Below are positions 1-53,275 of a stretch of DNA of 53,275 bases, piece by piece. The position numbers and the translations under genes were made by a program. The notes beneath the pieces were generated by a model. The model searched no databases and was not told the origin of the DNA. It saw nothing but the letters and a program-made list of their open reading frames with translations. This stretch comes from Deltaproteobacteria bacterium (GTDB lineage Bacteria > Desulfobacterota > Syntrophia > Syntrophales > UBA5619). Each line of letters begins with the position of its first letter. Within the stretch, counting starts at the first letter, position 1. The stretch lies in the NCBI GenBank assembly GCA_021817825.1, contig JAKAFS010000017.1:1-53275 (forward strand). The letters are read 5' to 3'.

Positions 1-529
1 CGTCGCCCATCCCGGGGACGAGAACGACGAGGACCGTATGGGAGTGGTTGACGATTTCCACCTCCTGCTGCCCGGTTCCCACGGTCTCCACGAGGATGAT
101 CTCTTTGCCCATCACGTCCATGATGTGGATGGCGTCGCCGACGGCCTTCGACAGGCCGCCCAGGGCGCCGCGGGTGGCGAGGCTGCGGACAAAAACGTCG
201 GGGTCCTCGGCGTGGCGCTGCATCCGGATCCGGTCGCCCAGGATGGCGCCGCCGGTGAAGGGAGAGGTCGGATCGACGGCCAGAACGCCGACAGATTTTC
301 CTCTCTTCCGGAAGGCGGCGATCAGCGAATCGACGAGGGTGCTCTTGCCCGCCCCGGGGGAGCCGGTGATTCCGATGACGTGGGCGCGGCCGGTGAGGGG
401 GAAAATCCGCTTGAGCGAGGACTTGGCCTCCGGAAGGCAATCCTCGAGGTTACGGATCAACCGGGAGGCGGTCCGGACATCCCCGGCCTGAATCCTGCAA
501 ATCTGGTCTTTCTCTTCTTGATCGTTCAT
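1..529 (-). CDS. meaB: MeaB/ArgK-type GTPase, chaperone of B12-dependent acyl-CoA mutase (3' end outside window)
   Basis: G3E-family GTPase that gates adenosylcobalamin delivery to, and protects, acyl-CoA mutases in the cytoplasm. About 176 N-terminal residues are visible. The Walker A loop GSPGAGKST lies at residues 56-64, followed by a VDPTSPF stretch and the ETVGTGQQE segment (switch/Walker B region) typical of MeaB. The ATG at 529 lies 61 bp after the stop of the B12-binding subunit on the same strand, so mutase large subunit, small subunit and chaperone form one operon. The frame is open to the window edge; the C-terminal dimerisation part cannot be judged. Identification is firm; which mutase it serves follows from the neighbours. 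Confidence 0.93.
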   Translation of the reverse strand, partial: MNDQEEKDQICRIQAGDVRTASRLIRNLEDCLPEAKSSLKRIFPLTGRAHVIGITGSPGAGKSTLVDSLIAAFRKRGKSVGVLAVDPTSPFTGGAILGDRIRMQRHAEDPDVFVRSLATRGALGGLSKAVGDAIHIMDVMGKEIILVETVGTGQQEVEIVNHSHTVLVVLVPGMGD

Positions 530-590
530 GGGAAACCTTTTATATTTCTGTCGTTTCTGCGCGCCTGCCGGTGCCCCGGGGACTGATGGC

Positions 591-995
591 CTAGCGGCGC
601 GGTTTTATGTTTGTCTGTACCCACTCGACAATCGTTTCGAGCTTGGCGCCGGGGGTGAAGATCGCCTTGATGCCGGATTTGTAGAGGTTTTCGAAATCCT
701 GGTCGGGGATGATCCCGCCGCCGATGACGGCGATGTCTTCCGCTCCCCTTTCCTTGAGGAGTTCCACCACCTTGGGAAAAAGATAGCGGTGTGCCCCCGA
801 GAGGCAGCTCAACCCTACCAGATCCACGTCTTCCTGGATCGCGGCGCCGGCGATCTGCTCGGGGCTCTGATGGCATCCCGTATAGATCACCTCGAAACCC
901 GCATCGCGAAAGCAGCGGGCCAAGATACGGGCGCCCCGGTCGTGGCCGTCGAGGCCCGGTTTGGCCACCATGATCCTAATCCTATTTTCCGCCAT
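591..995 (-). CDS. Acyl-CoA mutase small subunit (B12-binding domain)
   Basis: Cobalamin-binding subunit of a split adenosylcobalamin-dependent acyl-CoA mutase, 134 residues. It begins KxRIMVAKPGLDGHDRG-like: the base-off/His-on motif DxHxxG is D16-G-H18-D-R-G21, with H18 as the expected lower axial ligand of cobalt. SGAH and GGGIIPDQD stretches later in the protein are also characteristic of the fold. A start 22 codons upstream would run back into the large-subunit gene; ATG at 995, 11 bp after that gene's stop, gives the usual family N-terminus. The length matches free-standing small subunits such as IcmB, HcmB or the split archaeal/deltaproteobacterial methylmalonyl-CoA mutases. Confidence 0.93.
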   Translation of the reverse strand: MAENRIRIMVAKPGLDGHDRGARILARCFRDAGFEVIYTGCHQSPEQIAGAAIQEDVDLVGLSCLSGAHRYLFPKVVELLKERGAEDIAVIGGGIIPDQDFENLYKSGIKAIFTPGAKLETIVEWVQTNIKPRR

Positions 996-1006
996 TGTCT
1001 TGCCTT

Positions 1007-2689
1007 TCAATAAAGCCCGGGATCGCGGTATTCGCCGAAGACTTCCCGGTAGACGTCGCAAATTTCCTGAACCGTCACCAGTTCCTTCACCGCCGCGATG
1101 CAGTAGGGCATGACGTTCTTGTCCGTTTTACAGGCCTGCTTCAGTTCCTCCAGGGTCCGTTTGACCGCCCGGGAGTCCCGCCGCCTTTTCACTTCCTGAA
1201 GCCGCTGGATCTGCACCTCTTCCACCTGCGCGTCGATATCGACGACAGGAACCTCGGTCTTCATGTCCGTCACATATTTGTTGACGCCGACCATGGTCTT
1301 CTCGCCCGCATCCAACTGCTGCTGGAAGCGGTAAGCCGCGTCGGCGATCTCCAACTGGGGGAACCCCTTGTCGATGGCGGCGGTCATGCCGCCCAGGGCG
1401 TCGATTTTTTCGATGTACTCCCAGGCCTGGGCCTCCATCTCGTTGGTCAGGGATTCGACAAAATAGGAGCCGGCCAGGGGGTCGATCGTGCTGGCGGCGC
1501 CCGTCTCCTCGGCGATGATCTGCTGGGTCCGCAGCGCGATCTCGACCGCGTGGTCGGAGGGAAGACAGAGGACCTCGTCGAGGGAATTGGTGTGGAGCGA
1601 CTGGGTCCCGCCCAGGACGCCGGCCAGGGCCTCGATGGCCGTCCGGACGACGTTGTTGTAGGGCTGCTGGGCCGTGAGCGAACAGCCGGCCGTCTGGGTG
1701 TGGAAGCGCATCCAGAGGGAACGGGGGTTTTTCGCATGGAAGCGGTCGCGCATGACCTTGGCCCAGATCCGCCGCGCCGCCCGGAGCTTGCAGATCTCTT
1801 CGAAAAAGTCGATGTGGGCGTTGAAGAAAAAGGAGAGCCGGGGGGCGAAGTCGTCCACAGCGAGCCCCTTGCGGCGGATGACGTCCTCGACATACTCGAT
1901 GCCGTCCCGAAGCGTGAAGGCCAACTCCTGGGCGGCCGTCGCCCCGGCTTCCCGGATGTGGTAGCCGCTGATGCTGATCGTGTTCCACTTGGGGACGTAC
2001 TTCGTCCCGAATTCCACCGTGTCGCTGATGAGCCGCACCGAAGGCTCCGGCGGGCACATGAAGGTCTTCTGGGCGATGAACTCCTTGAGCATGTCGTTCT
2101 GGATCGTGCCGCCGATCTTGGTCAGGGGAACGCCCTTGAGCTCCGCCGCCGCGCAGTACATGGCCCAGAGGGCCGTCGCCGGGGGGTTGATCGTCATGGA
2201 GGTCGTGACCTGATCCAGCGGGATCCCCTCCATGAGGGTCATGAAATCGTCGAGGGTGTCGATGGCGACGCCGCAGCGGCCGCATTCGCCGCGCGCCTTG
2301 GGAGAGTCGCTGTCGTATCCCATAAGGGTCGGAAAATCGAAGGCCGTGCTGAGCCCCGTCTGCCCCTGCTGGAGGAGCATGTGCCAGCGGGCGTTGGTGT
2401 CTTTGGCGCTGCCCATCCCGGAGAACATCCGGAAGGTCCAGTAGCGGCCGCGGTACCCCGTGGCCTGGTTTCCCCTCAGAAAGGGAAACTCGCCGGGGGC
2501 GCCGATGTCCCGGGCGAAGTCCGTCTCCTTGAGGTCTTCAGGGGTGTAGAGCCGTTTGATTTCCAGGTCCGAGACGGTGGACCAGCGGGCCTTCTGGTCG
2601 GCCGTCTTTGCGGTGGACCGCCGGACCTCCTCTTCCCATTTGCGGGTGAGTTCCGCAGATTGATCGAGTGCGTCTTTTGCGAAATACAA
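1007..2689 (-). CDS. Acyl-CoA mutase large (catalytic) subunit, isobutyryl-CoA-mutase-type active site
   Basis: TIM-barrel catalytic subunit (560 aa) of an adenosylcobalamin-dependent carbon-skeleton mutase. It aligns closely with methylmalonyl-CoA mutase: AFDFPTLMGYDSD, GTIQNDMLKEF, ISISGYH with H244, SLHTNSLDE. The two substrate-specifying positions differ from methylmalonyl-CoA mutase: Tyr89 is Phe89 (in FRMFSG) and Arg207 is Gln207 (in KEFIAQKT), the pair known from isobutyryl-CoA mutase (ICM/IcmF). The predicted reaction is therefore isobutyryl-CoA to butyryl-CoA isomerisation rather than methylmalonyl to succinyl. Automated annotation would probably say methylmalonyl-CoA mutase. The B12 domain is encoded separately downstream, then meaB. 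A possible promoter lies about 100 bp upstream. Confidence 0.92.
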   Translation of the reverse strand: MYFAKDALDQSAELTRKWEEEVRRSTAKTADQKARWSTVSDLEIKRLYTPEDLKETDFARDIGAPGEFPFLRGNQATGYRGRYWTFRMFSGMGSAKDTNARWHMLLQQGQTGLSTAFDFPTLMGYDSDSPKARGECGRCGVAIDTLDDFMTLMEGIPLDQVTTSMTINPPATALWAMYCAAAELKGVPLTKIGGTIQNDMLKEFIAQKTFMCPPEPSVRLISDTVEFGTKYVPKWNTISISGYHIREAGATAAQELAFTLRDGIEYVEDVIRRKGLAVDDFAPRLSFFFNAHIDFFEEICKLRAARRIWAKVMRDRFHAKNPRSLWMRFHTQTAGCSLTAQQPYNNVVRTAIEALAGVLGGTQSLHTNSLDEVLCLPSDHAVEIALRTQQIIAEETGAASTIDPLAGSYFVESLTNEMEAQAWEYIEKIDALGGMTAAIDKGFPQLEIADAAYRFQQQLDAGEKTMVGVNKYVTDMKTEVPVVDIDAQVEEVQIQRLQEVKRRRDSRAVKRTLEELKQACKTDKNVMPYCIAAVKELVTVQEICDVYREVFGEYRDPGLY

Positions 2690-2786
2690 TGGACTTCCTT
2701 GCCGCCTTCCTTGAAAAATGTTTTGCGTCTTCGGCGACAGGGTCTGCCGGACGACAAACCCCGGAGCGGAAACGCAATGAGCTGGA

Positions 2787-2816
2787 TTCCTATCGCAAAG
2801 TTGCGCGGTTTGTCAA
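2787..2816 (-). promoter_or_regulatory. Candidate promoter of the mutase-meaB operon
   Basis: Reading the minus strand, TTGACA (2816-2811) is followed after 18 bp by TAGGAA (2792-2787). The -35 is a consensus match; the -10 is weak. It lies about 98 bp upstream of the mutase start. Confidence 0.4.
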
Positions 2817-2846
2817 GAGATTATGAAGTTCCCCGGGAGCGCCAAA

Positions 2847-2882
2847 GACAACGGCGAAGGGTGCGCACCCTTCGCCGTTGTC
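2847..2882. terminator. 36-bp perfect palindrome, probable bidirectional terminator
   Basis: GACAACGGCGAAGGGTGC (2847-2864) is followed directly by its exact reverse complement (2865-2882). The transcript would fold into an 18-bp hairpin with almost no loop. On the minus strand the 3' side continues TTTGGCGC, a short U run. It lies between the unclear reading frame at 3036-3428 and the mutase promoter, so it would insulate the mutase operon. Confidence 0.6.
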
Positions 2883-3035
2883 CTGCTGCATTTTATGAAA
2901 AGGTCCGAACCTCTTGTTCCCCCGCCGGGTGTCATCCGGTCCCTGACGGCGGTCGAGACGTTCAACCCTGATAAGCTCTCTGCTGCTTTCTTTCTATGGA
3001 CGCTCCGCCTTTACTCTAAGGAAGAGGGAGGCAAT

Positions 3036-3428
3036 TCAAGATAAAGCCTGAAGGGGGGCGCGCCCCCGCCGCTCTTGAAGGGAACGGCGCCCGCGCGCCA
3101 TGCGGCGGTCGCGGTGGCGCCGAAGGCCGTGCGCATTGACCGGACCGTATCCGGCCTTCTCGTCCCGCAGGAACCCCTCCTTTTTTACGGGGTCCGGCCG
3201 TTTCTGGGTCTCGAAAATCATCGCTTCCGGACAATGGGTGTCCCAGAGCGTGTGGTAGAAATTGCGCAAGCATGGATAATAATAACCTAATTTTTGTGAA
3301 TACCGGTTATCTTTTCTCATCTGCCGCAGGAGATGCTCTTTTACTTCCGTCCATGGCTTCACTGTTTTGCGACCTCCCTTAGTATTGCCCTGCTGCTTCG
3401 TTGCGAAACGGGGGCGAAGCTGCGTCAC
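3036..3428 (-). CDS. Hypothetical protein, uncertain, possibly frameshifted
   Basis: I do not recognise this reading frame (130 codons, GTG start). Its first half, reading KPWTEVKEHLLRQM then an aromatic segment YYYPCLRNFYHTLWDTHC, looks protein-like and is AT-richer than its surroundings. A GTG at Val23 is a plausible alternative start. From about residue 90 the frame becomes arginine-rich and looks like out-of-frame GC-rich DNA. In the frame ending at 3011 the same DNA reads more naturally, ending RLYLELPPSSLE before TAA. This suggests a frameshift near 3120-3170 or a decayed gene. No domain, signal peptide or membrane segment is evident. Confidence 0.3.
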   Translation of the reverse strand: MTQLRPRFATKQQGNTKGGRKTVKPWTEVKEHLLRQMRKDNRYSQKLGYYYPCLRNFYHTLWDTHCPEAMIFETQKRPDPVKKEGFLRDEKAGYGPVNAHGLRRHRDRRMARGRRSLQERRGRAPLQALS

Positions 3429-3444
3429 CGGATAGGGGGTCTCC

Positions 3445-3495
3445 CGGTCATGTCCCTCCCGAGGGTGAATGGGGGGGGAGAGAGGGGCATGACCG
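3445..3495. terminator. Terminator-like hairpin
   Basis: A 14-bp stem with one G-T wobble pairs 3445-3458 (CGGTCATGTCCCTC) with 3482-3495, enclosing a G-rich loop. Seven T's follow on the plus strand at 3501-3507. It lies just past the stop of the minus-strand gene at 3517; on that strand no U run follows, so its polarity is uncertain. Confidence 0.45.
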
Positions 3496-3516
3496 AGAGG
3501 TTTTTTTCCCAGGGTC

Positions 3517-3927
3517 CTATCTACAGGGTACCGCAGCCGAAGACGATTTCTCCCAGACTTTTCTTTTCACTTTTTCGTGACCCGTTGCCGGTCGTGCCGC
3601 CGCGCTTTTTGCCCCCTGGACCATTTTTCCCAAAATCGATGAGGCATTCCGAAGATCCCCCTCGCTATAGATGACGAACCGCGGTCTCAGGAGGTGGCCC
3701 CGGGCCGTCGTCCCCTCTGCCGCATCCGGAAGAGCCAGGACGATCTTGAAGTCGGACAACAGCTCGCGCCGGGCAATCAGGGCCTCCAACTCGTCCCGGT
3801 CGCCGACATGAAAGATCGCGATGGCCATATCGTCCGTGGGCCTGTGGAGCCGCGCATCGAGCGCGGCTACGGATCGACAGATCTCGATCCTTCCCTGGGG
3901 AAGCCGGTCCGCTGCGATCTGCAGCAA
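3517..3927 (-). CDS. Small receiver-like protein downstream of a sigma-54 promoter
   Basis: No assigned family. From the TTG at 3927 it encodes 136 aa, but the frame stays open upstream. An AAGGAG ribosome site (3997-3992) stands 7 nt before an ATC codon at 3984, which would give 155 aa with an extra segment ERANVLFFSTSLTGSGGS. The alternation of hydrophobic strands and helices (IAIFHVGD, FKIVLALPDA, PRFVIYSEGD) resembles a receiver or pseudo-receiver fold, without a clear phospho-acceptor cluster. The C-terminal 35 residues are basic and low in complexity. The gene directly follows a -24/-12 promoter and the sigma-54 activator gene on the same strand, so it is a likely regulatory target of that activator. 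Confidence 0.6.
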   Translation of the reverse strand: MLQIAADRLPQGRIEICRSVAALDARLHRPTDDMAIAIFHVGDRDELEALIARRELLSDFKIVLALPDAAEGTTARGHLLRPRFVIYSEGDLRNASSILGKMVQGAKSAAARPATGHEKVKRKVWEKSSSAAVPCR

Positions 3928-4040
3928 ACTGCCGCCGCTTCCGGTCAGTGACGTTGAAAAAAAAAGGACATTCGCGCGTTCGATGATCGGTCTCCTTGCC
4001 TTTGCATCGGCCGGAACGGTGGCCGGTTTTGTGGGTTATA

Positions 4041-4059
4041 AAATGCAAACCGCACGCCA
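4041..4059 (-). promoter_or_regulatory. Sigma-54 (-24/-12) promoter
   Basis: On the minus strand CTGGCGTG-CGGT-TTGCATTT preserves the invariant GG-N10-GC spacing of RpoN promoters (TGGCACG-N4-TTGC consensus; GG at 4058-4057, GC at 4046-4045). The predicted start near 4033 is about 36 nt before the ribosome site of the small gene ending at 3517. An NtrC-family activator gene lies directly upstream. Confidence 0.7.
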
Positions 4060-4201
4060 GCAATATCCCTACAGGGCGGGTAAGCTGTTTAACCGATTCA
4101 ATGCATTCATGAATTTTGTTTAACTGGTTCGCTGCTGCTGGAGCGGCAAGGCCGCCGACTGGCGGCCGGGAGGTGACTTCAATCCTGAATGGCGAGATTC
4201 C

Positions 4202-4239
4202 ATCCGTCGGGACCGGATTTAATCCGTCGGGACCGGATT
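4202..4239. promoter_or_regulatory. Two tandem dyads, candidate enhancer sites for the sigma-54 activator
   Basis: ATCCGTCGGGACCGGATT occurs exactly twice, at 4202-4219 and 4222-4239, a 20-bp period. Each unit has partial two-fold symmetry (ATCCG...CGGAT). The centres lie about 180 and 200 bp upstream of the predicted sigma-54 start, a typical distance for activator-binding sites of the NtrC class. They are just after the stop codon of the activator gene. The dyads could also act as a weak hairpin. Confidence 0.5.
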
Positions 4240-4274
4240 GGGTCCGGTCCGGCTGGACGGGCAGGGGCGGATCG

Positions 4275-5699
4275 CTACACCGAAGACGCCTGGTATTTCT
4301 TGATGAGTTCGTAGAGACGGGAGCGGGAGAGACCCGAGATCTCCATCGCCTTTTTGATGTTCTCGCCGCAGGCGGCCAACAGATCGACGATGTATTGCCT
4401 TTCCACGCGGGCGATGGCTTCGTCCCGCAACTCCTGGAGACGCGGCAGGGCGGCGCGGGGTGGGACCGGCGGCAGCGGGGTTTCGGCTGCCGGTGCGGCC
4501 TGCCTCAGCGGTGTTTTTCCCCCGATCGAGGAACGGGCCATTTTCACGCGGATATGGGGGGGAAGATTTTTGGGAAACAGGGTGGCGTCCTGGCCGGCTT
4601 CGGCCAGCACCCGTTCCAGGGCATTGACCAGCTCGCGCACGTTGCCGGGCCAGTCGTAGGCGATCAGGGCCTCGAAGAATTCCGGGGAGAAGCCCCGCAA
4701 GGTGCTGCCGTGCCGCTCGGCAAGACGGCCCAGGTGATAGGTCACCAGCGCCGGGATGTCTTCCGGCCGTTCCCGCAGGGGAGGCAATTCGATGGCAAAG
4801 GAGCGGATGCGGTAGAGGAGGTCGCTCCGGAAGTGCCCCTCCCGGACCATCTGGTCGAGATTCCGATTCGTCGCGGCGACGAGACGAAAGTGGCTGGTCT
4901 GCTCTTCCTTGCTTCCCAGGGGACGGAACCGGCGCTCCTGCAAGACCCGCAGAAAGGCCCTCTGGACGCCGAGGGGCAGTTCCCCGATCTCGTCGAGAAA
5001 CAGGGTGCCGCCGTCCGCCTGGTTGATCAGCCCTTCCCGGGCCCGGTCGGCGCCGGTGAAGGCCCCTTTTGCATAGCCGAACAGAACGCTTTCCACCAGG
5101 GTGTCCGACAGAGTGGCGCAATCGACGACGACGAAATTCCGGTCGGCCCGACGGCTGTTTTCGTGAATGGCCCAGGCAAACAGTTCCTTGCCCGTTCCCG
5201 TCTCTCCGGTGATGAGGACGCTGGCCTCCGTCACGGCGGCCTGGGCGACCTTTTCCAGGCAAGTTTTCAGCGGGGGACTGTTGCCGACGATCCCTTGTCG
5301 TTTCAGAGTCCCCAAGGGTTTTTGCGTAAGCTTGATCTCGCGGTATTCGAGCGCCCGGACCAGAGGCAGGACCATCGTGTTGATGGAGGAGGTTTTTTCG
5401 ATATAGTCCCAGGCCCCGCTCTTGATGGCGAGTTCCGCGCCGTCGGGATCGCCGGTCCCGGTCATGATGATCACTTCGGGCGAAGAGGAAACGTCCCGGA
5501 TGTCCGGGAGGGCTTCCAGGCCGCTGCCGTCCGGGAGCAGGACGTCGAGAAAGACAACGGCAAAGTCGCCGGACTTTGCCCTGTCGATCCCCGCCGCCAG
5601 CGTATGGGCGCAGGTCGCCTCATGTCCCTGTTCTTTTATCAGATGAGAAAGCAATTCCGTGACGACGACGTCATCGTCGATGATCAGGATTTTGGCCAT
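4275..5699 (-). CDS. Sigma-54-dependent response regulator (NtrC family)
   Basis: Transcriptional activator of 474 aa in three parts. The receiver domain (1-115) has an acidic cluster DDD at 8-10, phospho-acceptor D52, T80 and K102. The AAA+ domain (about 138-365) has Walker A GETGTGKE at 165-172, the sigma-54-contacting GAFTGA loop at 212-217 and Walker B GTLFLDEI at 231-238. A proline/alanine linker leads to a Fis-type helix-turn-helix at 430-474. All catalytic motifs are intact. It follows cheW after 104 bp on the same strand; no histidine kinase is in the window. A sigma-54 promoter and tandem dyads lie just downstream, consistent with control of the next small gene. Confidence 0.95.
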   Translation of the reverse strand: MAKILIIDDDVVVTELLSHLIKEQGHEATCAHTLAAGIDRAKSGDFAVVFLDVLLPDGSGLEALPDIRDVSSSPEVIIMTGTGDPDGAELAIKSGAWDYIEKTSSINTMVLPLVRALEYREIKLTQKPLGTLKRQGIVGNSPPLKTCLEKVAQAAVTEASVLITGETGTGKELFAWAIHENSRRADRNFVVVDCATLSDTLVESVLFGYAKGAFTGADRAREGLINQADGGTLFLDEIGELPLGVQRAFLRVLQERRFRPLGSKEEQTSHFRLVAATNRNLDQMVREGHFRSDLLYRIRSFAIELPPLRERPEDIPALVTYHLGRLAERHGSTLRGFSPEFFEALIAYDWPGNVRELVNALERVLAEAGQDATLFPKNLPPHIRVKMARSSIGGKTPLRQAAPAAETPLPPVPPRAALPRLQELRDEAIARVERQYIVDLLAACGENIKKAMEISGLSRSRLYELIKKYQASSV

Positions 5700-5803
5700 G
5701 GCGTTCTTGGGGCTGCCCCTTCCTTTCGAGGTTCACTTCCGGGCGCCACCTTACGCCTAACCGCTACATTTTGCACCTCCTTTTTTAGGGCGGCCGGTCG
5801 CTC

Positions 5804-6310
5804 TCAGGCCGCCTGCGCCAGGTTGCTGAGTTCCTCCGCCTGGAAGACCCGATCGATGTCGAGCAGGATCTTGACGGAACCGTTGACCTTGGCCATGCCG
5901 AGGATAAAAGCGGTATTGAGGTTGGTGCCGAAATTCGGGGTATCCTCGATGTCGTCGGCCTTGATGTTGAGAACCTCGGAGACCGAATCCACGATGATCC
6001 CCATGAGGATGGTTCCCGTAGCGCTCTGGATTTCCACCACGATGATGCAGGTCCGGTCGGTGTGCGCGATGGTCTCCATGCCGAACTTCAGCCGCAGATC
6101 CACGACGGGAATCACCTTGCCCCGTAGGTTGATGACGCCCTTGACAAATTCCGGGGTCTTGGGGATGGGGGTGATCGTCATCATTCCGATGATTTCTTTT
6201 ACCTTCAGGATGCTGATGCCGTTTTCCTCTCCGGCCAGGGCAAAGGTCAAATACTTTCCTTCTCGGTTCGCTGCGGTTTTGACGACTTGGCTGATGATAC
6301 TGTTTTCCAT
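5804..6310 (-). CDS. cheW: Chemotaxis adaptor protein CheW
   Basis: CheW-type SH3-like adaptor (168 aa) that links chemoreceptors to the CheA kinase. The family signature is clear: EENGISILKVKEIIG near residue 28, PEFVKGVINLRGKVIPVVDL near 54-73, then IIVVEI and MGIIVDSVSEVL. The length is usual. The ATG at 6310 has an AGAGGAG ribosome site. A sigma-28-like promoter lies about 110 bp upstream. It stands alone here without cheA or receptor genes, next to a response regulator, so it may serve an alternative chemosensory pathway. Confidence 0.93.
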   Translation of the reverse strand: MENSIISQVVKTAANREGKYLTFALAGEENGISILKVKEIIGMMTITPIPKTPEFVKGVINLRGKVIPVVDLRLKFGMETIAHTDRTCIIVVEIQSATGTILMGIIVDSVSEVLNIKADDIEDTPNFGTNLNTAFILGMAKVNGSVKILLDIDRVFQAEELSNLAQAA

Positions 6311-6350
6311 GGTAATTCTCCTCTTGTAATAATGATTGCCGGCATTTTCC

Positions 6351-6369
6351 GGGGCCGATCAACGGCCCC
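6351..6369. other. Hairpin in the cheW leader
   Basis: GGGGCCG (6351-6357) and CGGCCCC (6363-6369) form a perfect 7-bp stem with a 5-nt loop, about 40 bp upstream of the cheW start. There is no U run, so it is more likely an mRNA leader structure than a terminator. Confidence 0.4.
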
Positions 6370-6420
6370 TAGCGGCATTGTTTTCGCAGGACAACCTGAA
6401 AAGGGGTCCTCTTTTTCCTA

Positions 6421-6447
6421 TCATCGGCATCGGGGACGAAAAAATGA
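6421..6447 (-). promoter_or_regulatory. Candidate sigma-28 (FliA) promoter of cheW
   Basis: On the minus strand TCATTTTT (6447-6440) precedes GCCGATGA (6428-6421) by 11 bp. The FliA consensus is TAAAGTTT-N11-GCCGATAA, so the -10 matches 7 of 8 positions and the -35 matches 5 of 8. A chemotaxis gene directly downstream makes this plausible. Confidence 0.45.
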
Positions 6448-6570
6448 AGCCCTAAAATATATTATCGGGAAAGGCCGGGAGGATTTTTCTTGAAATCTCC
6501 TCGCCGACGGCCTAAGGTGTGGCCCCTCCGGAGGGAGATCCTCCGATCAACGGAAAGGAAGGGAAGGCGC

Positions 6571-7692
6571 ATGGACCCGTTGGGCGTGCTGATCAGCGGC
6601 TATCACAGGGAGGATGCCGACCGCATCCGGGCAATACTCGATCATCTCCTCGCCACCGAGGTCATCGTCATCAGCGCCTCGGGGAAGGCCGGGATGCCGA
6701 TCATCGAGATCCTCGCGCGCGGTCCGGAAGACTGCTTCACCGAGGAGGAAAGCAAGATCCTCATGTTTCTCGGCTTTTCGGAAGAACAGACCCAGACGGT
6801 CCTGGACGGTTTCCCCCGCGGCGGGGAACCCCAACGACCGATTTTTTGCACCTTGACCCGGGAGAACAGCCGGTGGCCGCTGAGCCAGCTGGTGGAGCAT
6901 CTGCGGGAGGAACATCGGCGCCGGACTGGAAAGGAGAAAAAAAGCATGCATAACGAGGCTCAAAATACGGAAGCGCTGGGCAGGGAGGATCTGGCCCGGC
7001 TGGTGGTCGATTTTCTCCATCGGACGCTGGTCCACCATACCCTCTGGTTCGCCGAGGTGGAGCGCCAGATGGGAATGCCCAAGGCCCTGGAGGTCATGGG
7101 CGCGGCCTGGGAAAAGAGCTATGCCGTCCAGATGAAGCGGCTCTCCGAGGCCTTCGGCTTCGAGTTGGAAAAGGGGCTGCCGAAGACGCTTTTGGACATG
7201 CCGCAGGAGAAACTGCTTGCCCTTCTGGGCGACCTGGGCCGGAACTGGCTCGCCGGCGACGGAATCTGGTTTCAGGCCGTCGAGGCCCGCGACGGCCTCT
7301 GGGACGCCAAGCGCTGCAACGACTCCTGCTGGGTGCGTTTTTCCCCCTTCGAGGCCTGGTCGATCCGGCGGTTCCTCAACCTGCCGGAAATGCCGGGGCT
7401 GGCCGGTCTGAAGCAGGCCTTGGGCTTTCGCCTCTATGCCGGGATCAATACCCAGTCGATCGTCGAGGAGGGGCCCGAGAGCCTGGTCTTCCGGATGAAC
7501 AATTGCCGCGTCCAGTCGGCCCGCAAGCAGCGGGGGCTCGAAGATTACCCCTGCAAGTCGGCCGGGCTCGTCGAGTACCGCGCCTTTGCCGAAACCATCG
7601 ACCCCCGGATCCGGACCGAGTGCATCGCCTGCCCCCCCGACGCCCATCCGGACGAGTGGTTCTGCGCCTGGCGCTTCACGCTGACGGAGTAA
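6571..7692 (+). CDS. DUF3783-DUF6125 fusion protein
   Basis: Uncharacterised 373-aa cytosolic protein. Residues 1-85 (from MDPLGVLISGYHRE) resemble the small DUF3783 domain. A basic linker follows, and from about residue 126 the protein resembles the DUF6125 family, with conserved CNDSCW, YPCKSAGLVEY, and CIACPPDAHPDEWFCAWRF near the C-terminus; the Cys/His content suggests metal or Fe-S binding (inference). The ATG at 6571 follows GGAAGGGAAGG. A second in-frame ATG at 6946, exactly at the domain boundary, has its own AAAGGAG 10 nt upstream, so a free C-terminal domain may also be made. A start 27 codons further upstream is unlikely because it adds only an Arg-rich stretch. Confidence 0.8.
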   Translation: MDPLGVLISGYHREDADRIRAILDHLLATEVIVISASGKAGMPIIEILARGPEDCFTEEESKILMFLGFSEEQTQTVLDGFPRGGEPQRPIFCTLTRENSRWPLSQLVEHLREEHRRRTGKEKKSMHNEAQNTEALGREDLARLVVDFLHRTLVHHTLWFAEVERQMGMPKALEVMGAAWEKSYAVQMKRLSEAFGFELEKGLPKTLLDMPQEKLLALLGDLGRNWLAGDGIWFQAVEARDGLWDAKRCNDSCWVRFSPFEAWSIRRFLNLPEMPGLAGLKQALGFRLYAGINTQSIVEEGPESLVFRMNNCRVQSARKQRGLEDYPCKSAGLVEYRAFAETIDPRIRTECIACPPDAHPDEWFCAWRFTLTE

Positions 7693-7775
7693 ACCCGGAT
7701 CGCGGTTTGGCTGGCGGCGCAAGCGTAGATGGGTTAGGGAACGTGACGTTGGCTGCGCCCCGCAGCGAAAGGCAA

Positions 7776-8855
7776 CTAAGGCAGTTCCTCGCCGAACAGG
7801 AGCTTCCAGGCCGCCTTGTAGGCGACGATCTCCCGCGCCGGTTCCGGGATCTGGTTCAGGAATTTGCGCAGGTTCCGGTTGTATTCCGGAAGCTGGTCCT
7901 GCCGATCTCCTCCCAGGTCGAAGGCTGCCAGGAACCGCCAGGGCTGCTCGACAATCAAATCGACCCACTCCTTTTTGACTGACCCTGCGTTCCAGACCCG
8001 GGCATGGTATTCGTCGCTTCCCGGGTACTTGGAAAAGTTGTCCCCGAAGGCCACGTCGATGTATAGGTTGGGGTATTTCGCGAGCAGGCCGCGCAGATAG
8101 GCGGGTCCGTAAATCGAACTGCGGGCGCTGTAACGGATCTGGGCCAGATGGCACCAGATTACCTTTGCCTTGGGGTACCGTCCGAGCATTTCTTCCAAGG
8201 GGGGCAGGAGGGCGTCCTCGATCTCGTAATGGATCTCGAAGGGGAGTCCCGTCTTTTCCGCAAAGGCAAAAAGTTCCTGTCCCAGCGGTCCATTGATCGG
8301 AACAGTGACGTCCCGGAAAAACTCGCGCCGCTGAATCTGGCGCGGCGAGGGGTAGTGCCGGAACTCGAACTCGCCCAGGAGCGGATAACCGTCAGGGACG
8401 GCATGCTTGAAGGTCTCGGCCAGAAACTCCTTCGGCGCCTCCGTCCAGGCCGGATGGACGCCGCCGTTGGTGGTGGGGATGAACCGCCAGGGATCGGCGC
8501 TGACGACCCGGGCGGCGATGTCGGCCCATTTGGGGTTGCCGGCGTCGTGAGAAAAGGCGATCAGGGCGATCCCCGCCTTGTCCATGGCCTGGGCGAACTG
8601 CCGGAGGGGCAGCTTGTTCCCATTGAAGCTCGATTCGATGTCGATGACGGGCAGCGTCCCCTGGGCCTTGATGGCCGCGATCCGCTCCCGCCAGTTTCGC
8701 TTCAGTGCCGGAAGGTCGAAGGGGATGGCCTTGGGAGCGTCGAGGTGCGCTTCGTCGCTTTTCGGCAGCGGCCCGAGTTCCGCGCCCCAGGAGGTTCCCG
8801 CCGCGGCGAAAAAAAGCACCAGACCCAGAAAAACAAATCGACCGATTCTCCTCAT
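7776..8855 (-). CDS. Exported amidohydrolase-family-like protein lacking the N-terminal metal motif
   Basis: Predicted periplasmic protein of 359 aa with a signal peptide (MRRIGRFVFLGL to about residue 24, likely cut near SWG-A). The body looks like a TIM-barrel amidohydrolase (amidohydrolase-2 type): LIAFSHD, TNGGVHPAWTE, FEIHYEIEDALL, VIWCHLAQIRYSA and LYIDVAFGD mark successive strands. The first strand reads VIDIESSF where metal-dependent members have a DxHxH motif, so catalysis may be altered or absent. ATG 8855 has a GGGAGG site; an upstream ATG would not give a normal signal peptide. Convergent with the DUF6125 gene. Substrate unknown. Confidence 0.75.
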   Translation of the reverse strand: MRRIGRFVFLGLVLFFAAAGTSWGAELGPLPKSDEAHLDAPKAIPFDLPALKRNWRERIAAIKAQGTLPVIDIESSFNGNKLPLRQFAQAMDKAGIALIAFSHDAGNPKWADIAARVVSADPWRFIPTTNGGVHPAWTEAPKEFLAETFKHAVPDGYPLLGEFEFRHYPSPRQIQRREFFRDVTVPINGPLGQELFAFAEKTGLPFEIHYEIEDALLPPLEEMLGRYPKAKVIWCHLAQIRYSARSSIYGPAYLRGLLAKYPNLYIDVAFGDNFSKYPGSDEYHARVWNAGSVKKEWVDLIVEQPWRFLAAFDLGGDRQDQLPEYNRNLRKFLNQIPEPAREIVAYKAAWKLLFGEELP

Positions 8856-8875
8856 AGCCGCCTCCCGTAGTTCAT

Positions 8876-8893
8876 ACTGCACAGAAGTGCAGT
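8876..8893. promoter_or_regulatory. Inverted repeat upstream of the amidohydrolase-like gene
   Basis: ACTGCAC-AGAA-GTGCAGT is a perfect 7-bp inverted repeat about 20 bp before the start codon. It could be an operator or an mRNA hairpin just ahead of the ribosome site. Confidence 0.4.
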
Positions 8894-8983
8894 GAAATTT
8901 AGCCACCTTTAGCAAAAGGATCGGAGAAAGAATATCCCGATGGCCTTAAGGGCCCTTGCCGCCGCCGATCGTCTGGGGGCAGG

Positions 8984-9628
8984 TCAGGTCAATAGACCGG
9001 GGCGCATGGCCTCCTGGAGCTGAATCCGCTGACGTTCGAAATCCCCGTCGCACCCCTGGGAACTCAGATCCCACGGTTCGCCGAAGCGCAAGGTGACCCG
9101 CGCGAAGGGTTTCGGCAGCATGAAGCGGTCCCAGCTCTTGAAATACCAGGCCCGGTCGGCCGTCGCGTAGAGCGGAACAACGAGTGCCCCGGTGGCGCGG
9201 GCCAGACTGACCACCCCCGCCTTGACGATCCCGGCCGGCCCCCGCGGTCCGTCTACGATGTGCGCCGCAAGACCCGAATGGTTCAGGTGTTCGATCATTT
9301 CCTTGAGGGCCCGGCCCCCATCTCGGGAGGAGGAGCCCCGGACCGCATGCCAGCCGGTTTTTTCGGCAATCTCGGCAATGATGTCGCCGTCTTTGCTCTG
9401 GCTGATCATCAGGGCGGGGTGATAGGGGGCATAACTTTTGAAGTGACGGATGGCGGAAAAGAACTGCTGGTGCCAGCAGCACAGAAGGACCCGGCCGCCT
9501 TGCTGTAGGTGTTCCCGCCAGGGCCGTTCGTTTTCGATGCGCAGGCGGAAAGTCCAGCTGTAGGCGCGGATGATATGATAAAAAGAGCCTTGGAGCTTGC
9601 GAATCAGCCAATAACGATATTTCTTCAA
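8984..9628 (-). CDS. Lysophospholipid acyltransferase family protein (DUF374)
   Basis: Membrane-associated acyltransferase of the LPLAT/DUF374 family (214 aa), probably acting in lipid A or phospholipid acylation at the inner membrane. The active-site block reads CCWHQQFF, the DUF374 form of HX4D, and VDGPRGP near residue 125 is the second diagnostic block, followed by LARATGALVVPLYATADRAW. The TTG start at 9628 has AAGGA 8 nt upstream. uppP lies upstream on the same strand after about 100 bp, giving an envelope-lipid context. Acyl donor and acceptor cannot be told from sequence. Confidence 0.88.
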   Translation of the reverse strand: MKKYRYWLIRKLQGSFYHIIRAYSWTFRLRIENERPWREHLQQGGRVLLCCWHQQFFSAIRHFKSYAPYHPALMISQSKDGDIIAEIAEKTGWHAVRGSSSRDGGRALKEMIEHLNHSGLAAHIVDGPRGPAGIVKAGVVSLARATGALVVPLYATADRAWYFKSWDRFMLPKPFARVTLRFGEPWDLSSQGCDGDFERQRIQLQEAMRPGLLT

Positions 9629-9658
9629 CCAGGGTGTCCTTTTTCGCTATTTTCCGGA

Positions 9659-9688
9659 AGACTATGGCGGTTATCGGTTTCAAGTCAA
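9659..9688 (-). promoter_or_regulatory. Candidate promoter of the DUF374 gene
   Basis: On the minus strand TTGACT (9688-9683) is followed after 18 bp by TAGTCT (9664-9659), about 30 bp upstream of the TTG start. Confidence 0.35.
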
Positions 9689-9726
9689 GACAAATCCTTT
9701 GCAATGACGGCAAGCGCTTGAGTCTC

Positions 9727-10497
9727 TCAGAGCAGGAAAGAAATCCAGAGGACCACCAGGACGATGCGATAGATGCCGAAGGGGATGAAGGTATGGGTCT
9801 GAATGAACCGCAGGAGGAACTTGATGCTCAGCAGGGCCACGACGAAGGACATGACGAAGCCGACGGCCAGGAACTGGACCTGATCGAGGGAAAACTGCGC
9901 GGCGTTCTTCAGAAGATCGTAGCCGGTCGCCGCCGCCATGGTCGGCACGGCCAAGAGGAAGGAAAATTCGACGATGGTTTTGCGCTTCAGTCCCAGAACC
10001 AGACCTCCGACGATGGTGGAGGCCGAACGGGATATGCCGGGGATCACGGCGATCGCCTGGAACAGGCCGATGATCAGGGCCTGCCGGTAGGAGATGTCCT
10101 CGGGCCTCGCCACGGCATCGTCTTTTTCCCGGTGGCGGTACTCGAAAAGGATCAGGAAGAGACCACCGGCGGCCAGCGCCCAGAGGACGACCGAGGGCGA
10201 TCCTAGGAGGTAGGATTTGATGATTTTGTACAAGGTCAGGCCGATCAGGCCCGTGGGCACGAAAGCCAGGGCCACCCGCTTCATGACCGCCGGGTTCACC
10301 AGCAGCTCCCGCCAATAGAGGACCAGGACGGAAAGAATCGCCCCCACCTGGATGGCGATCTCGAAACTCTTCAGGAAATCGGTGGGCGGGAGTCCCAGGA
10401 GATGAGAGGCCAGGATGAGATGACCCGTCGAGGAGATGGGCAGAAACTCCGAAACGCCTTCCACAATTCCCAGGATTGCCGCGGTTGATAAGTCCAT
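9727..10497 (-). CDS. uppP: Undecaprenyl-diphosphatase
   Basis: Integral membrane phosphatase (256 aa) that recycles undecaprenyl pyrophosphate to the monophosphate carrier for peptidoglycan and O-antigen synthesis; older name BacA. The diagnostic motifs are present: GIVEGVSEFLPISSTGHL at residues 10-27, with the catalytic Glu and Ser/Thr cluster, and PGISRSASTIVGGL near 153-166. Hydrophobic helices span the whole length. It is 80 bp from the end of the membrane protein gene upstream and is followed by the DUF374 acyltransferase gene. Confidence 0.97.
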   Translation of the reverse strand: MDLSTAAILGIVEGVSEFLPISSTGHLILASHLLGLPPTDFLKSFEIAIQVGAILSVLVLYWRELLVNPAVMKRVALAFVPTGLIGLTLYKIIKSYLLGSPSVVLWALAAGGLFLILFEYRHREKDDAVARPEDISYRQALIIGLFQAIAVIPGISRSASTIVGGLVLGLKRKTIVEFSFLLAVPTMAAATGYDLLKNAAQFSLDQVQFLAVGFVMSFVVALLSIKFLLRFIQTHTFIPFGIYRIVLVVLWISFLL

Positions 10498-10576
10498 GGG
10501 GCCTTTTTCCCTATTTCCGATCGGCTGTCAATGAAAAAGCGGACACTCTGTGGCCGCGACCGCTGGGCGGCCGCGC

Positions 10577-11203
10577 CTATCGGCAGTCCCAGGTGTTTAT
10601 CCTGATCCGGCGGTCGGGGCGCAAAAGCAGGACCAACAGGGAAACGGCCAGACAGATGACCCCCAGCCCCAGGATGATCCGGGAGACGGGAAAAAGGCCG
10701 ATCAGAGTGAAGGCCGTGACGTTCGTTCCGGCGAAGGAGCCGACGGTGGAGATGAACAGGACCATGCCGGCGGTGAACGCCGACTGCCGCCGCCAGGCGG
10801 CGGTGATTCCGATGATGTAGGGGGAAACCATCGCCATGATCGAGACCGGCACGAGGAAGATCAGGTTCATGGCCGCCAGCGACCCGAGCCGGACATCTTC
10901 GATCCGGTCGGAGAGGAATTCGCAGACGGGCTGGTACATGTAGGGGATCGCCAGCACCCAGAGGGAACAGAGCACGAGAAAGATCGCCAGGACCGAGATC
11001 CGGGGGAGCTTTCGGGAGAGCCAGCCGCCCAGGACGTAGCCGACGGAGAAGTGGACCATGAAGGAACTGATGATGCTTCCCCAGATGTAGATGGAACCTC
11101 CGAAATAGGGGGACATCAGGTTCGAGGAGAGGATCTCCAGACTCATCACCACTGCGCCATAGGTCACCAGCAGCAGGATGAAAACGGCGTAAACGATCGG
11201 CAT
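10577..11203 (-). CDS. Membrane protein resembling the transmembrane half of spermidine-synthase-like proteins
   Basis: Polytopic membrane protein of 208 aa with six or so hydrophobic segments (YAVFILLLVTYGAVVMSLEIL, then IWGSIISSFMVHFSVGYVLGG). The conserved SLEIL...SPYFGGSIYIWGSI block is typical of the N-terminal membrane module found fused to spermidine-synthase domains. Here it is a separate gene ending the transcript begun by the exported synthase-like gene, whose stop lies 19 bp upstream. ATG 11203 is preferred because AAGAAGGG sits 6 nt upstream; ATG 11209 would have no spacing. Function unknown; a partnership with its neighbour is inferred. Confidence 0.8.
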   Translation of the reverse strand: MPIVYAVFILLLVTYGAVVMSLEILSSNLMSPYFGGSIYIWGSIISSFMVHFSVGYVLGGWLSRKLPRISVLAIFLVLCSLWVLAIPYMYQPVCEFLSDRIEDVRLGSLAAMNLIFLVPVSIMAMVSPYIIGITAAWRRQSAFTAGMVLFISTVGSFAGTNVTAFTLIGLFPVSRIILGLGVICLAVSLLVLLLRPDRRIRINTWDCR

Positions 11204-11222
11204 GGGCATCCCTTCTTGTCGG

Positions 11223-12119
11223 TTATTTTTTCTGCATCAAAAGCAGGTTCGCCGGATTGAAATCGTCGGTCAGGACCTGGGTGTTCTTGGGCGGCGGCGC
11301 GGCCGTACATTTCTCCACTTGCGCCAAGAGGTCGATCCGGCCGATCTTTCCACCCAGGCGCTCGGCCTGTTTCCGGAGTTCCGCCGGTTCGACGGCCGGC
11401 TTGTCGGAGGCGACGATGATGCAACTCCCGCTCCGGCTTCCGGTGAAGACGAACACCTTGGCGAAGACCGTCCGGAACGTCGCAATCTGGGCGTCGTAGA
11501 GGGCATTTCCGCAAAAGAGGTTCTGGACGACGATTCCGCCCTCGGTCAGGCGCGATTTGGCGAGTTGGAGAAATTCCTTGGTCGTCATGTGGGCGGGGAT
11601 ATAGTCGGAGTTGAAGGCGTCCAGCCAGATCTGGTCGTAACGCTCTTTGCTCTTCTTGAGAAACTGCCGTCCGTCGTCGATGGCGAGCCGCTGGCCTACA
11701 GGAACGGTGAAGGAGAAGTGCTGCTTCGCCAGCTTTTCGACGAGAGGGTCCACCTCGACGGTCTGGAGTTTGACCTGCGGAAGGTGCATCCGGAAAACCG
11801 TCGGGATATAGCCCCCGCCGAGGCCGATGAGGCAGACCTGTTTGGCGTCGGGCTTGAAGAGAAAACCGGCGAACATCAGCGACGTGTATTCGAAAATGGA
11901 TTGGTCCGGTCTGCGAAGATCCATGCAGGTCTGGCGCAGGTCGCGCTGACGGCCGAAGATCATGCATCGCTCGTCGCCGTCCTGGCGGATCGTGATGTGG
12001 TGGTAGATCGAGTCGCCTTCGTAAAGGGTCTGGGGATCGGCGGCGGCCGCCGGCGGCAGCGGCAGGGACCCGAAAGATGCGGCCAGGATGATAAAAAAGA
12101 CGGCAGTGCGGACGTTCAT
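11223..12119 (-). CDS. Exported spermidine-synthase-like protein
   Basis: Class I methyltransferase-fold protein of the spermine/spermidine synthase family (298 aa). It begins with a signal peptide (MNVRTAVFFIILAASFGSLP to about residue 26, AAAAD). The SAM-like fold is visible as CLIGLGGGYIPTVF, then VEVDPLVEKLA, DDGRQFL and YDQIWLDAFNSD. ATG 12119 follows AAGGGAGG; a longer in-frame extension lacks a signal peptide. The export signal is unusual for a polyamine synthase. The next gene encodes the membrane module that is fused to this domain in other bacteria. The substrate is probably not known from sequence. Confidence 0.85.
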   Translation of the reverse strand: MNVRTAVFFIILAASFGSLPLPPAAAADPQTLYEGDSIYHHITIRQDGDERCMIFGRQRDLRQTCMDLRRPDQSIFEYTSLMFAGFLFKPDAKQVCLIGLGGGYIPTVFRMHLPQVKLQTVEVDPLVEKLAKQHFSFTVPVGQRLAIDDGRQFLKKSKERYDQIWLDAFNSDYIPAHMTTKEFLQLAKSRLTEGGIVVQNLFCGNALYDAQIATFRTVFAKVFVFTGSRSGSCIIVASDKPAVEPAELRKQAERLGGKIGRIDLLAQVEKCTAAPPPKNTQVLTDDFNPANLLLMQKK

Positions 12120-12294
12120 GAAACCTCCCTTTTCAAGGCTCGAAAGCGAGAGCCGTTTCTTTCCTGTGGACCGGGCACTTGTATGCGATCCCGGAGAATA
12201 TTTCAATCGCAAATCTTTTCCGGGGTTGAACATTCCTGAAAATCGCGCTAGAAGGGGAACGCTTTTCAATAATGACCAGCAGGGATAGGCGGGA

Positions 12295-12906
12295 ATGACC
12301 GGCGAAAGATTTGCGGAAGTTCCAGGAGCGAAAAACGGGGCGGATCGGAAAATGGCCGATGGCGGCGTGATCGTCGACAGCGCGCTGGATTTTGCCGGGG
12401 CCGTGGCCGGAACGGCGGCGCCGCCGGAGGTCCTGGCAGACCTGCGTTTGGTGACCGTCCGTTACCATGGTTTCGACAATCTGCTCCATGAGGGGCAATT
12501 GGTCGTCCACCGGGCGCTGGCCGCCGAGATCCGGGAGATCTTCTCGCTTTTGGAAAATCGGGGATTCCCCATCGCCGGCGCCGTTCCGATCGTCCGTTAC
12601 GGTTGGTCCGACGAGGCATCGATGGCGGCAAACAACAGCTCGGCCTTCAATTACCGGTTGGTCGCCGGGACGGACCGGCTCTCCCTCCATGCCCAAGGAC
12701 GGGCCGTGGACATCAACCCGCGGCGCAATCCCGTCCTCTATCCCGACGGCCGGGTCGCTCCGGCAGGGGCTGTCTATCGCGCCGGCGAACCGGGCGTCTT
12801 TGCCGACGGCGATGCGGCCCTGCGCGCTTTTGTGGACCGGGGGTGGCGCTGGGGCGGCCATTTTACCCATGTCCTGGACCGGCACCATTTCGAAAAAGAG
12901 GTGTAG
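12295..12906 (+). CDS. M15-family D-Ala-D-Ala carboxypeptidase-like protein
   Basis: Zinc peptidase-like protein of 203 aa related to the VanY/Peptidase_M15 group that trims peptidoglycan stem peptides. Zinc-site motif SxHxxGxAxD is present as SLHAQGRAVDI with H132 and D139; a distal HHFEK near residues 194-198 supplies the third ligand region. NNSSAFNYR at about 115 is also typical. No convincing signal peptide is visible from ATG 12295 or from ATG 12352, which is odd for an enzyme acting on the wall. It ends 2 bp before the SpoIID-like gene, so the two are co-translated. Confidence 0.85.
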   Translation: MTGERFAEVPGAKNGADRKMADGGVIVDSALDFAGAVAGTAAPPEVLADLRLVTVRYHGFDNLLHEGQLVVHRALAAEIREIFSLLENRGFPIAGAVPIVRYGWSDEASMAANNSSAFNYRLVAGTDRLSLHAQGRAVDINPRRNPVLYPDGRVAPAGAVYRAGEPGVFADGDAALRAFVDRGWRWGGHFTHVLDRHHFEKEV

Positions 12907-12908
12907 TG

Positions 12909-14228
12909 ATGGAGGAACCGAAGATCCGGGTCGGGATCTGCGCTGATTATCCCGATATTCGGGGACGGCTGAACGGCGTCTATCGAGTGGGCGGCCAGTC
13001 ACTCACCGGAGACTTTATCGTCCGGCCCCGGGAAGGGGCCGCAGTGCTTTGCGACGCCTTCGACCGGGAGATCTCCCGGGGAGCGGAGATCCGGCTTCTT
13101 CGGGAAAACTCGGCCACTTTCACCCTCCAGGGGGTAACGATCGGCGTTCACTTTCATTGGGAACGCCGGGAAGCGCAGACCTTTGCCGGCGATCTGATCT
13201 TCCTGGCGACCGGGGAGGGGAAAATTACGGCCGTCAACGAGATCCCCGTCGAGGAGTATCTCCTGAGCGTCGTCTCCTCGGAGATGAGCGGCGAGGCGCC
13301 CTTTGCCTTCCTCAAGGCCCACGCGATTGCCTCGCGGAGCTGGCTCGTGGCGATGCTCCTTCGGGGCAAGCAGGAGGGGGGGGGCATCCGGGAAGCCCCG
13401 GACCGCTGCGCAGGGGAGGTGATCCGCTGGTATGACCGGGAGGATCACACCCTTTTCGACGTCTGCGCCGACGACCACTGCCAGCGCTACCAGGGGATCA
13501 CCGGCCGGGTCCTGGAAAGGGCCGCCGAAGCCGTCCGGGAGACCCGGGGCGTCTTTTTGGTCCACCACGGCGAGATTTGCGACGCCCGCTATCACAAGGC
13601 CTGCGGCGGTCTGACCGAGGACTACGCCACCTGCTGGGAAGAGCGATCGGTTCCCTACCTCTCCCAGGCGGCCGATTCCCCCTCACCCCAGGTCCCGATC
13701 CGTTCGGAAGCGGAGGCGGAGCGATGGATCCTTTCCCGTCCCGACGTCTACTGCCGTACCGCGGACGGGGAACTGCTCCGGCGGATCCTCCCGGCCTTCG
13801 ACCGGGAGACGGCCGATTTTTTCCGCTGGCAGGTAAACTTCGGCAGGGAAGAGCTGGAGACGATCCTGCTTGCCAAGTCCGGGATCGACTTCGGTACCCT
13901 CAATGCCATCGTGCCGCTCGAAAGGGGACCCTCGGGGCGGATCCGCAGGCTTCGGATCGAAGGCTCGCAGGCCTCGGTGGTCGTGGGAAAAGAACTGGAG
14001 ATCCGGCGCTGGCTGTCGCCGAGCCATCTGTACAGCAGCGCCTTTATCGTTTCCACGCAGCGCGATCCCTCGGGAACGCCGACCTCCTTTGTCCTGCACG
14101 GCGCCGGCTGGGGACACGGCGTCGGTCTCTGCCAGATCGGCGCCGCCGTCATGGCCAGCCGGGGTTTTTCGGAAGAGGAGATCCTCCGGCATTATTTTCG
14201 CGGCGCAGCGCTGGTGAAGCGCTACTGA
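12909..14228 (+). CDS. SpoIID/LytB-domain protein
   Basis: Protein of 439 aa with a SpoIID/LytB domain, the family of denuded-glycan lytic transglycosylases and amidase enhancers. Diagnostic segments are VNEIPVEEYLLSVVSSEM near 111-128, KAHAIASRSWL near 138-148, YHKACGGLTED near 227-237 and the C-terminal GAGWGHGVGLCQIGAAVMA block near 397-415. A signal peptide is not evident. The start ATG 12909 is 2 bp after the M15 peptidase stop. It belongs to a plus-strand group of cell-wall genes with the AmpG-like permease. A cytoplasmic form would be unusual. Confidence 0.9.
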   Translation: MEEPKIRVGICADYPDIRGRLNGVYRVGGQSLTGDFIVRPREGAAVLCDAFDREISRGAEIRLLRENSATFTLQGVTIGVHFHWERREAQTFAGDLIFLATGEGKITAVNEIPVEEYLLSVVSSEMSGEAPFAFLKAHAIASRSWLVAMLLRGKQEGGGIREAPDRCAGEVIRWYDREDHTLFDVCADDHCQRYQGITGRVLERAAEAVRETRGVFLVHHGEICDARYHKACGGLTEDYATCWEERSVPYLSQAADSPSPQVPIRSEAEAERWILSRPDVYCRTADGELLRRILPAFDRETADFFRWQVNFGREELETILLAKSGIDFGTLNAIVPLERGPSGRIRRLRIEGSQASVVVGKELEIRRWLSPSHLYSSAFIVSTQRDPSGTPTSFVLHGAGWGHGVGLCQIGAAVMASRGFSEEEILRHYFRGAALVKRY

Positions 14229-14245
14229 CCAAAACTCATTCGTAC

Positions 14246-14273
14246 TGTCATTCCTGCGAAAGCGGGAATCCAG
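14246..14273 (+). repeat. Dispersed palindromic repeat, copy 1
   Basis: TGTCATTCCTGCGAAAGC followed by GGGAATCCAG matches copy 2 at 17217 in 27 of 28 bases. It forms a hairpin (ATTCC...GGAAT) and lies between the SpoIID-like gene and the permease gene. Confidence 0.8.
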
Positions 14274-14300
14274 AAGTCCTTAAGGCGTAAAGGAGTAAAG

Positions 14301-15578
14301 ATGCCTCTGAAACCGGCGTTCCGCAATCCCTGGGCCTGGGTTCCGACCCTCTACCTGGCCGAAGGCATCCCCTACGTGATGGCCATGACGGTCTCGGTCA
14401 TCCTCTATAAAAGGCTGGGCATCTCCAACACCGACATCGCCCTCTACACCTCCTGGCTCTACCTTCCCTGGGTCATCAAGCCCCTCTGGAGTCCGCTGGT
14501 CGATCTTTTCCGGACCAAACGGCTCTGGATCGTGGCCATGCAGCTGATCCTCGGGGCTTCCTTCGCTTGCGTGGCGCTCACGATCCCGGGGCCGTCCTTC
14601 TTCCGCTACAGCCTCGCCTTTTTCTGGATCATGGCCTTCAGCTCGGCGACCCACGACATCGCCGCCGACGGCTTCTACATGCTGGGGCTCAAAGAGTACC
14701 AGCAGGCGGCCTTCGTCGGCGTGCGGACGATCTTCTACCGGATCGCCATGATCGCCGCCAAGGGGATCCTCGTGGTCCTGGCCGGGACGTTGGAAACGCA
14801 CGGTTTCAGCGTGGCCTCCGCCTGGGCGTTGACCTTCTATCTTCTGGCCGCGATCATGCTGGCGCTCTGCATCCACCACCTCTTCTTCCTTCCCTTTCCG
14901 GCCACCGACGGGCCGGTTCCGCGCGATCCCTCGCGAAGCGCCTCGGCGGATTTTTTCCGGGGCTTTGTCGTCTTCTTCAAGCGGAAGGACATCGTCGCCG
15001 TGATCGCCTTTCTGCTCTTCTACCGCTTTGCCGAGGCGCAGCTCGTCAAGATGGTCGCCCCCTTTCTGCTCGATCCGCGGGCCGAGGGCGGACTGGGGCT
15101 CTCGACGGCGGAAGTGGGGATCGTCTACGGGACCGTGGGGGCGATCGCGCTCATGCTCGGAGGGCTCCTGGGCGGCTGGGTGATCTCCAAGAAGGGCTTG
15201 CGCTACTGGCTCTGGATCATGGTCTTTGCCATGCACCTGCCGGATGCGATCTTCATCTGGCTCTCCCGGGCGCTGCCCGAGAGCCTCTGGATCATCAACG
15301 CCGCCGTGGCTCTGGAACAGTTCGGCTACGGCTTCGGCTTTACGGCCTATTCGCTCGTCATGATCATGGTTTCCGAAGGGGAGTACAAGACGGTCCGCTA
15401 CGCCATCGCCACGGGGATCATGGCGCTCGGGATGATGATTCCGGCCATGTCGAGCGGCTGGATCCAGGAGCAGTTGGGCTATTCCCACTTTTTCCTCTGG
15501 ATCCTCGTCTCCACGATTCCCGGCTTCATCGTGGCCGCGCTCCTCAAGATCGATCCTGCATTCGGGAAGGGGGAGTGA
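14301..15578 (+). CDS. AmpG-like MFS permease
   Basis: Major-facilitator membrane protein of 425 aa with about 12 hydrophobic segments. The N-terminal LYLAEGIPYVM, TSWLYLPWVIKPLWSPLVD and SATHDIAADGFYM segments are characteristic of the AmpG muropeptide permease/SLC33 group. In Gram-negatives AmpG imports anhydro-muropeptides released from the wall. The context fits: wall-cleaving proteins upstream and a MurU-AmgK-type sugar-recycling fusion downstream. Substrate is inferred. An AGGAG site precedes ATG 14301. The stop lies 13 bp before the promoter of the toxin-antitoxin insertion. Confidence 0.88.
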   Translation: MPLKPAFRNPWAWVPTLYLAEGIPYVMAMTVSVILYKRLGISNTDIALYTSWLYLPWVIKPLWSPLVDLFRTKRLWIVAMQLILGASFACVALTIPGPSFFRYSLAFFWIMAFSSATHDIAADGFYMLGLKEYQQAAFVGVRTIFYRIAMIAAKGILVVLAGTLETHGFSVASAWALTFYLLAAIMLALCIHHLFFLPFPATDGPVPRDPSRSASADFFRGFVVFFKRKDIVAVIAFLLFYRFAEAQLVKMVAPFLLDPRAEGGLGLSTAEVGIVYGTVGAIALMLGGLLGGWVISKKGLRYWLWIMVFAMHLPDAIFIWLSRALPESLWIINAAVALEQFGYGFGFTAYSLVMIMVSEGEYKTVRYAIATGIMALGMMIPAMSSGWIQEQLGYSHFFLWILVSTIPGFIVAALLKIDPAFGKGE

Positions 15579-15591
15579 GAAGAAAAAGTCC

Positions 15592-15627
15592 TTGCCGATA
15601 CAAAATATTGTACGTTATAATGTACAA
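15592..15627 (+). promoter_or_regulatory. Promoter with overlapping palindromic operator of the toxin-antitoxin pair
   Basis: TTGCCG (15592-15597), an 18-bp spacer and a perfect TATAAT (15616-15621). The inverted repeat TTGTAC-N8-GTACAA (15608-15627) brackets the -10, the usual place for an autorepressing antitoxin or antitoxin-toxin complex. Confidence 0.7.
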
Positions 15628-15654
15628 AAATAGAGCCAGAGCTAGGGGTGTTTT

Positions 15655-15933
15655 ATGCAGAGACTGAAGATTGATCAAGACATCAAACCATTGTCCGAAG
15701 TCAGGACAGGTATCGCAAATTTCATAAAACAGGTTCACGACACGAAGAGGCCGGTGGTTATCACGCAGCATGGAAAAAGTGTTGCCGTTCTATTAGGGGC
15801 CGATGAATATGAGGCCATTCAGGAAAAACTCGAACTCTTGACGGATATTCAGACCTCCCTGAATCAAATCGAAAGGGGACAAGGGCTTGCCCACAAGGAT
15901 GCCAAGGAAAAGGTTTTGAAGAGAATCCAATAA
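15655..15933 (+). CDS. Type II antitoxin, Phd/YefM family
   Basis: Antitoxin of 92 aa that should bind the toxin encoded next and repress the shared promoter. The N-terminal part has the Phd/YefM DNA-binding pattern: KPLSEVRTGIANFIKQV, then KRPVVITQHGKSVAVLLGADEYEAI. The C-terminal third (about 60-92) is charged and is expected to wrap the toxin. The gene is AT-richer than its neighbours and interrupts a group of cell-wall genes, consistent with acquisition by transfer. Its stop overlaps the toxin start by one base (TAATG). Confidence 0.9.
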   Translation: MQRLKIDQDIKPLSEVRTGIANFIKQVHDTKRPVVITQHGKSVAVLLGADEYEAIQEKLELLTDIQTSLNQIERGQGLAHKDAKEKVLKRIQ

Positions 15934-16229
15934 TGAAAATCATCTGGTCACCGTTGGCTATCGACAGGGTGTCGGAGATCGCCGAATATATAGCCCAGGA
16001 CAAACCATCGGCGGCGAAAAAATGGATTGAGGCATTATTTTCAAAAGTAGGACAGCTGCAATCTGCTCCGGAAATGGGCAGGGCTGTACCTGAAATCAGA
16101 AGTGGCCAATTTAGGGAACTGATCTGCGGTAATTACCGTATCATTTACCGCGTTGAAAAAAAGCAGGTGTCCATTCTTACAATCCGGCACGGTAGGCAGA
16201 TCCTGCCGATGGATGAAATTAAGGCATAA
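15933..16229 (+). CDS. Type II toxin, RelE/ParE family
   Basis: Toxin of 98 aa in the RelE/ParE superfamily. Typical features: VSEIAEYIAQDKPSAAKKWIE in the N-terminal helices, then GRAVPEIRSGQFREL, YRIIYRVEKKQVSIL and IRHGRQIL at the C-terminus. The overall pattern is closer to ParE (gyrase poison) than to RelE (mRNA nuclease), but the target is not certain. It is translationally coupled to the antitoxin. Its TAA stop overlaps the ATG of a 34-codon reading frame. Confidence 0.9.
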   Translation: MKIIWSPLAIDRVSEIAEYIAQDKPSAAKKWIEALFSKVGQLQSAPEMGRAVPEIRSGQFRELICGNYRIIYRVEKKQVSILTIRHGRQILPMDEIKA

Positions 16230-16333
16230 TGATCGAACGATTTGTCGGTTGGCTGCATAGGGTAAAACGCAGCAGTGTTTCTGCCAGGAAGAGCCCTTTT
16301 GCCAAACAGAAATTGGAAATGATGATTTCATGA
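16229..16333 (+). CDS. Micro-ORF coupled to toxin and MurU-AmgK-type gene
   Basis: A 34-codon frame beginning MIERFVGWLHRVKRSS and ending KLEMMIS. Its ATG shares one base with the toxin stop (TAATG) and its TGA overlaps the next gene's ATG (ATGA). The peptide is basic and amphipathic. It may only be a translational relay that passes ribosomes from the toxin gene to the fusion gene, or a scar of the insertion. No homologue is recognised. Confidence 0.4.
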   Translation: MIERFVGWLHRVKRSSVSARKSPFAKQKLEMMIS

Positions 16334-18273
16334 AGGAGTCAATCATCCGGACAGCCTTCATCCTCGGGGCGGGGTTGGGGACGCGCCTGCGGCCCCTGAC
16401 GGAACGCTGCCCCAAGCCGCTTTTGCCCATCGGCGGCCGGCCGCTGATCACCTATGCCATGGACCACTGCCTCGCCATCGGCGTCGAGCGGTTCATCGTC
16501 AACACCCACCACTGCGCGGCGGCCTATGACGCCGCTTTTCCGGACCTCCTCTGGCGCGGGGCGCCGATCTCCTTTTGCCACGAACCGGTTCTCCTCGACA
16601 CCGCCGGCGGTCTCAAGAACATCGAAAAGCTCCTGGGCAATGATGAAACCTTCCTCGTCTACAACGGCGACATCCTCAGCGATCTGCCCCTGAAAACTCT
16701 GCTGGCGGCCCACTCTGCTGGCGGCCGGGAAGTTACTCTCGCCCTTCGAAGCGACGGTCCTTTGCGGAATGTCTGCCTCGATGCCGAAGGGGTGATCTGC
16801 GATTTCCGCGACCTTTTCGGCAATCCCGGCGTCCGGCGCTGCCTCTTCACCGGGATCTACCTGGTGGAAAAACGGTTTCTCCGGAGGCTCGCGGCGGGAA
16901 AGATCGAATCCGTCGTTCCCGTCTTCGTGGAGATGATCCGTGAAAACCCGGGGGCGGTCGCCTCGGTCGTGATCGATGCGGGGAGTTGGGAGGATATCGG
17001 CGATGTGGCGACCTACGAACGGATCGCTGCCGACCTTCCGCTGCTCCGGTATGGGGATGTCCCTTTGTCCGGGCAAGAGACGCTTGCCGTTTCCGCAACC
17101 GTCAATGCCACTGCTCTAAATCCCGAGTTCAACACCGTTATTCCTGCTGCCGCTGCCACCATTCCCGATACCGCTGCCGCTATTTCCGACAGCGATACTG
17201 TCATTCCCGCACCTTCTGTCATTCCCGCGAAAGCGGGAATCCAGGGCGGGGCGGGGGACGCCGGTGAGGAAACCGCCTTTGTCCATGAAACCCTGGGTCT
17301 TGCCGACCGGGCAACGATGACGTTGACCCCGGTCGGCAAAGGGGGGTCCGACCGCGCCTACTTCCGCGTTGCCGTGGCCGGCTGTCCGCCCGCCGTCCTG
17401 ATGCGCTACGGCAGTCTGTACGAGGAAAACGACGGCTATGTGGCCGTAGAGAAATTCCTGAAGGCGATCGGCATTTCTGTCCCCGAGATCTACGGCCACG
17501 ATTCTGAAAAGCGGCTGATCCTGATGGAGGATCTGGGGGACAGTGACCTCTATGCATTGCGGGATGCCCCCTGGGAGATGCGGCGCGGCCTCTACGAAAA
17601 GACCCTGCTTCAGGCCGCAAGGCTGCATGCCTTTCCCCTGGCCGAACTGCCCGCCGACCTGCACCTCATGCCCGGCTTCGATGCCGGCCTCTACCGATGG
17701 GAACGCAACTATTTTCTCGACGAATGCGTCCGGAATGCCTGTAAGATCGATCTTCCCGCCGCCGAGGCAGCGGCCCTGGAAGAGGAACTCTCCGCCCTGG
17801 CAGACCGGCTGACCGCCCAGCCAACCGTCCTGGTCCACCGCGACTTTCAGTCCCAGAACGTCATGATCCGCGCCGACGAACCGGTCCTCATCGACTTTCA
17901 GGGGCTGCGGGCCGGGAGCCTCTTCTACGACCTTGGTTCCCTGCTCTTTGATCCCTACGTGACCTTTCCCGAGGGGGGAAGGGAGGGGCTCCTCCGCTTT
18001 TATTATGAAGAGACCGGTTTCCCCCATTCCTGGGAGGCCTTCCGGGAACTCTTCTTTCTGGCCACAGCCCAGCGGCTCATGCAGGCCCTGGGGGCCTACG
18101 GGTGCCTGGGGCTCAAACGGGGAAAGCCCCATTTCCTGGTCCATATCCGCCCGGCGCTCGCCAACCTTGCCGCCGTTGCCGGAGAGGCGGGGGGGCTGCC
18201 GCACCTCAGCGCCCTCGTTCGCCGTTGCCGAGCGGTTGCAGAGAATGGGCTTGCGTTCCTATCCGCACCTTAA
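16330..18273 (+). CDS. Bifunctional sugar-1-phosphate nucleotidyltransferase / sugar kinase (MurU-AmgK-type fusion)
   Basis: Two-domain enzyme of 647 aa. Residues 1-240 are a nucleotidyltransferase with GAGLGTRLRPLTERCPKPL at 13-31, a VYNGDI metal site and GSWEDIGD. Residues 325-640 are an aminoglycoside-phosphotransferase-type kinase with VHRDFQSQN (catalytic D505) and LIDFQG (D522). This pair matches MurU (MurNAc-1-P uridylyltransferase) and AmgK (anomeric MurNAc/GlcNAc kinase), which recycle wall sugars straight to UDP-MurNAc in Pseudomonas, where they are separate genes. The AmpG-like permease nearby supports this; another sugar is possible. The linker (250-310) is low in complexity and contains an in-frame copy of the dispersed palindrome, read as VIPAKAGIQ. 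Confidence 0.85.
   Translation: MKESIIRTAFILGAGLGTRLRPLTERCPKPLLPIGGRPLITYAMDHCLAIGVERFIVNTHHCAAAYDAAFPDLLWRGAPISFCHEPVLLDTAGGLKNIEKLLGNDETFLVYNGDILSDLPLKTLLAAHSAGGREVTLALRSDGPLRNVCLDAEGVICDFRDLFGNPGVRRCLFTGIYLVEKRFLRRLAAGKIESVVPVFVEMIRENPGAVASVVIDAGSWEDIGDVATYERIAADLPLLRYGDVPLSGQETLAVSATVNATALNPEFNTVIPAAAATIPDTAAAISDSDTVIPAPSVIPAKAGIQGGAGDAGEETAFVHETLGLADRATMTLTPVGKGGSDRAYFRVAVAGCPPAVLMRYGSLYEENDGYVAVEKFLKAIGISVPEIYGHDSEKRLILMEDLGDSDLYALRDAPWEMRRGLYEKTLLQAARLHAFPLAELPADLHLMPGFDAGLYRWERNYFLDECVRNACKIDLPAAEAAALEEELSALADRLTAQPTVLVHRDFQSQNVMIRADEPVLIDFQGLRAGSLFYDLGSLLFDPYVTFPEGGREGLLRFYYEETGFPHSWEAFRELFFLATAQRLMQALGAYGCLGLKRGKPHFLVHIRPALANLAAVAGEAGGLPHLSALVRRCRAVAENGLAFLSAP
17217..17244 (+). repeat. 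Dispersed palindromic repeat, copy 2 (inside a coding region)
   Basis: TGTCATTCCCGCGAAAGC plus GGGAATCCAG, in the linker of the MurU-AmgK-type gene. Degenerate half copies (GTCATTCCCGCA and similar) precede it from about 17140, giving the repeated peptide VIPA. The reading frame is kept. Confidence 0.85.
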
Positions 18274-18395
18274 TATTAAGAGTCGGAAGGCAGGGGAAAA
18301 ATATGAATCCGTCCCCCATTCACCCATTCACCCAATGGAGAGATGCTCTTCTCGGAGTCGTGAGAACCGGTTGGCGTCATAAGGAGGGCGCAGGG

Positions 18396-19358
18396 ATGAA
18401 AACGATTGAATTCACCGAGATCTCAGGCATCCAGGTGGGGAGCGCCGAGGACCGGGAGGCGGCCACGGGCTGCACCGTTGTCCTCTGCGAGGCCGGGGCC
18501 ACGGCCGGCGTGGATGTCCGGGGCGGGGCGCCGGGGACGCGGGAGACGGACCTCCTCGATCCCGTCAACCTCGTCCAGAAGGTGCATGCGATTCTCCTTG
18601 CCGGCGGGAGCGCCTTCGGCCTCGATGCCGCTTCCGGGGTGATGCAGTGCCTGGAGGAGCGGGGGATAGGCTTCGACGTCCGGGTGACCCGGGTGCCCAT
18701 TGTCTGCGGCGCCGTGCTCTTCGATCTGACCATCGGCGACCATCGCATCCGGCCGGACCGGGAGATGGGCTACCGGGCCTGCCGGAACGCCGGGACAACG
18801 CCGCTCCGGCAGGGTTCCGTCGGGGCGGGCACGGGCGCCACGGTGGGGAAGATCCTCGGCATGGACCGGGCCATGAAGGGCGGACTGGGGAGCTATGCCC
18901 TGGAAGTCGAGGGGTTGCAGGTCGGCGCCCTGGTCGCGGTCAACTGCCTGGGCGATGTCTGGGATCCCCTTGTCCCTGAAAAGCTGGCAGGTCCGCTCGA
19001 CCAAGACGGCCGGACCCTCGGCGATACGGAGGAGATCCTGATCCGCTCTTTTGCCGAGAAGAAAGACCTCTTCAGCGGCAACACGACGATCGGCGTCATC
19101 GCCACCAATGCGGCCCTGACGAAGGCCCAGGCGACGAAACTCGCCTCCATGGCCCAGAACGGCTATGCCCGGACCATGCGGCCGGCCCATTCTCTGGTGG
19201 ACGGCGATACGATCTTTGCCCTCGCGACCGGCGCCGTCGAGGCGGATCTGAACGTCGTCGGCCTTTTGGCCGCCCGGGCGATGGAGCGGGCCGTGGTCGC
19301 GGCGGTGAAAAATGCGGAACCCCTTTGCGGCCTGAAATGTTACCGGGATGTTCGATAA
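18396..19358 (+). CDS. P1-family aminopeptidase (DmpA-type, S58)
   Basis: N-terminal-nucleophile hydrolase of 320 aa related to L-aminopeptidase/D-esterase DmpA. Family hallmarks: VRGGAPGTRETDLL near residue 41, AILLAGGSAFGLDAASGVM near 65-83, VGAGTGATVGK near 142-152. The expected autocleavage point is before the Thr-Thr at 230-231 in the GNTTIGVIATNA segment, which would yield two chains. ATG 18396 has an AAGGAGG site 11 nt upstream. It follows the recycling genes and could process D-amino-acid peptides from the wall, but that is inference; family substrates vary. Confidence 0.92.
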   Translation: MKTIEFTEISGIQVGSAEDREAATGCTVVLCEAGATAGVDVRGGAPGTRETDLLDPVNLVQKVHAILLAGGSAFGLDAASGVMQCLEERGIGFDVRVTRVPIVCGAVLFDLTIGDHRIRPDREMGYRACRNAGTTPLRQGSVGAGTGATVGKILGMDRAMKGGLGSYALEVEGLQVGALVAVNCLGDVWDPLVPEKLAGPLDQDGRTLGDTEEILIRSFAEKKDLFSGNTTIGVIATNAALTKAQATKLASMAQNGYARTMRPAHSLVDGDTIFALATGAVEADLNVVGLLAARAMERAVVAAVKNAEPLCGLKCYRDVR

Positions 19359-19428
19359 CCGGCGGAAATAGAAGGCGCCGTCTGAGACGGTTCACATTTT
19401 CCTCGATTTCCGCTCCCCGATCGGGATC

Positions 19429-19452
19429 GGGGACAAGCTTCGCGGGAATGAC
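19429..19452 (-). repeat. Dispersed palindromic repeat, variant copy
   Basis: On the minus strand it reads GTCATTCCCGCGAA, sharing 14 bases with copy 2, then diverges into AGCTTGTCCCC. It lies in the 303-bp gap between the aminopeptidase and NEW3 genes, the rest of which holds a promoter and no visible gene. Confidence 0.6.
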
Positions 19453-19557
19453 CATGGGAGTGGGAATGTGGGCTCTGGTCTAGCGAAAATAAGCGCGGAT
19501 TTGCGTGTTTTGGGTTAAGTGTCTTGATATTGCCCTGTTTTTTATGTTTAGTTCTTC

Positions 19558-19586
19558 TTGACAGAACGGCGTTCGGCCGTTATCTT
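19558..19586 (+). promoter_or_regulatory. Promoter of the NEW3-ABC operon with inverted repeat in spacer
   Basis: TTGACA (19558-19563), 17-bp spacer, TATCTT (19581-19586), about 75 bp before the coding start. The spacer contains AACGGC-N5-GCCGTT (19565-19581), which a repressor or a MerR-type activator could use. Confidence 0.65.
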
Positions 19587-19661
19587 ACGGCCGCTGAAGC
19601 AACCAGCCCCCATTTATCGTAATTTTAAGACAGCAAGTCGGAAAAATAGGAGGAAGTTGTC

Positions 19662-20876
19662 ATGGGTCACGGAAGAGGTCGGAAAAAATCATTTGCCGTT
19701 GCATTCATTCTTGTCGGTCTGCTGGCCATTGCGCCGCTGTTGGCGCTGGCAGCGGAGGCGGAAAAAAAGGACAATCGTCCGGAAAGGGGCATCGCCCTCT
19801 ACACCGACTATACCGCCGTTTCGGTGGCGCGGGGGGAGACGGTCCAGATGGAGCTGATCCTGGAAAACAAGGGCCGCACCGATGAGAACATCGATGTCCG
19901 CATCGTCTCGGCGGCCAAGGATTGGAAGGCGTCGCTCAAGGGGGCTCGCTACCAGGTTTCGGGAATGTATGTCCCTGAGGGAAAAAGCAAGACCCTGGCC
20001 CTGACCCTGGAGCCGGCCAAAGGGGTGGGACCGGGAAAGTATCAGTTCCAGTTCGAAGGCAAGACCGCCGACGGCAAGTTTACCGTGAACCATGCCCTGA
20101 CCGTCAACGTCCAGGAACGGACGGCCGGCGCCGACAACATCCAGGTCACCGCCGCCTATCCGGTCCTCCGGGGGCAAACCGATTCCAAGTTCGAATTTTC
20201 CCTCGATGTACTCAATAAGGGCGATGTCGAACGGACCTTCAACCTCGCCGCCACGGGCCCCGAGAAGTGGGAGATCAATTTCAAGCCCGCCTATGAACAA
20301 AAACAGATTTCCAGCATCCGGGTCAAGGACGGCGCGAGCCAGACCGTGGCCGTGGAGGTGACCCCGCCCCAGAACGCCAACTCCGGCGATTACCCCATCC
20401 TGGTCCGGATCAGCGCCGGCGATACGAAAGCCGACGTCCGGCTGATGGTGACTCTGACGGGCACCTACAAGCTCGACGCCGGGACCCCGAACGGGATCCT
20501 TTCGCTCGACGCCGTGGGCGGCAAACCGGTGACCTTCTCCCTCTTTGTGCGAAACAGCGGCTCGGCCATCAACCGCAACATCAGCTTCTCCTCCTTCAAG
20601 CCCGAGAACTGGGAGACCAAGTTCAATCCTGAGAAGATCGAGGCCCTGGCCCCGGGCGAGATGAAGCAGGTGGAAGTGACGGTTACACCGGGCCGCCAGT
20701 CCCTGGTGGGCGATTATTCCGTGGGCGTCATGGCCACCGGGGAAAAGTCCGACAAGACCGTGGAGATGCGGGTGACGGTCAAGGCTTCCTCGGCCTGGGG
20801 CTGGATCGGGATCGGGATCATTTTGCTCGTGATCGCGGGCCTGAGCTTCCTTTTCATCAAGATGGGGAGACGCTGA
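19662..20876 (+). CDS. NEW3-domain membrane-anchored exported protein
   Basis: Exported protein of 404 aa: a signal peptide (hydrophobic stretch about 10-30, LLALAAEA), repeated beta-sandwich modules of the NEW3/NPCBM-associated type, and a C-terminal transmembrane anchor (GWIGIGIILLVIAGLSFLFI) with a short basic tail. The modules show the recurring pattern of LENKG, LNKGDVERTF and FVRNSGSAINRNI with VTPPQNANSGDYP between. It is the first gene of a three-gene operon with an ABC ATPase (1 bp gap) and permease, and may be their extracytoplasmic partner. The cargo is unknown. Confidence 0.88.
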   Translation: MGHGRGRKKSFAVAFILVGLLAIAPLLALAAEAEKKDNRPERGIALYTDYTAVSVARGETVQMELILENKGRTDENIDVRIVSAAKDWKASLKGARYQVSGMYVPEGKSKTLALTLEPAKGVGPGKYQFQFEGKTADGKFTVNHALTVNVQERTAGADNIQVTAAYPVLRGQTDSKFEFSLDVLNKGDVERTFNLAATGPEKWEINFKPAYEQKQISSIRVKDGASQTVAVEVTPPQNANSGDYPILVRISAGDTKADVRLMVTLTGTYKLDAGTPNGILSLDAVGGKPVTFSLFVRNSGSAINRNISFSSFKPENWETKFNPEKIEALAPGEMKQVEVTVTPGRQSLVGDYSVGVMATGEKSDKTVEMRVTVKASSAWGWIGIGIILLVIAGLSFLFIKMGRR

Positions 20877-20877
20877 A

Positions 20878-21633
20878 GTGGACAAACCAATCGTCATCCG
20901 GATGGAGGAATTGACCAAGCGTTACGGGGCGCAGACGGCGGTGGACCGGCTGACCCTGGAGGTCGCCGAAGGGGAGATCTTCGGATTCCTGGGTCCCAAC
21001 GGCGCCGGGAAGACCACGACGATGCTGATGCTCCTGGGGCTCACCGAGCCGACAGGAGGGAAGGTCCAGGTTTGCGGTCTCGACCCGGCCCGCGATCCCC
21101 TGGCGGTGAAACGGGTGATCGGCTATCTGCCGGAGAACGTGGGCTTTTACGAGGATATGGACGCCCGGCAGAACCTCCGGTTCATCGCCCGTCTCAACGG
21201 GATTCCCGATCGCGTCTCGACGGCGCGGATGGATAAGCTTCTGGACGAGGTCGATCTGGCCAAGGAGGCGCACAAGCCGGTGGGCTCCTATTCCAAGGGG
21301 ATGCGGCAGCGGCTCGGGATCGCCGAGGTCCTGATCAAGGAACCCAAGGTGATCTTTCTCGACGAGCCGACGGTCGGCCTCGATCCCGACGGAACGAACC
21401 GGATGCTCGATCTGGTCCAGGGGCTCAGTCGGGAGCGCAAGATGACGATCTTCTTCTCTTCCCACTTGCTCGACCAGGTCCAGCGTATCTCCGATCGGAT
21501 CGGGATCATGATCAAGGGCAAACTCGTCGCGGCCGGTCCCCTTGCGGAACTGGCGCACCAGGGGCTCGGCCTGGAAGAAGGGGAAGCCTACAGTCTGGAA
21601 GAGATCTACATGAAATATTTCAAGGAGGGATGA
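20878..21633 (+). CDS. ABC transporter ATP-binding protein
   Basis: ABC-2-type exporter ATPase of 251 aa. Walker A GPNGAGKTTT near 41-50, signature SYSKGMRQRLG near 137-147, Walker B VIFLDEPTVGLDPDG near 156-170 and the H-loop in FFSSHLLDQV. The start is GTG 20878, immediately after the NEW3 gene stop, and its stop overlaps the permease start (ATGA). It powers the membrane protein encoded next. Confidence 0.95.
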   Translation: MDKPIVIRMEELTKRYGAQTAVDRLTLEVAEGEIFGFLGPNGAGKTTTMLMLLGLTEPTGGKVQVCGLDPARDPLAVKRVIGYLPENVGFYEDMDARQNLRFIARLNGIPDRVSTARMDKLLDEVDLAKEAHKPVGSYSKGMRQRLGIAEVLIKEPKVIFLDEPTVGLDPDGTNRMLDLVQGLSRERKMTIFFSSHLLDQVQRISDRIGIMIKGKLVAAGPLAELAHQGLGLEEGEAYSLEEIYMKYFKEG

Positions 21634-22604
21634 TCTTGCACGGGATCTTCACCATATACCGAAAGGAGATGGAGGACCATTTCAGCAGTGTCCGGTTCCT
21701 CCTCATTGCGGCCCTGATCGTCATGGTCGGCGTCATCATCGCTTCGATGGTCGGCATGTCCATGCAGGAGGAGATCAAGGGGGTCGCCAAACCGGACTTC
21801 ATCTTCCTGCTCCTCTTCACCTCGACGGGGAAGCTCTTTTCCTTCACCCAGTTCATCGGCCTCTTGGGGCCCCTGATCGGGATCATCCTCGGCTTCGACG
21901 CCGTCAACCGGGAACGGACCGGGCGGACCTTGAGCAAGCTCGTCTCCCAGCCGATCTACCGCGACGCCATCATCAACGGCAAGTTCCTCGCCGGCGTCAC
22001 GATGATCACGATCGTCATGACCTCGATCGTCCTGATCATCGCCGGCCTCGGCATCCGGCTGGTCGGCGTGGTCCCGGGGGCGAACGAGCTGTGGCGACTG
22101 GCGATCTACCTCGTCGTGAGCATCGTCTACATCTCTTTCTGGATGGGGGCGGCGATCCTCTTTTCCGTCGTTTTCCGGAGCACCGCGACCTCGGCCCTGG
22201 CGTCGCTGGCCGCCTGGATTCTGCTTTCCTTCTTCGTAGGGTTGGGCGGGAGCTTTCTTGCCGATGCCGTCGCCCCGGTCAGCGAGACGGCCGACATGGC
22301 GCAGGCAGCCGAATCGTTCATGAAAAATGAGCGGATCCAGCGGGTGGTCTCGCTCGTCTCTCCCATGACCCTCTACGGCGATGCGACCTCGACGATCCTC
22401 GATCCGCTCCGCAAGACGCCGCGCTCCTTTGTACTCATGGGGCCGATGGAGCGGCTGTCGCTTTCCCGGTTCCAGAATCCGCTGCCGCTCCTCCAGAGCG
22501 TGGTGATCGTGGCGCCTTATCTGATATCGTTGCTGGCGATCACCTGCGTCTGCTTCGGGATCTGTTATTGGGTCTTCATGCGTCAGGAAATCCGCTCGAC
22601 ATAA
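21630..22604 (+). CDS. ABC-2-type transporter permease
   Basis: Membrane subunit of 324 aa with six hydrophobic segments. It starts IFTIYRKEMEDHFSS, the usual cytosolic elbow of ABC-2 permeases, and has the LIGIILGFDAVNRERTGRTLSKL segment of the NosY/GldF-like group. Starts at ATG 21630 in a 4-bp overlap with the ATPase. Related NEW3-ATPase-permease trios occur in bacteria and archaea; no substrate is established here. Confidence 0.92.
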   Translation: MILHGIFTIYRKEMEDHFSSVRFLLIAALIVMVGVIIASMVGMSMQEEIKGVAKPDFIFLLLFTSTGKLFSFTQFIGLLGPLIGIILGFDAVNRERTGRTLSKLVSQPIYRDAIINGKFLAGVTMITIVMTSIVLIIAGLGIRLVGVVPGANELWRLAIYLVVSIVYISFWMGAAILFSVVFRSTATSALASLAAWILLSFFVGLGGSFLADAVAPVSETADMAQAAESFMKNERIQRVVSLVSPMTLYGDATSTILDPLRKTPRSFVLMGPMERLSLSRFQNPLPLLQSVVIVAPYLISLLAITCVCFGICYWVFMRQEIRST

Positions 22605-22743
22605 GTCCGCGATGCTTTGACATCATCGGGAGGACAATTCCACGTATTTCTTTCCGTCGGCGGTCGCTTGCCTTTTCGGGACCGCCCGCTGTCCGTGAAT
22701 GCGCTTATAATCGCTGTATTGACATCGAGTTGATGGTTGGTTT

Positions 22744-24021
22744 ATGGGGATTTTGAGTGTCAAGGATCTGCGCACCGATATGGTGCTGGCGGAGGATCTC
22801 AAAGACGGCAACGGCCGCCTCTTGATCAGGCAGGGGGCCGTCCTGACTGAACAGGATCTCAAAATCTGCAAGATCTGGGGCATTGTCGAAGCGGATATCG
22901 CAGGGGTTTCCAGCGAGGAGGTCGAGGCCTCCGCCTGGAAAGCATACGACGCCGCGGCGGTTGCGGCGACCGCCGAGGCCGTTCGGCGGCGCTTTTGCTG
23001 CAACGATATGGCGCACCCGGCGATTCGGGAACTGGTCCGTCTCTGCACCCTGCGCACTGCCGAGGGAAAAGGGGACGTCCCGGTCGATGCGCCGACGTCA
23101 GCGGGACTTGCCGAGGATTGCGGGGCCTCTCCCAAGCCTCCGCCTCTGGATCTCCGGCCCGCGGACTTTATCGACAAGAATACCCACCTCTCGACACTGC
23201 CGGCCATCTATCGGCAGATCATCGAGGCGATCTCCAAACCCAGCAGTTCCGTATACGATATCGAAAATGTGATCAACAAGGACACCAATCTGGCGGCCCG
23301 GCTGCTGGCCCTGGTCAATAGCGCTTTTTTCAACTATCCGTCCCGAATCGATACCGTATCCCGCGCCGTCAACATCATCGGGACCAAGCAGTTGAGCACC
23401 CTGGCCATCGGGGTGAACATCATCAGCATGTTCAAAAACATTCCCCCGGGACTGGTCAATATGAAACTGTTCTGGGAACACAGCGTGCTGTGCGGCGTTT
23501 GCGCCGGGATATTGGCCGGATACAAACATCTCCCCAATACGGAGCGGATGTTCCTGGCAGGGCTGCTCCACGATATCGGCCGCCTGATGTTTTACAACCG
23601 TTTTCCTGCCGAATCGGCCCGGACCATCGTAACGGCGCGCCGCAACTGCACCCTGCTGTATCTCGAGGAACGCGACACCTTCGGCATGGACCACTCCGCC
23701 GTCGGCCGGGAACTCCTGAAAAACTGGAAGATGCCCCTGTCCCTCGAAGAGATGGTCCACTATCACCACGAGCCGCAAAAGGCGGCCGATCGGATGGAGG
23801 CCTCGATCCTCCATCTGGCCGACCTCATGGCCAACGCGATGGCTGCCGGGACGAGCGGCGAGCGGCTCGTTCCCCCGCTCAGCCCGGAGGCCTGGACCCA
23901 GATCGACCTGTCGCCCAATGTTCTGTCGCTGACGATGGAACTGGCCGATCGTCAGTTGGACGAGGTCTTCGAGATGCTTTACGGCGAGAAGGGGGCAAGT
24001 AACAAATCGGCGACAGGGTGA
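22744..24021 (+). CDS. HDOD-domain regulatory protein
   Basis: Signalling protein of 425 aa. The N-terminal 60 residues (VKDLRTDMVLAEDLKDGNGRLL) look like the small leader domain seen before HD-GYP and HDOD modules. An HDOD domain follows at about 150-345: LPAIYRQIIEAIS, INKDTNLAARLLALVNSAFF, SRAVNIIGTKQL, and an HD pair in GLLHDIGRLMF. The GYP motif of c-di-GMP phosphodiesterases is absent, so it is more likely a protein-interaction or regulatory module. It stands alone, with 139 bp upstream and no clear promoter. Confidence 0.92.
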   Translation: MGILSVKDLRTDMVLAEDLKDGNGRLLIRQGAVLTEQDLKICKIWGIVEADIAGVSSEEVEASAWKAYDAAAVAATAEAVRRRFCCNDMAHPAIRELVRLCTLRTAEGKGDVPVDAPTSAGLAEDCGASPKPPPLDLRPADFIDKNTHLSTLPAIYRQIIEAISKPSSSVYDIENVINKDTNLAARLLALVNSAFFNYPSRIDTVSRAVNIIGTKQLSTLAIGVNIISMFKNIPPGLVNMKLFWEHSVLCGVCAGILAGYKHLPNTERMFLAGLLHDIGRLMFYNRFPAESARTIVTARRNCTLLYLEERDTFGMDHSAVGRELLKNWKMPLSLEEMVHYHHEPQKAADRMEASILHLADLMANAMAAGTSGERLVPPLSPEAWTQIDLSPNVLSLTMELADRQLDEVFEMLYGEKGASNKSATG

Positions 24022-24025
24022 AAGG

Positions 24026-24052
24026 GGTTCCGAAGCGCCCTCCACCGGAACC
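24026..24052. terminator. Weak hairpin after the HDOD gene
   Basis: GGTTCCG (24026-24032) pairs with CGGAACC (24046-24052); no U run follows. It lies 5 bp after the stop codon. Confidence 0.35.
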
Positions 24053-24138
24053 GCCCCGCCTCCGCGCTTGACGATGCCTGCATGGGCCTTGTTCATGATC
24101 GGCGGTGAGACTATCGCCGGCCCGCTGCAAAATATTGC

Positions 24139-24167
24139 TTGACAAACAGGGCAGAGTTATCTAACTT
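24139..24167 (+). promoter_or_regulatory. Promoter of the creatininase-family gene, with long leader
   Basis: TTGACA (24139-24144), 17-bp spacer, TAACTT (24162-24167). The predicted start near 24174 leaves a leader of about 220 nt before the ATG at 24395. The leader contains a CCTGT-N4-ACAGG hairpin and C/G-rich runs; no known riboswitch was recognised and no gene is seen. Confidence 0.55.
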
Positions 24168-24394
24168 TCTTTACACCACAAAACAACGTTCCATAGAGTG
24201 AACTTTCCCTGTAAAGACAGGCTCGTCAGGGTTCAACCCCGGTCTTGAGCGGGGGCCTTCGCCGCCATTGTGTTTCTTTCCCAGAGGTGCGATCTGCAAG
24301 GGGGAACGATGGCGAGCGGCCGACCAGGATTGGCAGTTGAAAAGGGGAAGCAGTAGCCGTTTGGGAACATCGAATGACAGGAAAGGAGAGAATC

Positions 24395-25363
24395 ATGGGT
24401 AATTGGCAAATTCCACCCGCCGGCGGTCACATGGAAAGCCCCAACGGGCTCTATCTACAGACCATGAATATGACCCAGATCAACGAGCGGCTCAAGACGA
24501 ATGATCTCATCATCATTCCCGTGGGCAGCACGGAGTGCCACGGCGCGGCGCAGCCGATCGGGGAGGACACCTTCCTCGTGACGCGCGTGGCCGAGCAGGT
24601 CGCCCAAAAGATGGGCTGTACCATCGCCATGCCGATCTGGTATGGTTCGCACCCCTACAATCACATGGGGATGCCGGGGACCGTCGTCGTTCCGGAGGAG
24701 ACGCTGCTGGCGAACATGCGCGCCATCATCACGGGGCTCTGGAACATGGGATTCCGCAAACAGATCTTCGTCAACGGCCACGGGCAGGAGGAGGTCCTCC
24801 CTCTGGCGCTGCACCAGTGGGCGAAGAAGTACCAGGTGCCGGCGATCCTGATCTCGCTGCACACCTGGACGGTCATCTACAAGCACATGAAGGACAAGGC
24901 CCACGGCGGCCCCTTCGATACGTCCTTCTCCCATGCCGACGAGGCGGAGTGCTCCTACTCCCTGGCCCTGTTCCCGGAATTCTGCGACATGTCGAAGGCC
25001 GTGGACAACAAGCCGGAAGGTTACCTGCCCCCGGGCCATGTGGACAAGGGCGGCGAGGTCTACCACGCCCCGATCAAGGGCCATGAGCATATCGGCCTCG
25101 GCGGCACCGAGCTGGCCTGTTATCCCGAAGGGGTCATCGGCTCGCCCACGAAGGCCTCGGCCGACAAGGCCGTCGCTGGCTTGAACGACCTGATGGACTA
25201 TATGTGCCGGCTCATCGGCGACATCATGACCAAGTTCCCGGCCGGCGTCCTGCCCCCCACGGAGCAGATGACCCAGCGCGACCCCAAGGAGATCGAAGCC
25301 CTCCTGAAGGGACCGTTGGCAAAGGGCGGCAAATCCATCTACACCATCGCCTATCCGCCCTGA
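24395..25363 (+). CDS. Creatininase-family metal-dependent hydrolase
   Basis: Cytosolic hydrolase of 322 aa in the creatininase superfamily (amide or ring hydrolases with two metal ions). Metal-site motifs are intact: GSTECHGAAQPIGEDTFL near 45-62, HPYNHMGMPGT, VNGHGQEE and SHADEAECSYSLALFPE. ATG 24395 is preferred because AAAGGAG sits just upstream; a start 7 codons earlier overlaps that site. The N-terminal QIPPAGGHMESPNG extension is unusual. The true substrate could be a cyclic amide or an inosose-type compound; the sequence does not decide. It ends in a strong terminator. Confidence 0.88.
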   Translation: MGNWQIPPAGGHMESPNGLYLQTMNMTQINERLKTNDLIIIPVGSTECHGAAQPIGEDTFLVTRVAEQVAQKMGCTIAMPIWYGSHPYNHMGMPGTVVVPEETLLANMRAIITGLWNMGFRKQIFVNGHGQEEVLPLALHQWAKKYQVPAILISLHTWTVIYKHMKDKAHGGPFDTSFSHADEAECSYSLALFPEFCDMSKAVDNKPEGYLPPGHVDKGGEVYHAPIKGHEHIGLGGTELACYPEGVIGSPTKASADKAVAGLNDLMDYMCRLIGDIMTKFPAGVLPPTEQMTQRDPKEIEALLKGPLAKGGKSIYTIAYPP

Positions 25364-25440
25364 TCGGCAGAGAGGCGTCATTGCCAAGGAAGAACTCCTG
25401 CCGATCGGGAGAATCCCCCCGACCGGCAGGAAAAAGTACC

Positions 25441-25472
25441 GCGCCGGACCTTCTTGGTCCGGCGCTTTTTTT
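25441..25472 (+). terminator. Rho-independent terminator of the creatininase-family gene
   Basis: GCGCCGGACC-TTCTT-GGTCCGGCGC followed by seven T's. Another imperfect stem (25398-25429, CTGCCG.TCGGG with CCCGA.CGGCAG) lies directly upstream. The T-run ends 10 bp before the next start codon. Confidence 0.9.
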
Positions 25473-25482
25473 GAAGGAACTC

Positions 25483-26274
25483 ATGAATACCTCTATGCCA
25501 TTTGCCCATTATTGCCGCTATCTTTGGGAGCGGCCCAATTTGATCGTGGTCGCCGGCGAGGCCGGGGAGATCTGGAAGGGATACCGCGCCTACCGCGAGC
25601 GCTATGGCATACCGCCGGCCGGCCCGCAGGGCGCGGCGCTGCTGGAACGGCTGTTTGCCGCGGCCGGGCTTGCCGCCCTGTCTCTCCCTGAAGCCGAGTC
25701 GTGGGGCTGGTCCGTCACCTTTCCCGGGTCCTCGGTGGGACTCTTCTGCGGGATCGAGCCCGAAGGAAGCGTTTGCGGACAGGTGCTCGTCAGCGAGCGG
25801 GAGAAGAATCTCGTGGTGGTCCAGAAACAGGGGAGAAACACCTCCCTGACGCAAAGCCATTTCGCGCTTCTGACCCACGATCCGGTCGAGGCCGTGGAAC
25901 GCTACTTCGAGGAAGCGGAGCAGACCCTGATCCGCATCGCCGTAGACGGCAGAGGCCGGGGCGTCCTGCTGCGCCCCATGCCCGGCGGCCACTTTGCAGA
26001 CATCAGCGGACTTGCCGATGATGCGCTCATCGAACGCTGTTGGGGCATGGCCGCCGAGGGAACGATCCGGAAACTCGCCGAGGCGCGGCTTTTCTACGAG
26101 TGCCCCTGCAACCAGGAGAAAATCGATAAGCTGATCGCCGCGCTGCCCCGGGAGCAGCAGGACGAACTCTGGGGGGACCTGGAGAAGCTCGAGGTCTCCT
26201 GCCCCCGCTGCGGGAGGAGCTATGGGGTGGAAAGAGGCGGCTCAGGCGCAGGAAGACGCAAGAAGATCAATTGA
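25483..26274 (+). CDS. Hsp33-like zinc-binding protein
   Basis: Protein of 263 aa whose C-terminus carries the redox zinc site of Hsp33 chaperones, CxC-N30-CxxC: C207, C209, C240, C243 in YECPCNQ and SCPRCGRSY. The N-terminal 200 residues match canonical Hsp33 only loosely, so a diverged Hsp33 is the best call; the expected role would be an oxidation-activated holdase. ATG 25483 has GAAGGA 6 nt upstream, overlapping the end of the terminator of the preceding gene, so expression needs read-through or an internal start. Its end overlaps the convergent smc stop by 8 bp. Confidence 0.75.
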   Translation: MNTSMPFAHYCRYLWERPNLIVVAGEAGEIWKGYRAYRERYGIPPAGPQGAALLERLFAAAGLAALSLPEAESWGWSVTFPGSSVGLFCGIEPEGSVCGQVLVSEREKNLVVVQKQGRNTSLTQSHFALLTHDPVEAVERYFEEAEQTLIRIAVDGRGRGVLLRPMPGGHFADISGLADDALIERCWGMAAEGTIRKLAEARLFYECPCNQEKIDKLIAALPREQQDELWGDLEKLEVSCPRCGRSYGVERGGSGAGRRKKIN

Positions 26275-29200
26275 GGTTGACCGAAACGAGGGTGGAGACC
26301 CCCTTCTTCTGGGCCGTGACGCCGTAGAGGCTGTCGGCAATCTCCATCGACTTTTTGTTGTGGGTGATCATCAGGATCTGGGACTGGGACGCCGTCTCCG
26401 TCACGAGACGGTTGAAGAGCCCGATGTTCCTTTCGTCCAGGGCCGCGTCCACCTCGTCGAGGAGGAGGAAGGGGACGGGGCGGTAGATGAGGATGGAGAA
26501 GATCAGCGCAATCGCCGAGAGGGATTTCTCCCCGCCGGACAGGAGGCTGACGTTCTGGGTCCGCTTTCCGGGGATGCGGATGTCGATATCGACGCCCGTT
26601 TCCAGCAGGTCGTTCTCGTCGGTCAAGAGGAGTTCGGCGCGGCCGCCGGGGAACAGGCGCGTGAAGACCTCCTGGAAGCAGCGGTTGACCCCTTCGAAGG
26701 TTTCGGAAAACCGTTTCCGGGAGATGGCGTTGATCCGGGTGATCGTCGTCTGGAGCGTCTCGATGGAGGTGTTCAGATCGGCCACCTGGGCGGTCAGAAA
26801 TTCGTAGCGGCTGTTCAGTTCCTCGTGCTCGTTCAGGGCCAGGAGGTTGACCTCGCCGAAGGTTTCGATGGCCTGCCGGTCTTTTTCCAACGCTGCGCCG
26901 ATTTCCGCCAGGGCCTCCGCGGCGAGGGGACTGAATTCCGAAATCAACTCCGCCAGGTCCAAGGCATATTTTTCCTGGAGGTTCTGCCGGAGATTTTCCA
27001 TCTGGAGGGCGATTTCCCTGAGCGTCACCTCCAAATCGTTTGCGGTCCGCAGCTGCTGATCCTGCGTCTTTTTCACTTCCCGAATCTCCGCCTCTCGGGA
27101 CCGGAGAATGGCCTCCCGTTCCGTCAGGGCGTTTCTTTTTTCCCCCAGCGAGGATTCCAGCGCCTCGTGCTGGCCGTAGAGCTCCTTCAGCGCCTCCGCT
27201 TCGGCGGCGATCTGGGCGGCCAGGTCCTGGGACTGCCGGTCGCAGAGTTCGGCATCGGCAAGTTTCGCCTCGATCTCGCGGGAGTGGTCGGTGAGGGCGA
27301 ACTCCAGACGGGTCAGGGTCTTCAGGTCGGCCTCCCGTTTCTCCTCCAGGGAGGCGAGGCGGATCTTCTGCTCCGTGAGGACCTTTTCTTGCTCCTCGAG
27401 ATCGCTCCGGAGGGTTTCCCAGCGTTCCTGGGCAGCGGCCATTTCCCCCTGGAGGATCGTTTCCCGGTCCTCCAGGGCCTTGAGCTCCGCCTCGTGCCGG
27501 GCGACCCGCTGGCGGGCCTCGGCCGCTTCGCCGCGGAGGTTTTCGCGGTTGAATTCGAGGACCTTGAGGCGCTCCGCGACCTGGCGTTTTTCCCCTTCGT
27601 AGCGTTCCGCATCCTTCTTGAGACCGTTGATGCGCAGTTCCGTGAGGTGAGATTGGGAACGCAAGCGCAGCAGCTCTTCGTCCCACTGGCCGATCAGCGA
27701 AACGGAACGCTTCTTGAAATCCTGCGCCTCCTGTAGGGTCCCGTTCAACGCCTCCACCTCGGCGTCCAACTCGGCGATCTCGCGCCGATTGCGCAGGAGG
27801 CTCTTTTCCCCGCCGCCGTTGCTGCTGCCGCCGGTCAGGATGCCGCTCGGGCTGATGATATCCCCTTCGGGGGTGACGAAGGTGCCCAGAAAGCCGTTTT
27901 GTCGCCAGAGGGAAATGCCGTTGACGAGGTTGGGAATCAAAAGGACGTCGCCCAAAAGTTCGTGGACGATGGCCCGGTAGTCCTCCTGGACGGCGATCCG
28001 TTCGATGAGCGGCACGGCCTCCCGGAGGTGTTCGAAGTCGGCGCTGCCGGAACGGTGGGGCCGGACCCCCAGGGGAACGAAGCTTCCCCGCCCCAGCGAG
28101 GCGCTCTTCAGGTAGTCGATCGCCTGGACGCCGTCGGTCTGGTCCTTGACCACCACGTACTGGAGCTTCTCGCCGAGGACCGCTTCGACCGCCGTCTCGT
28201 ATTCCCGGGGCACCTGGATATGGTCGGCGACGAGTCCCAGGAAGAGTTCCCGGGAGATCTCCGGGCGGTTGCCGTCCTTGCCCCCGGTCATGAGGGACTT
28301 GACCCCTTCGTTGCACCAGGCGTAACTCTCTTCGAATTCCTTCAGCGAGGCGAGGCGGGCCGTCTTTCGTCCCGACTCCTCGCGGAGTTCCGCGATGCGT
28401 TCCTCCTGCTCCGCCAATTCGCCCTTGGCCTTTTCCAACTCGTCGGTGATTTCTTCCCGCCGTTCGCCGAGCCCCGCAAAGCTCTCCTCCTCGGCGACAA
28501 GGCCGGTGCGGAGATTCTCCAGGGTGCGGTTCAATTCCGCCGCCCGCTTTCCGTTTTCCTCGATCTCCCGATCCTCGTGGGCCTCCCGCTTCGCGAAATC
28601 TTCGATCATCCGGGCGAGGCTCAGGAGCGCATTTTTCCCCTTCGCCTTTTCGGCCACCATGTCGATATATTTTATCTTCTTTTCTTCCTGCTCCTGTCGG
28701 CAGCCCCGTTCCATCGCCCGGAGTTCCTCGATGGCCTGGGCGCTTTCCGCGGCGGTCCGGCGTCCCTCGGCGATGAGCCCTTCCGCCCGGACCGTCGCCT
28801 CCTTGAGGGCGGCGATCTCTTCTCCCGTTTCTCCCTCCCGCCTTTTGAGGGCCTCACTCTCGGCCAGGTCCTTCTGCTTGCGTTCCGCAAGATCGGCGAT
28901 CTTCCGCCGCGAAAATTCGACGCCCTGCTCCTTGATGTTGGTGCTGTTTTTGGTTTCGTAGAGCTTTTTCTGGCCGAGGGCGATGAGACTTTCGTGTTCC
29001 AGGACTTCGGCCTTGAGTTCTTCCAGAGCCGCTTCGAGCCCCTGCATCTGCGTCCGGACCTCGGTTTCCCGGGCCTGGAGGGCGATTTTTTCCGCGTCCT
29101 TTGTCTCCCGCCGGGAGGAAAGGTCGGCATAGGTCTGAAGCGCAACCGTCAGCTCGGCGTCTTTCACCGATTTTTTGAGCGCCTTGTACTGTTCCGCCTT

Positions 29201-29839
29201 TTTCGCCTGCCGGGAAATCGCATTCAACTGCGTCTTGACCTCCCGGATGATGTCGTTGAGACGCAACAGATTTTGCTGGGTCGCCTCCAGCTTGCGGACC
29301 GCCGACTCCTTGCGGCTCTTGTACTTGGAGATGCCGGCGGCCTCTTCGATGAACTGCCGCCGCTCCTCGGGTTTGGCCTCGACCAGGGTGGAGACGCTGT
29401 TCTGCTCCACGAGGGAATAGGTCCGGGCGCCGACGCCGGTTCCCATGAAAAATTCCCGGACGTCCAATAGGCGGCAGGGAATTTTGTTGATCGTATATTC
29501 GCTGTCCCCTTCCCGGTAGAGGCGACGCTGGATCATCACCTCGTTGAACTCCGCGTAGGCTCCCGGAAAGGGCTGTCCATCGGCGATGAGCGTCATGGAA
29601 ACCTCGGCCATACCCACCGGGGAGGCTTCTTCGGAGCCGTTGAAGATGACGTCGTCCATCTTCTTGCCCCGGAGGGTCCGGACCCGCTGTTCGCCCATGA
29701 CCCAGCGGATCGAATCGGCAATATTGCTCTTGCCGCAGCCGTTCGGGCCGACGATGCCGCTGATGCCGGGAGCGAAGTCGACGACGACCTTGTCACGGAA
29801 GGATTTGAAACCGGCTATTTCCAGCTTCTTGAGTCTCAT
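26267..29839 (-). CDS. smc: Chromosome segregation protein SMC
   Basis: Condensin ATPase of 1190 aa, the usual length. The N-terminal head has FKSFRDK and Walker A GPNGCGKSN at 31-39. Long coiled coils flank a hinge around 500-680 (GLVADHIQVPREYETAVEAVLG to the glycine-rich ILTGGSSNGGG). The C-terminal head has the signature LSGGEKSLSA near 1100 and Walker B LLLDEVDAALD. No scpA or scpB is in the window. A near-consensus promoter lies upstream. The last codons overlap the convergent Hsp33-like gene. Confidence 0.98.
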   Translation of the reverse strand: MRLKKLEIAGFKSFRDKVVVDFAPGISGIVGPNGCGKSNIADSIRWVMGEQRVRTLRGKKMDDVIFNGSEEASPVGMAEVSMTLIADGQPFPGAYAEFNEVMIQRRLYREGDSEYTINKIPCRLLDVREFFMGTGVGARTYSLVEQNSVSTLVEAKPEERRQFIEEAAGISKYKSRKESAVRKLEATQQNLLRLNDIIREVKTQLNAISRQAKKAEQYKALKKSVKDAELTVALQTYADLSSRRETKDAEKIALQARETEVRTQMQGLEAALEELKAEVLEHESLIALGQKKLYETKNSTNIKEQGVEFSRRKIADLAERKQKDLAESEALKRREGETGEEIAALKEATVRAEGLIAEGRRTAAESAQAIEELRAMERGCRQEQEEKKIKYIDMVAEKAKGKNALLSLARMIEDFAKREAHEDREIEENGKRAAELNRTLENLRTGLVAEEESFAGLGERREEITDELEKAKGELAEQEERIAELREESGRKTARLASLKEFEESYAWCNEGVKSLMTGGKDGNRPEISRELFLGLVADHIQVPREYETAVEAVLGEKLQYVVVKDQTDGVQAIDYLKSASLGRGSFVPLGVRPHRSGSADFEHLREAVPLIERIAVQEDYRAIVHELLGDVLLIPNLVNGISLWRQNGFLGTFVTPEGDIISPSGILTGGSSNGGGEKSLLRNRREIAELDAEVEALNGTLQEAQDFKKRSVSLIGQWDEELLRLRSQSHLTELRINGLKKDAERYEGEKRQVAERLKVLEFNRENLRGEAAEARQRVARHEAELKALEDRETILQGEMAAAQERWETLRSDLEEQEKVLTEQKIRLASLEEKREADLKTLTRLEFALTDHSREIEAKLADAELCDRQSQDLAAQIAAEAEALKELYGQHEALESSLGEKRNALTEREAILRSREAEIREVKKTQDQQLRTANDLEVTLREIALQMENLRQNLQEKYALDLAELISEFSPLAAEALAEIGAALEKDRQAIETFGEVNLLALNEHEELNSRYEFLTAQVADLNTSIETLQTTITRINAISRKRFSETFEGVNRCFQEVFTRLFPGGRAELLLTDENDLLETGVDIDIRIPGKRTQNVSLLSGGEKSLSAIALIFSILIYRPVPFLLLDEVDAALDERNIGLFNRLVTETASQSQILMITHNKKSMEIADSLYGVTAQKKGVSTLVSVNLN

Positions 29840-29876
29840 CTTCTATAAAATCCATTAGATAGCTTAATTTTCGGGA

Positions 29877-29905
29877 ATTCTAACAGAAGAAAGGGGGCTT
29901 GTAAA
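29877..29905 (-). promoter_or_regulatory. Promoter of smc
   Basis: On the minus strand TTTACA (29905-29900), 17-bp spacer, TAGAAT (29882-29877), about 38 bp upstream of the smc start. Confidence 0.7.
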
Positions 29906-29995
29906 GGAAAAATACAATGGGGTGTGGCGGTTAAAATTCAAACCACAATATATAGTGGAAAGAAGGGATTGTATCGGCAAAACCGGGGCAATCTC

Positions 29996-30349
29996 TCAGA
30001 AACCGGCCTGGCGGAGTTCCCGATCGATGAGATCGGCGTCCGCAGTGTTGTATTGGACGAGCTTTTTCAAGTGGAAGAAGCCCGTCTCGTCGATCTCCGT
30101 GAAGGCAATGGCCAGGCCCGCGGCGTCGCTCCGGACGATCTCCGCCTGGGCCGAGATGGCCGCATCGGGCCCTAGGACGATCCGGACGGCGCCGGCGTCG
30201 CCTTTGGCAAAGCGGGGGTCCGGCTGGCAGAGCATGCCGTTGAGGCTGATGTTTTCCGTCTTCAGCGCGATCGGTTCGGTCCGGACCTGAAACGTGACTT
30301 CAAAGTGAACGGGCACGCGCGTCCGTCTTCTTTTGCGGTCTTCTTCCAT
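29996..30349 (-). CDS. PilZ-domain protein
   Basis: Single-domain PilZ protein of 117 aa, likely a c-di-GMP receptor. An RKRRRTR stretch at residues 5-11 supplies the RxxxR half of the binding site; the second half reads NISLNGMLC at 34-42 where D/NxSxxG is expected, so binding is plausible. The gene lies 157 bp upstream of smc and 123 bp downstream of the DUF2007 gene, all on the minus strand. No effector domain is attached, so it probably acts by protein contact. Confidence 0.9.
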   Translation of the reverse strand: MEEDRKRRRTRVPVHFEVTFQVRTEPIALKTENISLNGMLCQPDPRFAKGDAGAVRIVLGPDAAISAQAEIVRSDAAGLAIAFTEIDETGFFHLKKLVQYNTADADLIDRELRQAGF

Positions 30350-30472
30350 CGTCGCGATCCTTTCCTTCTGAGATATGTGGCGATTCTTTATCCCCGGGCG
30401 TAAATCCGCAGCGGCCCGATCCCCTTTTCCCGCCGGCTTCGGTTGCTGAAAGTACCACAGCTTGGGGCAAGG

Positions 30473-30739
30473 TTACAAATCCTTTTCCCAGGAGGCGAGT
30501 TCCGCTTCGCTGTAGGAACGGGAGAGGATCGCTTTGGCCCGTTCCCAGTCGGGCACGGGAACCAGGATCCGGACTTCCCCCAGCCCGTCGATCGTGATCC
30601 CGTAGATCGCACCGGCCGCCTCGTACCGGAGTTGCGTGGCAATGCCTTCGCTGGCAAGTCTCCCGGTCATGATATTGGCCTGGGTCATGCCGGAAGCCTT
30701 GGCAACGACTTCCCACAGGGGGTGGTTCCTTTCTTTCAT
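30473..30739 (-). CDS. DUF2007-domain small protein
   Basis: Protein of 88 aa of the DUF2007 group, a small ferredoxin-like/GlnB-like fold often called a putative signal-transducing protein. Characteristic features are ANIMTGRLASEGIATQL near 21-37, GGITIDGLGEVRILVP-like strand pattern in the middle, and a C-terminal DWERAKAILSRS helix. It follows amrS by 32 bp on the same strand and probably shares its transcript. The molecular role is unknown. Confidence 0.82.
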   Translation of the reverse strand: MKERNHPLWEVVAKASGMTQANIMTGRLASEGIATQLRYEAAGAIYGITIDGLGEVRILVPVPDWERAKAILSRSYSEAELASWEKDL

Positions 30740-30771
30740 GGTGCCTCACCGCTGGCGATCCGTCCCTGTCC

Positions 30772-31782
30772 TCAGAAGATCCCCTCCAGGGGAGTGCCGC
30801 AATGCGGGCAGGCCGACCCGACCAGATTTTGCATTCCGACGGTATAGCCGCAGCGCTTGATGAGGGGAAAGCCGCACCGGGCACAGAAGGTATCCTCTCC
30901 CTCGTCGCCGGGCAGGTTCCCGCAATAGACATATTTCAGGCCGGCGGCTTCCCCGATCTTTACTGCCCGGTGGAGCAGGTCGGCCGGCGTCGGCGACGTC
31001 TCCAGCATCCGGTAGCGGGGGTGAAACCGGCTGATGTGCCAGGGGGTCTCGGTCCCCAGGGAGCCGATGAATTCGGCGATTCCCCGGAGTGCCCGCTCGC
31101 CGTCGTTGAGTCCCGGGATGAGCAGCGTCGTCACCTCGACCCAGATCCCCAGTTCCTTCATCCGGCGCAGGTTGTCCAGGACCGGCGGGAGGCGCGCCCC
31201 GCACTGTTGATGGTAGAAATCGTCGCCGAAGGCCTTTAGATCCACATTCGCCGCGTCCAGGTGCGGTGCGAAAAGATCGAGCATTGCTGCCGTCATGTAT
31301 CCATTCGTCACCAGAAGATTCTTCAGCCCTTCTGCTTTGGCGATCTTGGCGACGGCCAAAGCGAATTCGAAATAGACGGTCGGCTCCGTATAGGTATAGG
31401 CGATGCTCTGCGAGCCGCTGTGCAGGGCCAGTGCCACGATTTCGGCCGCCGACCGGTCGCGGCCGCCGATGCGGCCCTCTTCCCGCGGCAACTGCGAGAT
31501 CTCATGGTTTTGGCAAAAGGCGCAACGGAAATTGCAACCGGCCGTAGCGATGGAGAAGGCGCGGGAGCCGGGCAGACAGTGGAAGAAAGGTTTCTTTTCG
31601 ATGGGATCGGCGTTCTCGGCGATCACCTGTCCATAGACGAGGCTGACGAGACTCCCGTCGCGGTTTTCCCGGACCGCGCAGAGGCCCCGCTCCCCCGGCG
31701 CGATCCGGCAGCGATGGGCGCAGAGGCCGCAGCGCACGAACCCGGCCGCTTCCTTCTCGTAGAGCAGGGCCTCATGCGCCAT
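30772..31782 (-). CDS. amrS: AmmeMemoRadiSam system radical SAM enzyme
   Basis: Radical SAM enzyme of 336 aa of the AmrS group. The 4Fe-4S motif CxxxCxxC is in AGCNFRCAFCQN; an N-terminal CGLCAHRC and a C-terminal zinc-ribbon-like set (CARCG ... CPHCG) flank it. HISRFHPRYRM is diagnostic for the family. It usually accompanies the AMMECR1 and Memo proteins; neither is in the window. ATG 31782 overlaps the upstream methyltransferase gene by 11 bp and has GGGGTGG upstream; ATG 31806 is an alternative with a 35-bp overlap. The reaction is not settled for the family. Confidence 0.93.
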   Translation of the reverse strand: MAHEALLYEKEAAGFVRCGLCAHRCRIAPGERGLCAVRENRDGSLVSLVYGQVIAENADPIEKKPFFHCLPGSRAFSIATAGCNFRCAFCQNHEISQLPREEGRIGGRDRSAAEIVALALHSGSQSIAYTYTEPTVYFEFALAVAKIAKAEGLKNLLVTNGYMTAAMLDLFAPHLDAANVDLKAFGDDFYHQQCGARLPPVLDNLRRMKELGIWVEVTTLLIPGLNDGERALRGIAEFIGSLGTETPWHISRFHPRYRMLETSPTPADLLHRAVKIGEAAGLKYVYCGNLPGDEGEDTFCARCGFPLIKRCGYTVGMQNLVGSACPHCGTPLEGIF

Positions 31783-32545
31783 GCGTCCACCCCCGGCTGG
31801 CGACATCCGGCAGCGGCCCGCCTGTTTCAGTGCGCAGGGCCACCGGTTCCTCGATGACCTGCTGTGCGGTCCGGTAGGAGAAGTTGACGGAAACCGAGAG
31901 GCCGAAGAAGGCCCCGAAGGGATTGTTCATCACCGGGAGCCGCTCTTCGATGCCGGCGCCGGAGGCATAGCCGTCCCAGGGCAGAAAAAGGACGCTGCCC
32001 CACTGGGTCCGGACGCCCTGAAGCTGCTTGCGGATCAGGGCATTGAGAGAGGAAAGATGGAAGAAACGGGTTCCCTCCTGCCTTGGCAAGTGGAAGAGGT
32101 CCCAGAGTTTTCCCTGGACGCCGATGAGCGAAAACCGGTTCATGACGCCGATGAAGAGACGTCCCCTACAGACCCGGATGGCCTCGGCAACGGCTTTCCC
32201 GGGGTTGCCGGTGAATTCCAGGGAGGTGAGCAGGGTGACGAGGTCGAATTCGTTGTCCGAAAAGGGGAGGTCTTCCGCCGAACCCTCATGGAGTTCGGCC
32301 CCCTGACCGAGTCTCTGCCGCGCCAGATCGAGATGGAGGGGCGACGAATCGATTCCCGTGACATCGCACCCTTTTTTCCGGAAAAGCAGCAGGTGCTCCC
32401 CGCTGCGGCAGCCGATGTCCAGGAGCCGCTCCCCGGCCCGGGGCGCGGCCAGATCGAGCATGAGTCCCTTGATCCTCCCGTCCCGGTAACCGTCGGCCGA
32501 GATCACCCGTCGATCGTCGGAAATGGGGCCGTTTTCTGTAGCCAT
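31772..32545 (-). CDS. Class I SAM-dependent methyltransferase
   Basis: Soluble methyltransferase of 257 aa of the UbiE-like group. Motif I LLDIGCRSGEHLL near 41-53, then VTGIDSSPLHLDLAR, an acidic DLPFSDNEFDLVT block and RGRLFIGVMN. The C-terminal 100 residues have no obvious fold assignment. It lies 31 bp after moaA and overlaps amrS, so moaA, this gene and amrS form one transcript. A metabolic link between the three is not evident from sequence, and the methyl acceptor is unknown. Confidence 0.88.
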   Translation of the reverse strand: MATENGPISDDRRVISADGYRDGRIKGLMLDLAAPRAGERLLDIGCRSGEHLLLFRKKGCDVTGIDSSPLHLDLARQRLGQGAELHEGSAEDLPFSDNEFDLVTLLTSLEFTGNPGKAVAEAIRVCRGRLFIGVMNRFSLIGVQGKLWDLFHLPRQEGTRFFHLSSLNALIRKQLQGVRTQWGSVLFLPWDGYASGAGIEERLPVMNNPFGAFFGLSVSVNFSYRTAQQVIEEPVALRTETGGPLPDVASRGWTHGA

Positions 32546-32576
32546 GAGGTTCCCTTTCCAGGGGGCAGAGATCGCA

Positions 32577-33572
32577 TTATCCGCCGATCGCCTGCATTTC
32601 CTTCACGCACTTCCTGATGTGGCTCTCATCGCAGGAGACACCATGCTCTTTGGGCTTGCGGGCGATCGTTTCCCTGATGATCGCCCCGATCTCCTCGTTG
32701 GAAGCCCCGGCGCGCAGCGGCGTTTTGAGGTCCCTTTCCTCGTCCGACAGGAGACAGGCCCGGAGATGGCCGTCCGCTGTCAGCCGGAGGCGGTTGCAGG
32801 ACTGGCAGAAATGGCGGCTGACCGGACTGATGAATCCGATTTCGCCCGCCCCGCCGGAAAGCCGGAAGATCCGCGCCGGACCGTCGCTGGCATTATTCGC
32901 CCGGCCGTCGACCGGTTCCAGCGCTCCCAGTGCGGCGATCCGTTCCTTGACGACGCTGTTCGCCAGATAGCGGCCGTCGTTTTCGCTGCTCGCCTTCCCG
33001 AGGGGCATCAATTCGATAAAGCGGATCTGATAGGGATGAGCGAGGGACAGGCGGGCGAAGTCCAGGATCTCGTCGTCGTTGATTCCCTTGATGGCCACGA
33101 TGTTGATCTTGATCGGAGAAAACCCGGTAGTCTCGGCCTTGCGAATCCCGGCAAGGACCGACTCCAGCTCCCCGCCCCGGGTGATTTCCCTGTATTTGTC
33201 GGCCTTCAGGGAATCGAGACTGATATTGATCCGATGGATTCCCGCGGCATAAAGACGCTCGGCGCAACTTTCCAGCAGGATGCCGTTGGTGGTCAGGCTG
33301 ATGTCGTTCAAGGACCGTATCCCCTGAAGGGAGGCGATGAACTCCACGACCCCCTTGCGGACCAGCGGTTCGCCGCCCGTGATCCGCACCTTGGTGATCC
33401 CCTCGTCCGCGGCGATGCGGATGATCCGGCCGATCTCCTCATAGCTGAGGATCGCTTCGTGGCCGATCCAGGCGATGCCCTCCTTCGGCATGCAGTAGGT
33501 GCAGCGGAGGTTGCAGCGGTCCGTGACGGAAACCCGCAGATAATTGATATTCCTGTCGTACTGATCGATCAT
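32577..33572 (-). CDS. moaA: GTP 3',8-cyclase (molybdenum cofactor synthesis)
   Basis: Radical SAM enzyme of 331 aa catalysing the first step of molybdopterin synthesis. N-terminal cluster CNLRCTYCMP near residues 20-29, TGGEPLVRKG, and the C-terminal second Fe-S site in FCQSCNRLRLTADGHLRACL. The C-terminal double-glycine tail GG needed for activity is present (QAIGG). ATG 33572 starts the usual MIDQYDRNINYLRVSVTDRC; upstream codons are non-homologous. It fits the molybdenum hydroxylase genes at 48730-52559. A promoter lies about 50 bp upstream, divergent from greA. Confidence 0.97.
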   Translation of the reverse strand: MIDQYDRNINYLRVSVTDRCNLRCTYCMPKEGIAWIGHEAILSYEEIGRIIRIAADEGITKVRITGGEPLVRKGVVEFIASLQGIRSLNDISLTTNGILLESCAERLYAAGIHRINISLDSLKADKYREITRGGELESVLAGIRKAETTGFSPIKINIVAIKGINDDEILDFARLSLAHPYQIRFIELMPLGKASSENDGRYLANSVVKERIAALGALEPVDGRANNASDGPARIFRLSGGAGEIGFISPVSRHFCQSCNRLRLTADGHLRACLLSDEERDLKTPLRAGASNEEIGAIIRETIARKPKEHGVSCDESHIRKCVKEMQAIGG

Positions 33573-33622
33573 GACCCTACTTTGAGCGCTCCTTCTTGTC
33601 CCCCGCAAAAGAGAGGTCCTGT

Positions 33623-33651
33623 TTTCTAACACAGTTTCCGGGGCATGGCAA
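33623..33651 (-). promoter_or_regulatory. Promoter of moaA
   Basis: On the minus strand TTGCCA (33651-33646), 17-bp spacer, TAGAAA (33628-33623), about 50 bp upstream of moaA. Confidence 0.6.
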
Positions 33652-33679
33652 GCCGTCGCGCGGCGGGCGCATTTCCTCC

Positions 33680-33708
33680 TTGACAGTCCTCCCTTTCTCG
33701 AATAATAG
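33680..33708 (+). promoter_or_regulatory. Promoter of greA
   Basis: TTGACA (33680-33685), 17-bp spacer, TAATAG (33703-33708), about 80 bp before the greA start. Confidence 0.65.
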
Positions 33709-33787
33709 TTCCAAAAGTCACGCGGTGGGAGGTTCTGAGGATCTTTGCCTGCCTGCGAGAGAAAGACCAATACAGGCAGGAGATTCT

Positions 33788-34279
33788 ATGGAAAAGATGC
33801 CCATCACCAAAGCGGGATTCGACCGAATGAAGCGCGAACTGGAGAACCTCAAGACCGTGCTGATTCCCGCGAATACCAAGGATATCGAAATTGCCCGGGC
33901 GCAGGGCGACTTGTCCGAAAATGCGGAATATACGGCGGCCAAGGAACGGCAGTCCTTTCTCCATGGAAAGATGCAGGAGTTGGAGAACAATCTGGCGATG
34001 TCCAACGTGATCGACCTGAAGAATCTTTCCTGCGACAAGGTGGTTTTCGGCTCCACCGTTTCCATCGAAGACAGCAATACCTGTAAGAAGATCGCCTATC
34101 AACTGGTCGGACCCTGTGAATCGGATCTCGATCGCAACCGAATTTCCGTGACTTCGCCGATCGGCAGGGCGTTGATCGGCAAGTGCGTCGGCGATGAGGT
34201 GAGCGTGCAGACTCCGGGCGGCATCCGGGATTTCGAGATCGTCAATATCGCCATCGAAGAGGAAGAAGACCCCGCATAA
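33788..34279 (+). CDS. greA: Transcription elongation factor GreA
   Basis: RNA polymerase cleavage factor of 163 aa. N-terminal coiled coil with the acidic tip in IARAQGDLSENAEYTAAKERQ near 40-60 (the DLSENAEY block is diagnostic), and C-terminal globular domain with VGPCESDLDRNRISVTSPIGRALIGK-like core. ATG 33788 has AGGAG 6 nt upstream. The tail is acidic (EEEEDPA). It stands between divergent moaA and the convergent ATPase operon, with which it shares a terminator. Confidence 0.97.
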   Translation: MEKMPITKAGFDRMKRELENLKTVLIPANTKDIEIARAQGDLSENAEYTAAKERQSFLHGKMQELENNLAMSNVIDLKNLSCDKVVFGSTVSIEDSNTCKKIAYQLVGPCESDLDRNRISVTSPIGRALIGKCVGDEVSVQTPGGIRDFEIVNIAIEEEEDPA

Positions 34280-34281
34280 AA

Positions 34282-34316
34282 AAAGCGCACCGCAAATGAC
34301 TTTGACGGTGCGCTTT
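34282..34316. terminator. Bidirectional terminator between greA and atpC
   Basis: AAAGCGCACCG (34282-34292) pairs with CGGTGCGCTTT (34306-34316). The T-rich right flank serves greA; the A-run on the left gives a U-run for the minus-strand ATPase operon. Confidence 0.85.
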
Positions 34317-34386
34317 CGTTTCTGTTTGCCCGGAACCGGTGGGGTTGCACCGCTCCGCGGCCATGGCCGTCCGCTGGACCCCCAGC

Positions 34387-34794
34387 TTACCCTTTCGTCG
34401 CCACGTTCATCCGGGTGATGGCCCGGACAAGGGCCAGTCTCGCCTTTTCAAAGGCGACATCGTCCTTGGAGAGTTTGGCCATTTTTTCTTCCGCCCGTTC
34501 CTTGGCCCGCTTGGCTCTCTCCAGGTCGATCAGGTCCGCCCGTTCGGCGATTTCCACCAGCACCGTCACCCTTGAACCGGTCACCCCCGCATAGCCGGTG
34601 TGGACCGCAAACCGGACCTTTTTCTGATCCTGTTGGATGCTCAGTTCTCCATGGTCCACGGCACTCAATAGGGAGGCGTGGCCCTTGAGGACCCCGAACT
34701 CCCCTTCCGTGCCGGGGATGGTCACCTCCTGGACGATGCCCTTGAAGGCCAGCTTCTCGGGCGTCACGATCTCCAGCGTCAGTTCCTCTGCCAT
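34387..34794 (-). CDS. atpC: ATP synthase F1 epsilon subunit
   Basis: Rotor subunit of 135 aa that couples F1 to the c-ring and regulates ATPase activity. Beta-sandwich N-terminus ([34 protein letters not shown]) and a C-terminal two-helix domain rich in [14 protein letters not shown]. Last gene of the operon, 15 bp after atpD, before the shared terminator. Confidence 0.97.
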
Positions 34795-34809
34795 CTTGCG
34801 ATCCTCCGG

Positions 34810-37162
<2,353 letters not shown>

Positions 37163-37180
37163 TCACTAGTGCTCCTAACC

Positions 37181-37318
37181 GGCTGTTGAAAAACGCCCAT
37201 CTGCTGCGTTGCGCTGCAACCTTCCCCCGCTTTCGCGGGGGCAGGCTTGCGGCGTACGAAAAGTACGCCTCATTCCTCATGTTTTGCACGCCTTGCATCT
37301 GTGCATTTTTGAACAGCC
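37181..37318. mobile_element. MITE-like 138-bp element between atpA and atpG
   Basis: The ends are inverted repeats: GGCTGTTGAAAAACGCCCAT on the left, and on the right (read as complement) GGCTGTTCAAAAATGCACAG. Inside are two nested hairpins, CCCCCGC-N4-GCGGGGG (37224-37241) and GGCGTAC-N5-GTACGCC (37251-37269). No reading frame of note is inside. No clear target-site duplication was seen. It sits in the untranslated spacer of the ATPase operon, so it is transcribed with it. Confidence 0.75.
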
Positions 37319-37374
37319 TCTTAAACGCGCCTTTTTCAAATGCTCCTTAAAGTATCAGTTCCTCTGGGTCATCG

Positions 37375-38889
37375 TCACTCGGCGACGTAAACGGAGTCGA
37401 ACTCCGTCAAGACCTCGCGCAGCTTCTTGTCGAGCTCCGGACTGATCACCTGCTTTTCGTCGATTTCCTTCAGGATCTCGGGATATTTGCCTTCGACGAA
37501 GGAGAGCATCTGCGGCTCGTAGTTCTTCAGCTTGTCGACCGGGTACTTGTCCAGGAAGCCCCGGGTCCCGGCATAGAGGATGACCACCTCCTGAGCCAGC
37601 GACATGGGCGCGAACTGGGGTTGCTTGAGGATTTCGACGAGCCGGATTCCGCGGTCCAGCTGGGCCTGTGTCGCCTTGTCCAGATCGGAGCCGAACTGGG
37701 CGAAGGCCGCCAGCTCACGGTACTGGGCGAGGTCGAGTTTCAGGGTTCCGGCGACCTGCTTCATGGCCTTCACCTGGGCCGCCCCGCCGACGCGGGAGAC
37801 CGAGAGCCCCACGTTGATGGCCGGCCGGATGCCGGAGAAGAAGAGCGACGGTTCCAGATAGACCTGGCCGTCGGTGATGGAGATCACGTTCGTCGGGATG
37901 TAGGCCGAGACGTCCCCCGCCTGGGTTTCGATGATCGGCAGGGCCGTCAGCGATCCGCTCCCCAACTCCGGGCTCACCCGGGCGGCCCGTTCCAGGAGCC
38001 GCGAGTGGTTGTAGAAGATGTCGCCCGGGTAGGCCTCCCGTCCCGGCGGCCGGCGGAGAAGCAGCGAAATCTGGCGGTAGGCCACGGCCTGCTTGGAAAG
38101 GTCGTCGTAGATGATCAGGGCGTCCTGGCCATTGTCCCTAAAATATTCGCCGATACTACAGCCGGCATAGGCGGCGATGTACTGTAGGGTCGCCGAGTCG
38201 CTCGCGCAGGCGGCCACGACGCAGGTGTAGGAAAGGGCGTCGTGCTTTTTCAAGTGTTCGACCAACTGGGAGACCGTGGATTTCTTCTGGCCGATGGCGA
38301 CGTAGATGCATTTGACGCCGGTGTTCTTCTGGCGGATGATCGCATCGATGCCGATGGCGGTCTTGCCGATCTGCCGGTCGCCGATGATGAGCTCGCGCTG
38401 GCCGCGGCCGATGGGCGTCATGGCGTCGATCGCCTTCAAGCCCGTGTACATGGGCTGATTGACCGGCTGGCGGAAGACGACGCCGGGGGCGATCATTTCG
38501 ATCCGGCGGAATTCCGTCGTTTCGATGGGGCCCTTGCCGTCGATCGGGGCGCCGGTCGCGTCGATGACCCGTCCGAGCACTCCCTCCCCGACGGGGATCT
38601 GGGCGATCTTTCCGGTCCGCTTGACGATGTCCCCTTCCTTGATATGGGTCACTTCGCCCAGGACCGCCACGCCGACGTTGTCGGTTTCGAGGTTCAGGAC
38701 CATGCCGAGAATGCCGCCGGGGAATTCGAGCAATTCCATGGCCATGGCATTTTCCACGCCGTACACCCGGGCGATGCCGTCGCCGACGGAAAGGACCGTT
38801 CCCGTTTCACTGATATCCAGCTTCTTTTCGTATTCTTTGATCTGCCTGGAGATGATCTCGCTGATCTCTTCCGCCCTGATGGTTTCCAT
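37375..38889 (-). CDS. atpA: ATP synthase F1 alpha subunit
   Basis: Non-catalytic nucleotide-binding subunit of 504 aa. P-loop [11 protein letters not shown] near 169-179, [39 protein letters not shown] and the regulatory Arg in [21 protein letters not shown] 38889 follows atpH by 3 bp. Followed by 212 bp holding the MITE-like element before atpG. Confidence 0.98.
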
Positions 38890-38892
38890 GCT

Positions 38893-39438
38893 CTATCTTT
38901 CCTCCCCCAAGAGATTCCTGATGTTGTTCAGTTGCGTCCTGATGCTGCCGTCGTACAGCGTGTCTCCGACCCTAACGACAATGCCTCCGAGCAGGGAAGA
39001 ATCTTCCTGGACCGTCATCTCGACCTGTTTGCCGGTCATGCGCTCCAGTCCCGCCTGCAACCGGCCGGAAAGCTCGACCGTCAAAGGGAAAGCCGTCTGC
39101 ACCGAGATCCTGATTTTTTGCAAGGTGAGATCCATCAGTTCCCGGTAGCAATCTTCAATGTCGGAGAGGATGCCGATGCGGCGCTTGTCGACCAGCAGTT
39201 TCAAAAAGTTGGCGGTCAGCGGCGAGATCCGGAGCTTCGCCAGGACCGACTCCACCACCGTCTTTTTCTCGGGCTGGTCGACGACCGGATTGGACAGAAA
39301 CTCGCTCAGGTTTTCATTTTCTTTCAGGAGGGCAGAAAAGAGATTCAACTCGCGGTAGTATTCTTCGTACCGCTTTTCCTCGCCGGCGATTTCGAAGAAA
39401 GCCTGGGCGTAACGCTTTGCAATGTTGCTGCTGATCAA
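38893..39438 (-). CDS. atpH: ATP synthase F1 delta subunit
   Basis: Peripheral-stalk subunit of 181 aa joining F1 to the b subunits. N-terminal helical domain starting ISSNIAKRYAQAFFEIAGEE, C-terminal beta domain with VEMTVQEDSSLLGGIVVRVGDTLYDGS-type ending that is diagnostic. TTG start at 39438, overlapping the atpF stop by 4 bp. Confidence 0.96.
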   Translation of the reverse strand: MISSNIAKRYAQAFFEIAGEEKRYEEYYRELNLFSALLKENENLSEFLSNPVVDQPEKKTVVESVLAKLRISPLTANFLKLLVDKRRIGILSDIEDCYRELMDLTLQKIRISVQTAFPLTVELSGRLQAGLERMTGKQVEMTVQEDSSLLGGIVVRVGDTLYDGSIRTQLNNIRNLLGEER

Positions 39439-40094
39439 TTTTTGGTCACCACCTTTTCGATGTAGTCTTTGACCATCGCTTCGTGATCCGCCGCCTGGAT
39501 ATGCTTTTTGAGGAGCGCTTCGGCCATCTCGGTGGAGAGACGGACCGCCTCGGTCCGGAGCTCTTGAGAGGCCTTGGCGAACTCTTGATCCATTCTCGCC
39601 TGGGTGTCTTCCTTGATCTTTTCTGCCGTCTTCCTGGCGTCTGCGATGATTCGCGCCTTTTCGGTCTGCCCCTGGGCTTCGATCATCCCGCCGATCTGAT
39701 CGATTTCCCCGGTGGCCTTATCGAGCTTGGCGGCATACTCCTGAAACTTCTTTTCCGCCGCTTCGCGGGCGGTCACCGCCTCTTCCAGCGCTTTTTCGAT
39801 CCCCTCGCGCCGGCCGGCAAAAAAAGCCTTGGCCTTTTTCGCCACCAGCCAGAAGAGGATCCCGATCAGCGCGGCAAAGTTGAACGACCGCCAGAGGAAG
39901 TCCAGCCAATTCGGCCCTTCTTTTGCTTCCGCTCCCCCGCCTCCCGAGGCGTAAGCGGCCGTAAGCCAGAAGAGGCCGAGCACCAGACAGGAGATCAGGC
40001 AGACTGAAACCCTGCCGCGACATGCAACGGTTCGGGCTGGCCGCTGTTCCTGGTGATCCGTTCCGGAACGGCCGGTTCCACGCAAATTCCTCAT
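39435..40094 (-). CDS. atpF: ATP synthase F0 subunit b
   Basis: Membrane-anchored stator subunit of 219 aa, longer than most because of an N-terminal extension with a signal-like hydrophobic segment (about 30-48, CLISCLVLGLFWLTAAYASG) before the usual anchor (FNFAALIGILFWLVAKK near 71-87). A long charged coiled coil follows. It overlaps the upstream b' gene by 4 bp (ATGA). The extension, probably cleaved, is seen in deltaproteobacterial homologues as far as I recall. Confidence 0.95.
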   Translation of the reverse strand: MRNLRGTGRSGTDHQEQRPARTVACRGRVSVCLISCLVLGLFWLTAAYASGGGGAEAKEGPNWLDFLWRSFNFAALIGILFWLVAKKAKAFFAGRREGIEKALEEAVTAREAAEKKFQEYAAKLDKATGEIDQIGGMIEAQGQTEKARIIADARKTAEKIKEDTQARMDQEFAKASQELRTEAVRLSTEMAEALLKKHIQAADHEAMVKDYIEKVVTKN

Positions 40095-40519
40095 CGCAGA
40101 GCCCTCCCCAAGACTTTTTCCGCAATCTCCAGGGACAACTGCTGCGACTGGCCGGAGAGGATCTTTTTCGCCTCGGCGATCTCCCGGTCCATCCGGGCCT
40201 GGAATTGTTCCATCAGGGCCGGCACCTCTCCGCGGACGGCGGCGATGATGACCTTGGCCTCCTCGGCGCCCTGGCGGATGATCTCGTTCTTTCGCTCCAC
40301 GGCGGCCGTCTTGGCCTGGAGAAGCTTTTCTTCATAGGCCGCCATCTTCTGCTCCACGGCTTCCTGAAGACGCTTGATCTCGGCTTCCGATGCTTCGAAC
40401 TGTTTCTTTCGCTTGTCGATCATGCCGAGGACCGGCTTGTAAAGAAGGACATTCAGGACAAAGATGAGCACAAGGAAATTGACGATCTGTATTCCTAGTG
40501 AGTAATCAAGACTGACCAC
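40091..40519 (-). CDS. atpF': ATP synthase F0 subunit b'
   Basis: Second b-type stator subunit of 142 aa: one N-terminal transmembrane helix (IQIVNFLVLIFVLNVLLYKPV) then a coiled coil. It pairs with the longer b to form a heterodimeric stalk, as in photosynthetic and many deltaproteobacterial enzymes. GTG start at 40519 with GAGGTGA upstream. It is the first gene of the operon; the a and c subunits (atpB, atpE) are not in this window. Confidence 0.93.
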   Translation of the reverse strand: MVSLDYSLGIQIVNFLVLIFVLNVLLYKPVLGMIDKRKKQFEASEAEIKRLQEAVEQKMAAYEEKLLQAKTAAVERKNEIIRQGAEEAKVIIAAVRGEVPALMEQFQARMDREIAEAKKILSGQSQQLSLEIAEKVLGRALR

Positions 40520-40524
40520 CGCCT

Positions 40525-40765
40525 GTCACCTCTCATGGTGTGTATCCAGCAATATCTACTTTTCGGAATTTTAGAAAAACAACGTACTCAACAGCCGCCT
40601 TTACCGGCACTGCCAGAGGGCACAATGCCTTTGGCAAACGCTTTTGGTCTAAGGGCGGCAGGGTAGCCATCTTTCCCGTTCCCGCGGATTAGGGAACCCT
40701 CTCGGGTTTGACGTCCGGATAACAAAATTCCAGTCAGGATCTGACCGCCGGTCATCCGTCGCACG
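40525..40765 (-). ncRNA. Structured leader of the ATPase operon (unassigned)
   Basis: About 245 nt lie between the predicted start site and the b' start codon. On the minus strand there are an AACCC-GAGA-GGGTT hairpin with a GNRA-type loop, a GTTCCC-N8-GGGAAC hairpin directly after it and GC-rich pairing around 40590-40650. Short frames of 70 and 45 codons cross it but lack ribosome sites. It could be a regulatory leader or only folded spacer; no known family was recognised. Confidence 0.3.
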
Positions 40766-40771
40766 TCCCCG

Positions 40772-40800
40772 TCTCTATCGTATTCGCCTGCGGCTGTCAA
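40772..40800 (-). promoter_or_regulatory. Promoter of the ATPase operon
   Basis: On the minus strand TTGACA (40800-40795), 17-bp spacer, TAGAGA (40777-40772). Perfect -35, weak -10; about 250 bp upstream of the first gene. Confidence 0.5.
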
Positions 40801-40886
40801 GGGAAAAGAACTACGCCGCCCGCTGTCTTGGCTGCCTTGTGAAGATGAAAAAAATGATGGAGTAAGGCAATCGAAAGCTGCTTTGC

Positions 40887-41285
40887 TCAGCGTTTCTCTC
40901 CTGAGGCCAGTTCCAGAGGCAGCGGATGCACCTCGGCTTCGTTGCGGGTCATATGACAGGATCCTTCGAAGAAGGCCCCCTCCTCGATGGAAAAGATGGG
41001 GGCATTCACGTTGCCGAGCAGCTTGCCGGTCGAGTAGATTTTGAGGAGTTTCTTGACGTCGATCTGGCCCCGCATTTCGCCGCTGACCAGGACGCTGTCC
41101 ACATGGATGTCCGCCTCGACTCCGGCCCCTTCGCCGATGACCAGGGTTCCGGTGCCGAAGATATCGCCTTTGAAATCGCCGTCGATCCGGACCGAGCCGT
41201 TGAACATCAGCTTTCCCGTGAATTCAGCGCCTTTTCCCAGAAAAGCCCTGACCTCTTCCTCTTCTTTTCTCTTGAGTCCCATCAT
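40887..41285 (-). CDS. Bactofilin (polymer-forming cytoskeletal protein)
   Basis: Bactofilin of 132 aa. The central beta-helix repeats read FTGKLMFNGSVRIDGDFKGDI, LVIGEGAGVEADIHVDSVLVSGEMRGQI and LKIYSTGKLLGNV, with short charged tails. Bactofilins polymerise without nucleotide and help localise wall synthesis. It is the last gene of the mre/mrd transcript, 27 bp after rodA, supporting a wall-elongation role. Confidence 0.95.
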   Translation of the reverse strand: MMGLKRKEEEEVRAFLGKGAEFTGKLMFNGSVRIDGDFKGDIFGTGTLVIGEGAGVEADIHVDSVLVSGEMRGQIDVKKLLKIYSTGKLLGNVNAPIFSIEEGAFFEGSCHMTRNEAEVHPLPLELASGEKR

Positions 41286-41312
41286 CTACGCCTCCTTGGA
41301 TGGCTGTTATTA

Positions 41313-42422
41313 TTACTGAAGCAAGAATCTTCTCACGCTGATGTTCATCAGCAGGCCGATGGCCGTCATCAGGACGACCATCGACGAACCCCCGTAGCTG
41401 AGAAAAGGCAGGGGGATGCCGACCACGGGGAGGATGCCCAGGACCATGCCGATATTGATGAAGACCTCCCAGAAGATCAGCATGGTGATTCCGAAGGCGA
41501 CCAGTGCCCCGAGATAGTCCTTGGAATGGATGACGATCTTCATTCCCCAGAGGACCAGGGACAGGAAGATGGTCATCAGGATCATTCCTCCTAAAAACCC
41601 CCATTCTTCCGCGAAGACGGAAAAAACAAAATCGGTCTGCTGTTCCGGAAGAAACTTGAGCTGGGTCTGGGAGCCCTGGAGAAACCCCTTTCCGAAGAGC
41701 CCTCCCGAGCCAACGGCGATCATCGATTGGATGATGTGGTAGCCGGAACCGAGGGGGTCACGCTCGGGGCTGAAGAAGGTGAGGATCCTCCCTTTCTGGT
41801 AATCTTTCAGGAAAAACCAGCCGATGGGCGCTACGACGATGCTGCTGGCCGCGGCGGCCAGAAAAGCCCGCCAGTCCAGGCCGACGAAAAAGACCAGGGA
41901 TAGAAAAATAATGAGCAGAATCAGTCCTGTCCCAAGATCAGGCTGCTTCAGGATGAGGACGAAGGGGACAATGACGAGCAAAAAGGGGGTAAAGAGTTCC
42001 GAAAGACGGTAGTCTCTGCCCATCCGGTGGCGATCGAAGTACTTGGCCAAGGCCAGGATCAGGGTCAACTTGACCAGTTCCGAGGGCTGAAAGGTGAAAC
42101 CGCCCAGGGCGATCCACCGCTGGGAGCCCCGCGTGGCATAGCCGGTGGTGAAGACGACGAGCAACAGCAGGAGGGAAACGCCATAGATCACATAGCCGTG
42201 CCGGACAATGAAGCGATAATCGAGAAAAAAAGCGACGGACATTCCCACCATGCCGATCAAAATCCACTGCAACTGTTTGATATAAAAAGGCGTTTGATTT
42301 GGTTCCGTGAGGCTGAACCCGGCGCTGTAGACATTGATCAATCCGATGCCGTTGAGCAGCAGGACCATGATGAACAGGGTCCAGTCAAAATTGAGGATAA
42401 GACGGCGATCCAGTTTCAGCAT
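41313..42422 (-). CDS. mrdB: Rod shape-determining peptidoglycan polymerase RodA
   Basis: SEDS-family glycosyltransferase of 369 aa with about ten transmembrane helices. GSQRWIALGGFTFQPSELVKL near 108-128, KQPDLGTGLILL and the C-terminal GIPLPFLSYGGSSM block are diagnostic. It polymerises glycan strands with PBP2 encoded 4 bp upstream. Confidence 0.97.
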   Translation of the reverse strand: MLKLDRRLILNFDWTLFIMVLLLNGIGLINVYSAGFSLTEPNQTPFYIKQLQWILIGMVGMSVAFFLDYRFIVRHGYVIYGVSLLLLLVVFTTGYATRGSQRWIALGGFTFQPSELVKLTLILALAKYFDRHRMGRDYRLSELFTPFLLVIVPFVLILKQPDLGTGLILLIIFLSLVFFVGLDWRAFLAAAASSIVVAPIGWFFLKDYQKGRILTFFSPERDPLGSGYHIIQSMIAVGSGGLFGKGFLQGSQTQLKFLPEQQTDFVFSVFAEEWGFLGGMILMTIFLSLVLWGMKIVIHSKDYLGALVAFGITMLIFWEVFINIGMVLGILPVVGIPLPFLSYGGSSMVVLMTAIGLLMNISVRRFLLQ

Positions 42423-42425
42423 GGT

Positions 42426-44312
42426 TTACCTTTTTTCTCCTTCTGCGACTTGGCTGACCTTCGCTCCTGATTGCAGCGCTTTTTTCTTGGCGAAGTAGGC
42501 GTCGATGAACTTTCTGGCCACCGGTCCGGCGGCGGAGCCCCCGTGACCGGCGTTTTCCAGGATGACCGCCACGGCGATTTCCGGATTTCCCAGGGGCGCA
42601 AAACAGGCAAAGAGAGCGTGGTCCCGGAAGTTGGCCGCGACGCGCTTTGCCTTTCTGGCCTTGGCATCCTGAGGCAGCCCGATGACCTGGGCGGTGCCCG
42701 TTTTCCCGGCGACGTCCACCTCCGGTCTCCGCAAAGACCCGCCGGTCCCGCCGCTCTCGTTCACCACCCCCCAGAGGGCCTGGTTGATGATCTGGATGTT
42801 CTGCGGCCGGACGGGCAGAGCACCCATCTTCTCCGGCTCGAACACCTTTATGACATGTCTATCGGGAGATTCAAGCTGTTTTACGAGTCGCGGCCGGTAG
42901 AGGGTGCCGCCGTTTCCCAGCGTGGCATACACGTTTGCCAGTTGGATCGGCGTGACAAGGTTGAATCCCTGGCCGATGGAGATGGAAATGGTTTCGCCTA
43001 ACTGCCAGGGTTCCTTGAAACGGTTCAGTTTCCATTGCTTCGTAGGGATCAGGCCGCCCTTCTCCCGGGTCAGGTCGACGCCCAGGGGGGCGCCCAGGCC
43101 GAAGGCGCGGGCATAGGCGGCGATCTTGTCGACGCCCAGCAGCTTTCCCAGATTGTAGAAATAGACGTCGCAGGATTCCACGAGCGCCCGGTGCAGATTG
43201 ACCTGGCCGTGCCCCTTCTCCTGCCAACAGCGAAACTTCCGATTGCCCATGTCGAAGCTGCCGTTGCAGAAGAAGGTCGTTTCCGGCGTAATCAGTCCTT
43301 CTTCCAGAGCGGCGGCGGCGACGATCGGTTTGTAGGTGGACCCGGGGGGGTATTGTCCGGAAATCGCCCGGTTTTCCATGGGATGGCGGGGGTCGTTGGC
43401 CAGCTTTACCCAGTCTTCATCGGAGATGCCCCCATTGAACAGGTTCGGGTCGAAGGAAGGCGAACTGACCAGGGCGATGACTGCGCCGTTGCGGGGATCC
43501 AGGGCGGCCAGCGCGCCGGGTCGGTCGCCGAGCGCGTTCCAGGCCGCCTCCTGGAGTTCCGAATCGATGGTCAGAACGACATTGTCTCCCGGCAGCGATG
43601 GTTTTCTGCCCAGGGAGCGGACCGCTTTTCCGGCGACGTTGACTTCCACCTGCTCGGCGCCGCTTTGTCCCCGCAGATGGGCGTCGAGAAATTTCTCGAT
43701 GCCGAACTTGCCGGTGATGTCACCCGACGTGAGGATTCCCTCCGTTCCCTTGTCTAATTCCTCCCGGGTGACTTCGCCGGTGAAACCGATGATCTGGGCG
43801 GTCATCGTTCCGTTGAGATACTGCCGTACCGGAGTGACTTCCACCGTCACGCCGGGGAGCTCCAGAGCGTGGGTTTCCACCACGGCCAACTTTTCCATCG
43901 TGATGTTCTTCTCGAGGATGACCGGTACAAAGGGCTTGACCCGCCCGGTGAAAGAGTTGAGCGTCGCAACCGTTAAGGACCGCTCTTCATAGAGGGCCTT
44001 GATCTTGTCGAGGATCCGGTAGATGTCCTTCGTCCGGTTGGGAACGAAAACAAGATCGAAGGAGGCTTGGTTTTCCACCATGACCCTTCTTTCGGCATCC
44101 ATGACCAGACCGCGCATCGGCTTGATCTTGCGCAGCCGGACGCTGTTGTTCTCGGAACGCTGACGCAGTTCGCTGCCCTTGATGACTTGCAGATACCAGA
44201 GCCTCAGCACCACCAACGACAACGCGACGATGACGATGATGAACAGCACCCTGAATTTATCTTTGAACTGACCCGGCTCATAACCGTCGAGCCGGTCGTG
44301 TATCTTCTGCAT
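42426..44312 (-). CDS. mrdA: Penicillin-binding protein 2
   Basis: Class B transpeptidase of 628 aa for lateral wall synthesis. One N-terminal anchor (FRVLFIIVIVALSLVVLRLWY near 20-40), a dimerisation/pedestal domain, and the transpeptidase domain: SxxK at S325-K328 in PPGSTYKP, SCD where SxN is usual, KTGTAQV. ATG 44312 with GAGG 8 nt upstream is preferred over the TTG at 44327; it overlaps mreD by 35 bp. Pairs with RodA. Confidence 0.97.
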   Translation of the reverse strand: MQKIHDRLDGYEPGQFKDKFRVLFIIVIVALSLVVLRLWYLQVIKGSELRQRSENNSVRLRKIKPMRGLVMDAERRVMVENQASFDLVFVPNRTKDIYRILDKIKALYEERSLTVATLNSFTGRVKPFVPVILEKNITMEKLAVVETHALELPGVTVEVTPVRQYLNGTMTAQIIGFTGEVTREELDKGTEGILTSGDITGKFGIEKFLDAHLRGQSGAEQVEVNVAGKAVRSLGRKPSLPGDNVVLTIDSELQEAAWNALGDRPGALAALDPRNGAVIALVSSPSFDPNLFNGGISDEDWVKLANDPRHPMENRAISGQYPPGSTYKPIVAAAALEEGLITPETTFFCNGSFDMGNRKFRCWQEKGHGQVNLHRALVESCDVYFYNLGKLLGVDKIAAYARAFGLGAPLGVDLTREKGGLIPTKQWKLNRFKEPWQLGETISISIGQGFNLVTPIQLANVYATLGNGGTLYRPRLVKQLESPDRHVIKVFEPEKMGALPVRPQNIQIINQALWGVVNESGGTGGSLRRPEVDVAGKTGTAQVIGLPQDAKARKAKRVAANFRDHALFACFAPLGNPEIAVAVILENAGHGGSAAGPVARKFIDAYFAKKKALQSGAKVSQVAEGEKR

Positions 44313-44790
44313 GCAGAAAAACCTCAAATCGGTGAAAAAGACCGAAGCACAGAGGGCTCAGGAGGCCCACTACAATGGCCTGGGGGATGAAGATCTTGGG
44401 AATCGCATAGAGGATGTCGGCGCCGAAGAAGATGCGGTAGAGCAAAACGATCAGCAGGCCCTCCAAAAGGGCGCAGCATCCGGTGAAGATGGCGATGAGC
44501 GAGGGCTTTTCCGCATAGATCTTTCCCGAGGCGATCATGGCGAGAACGAAGATAAGGAGGTATAGGAAAATATAGAGACCGAAAATGGTGCTGATTAGGC
44601 AATCGAGAAAAAAACCCAGGAAGAGGGCCAGGATGCCTCCCCGAAAGGCGTCGAGATGAAAGCCCGCATAGATCACGACGATGAGCGAAACCTCCATGGC
44701 GACCAGCCCGAAGGAGAACAGGTTCAGGATCGTGATCTGGACGATGACCAAAAGCAGCAGCGCGAAGGGGGCCAGAAGATAGTAAATCAT
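44278..44790 (-). CDS. mreD: Rod shape-determining protein MreD
   Basis: Small polytopic membrane protein of 170 aa with about five hydrophobic segments (LLAPFALLLLVIVQITIL, MEVSLIVVIYAGF, ILALFLGFFLDCLIS). Starts in a 4-bp overlap with mreC (ATGA at 44787-44790). Part of the elongasome scaffold. Confidence 0.93.
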   Translation of the reverse strand: MIYYLLAPFALLLLVIVQITILNLFSFGLVAMEVSLIVVIYAGFHLDAFRGGILALFLGFFLDCLISTIFGLYIFLYLLIFVLAMIASGKIYAEKPSLIAIFTGCCALLEGLLIVLLYRIFFGADILYAIPKIFIPQAIVVGLLSPLCFGLFHRFEVFLHAEDTRPARRL

Positions 44791-45632
44791 GGTTTCTTCC
44801 CCCCATTCGGGGTCGGCAGGAAAGACATGATCGGAATCAGGACCTCTTCCAGCTTGCCGAAGTCGACGGCCGGCGCCACGTCGATCTTCTGAAAGAGACC
44901 TCCCTCCTTGCGGGAAACGCCGGTTACGACGCCCAAGCGCAATCCCTTGGGAAATACCCCCGCGAGACCCGAGGAAAGCACCACATCGCCGGTCTGCACC
45001 TCTTCGGCCCGGGAGATGTACTTCAGCGTGCACCCCGCCGAACCGGCGCCCTGGAGAATCCCCTGGGTGCGGCTCCGCTGGATCAGGGCGTCGATGTTGC
45101 TGTTCTCGTCGTTCATCAAAAGGACGCGCGAAGCCTGCCAGGAAGTCTCGATGATCCGTCCCACCACCCCCTGGTGGGACAGCACGGGAAGTCCCACCCT
45201 GAGTCCGGCGGCGGTTCCCTTGTCGATGAGGATCGTCTTGAACACGGACGCGCGATGGCTGTCGACCACCCGCGCCGTCACGGCCTTGCGTTGAAAGGCT
45301 TCCTTCATGTCGAGAAGGGTCCGGAGGCGTTCGCCCTCCAGGGCGTCTTCCCGGTAGCGGTTGAGCTGTTCGTTCAGGACGGCATTTTCCTTCAGCAACC
45401 GGCGATTTTCATCTTCCAGGCCGACGAGGAAGAGGTAGCGCTTCCAGACATCGTGCAGATTGTTCAGCGAGACATTAATTGCCCCTTCCACCGGAGCCGC
45501 CGCTTCCAGAACCAGCTTGCGCAGCAGGCCCGTTTCGGAAATCCTGGTTGCGCTGTAGGAAAGGACGGCCAGGGCGATGAGCAAGAGCAGGGCCGCCACA
45601 ACGAGGGAATGGTATTTCCTAGGGATCAGCAT
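44787..45632 (-). CDS. mreC: Rod shape-determining protein MreC
   Basis: Periplasmic scaffold protein of 281 aa: one N-terminal helix (LVVAALLLLIALAVLSYSA), a coiled coil with ENRRLLKENAVLNEQL, and beta domains with VDSHRASVFKTILIDKGTAAGLRVGLPVLSH-type core and GVVGRIIETS. It follows mreB after 197 bp that contain two strong hairpins. Confidence 0.95.
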   Translation of the reverse strand: MLIPRKYHSLVVAALLLLIALAVLSYSATRISETGLLRKLVLEAAAPVEGAINVSLNNLHDVWKRYLFLVGLEDENRRLLKENAVLNEQLNRYREDALEGERLRTLLDMKEAFQRKAVTARVVDSHRASVFKTILIDKGTAAGLRVGLPVLSHQGVVGRIIETSWQASRVLLMNDENSNIDALIQRSRTQGILQGAGSAGCTLKYISRAEEVQTGDVVLSSGLAGVFPKGLRLGVVTGVSRKEGGLFQKIDVAPAVDFGKLEEVLIPIMSFLPTPNGGKKP

Positions 45633-45695
45633 GCTTCAGCCAAAAATTCCGAGTCGCGCGCCGCCGGAGGGCTGTTTCTTTGTTCCCACGCCTTC

Positions 45696-45745
45696 TTCCG
45701 AAAGGAAGGGGTTGGCGTCGGCTCTACCGGCGCCGACGCCAACCC
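45696..45745. other. Double hairpin between mreB and mreC
   Basis: GGGTTGGCGTCGG (45709-45721) pairs perfectly with 45733-45745 over 13 bp with an 11-nt loop. Next to it CTTCC-GAAA-GGAAG (around 45696-45709) forms a GNRA-capped hairpin. No U-run follows, so it is more likely an mRNA processing or stability element within the operon than a terminator. Confidence 0.5.
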
Positions 45746-45829
45746 GCAGGCGGAAACACAGTCCCTGATTCGGGGCAGGATGAACGGCAAAAGGGAGCAG
45801 ATGCACGACGAAGCGGCATCTTCTGACCT

Positions 45830-46927
<1,098 letters not shown>

Positions 46928-46942
46928 TCAATAGTGGAGATC

Positions 46943-46971
46943 CCTATACCGTATTTTACCACCCTTATCAA
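46943..46971 (-). promoter_or_regulatory. Promoter of the mreB operon
   Basis: On the minus strand TTGATA (46971-46966), 17-bp spacer, TATAGG (46948-46943), about 70 bp upstream of mreB. The divergent ppiD-like gene uses the same 188-bp gap; no clear promoter for it was seen. Confidence 0.6.
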
Positions 46972-47061
46972 TGCATTTTTCCAAAAAACCATTGCATTTT
47001 AGGGGTGACTATATTACTAACCCGAGGTCATAAATCACACTCACCTACGGGGGAAGATGAA

Positions 47062-48660
47062 ATGCTCGACCTCATGAGAAGGCACGCCAGAAACTGGCTC
47101 ATGAAAATTATCCTGGGGATCATCATCGTCGTTTTTGTCTTCTATTTCGGTTCAATGGGAGGAAAACAACGGGCCGAGCGAATTGCCGTGATCGACGGCA
47201 AACCCATCGTCTATGCCGATTTTCAGCGTGAATACGAACGGATGATGGAGATGACCCGCCAGCGTTTCGGCCGGGAACTGCCGGATGAGATGCTCAAGGC
47301 CATGAACCTCAAGCAACAGGCCCTCGATTCGCTGATCAATCAGGCCGTGATTCTCACGAAGGCCGAACAGATGAACGTCCGCGTCACCGATGAGGATGTG
47401 AGGGCGGCGATCCTCGCCTATCCCGGTTTTCAGCGGAACGGTATTTTCGATCAGCGCCTCTATGAACAGACCCTGCGGTCGATCAAGATGGTGCCTGACG
47501 AGTTCGAGGAAAACCAGCGCAAGATGATGATCGCGCTGAGGGTCGAGGATCTGATCCAGGATGCGGTGCAGGTCTCCGATCGGGAGGCCTACGACATCTA
47601 CCGGATGCAAAGCGAAAAAATCAATGTGGATTTCCTCCAGATTTCTCCGCAGACCCTGGAGGCCGGGATCAAACCGGCGGCAGGCGAACTGGAGGCCTTC
47701 TTAAAGGCCCATGAGGCCCAATTCCGCATTCCCGAGCAGGTGCAGCTGAAGGTCCTGGCGTTCCTGGGACAGGATTATGCGGCCAAGGCCAAGGTTTCCG
47801 ATGCCGACGTGGCCGATTACTACGAGCGCCACAAGGAGCGGTGGACGAAGGACCAGAAGGTACAGCCGCTGTCCGAAGTCAGGACGGCGATCGCTGCGGA
47901 ATTGGCCGCGGCAGGCGGGATGTATGCGGCGGCCGATGAGGCCAAGAAGGCCCACGACACGATTTATCAGAATGAAAATTTCGACGCCTATGCCGCCCAG
48001 AACAGGCTGGCGGTCCGGGCCACCGGCCTCTTCCCGCTGGGCGCTCCGCCGCCGGAATTCAGGGCGATTCCGGATTTCGCCAAGATCGTTTCGGGTCTAC
48101 AGAAAAACGAGATCAGCCGGGTTCTGCAAGGGGAGCGGGGATACTACCTCATCTCCCTGGTCGATAAAAAGGCTCCCTATCTGCCCGGTCTCAAGGATGT
48201 CGAGGCGGAGGTGACCAAGGGCTACCGCGAGACCGAGGCCAAACGGCTGGCGAAGCAGGAGGCCGATGCTCTCCTCGCCCGACTGAAGAAAGGGGAAAGC
48301 CTGGAGTCCCTTGCCAAGGGAAAGGGGCTGAAGGTCGTCGAAACGGGACTTTTCCAGCCCGGCATGCCCGTACCCAAGCTGGGCGCTGCGGAGGAGTTGA
48401 CCGAGGCGCTCTTCCAGATCTCGGAGAAAAAGCCCTATCCGGAGCAGCCCACTTTGGTGGGCGGGAGTTACGTCATCGTCCGCTTCAAGGGACGGGGTCC
48501 GCTGGATGATGCCAAATTCGCCGCCCAGAAAGACGCGATCGCCAAATATCTGGAGCAGCAGAAACGGAGCGTCGCCGTCCAGTCCTGGATCGAAGGGAGC
48601 AAGGCGGCCCTGATCAAGGAAGGCCGGTTGAAGTATACCCGGGACTTCAAGGATCTGTAG
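47062..48660 (+). CDS. PpiD/SurA-like periplasmic folding factor
   Basis: Protein of 532 aa with an N-terminal membrane anchor (LMKIILGIIIVVFVFYFGS near 13-31), a SurA-N-type chaperone domain (IAVIDGKPIVYADFQREYERM near 40-60), and a parvulin-like middle section. This architecture matches PpiD, which helps fold outer-membrane proteins. The parvulin part lacks the clearest catalytic signature, so it may be a chaperone rather than an isomerase. ATG 47062 follows GGGGGAAGATGAA; further upstream codons lack family character. Confidence 0.88.
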   Translation: MLDLMRRHARNWLMKIILGIIIVVFVFYFGSMGGKQRAERIAVIDGKPIVYADFQREYERMMEMTRQRFGRELPDEMLKAMNLKQQALDSLINQAVILTKAEQMNVRVTDEDVRAAILAYPGFQRNGIFDQRLYEQTLRSIKMVPDEFEENQRKMMIALRVEDLIQDAVQVSDREAYDIYRMQSEKINVDFLQISPQTLEAGIKPAAGELEAFLKAHEAQFRIPEQVQLKVLAFLGQDYAAKAKVSDADVADYYERHKERWTKDQKVQPLSEVRTAIAAELAAAGGMYAAADEAKKAHDTIYQNENFDAYAAQNRLAVRATGLFPLGAPPPEFRAIPDFAKIVSGLQKNEISRVLQGERGYYLISLVDKKAPYLPGLKDVEAEVTKGYRETEAKRLAKQEADALLARLKKGESLESLAKGKGLKVVETGLFQPGMPVPKLGAAEELTEALFQISEKKPYPEQPTLVGGSYVIVRFKGRGPLDDAKFAAQKDAIAKYLEQQKRSVAVQSWIEGSKAALIKEGRLKYTRDFKDL

Positions 48661-48687
48661 GCACTCGTTCGCAAGTCAGCGATTCAT

Positions 48688-48724
48688 AAAAGGGGTTGAA
48701 CGCCGCCGGCATTCAACCCCTTTT
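48688..48724. terminator. Bidirectional terminator between ppiD-like and molybdenum hydroxylase genes
   Basis: AAAAGGGGTTGAA (48688-48700) pairs with TTCAACCCCTTTT (48712-48724) over 13 bp. The T-run serves the plus-strand gene, the A-run the minus-strand gene. Confidence 0.9.
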
Positions 48725-48729
48725 TCTTC

Positions 48730-50202
48730 TCATGTCCGGGAGGTGAGCGAGGCGCCCAGCCGCAGGAGCAGGTTGCCGGAAACGGCCCGGCGATAGGCGG
48801 CCGTTGCCCGGAGGTCCTCGATGGGCGAGACGGATTGCCGGGCCAGGGCAGCGGCCTCTGTCCACAGGCCGGGAGCGGACTGCCGTCCGGTCAGCAGCGC
48901 TTCTACCAGGGGCGCGGTAACGACCGTCTCGCCGACGCTTCCCCAGGCCAGACGCACCGCCTCGATCTTGCCTGCCTCGGAAATCCGGACCAGGGCCGAC
49001 AAACTGGCAACGGAGCAGGCCAGGGCCTTGCGCTGTCCGATCTTTTCGAAATGCTGCACATTGAAGGCAGCAGGTTTTCTTACCCGGACCTCGGTCAGGA
49101 TCTCCCCTTCGGAGAGTCGCGTTTTTCCCGGTCCGGTGATGAACTCCTTGATCGGTAGCCGCCGTTCACCCTTTGACGACCGCAGCACCAGTTCTGCGTC
49201 CAGAACGTAGAGCGGCGGCAACGCGTCGCCGGCGGGCGAGGCGGTGCAGAGGTTCCCGCCGAGGGTTCCCATGTGGCGGATCTGCGGCGAGCCGAGGGTC
49301 CGGAGGGCTCGGGCCAGGACGGGGAGGGTTTCCCCGATCCGCGCCTCGGCCAGGAGGCGGCCGTGGGTGGCGCCGGCGCCGATCCACAGAAACTCTCCTT
49401 CCTCACGAATCGCCTGCAATTCGGCGATCCTTTCCAGGCCGATAAGGGCCGGGACGGTCCTGCGGCCCGCCCGCAGGAGGACGAAAAGGTCCGTACCGCC
49501 GGCAAAAACGGCCGCTCCGGGTTCCTTATCCAGGCAGGACCAGAGTTCAGCAAGCGATTCGGGCAGGAAAACGCTTCTCCCGGCCGTTGCTCCGCCTTTG
49601 GGCTGACCGGACCGGGCCGCGGTCCGGAGTCCTGGGAGGGCTCTCGCCGGGTCGCCTTCCCCTGCCGATCTTTCGGGAAGGAGTATGCCCTGCCTACCGC
49701 TGCTTCCGGGAGCCGGCTTCCCGGGGGTAGGAGCGGCGTCCTGATGCAGCAGGGGTGCCGCCGCTTCCACGGCATCGACAATCTTCTGATATCCCGTGCA
49801 GCGGCAGAGGTTCCCGCTTAGCCCTTCCCGGATTTCCTCACGGGTGGGGGCCGGCTTTTCCGTGAGGAGAGCCGCTGCCGACAGGATCATCCCCGGCGTG
49901 CAAAAGCCGCACTGGACGGCGCCGCATTCGACGAAGGCCTTCTGGAGGGGATGGAGGTCTTGGCCGTCCGCCAGTCCTTCGATGGTCGTGACCTGCCTTC
50001 CCTCCAGCTGCGCGGCGACCATCAGGCAGGCCAGGCGGCTCTCGCCGTCCACAAGGATCGTGCAGGCGCCGCATTCGCCGCTGCCGCAGCCCTCCTTCGT
50101 CCCCGTGCACTGTAGGCCCTCGCGCAGGAGATCGACGACGCGCCGGTCCGGGTCCGTTTCGACCGCCTGGGGGCGGCCGTTAAGGATGAAGCGGATCTCC
50201 AT
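48730..50202 (-). CDS. Molybdenum hydroxylase Fe-S/FAD fusion subunit (xanthine dehydrogenase family)
   Basis: Electron-transfer subunit of 490 aa. Residues 1-155 hold two [2Fe-2S] clusters: CGSGECGACTILVDG near 39-53 and CGFCTPGM plus CRCTGY further on. A Pro/Gly/Arg-rich linker spans roughly 155-215, then an FAD domain (AGGTDLFVLLRAG, LGSPQIRHMGTLGGNLCTASPAGD). Usually these are separate subunits; here they are fused. ATG 50202 shares one base with the catalytic-subunit stop (TGATG). Substrate unknown. Confidence 0.93.
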   Translation of the reverse strand: MEIRFILNGRPQAVETDPDRRVVDLLREGLQCTGTKEGCGSGECGACTILVDGESRLACLMVAAQLEGRQVTTIEGLADGQDLHPLQKAFVECGAVQCGFCTPGMILSAAALLTEKPAPTREEIREGLSGNLCRCTGYQKIVDAVEAAAPLLHQDAAPTPGKPAPGSSGRQGILLPERSAGEGDPARALPGLRTAARSGQPKGGATAGRSVFLPESLAELWSCLDKEPGAAVFAGGTDLFVLLRAGRRTVPALIGLERIAELQAIREEGEFLWIGAGATHGRLLAEARIGETLPVLARALRTLGSPQIRHMGTLGGNLCTASPAGDALPPLYVLDAELVLRSSKGERRLPIKEFITGPGKTRLSEGEILTEVRVRKPAAFNVQHFEKIGQRKALACSVASLSALVRISEAGKIEAVRLAWGSVGETVVTAPLVEALLTGRQSAPGLWTEAAALARQSVSPIEDLRATAAYRRAVSGNLLLRLGASLTSRT

Positions 50203-52559
50203 CAAGCTTCTCCCTTCCCGTCCAGGGGCCCTTTTCGGTCCTCCAGGGCGGACAAGATCCGCTCGGCGGTGAGCGGCGCCTGCGTAAGGTCCAGACCGCA
50301 GGCGTCGGCCAGGGCATTGGCAATGGCCGGCAGGGGACCGTCGATCCCCACCTCGCCGACCCCTTTCATCCCGTAAGGTCCCGTGGGCTCGCAGTCCTCG
50401 ACGGCAAGGGAGATCATCTCCGGGATGTCCGGCGCCCCGGGGATGATGTAGGTGGAAAAATCCGGCGTCGCGATCCGCCCCTCGGCGAGTGTCACCTCCT
50501 CGCAGAGGGCATAGCCGATCCCCTGGGCGATCGCGCCCTGGACCTGCTGCTCGAATCCCTGGGGGTTCAGGACCCGTCCCGCCTCGGTCGCCGCCAGATA
50601 GGAATGAACCTCGATCCCTCCGGTCAGTTCGTCCACCTCCAGGCAGGCCAAGTGGGCGGCATGGGCGTAAAGGAGATGGGGGAAGCCGATGGCGAAGGCC
50701 TTGCCCGTCTCCAGTTTTTCCTTTACGACGGGCATGAGGTACTGGCTGATGCAGATCCGCTCCGGCTCCGTCATGGTGGACGCCAGGGCGGCGATGGGGA
50801 CTTCCCGTCCCGAGGCCCGATGGCGGACCCGGCCGGGGCACAACTCCAGGTCCTCCAGGGTATCGACGAGGAGCATCAGGGCGGCCCGGCCCACCATCCG
50901 CCGCCGGAGTTCCCCGGCGGCCCGGATCAGGGCATTCCCGTAGGTGTAGGTCGTCCGGCCGGCCGAAGCGGAGCCCGAGGGGAGGGTCCGGTCCGTGTCC
51001 GGCTGGATGAGTTCGAAGGCCGTCGCCTCCTGTTGCAGAATGTCGCCGGCGATCTGGAGGAAGGCGGTGGCGTTTCCCTGTCCCATGTCGGAAACCCCGC
51101 AATAGAGGCGGATCCGTCCTTCCTTTGTCACCTCGATCTTGGCGATTGCCGAGTCGGGCAGCCCCCGGCCGTAGCCCATGGCGTTGAAGACGGCGGCGAC
51201 GCCGACGCCCCGCTTCTTGAAGGGACCCGCGGCGGCGATCCATTTTCCCCTTTCGCGCCAGAGGGGGTGTTTTCCCAGGGATTCAAGGCAGGCGGCGATC
51301 CCTGTGGATTGGGTCAGCGTGACGCCGGCGCCGTTTTTGTCTCCCCGGCAAAGGGCGTTCTGCATCCGCAACTCCAGCGGGTTTCGTCCCAGTTTTTTCG
51401 CCAGGAGGTCGATCATCCGTTCGCAGGCAAAACTCACCTGCGCCACGCCGAAGCCGCGCATGGCCCCGGCGATGGGGTGGTTCGTGTAGAGGCACCAGCC
51501 TTCGATGAGGGTATGGGGAACCCGATAGGGACCTGCGGCGTGTTCCATCCCCAGGGCCATCACTTCTCCGCCCAGGTGGGCGTAAGCCCCGGTGTCGTAG
51601 TAGAGGCGGCAGTGGAGGGCGAGGAGCGTTCCGTCGGCGTCGGCGCCGAGGCGGTAATGCATCCGGGCGGCGTGGCGTTTGTAACCGGCCAGGAGGTTCT
51701 CTTCGCGGTCCCACCACATCTTGACCGGCCGGCCTTTGGCGTGCAGGGCCGCCAGTGCCAGAAAACACTGGACCGTGGCGCCGTCCTTGCCTCCGAAGGC
51801 CCCGCCCGGATAGGGGCCGATGATCCGCAGCCGGTCGAAGGGAATGCCGAGGGCATGGGAAATCTCGAACTTGTCGCGGAAGGGGGCCTGGGTGGAGACG
51901 GTGAGGGTGATCTTTCCATCGGGTCCCTGCTGCGCGATGCCGTTTTCCGTCTCCAGAAAGGCATGGGCGACGACGGGGACCTGGAAGGTCTCTTCGATGA
52001 CGATCGGACAGGCCGCCAGCGCCTCTACGGCCTCTCCGGTCCGGATCTCTGCCTGAAGGAGGCAATTGCCGCCCGGGTGTTCTTCGTGAACCAGAGGCGC
52101 TCCGGGGGCGAGGGCGGCATCGATCCCGAACACCCCGGGCAGGGGATCGATCGCAAGCTCGATCAGCTCCAGGGCCCGCTTCAGGATCGTCCGGTCGGCG
52201 GCGAGCACCAGGGCGACGGCGTCGCCGCTGTGGCGGACCTTGTCGGTGCAGAGCACCGGCTGGTCCTTATGGACGATTCCCTGCCGGTTCGTTCCCGGGA
52301 CGTCGCGGCCGGTGAGGACTGCAACGACGCCCGGGAGGGCCCGGGCCAAAGAGGTGTCTACGGTGCGGATGCGGCCGTGGGGAACCCCTGCCCGCCGGAC
52401 GCCGGCCCAGAGGAGGTCTGCTCCGTAATGGTCGGCGGCGTATTTTTCCGCGCCCGTCACCTTGGCCGGTCCGTCGGCCCGGGGGACCGGCCGACCGATC
52501 CCGGGGATTTTTCCTGGCGGTGTCCGGCGGCATTCGTCGTTGTAAGGGGAACGTTCCAT
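50202..52559 (-). CDS. Molybdenum hydroxylase catalytic (Mo-cofactor) subunit
   Basis: Large subunit of 785 aa of the xanthine dehydrogenase family. Aldehyde-oxidase-type N-terminal hammerhead (GRPVPRADGPAKVTGAEKY), GGAFGGKDG, AMRGFGVAQ, GSASAGRTTYTYGNA, QGIGYALCEE and the catalytic Glu in GVGEVGIDGP near the C-terminus. All cofactor motifs are intact. ATG 52559 is chosen because upstream codons lack homology. With the Fe-S/FAD subunit it makes a two-gene operon. Reaction (purine, aldehyde or nicotinate-type hydroxylation) is undetermined. Confidence 0.94.
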   Translation of the reverse strand: MERSPYNDECRRTPPGKIPGIGRPVPRADGPAKVTGAEKYAADHYGADLLWAGVRRAGVPHGRIRTVDTSLARALPGVVAVLTGRDVPGTNRQGIVHKDQPVLCTDKVRHSGDAVALVLAADRTILKRALELIELAIDPLPGVFGIDAALAPGAPLVHEEHPGGNCLLQAEIRTGEAVEALAACPIVIEETFQVPVVAHAFLETENGIAQQGPDGKITLTVSTQAPFRDKFEISHALGIPFDRLRIIGPYPGGAFGGKDGATVQCFLALAALHAKGRPVKMWWDREENLLAGYKRHAARMHYRLGADADGTLLALHCRLYYDTGAYAHLGGEVMALGMEHAAGPYRVPHTLIEGWCLYTNHPIAGAMRGFGVAQVSFACERMIDLLAKKLGRNPLELRMQNALCRGDKNGAGVTLTQSTGIAACLESLGKHPLWRERGKWIAAAGPFKKRGVGVAAVFNAMGYGRGLPDSAIAKIEVTKEGRIRLYCGVSDMGQGNATAFLQIAGDILQQEATAFELIQPDTDRTLPSGSASAGRTTYTYGNALIRAAGELRRRMVGRAALMLLVDTLEDLELCPGRVRHRASGREVPIAALASTMTEPERICISQYLMPVVKEKLETGKAFAIGFPHLLYAHAAHLACLEVDELTGGIEVHSYLAATEAGRVLNPQGFEQQVQGAIAQGIGYALCEEVTLAEGRIATPDFSTYIIPGAPDIPEMISLAVEDCEPTGPYGMKGVGEVGIDGPLPAIANALADACGLDLTQAPLTAERILSALEDRKGPLDGKGEA

Positions 52560-52622
52560 GAGCACTTTCTTGGCGCGATGGGAATGACTGGATAGACCTT
52601 TTTCTACTTCCGGAACGGCTGG

Positions 52623-52651
52623 ACTATAACACACCGGGTGGCCGCTTTCAA
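52623..52651 (-). promoter_or_regulatory. Promoter of the molybdenum hydroxylase operon
   Basis: On the minus strand TTGAAA (52651-52646), 17-bp spacer, TATAGT (52628-52623), about 64 bp upstream of the catalytic-subunit start. Confidence 0.7.
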
Positions 52652-52903
52652 CGGCAAACGAGCCCTCCGCTCGTTGTCCTGACCCATCGTCCTTGCCGGC
52701 GCCGAGCGACTGGGTGTCGGGAAGGGCTTGGCCGTGAGATGTCTGCCAGTAAAGCCCGGCTGAAGGGCGGCCGCTGGCAGGACAAGTGAGGCTTCCCGCC
52801 CCCAGAGCGGGGCTTGCGGGTGGCGCTCCCGGTCAATAGTGATCGGGGCTTTCCCCCTCCGGGCGAGTCTCCAGCCAGTCGATCCCCGCGTGCTGAAATA
52901 TTC
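52652..52903. other. Gene-free, GC-rich structured region
   Basis: Between two divergent promoters. It contains AACGAGC-N5-GCTCGTT (52657-52675), a long stem around TGTCTGCCAG with CTGGCAGGACA, and further GC-rich pairings near 52795-52830. No convincing gene is seen; the long minus-strand frame crossing it has no ribosome site and is Arg/Pro-rich. A small RNA or a degenerate repeat is possible. Confidence 0.3.
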
Positions 52904-52932
52904 TTGACACGCTGGCGGCCTTTCCCTATCTT
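52904..52932 (+). promoter_or_regulatory. Promoter of the 5'-nucleotidase-like gene
   Basis: TTGACA (52904-52909), 17-bp spacer, TATCTT (52927-52932), about 134 bp before the coding start. The same -35/-10 pair occurs upstream of the NEW3 gene. Confidence 0.65.
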
Positions 52933-53065
52933 CAACTTCAGCTAAAACATTATCGATCATTCCCTCATGGCTTCGAGGCTTCCGCCATGAGGGGCGGCGG
53001 TGCGCTGGCGGGCATCGTTCTTGAAGGGAAGGGAGGCTTTTTCGGACGGATAGGAGGAGTGTTCC

Positions 53066-53275
53066 ATGCAGTTGCCGCGGCGTGCCTTGAGATTTTTCCC
53101 GGTCTTCTTGCTGTTGCTCTGGGCGGCCGGCTGCGCCGGTCATGTGACTACGGCCGCGTCGCCGGTACCGGTTCCTGTGACGGTTCTTTTTTTCAACGAC
53201 CTGCACGGCTATCTACAGCCCTTTGAAATCAAGAGCGGAGAGAAGCCGCAGGAAGTGGGCGGCATTGCCCGTCTG
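53066..53275 (+). CDS. Lipoprotein metallophosphatase / 5'-nucleotidase (3' end outside window)
   Basis: Only the first 70 residues are visible. A lipoprotein signal peptide ends in the lipobox WAAGC (Cys23), then a short linker and VTVLFFNDLHGYLQPFE, the first metal-binding block (D and H) of the calcineurin-like 5'-nucleotidase family, followed by GGIAR. The mature protein should be anchored to a membrane outside the cytoplasm and release nucleosides or sugars from nucleotides. GGAGGAG ribosome site before ATG 53066. Confidence 0.85.
   Translation, partial: MQLPRRALRFFPVFLLLLWAAGCAGHVTTAASPVPVPVTVLFFNDLHGYLQPFEIKSGEKPQEVGGIARL

Follow-up and report, generated by a model that had tools for sequence, protein, structure and literature searches.

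The spacer between atpA and atpG in the F-type ATP-synthase operon of this Deltaproteobacteria bacterium very probably contains a non-autonomous MITE of the IS5 family, moved in trans into a YTAR target. The operon lies in the window, that is, the whole stretch of 53,275 nucleotides analysed here (contig JAKAFS010000017.1). The MITE label, already proposed in the initial annotation, is upheld by dispersed copies, terminal inverted repeats, 4-bp duplications at the family level, empty sites in relatives, and ISs that carry the same ends. The element is an example of a known MITE type at a tolerated intercistronic site. What is unusual about it is only the well-kept fold of its body, a long hairpin that shows compensatory changes and leans somewhat towards one strand.

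The operon is encoded on the minus strand, with atpA (ATP synthase alpha, 37375..38889; Pfam ATP-synt_ab domains) upstream of atpG (ATP synthase gamma, 36287..37162; Pfam ATP-synt; start codon at 37160-37162), and the spacer between them comprises 212 bp (37163-37374). Imperfect inverted ends and two internal hairpins had been described there, and both are seen: the inverted arms (37176-37204 and 37295-37323) are 76% complementary, and the internal hairpins occupy 37220-37245 and 37243-37277. The plus strand of the spacer has a predicted folding energy of -74.8 kcal/mol (z -5.7), which none of 200 shuffles equalled, and the mRNA strand, folded with the adjoining gene ends, gives a z of -4.9. 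A simple scan of positions 36900-37700 found no intrinsic terminator or sigma-70 promoter, and the window yielded no Rfam match at the gathering score. Two ORFs of at least 60 aa (65 and 78 aa) overlap the element and extend beyond its ends; it has no transposase gene of its own.

The element occupies 37179..37345 (167 bp), as delimited by dispersed copies, the target-repeat statistics of the family, empty sites, and the excision length; its structured strand is the minus strand, which is also the sense strand of the atp mRNA. The element of 138 bp that had been proposed is therefore real, but its length was underestimated, as the outer terminal repeat at 37321..37345 had been missed. On the atpG side, the terminal repeat (37179..37195) reads CCGGCTGTTGAAAAACG (family form CAGGCTGTTGAAAAACG) and is the same kind of end as that found in IS5-family ISs. 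The inner arm of the long hairpin, GCATTTTTGAACAGCCT (37303..37319), pairs with this repeat except at one conserved same-base mismatch. Comparison with other copies identifies the outer terminal repeat, or small hairpin, which is degenerate in the window copy (GAGCATTTGAAAAAGGCGC; GAGCATTTGAAAAAGGCGCGTTTAA; both on the minus strand); in related copies a second terminal repeat lies past the inner arm and forms a small hairpin, either CAGGGTGTTGAAAAACACC or GAGCCTTTGAAAAAGGCTC. In the interior, a G+C-rich nested palindrome (37220..37245) is present only in some copies (L002-L005, L011, and L021), others having a shorter linker, and a central hairpin, GGCGTAC-GAAAA-GTACGCC (37251..37269), is conserved in the family, with compensatory changes. 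In L021 (1501-1550), the loop of the nested G+C palindrome is reversed, reading GCTTTCGC as against GCGAAAGC in other copies, with the element in the same orientation. The flanking 4-bp target repeats, read directly and backed by the family statistics, are CTAA on the atpG side (37175..37178) and CTTA on the atpA side (37346..37349), both given for the plus strand and matching at three of four bases. Because this repeat is imperfect and the outer terminal repeat is degenerate, the atpA-side boundary of the window copy could be one base off.

Copies of the element are widely dispersed. A search for copies elsewhere, proposed as a check in the initial annotation, recovered 33 stretches of the own genome that match the spacer sequence (window copy included), some of them being two pieces of one copy; 12 of the 33, again with the window copy, span both ends, at 71-100% identity. 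The remaining copies lie on other contigs, distant from the atp operon. The search covered 41 genomes (the own genome and 40 relatives as distant as other members of the order), of which 30 hold matches; 14 of 24 genera are represented among these. Named genomes hold at least 114 matching stretches, and the labels among the 80 matches listed are those of MAGs of Syntrophales, Syntrophobacterales, Syntrophaceae, Syntrophus, Smithella, 'Deltaproteobacteria', and 'Proteobacteria', which suggests that the window, too, is of Syntrophales origin. Of 395 genomes sampled from the phylum as a whole, 13 (the own genome among them) contain an exact 25-nt piece of the family consensus, with five other families represented, and none contains its reversed control. 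A 24-nt element pattern had no exact match in viral contigs. A literature search by title and abstract opening, in which subscription papers were mostly outside coverage, found no published description of this MITE family.

Insertion of the family is marked by short target repeats. The test comprised 144 unique copies, including that of the window: 93 had a detectable outer repeat, 50 were tested in the short form, and one was dropped as it had no flank. Identical 4-bp flanks were found in 34 of the 93 full-length copies, whereas 2000 re-pairings of the flanks gave 5.8 on average and at most 14; the other 59 copies have non-identical flanks. When the inner end was taken as the boundary, identity fell to 1/93, and when one boundary was slid by 1-2 nt, to 0-1/93. 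Target repeats are weak in the short-form copies, with 4 of 50 identical (re-paired mean 0.5, maximum 4). The flank consensus of the family is YTAR, which is stated to be the target of IS5 in PMC10359306.

The target chosen in the atp operon overlaps the front of a translation signal. When the element and one target repeat are removed, a 41-nt spacer remains, ending in TTAGGAGCACTAGTGA before the ATG. The motif TTAGGAG (37172..37178, minus strand) lies 9 nt before the atpG start codon, and the AGGAG within it (37172-37176) is likely the Shine-Dalgarno sequence. As the atpG-side target repeat also forms the 5' part of this site, duplication of the target leaves TTAGGAG intact. AGGAG (CTCCT on the plus strand) had been noted on both sides of the element, and it does occur at 37172-37176 and 37343-37347; this had been taken to look like a duplicated atpG ribosome site. 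The 4-bp target, with the front of the Shine-Dalgarno sequence, was indeed duplicated, but the distal AGGAG straddles the junction between the atpA-side target repeat and the terminal sequence of the element (GAGC...). Since this start is the element's own and is common to some other copies (L069, L111, and L117), the distal AGGAG need not be a copied ribosome-binding site. Across the family, a Shine-Dalgarno sequence with an open start lies within 22 nt of the element at 26 of 275 flanks, compared with 3-8 of 270-271 shifted positions, a contrast that is inflated because the shifted positions fall partly within genes.

The origin of the transposase was sought among ISs. In the own genome, none of six candidates carries DUF772, the single PF01609 match lies at a locus without element ends, and no autonomous partner IS was found. 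Among 30 DUF772 loci, L180 was the sole one at which the first end scan detected a pair of element ends around a transposase fragment; at another of these loci (L182, the same place as L358), one end was detected in that scan and the second only with a later pattern. L180 is a deleted IS, bounded by TTAG followed by CAGGCTGTTGAAAAT and by GTTTTTCAACAGCCTG followed by CTAG, and its 163-aa fragment is IS5/IS1182-like, scoring under the NCBIfam cut-offs. A search of the order, covering 155 genomes, gave six with a match to this fragment at E<=1e-20, so that IS relatives are rare there compared with the MITE. In particular, L356 is an IS of 1341 bp that starts with CAGGCTGTTGAAAAAC after CTAA, ends with TTTTTCAACATCCTG before TTAA, and contains an open 357-aa ORF; its protein has DUF772 and DDE_Tnp_1 domains and scores 292 bits on NCBIfam IS5_4 (cut-off 140). 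L355 is an IS of 1337 bp with element-type ends and a broken frame, L357 has an open 367-aa frame and only one end found, and L180/L354 and L358 are deletion derivatives. Both ends were located in four ISs of the order. Identical flanks (CTAG/CTAG) occur in just one of these, L358; those of L354, L355, and L356 agree at three of four bases. In genome G025, the deleted IS5-family element of L358 (1137-1798), with its CTAG flanks, follows immediately after an ORF that looks, by eye, like atpC of the ATP-synthase operon. As for other candidate partners, none of 22 DDE_Tnp_1 loci has a pair of element ends (L166 shows one lone near-match), and L163, whose end is only vaguely similar (AAGCCTGTTCAATA), was set aside.

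Related ISs occur on plasmids. Of 1554 matching records, each with less than 60% identity, 40 were listed, and the IS ends were read in six of these. All six, ISDisp1 and ISAzs10 included, have YTAR flanks, which are identical on both sides in five; the ends read GTTGAAAAA in three and are a GCGGAAAAA variant in the other three. ISs of the IS5_4 group (L355-L357, ISDisp1, and ISAzs10) thus have the kind of terminal repeat and the YTAR flanks in common with the MITE. The ends likened to those of the MITE are CAGGCTGTTGAAAAAC in L356 and CAGGCCGTTGAAAAA in ISDisp1, and the end of an IS on a Thiolapillus plasmid, CAGGGTGTTGAAAAACCCC, is close to the MITE small hairpin CAGGGTGTTGAAAAACACC; the end of ISAzs10, in contrast, is the GCGGAAAAA variant. 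Unlike these ISs, the MITE has no transposase gene, and its internal part of about 120 bp is a long conserved hairpin.

A probable course of events can be proposed from these data. An IS5-type DDE transposase from an IS of about 1.34 kb with CAGGCTGTTGAAAAAC ends would act in trans on the element, and insertion at a YTAR target in the atpA-atpG spacer would duplicate 4 bp. The transposition event itself is a step that we infer; it is backed at the family level by the target-repeat statistics and the shared IS ends. The operon mRNA would then carry a predicted hairpin of about 140 nt between atpA and atpG. With 212 instead of 41 nt between the two genes, translational coupling, if there is any, should be weaker, and the insertion may also create an mRNA processing site. 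That the insertion persists is probably due to its intercistronic position, to the preserved ribosome site, and to the lack of a recognisable intrinsic terminator. An effect of the element on AtpA:AtpG stoichiometry or on mRNA processing is possible.

It has been considered that the body of the MITE is, in addition, a functional strand-specific hairpin of RNA (or ssDNA) kept by selection. This proposal adds to the IS5 origin and does not compete with it, and it is, on balance, unlikely, though supported by several observations. An alignment was made of 27 of 28 diverse copies, chosen from 74 long copies with a core of 118-126 nt; L278 was omitted, as its interior differs, and the window copy, with its longer core, lies outside this set. 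Of 39 predicted pairs, 17 show changes on both sides, compared with 9.7 in shuffles and 2-6 in slid controls. These counts are not independent, as the copies are related and the fold was derived from this very alignment, a procedure that works in its favour. No shuffle matched the observed value on four of five measures, and 2 of 500 did so on the fifth (further pair types). At the 41 pairs that the two strands have in common in their folds, there are 56 G-U cells and 18 A-C cells, and in 134 of 144 copies the more stable fold is that of the strand with the sense of the atp mRNA. A parsimony analysis of 138 of the 144 copies (gappy and identical rows removed) counted 114 changes from Watson-Crick to G-U, 65 from Watson-Crick to A-C, and 81 between Watson-Crick pairs. 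These results suggest that the single-stranded form of the hairpin was of importance in those lineages that spread. Against selection stand 113 outright pair breaks in the same parsimony set and a mixed strand preference (5/7) in the seven copies from other families of the phylum. Moreover, no sense-strand bias was found among co-directional neighbour genes (29 sense vs. 40 antisense, p 0.23, with crude ORF calls), and the signal could in part be produced by template-switching correction of palindromes or by shared descent from master copies that contained G-U pairs. It is similarly doubtful, yet conceivable, that the transposon ends act as a vehicle for a structured RNA, with selection across several families of the order keeping the hairpin of about 120 nt and the YTAR target preserving the ribosome site. 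If so, a pre-formed mRNA stabiliser, processing module, or small RNA would be delivered with every insertion, the one between atpA and atpG among them. The strand-leaning fold is, in any case, a testable hint of selection on the MITE body.

A different role for the structure, in which the ATP-synthase operon would have a conserved cis-regulatory RNA for adjusting AtpA:AtpG stoichiometry, is very improbable when the spacers of relatives are compared, a check that had been suggested at the outset. An atpG match was obtained in 38 of 41 genomes and loci from 30 (the own genome and 29 relatives); one locus (L221) was dropped, as its contig starts at atpG, which left 28 measurable relatives. The element is absent from the atpA-atpG spacer in all 28, five of which belong to the same genus, and these spacers measure 14-152 nt. 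Regulatory function could be read from the stable predicted fold in the atp mRNA and from genome G030 of another family, which has its own copy in the same spacer (read via L101), as well as from other palindromes in this spacer in G018 and in G007/G012. The G030 copy, however, has the opposite orientation and another position and is an independent insertion; the other copies of the own genome lie away from the operon, and no Rfam match was obtained. That the sequence might be absent elsewhere and conserved only as operon spacer, the outcome named in the initial annotation as refuting a MITE, is contradicted by the dispersed copies and the empty spacers. The atpA-atpG spacers of the relatives L212, L213, L215, and L230 hold palindromes of other kinds (GTCATTCCCGCGAAAGCGGGAATCC, and GGGGACACGATCCGAATCGTGTCCCC, which two genomes share in identical form) or tandem repeats of the GTCATAAGTC type, as if insertions were readily tolerated in this spacer. 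The window also has another repeat family, CTGTCATTCCYGCGAAAGCGGGAATCCAG, with two copies (14245-14273 and 17216-17244) that are 97% alike, and the same palindrome occurs in the atpA-atpG spacer of G018 (L212).

REPIN/RAYT systems likewise consist of paired hairpins in intergenic DNA, but they are not known to make target-site duplications. It is slightly less probable still that the element is a REPIN or REP element mobilised by a RAYT (Y1/HUH transposase), even though its paired hairpins, length of approximately 100-150 bp, intergenic position, and many copies fit this description and the own genome has two Y1_Tnp genes. Both of these genes lie, by eye, between other repeats, and neither locus has element ends. 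No pair of ends was found at 29 RAYT loci of relatives, L147 having a single lone near-match. Conversely, five genomes (G001, G023, G030, G032, and G033) have no Y1_Tnp and yet 15-24 element matches. The family, with its 4-bp target repeats of the DDE type and the ends of DDE ISs, does not track RAYTs, and an IS5-family MITE is preferred over a REPIN because the ISs with the same ends encode an IS5-family transposase. The RAYT genes of the own genome (L031 and L032) are flanked by repeats of their own (GGGGACACCATACT; GTAGGGACAGCGCCCTACTT), which are, by eye, candidate REP families. Finally, a chance hairpin or an assembly artefact, in favour of which only the draft state of the genome (204 contigs) can be cited, is a negligible prospect given the fold z score, the copies across the own genome and relatives, and the matched target repeats.

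Comparable small elements with inverted repeats have been described before. The review PMC10969869 presents the Chunjie MITE of Geobacter uraniireducens as an operon insertion that measures 178-235 bp and has both TIRs and direct repeats; the title of the original paper, as given in the reference list of that article, includes the words 'without disturbing the operon structure'. By this description, Chunjie resembles the window MITE in size class, TIRs, direct repeats, and operon insertion. The same review refers to ERIC and Correia elements as small inverted-repeat elements in mRNA for which RNase E or RNase III effects have been reported, and these are likened to the window MITE by description, not by sequence. 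An IS5-family MITE accounts for an otherwise puzzling spacer within a core energy operon, and a mostly uncultured group of anaerobes thereby gains a MITE family that is well bounded by its ends, target, and parent IS group. Targets that overlap a Shine-Dalgarno sequence may explain how such an element enters an operon without breaking it, and the same spacer has been hit independently in another family.

Two copies outside the window depart from the usual arrangement. At L365, a copy from a different family of the phylum, the direct repeat present on each side is a long one, GAGAGGTATCTGACTCATG, and not one of 4 bp. At L368 (G357:C131, 5852-6048), the 25-nt end occurs three times with an exact spacing of 86 bp, as if a shortened form were arranged in tandem.
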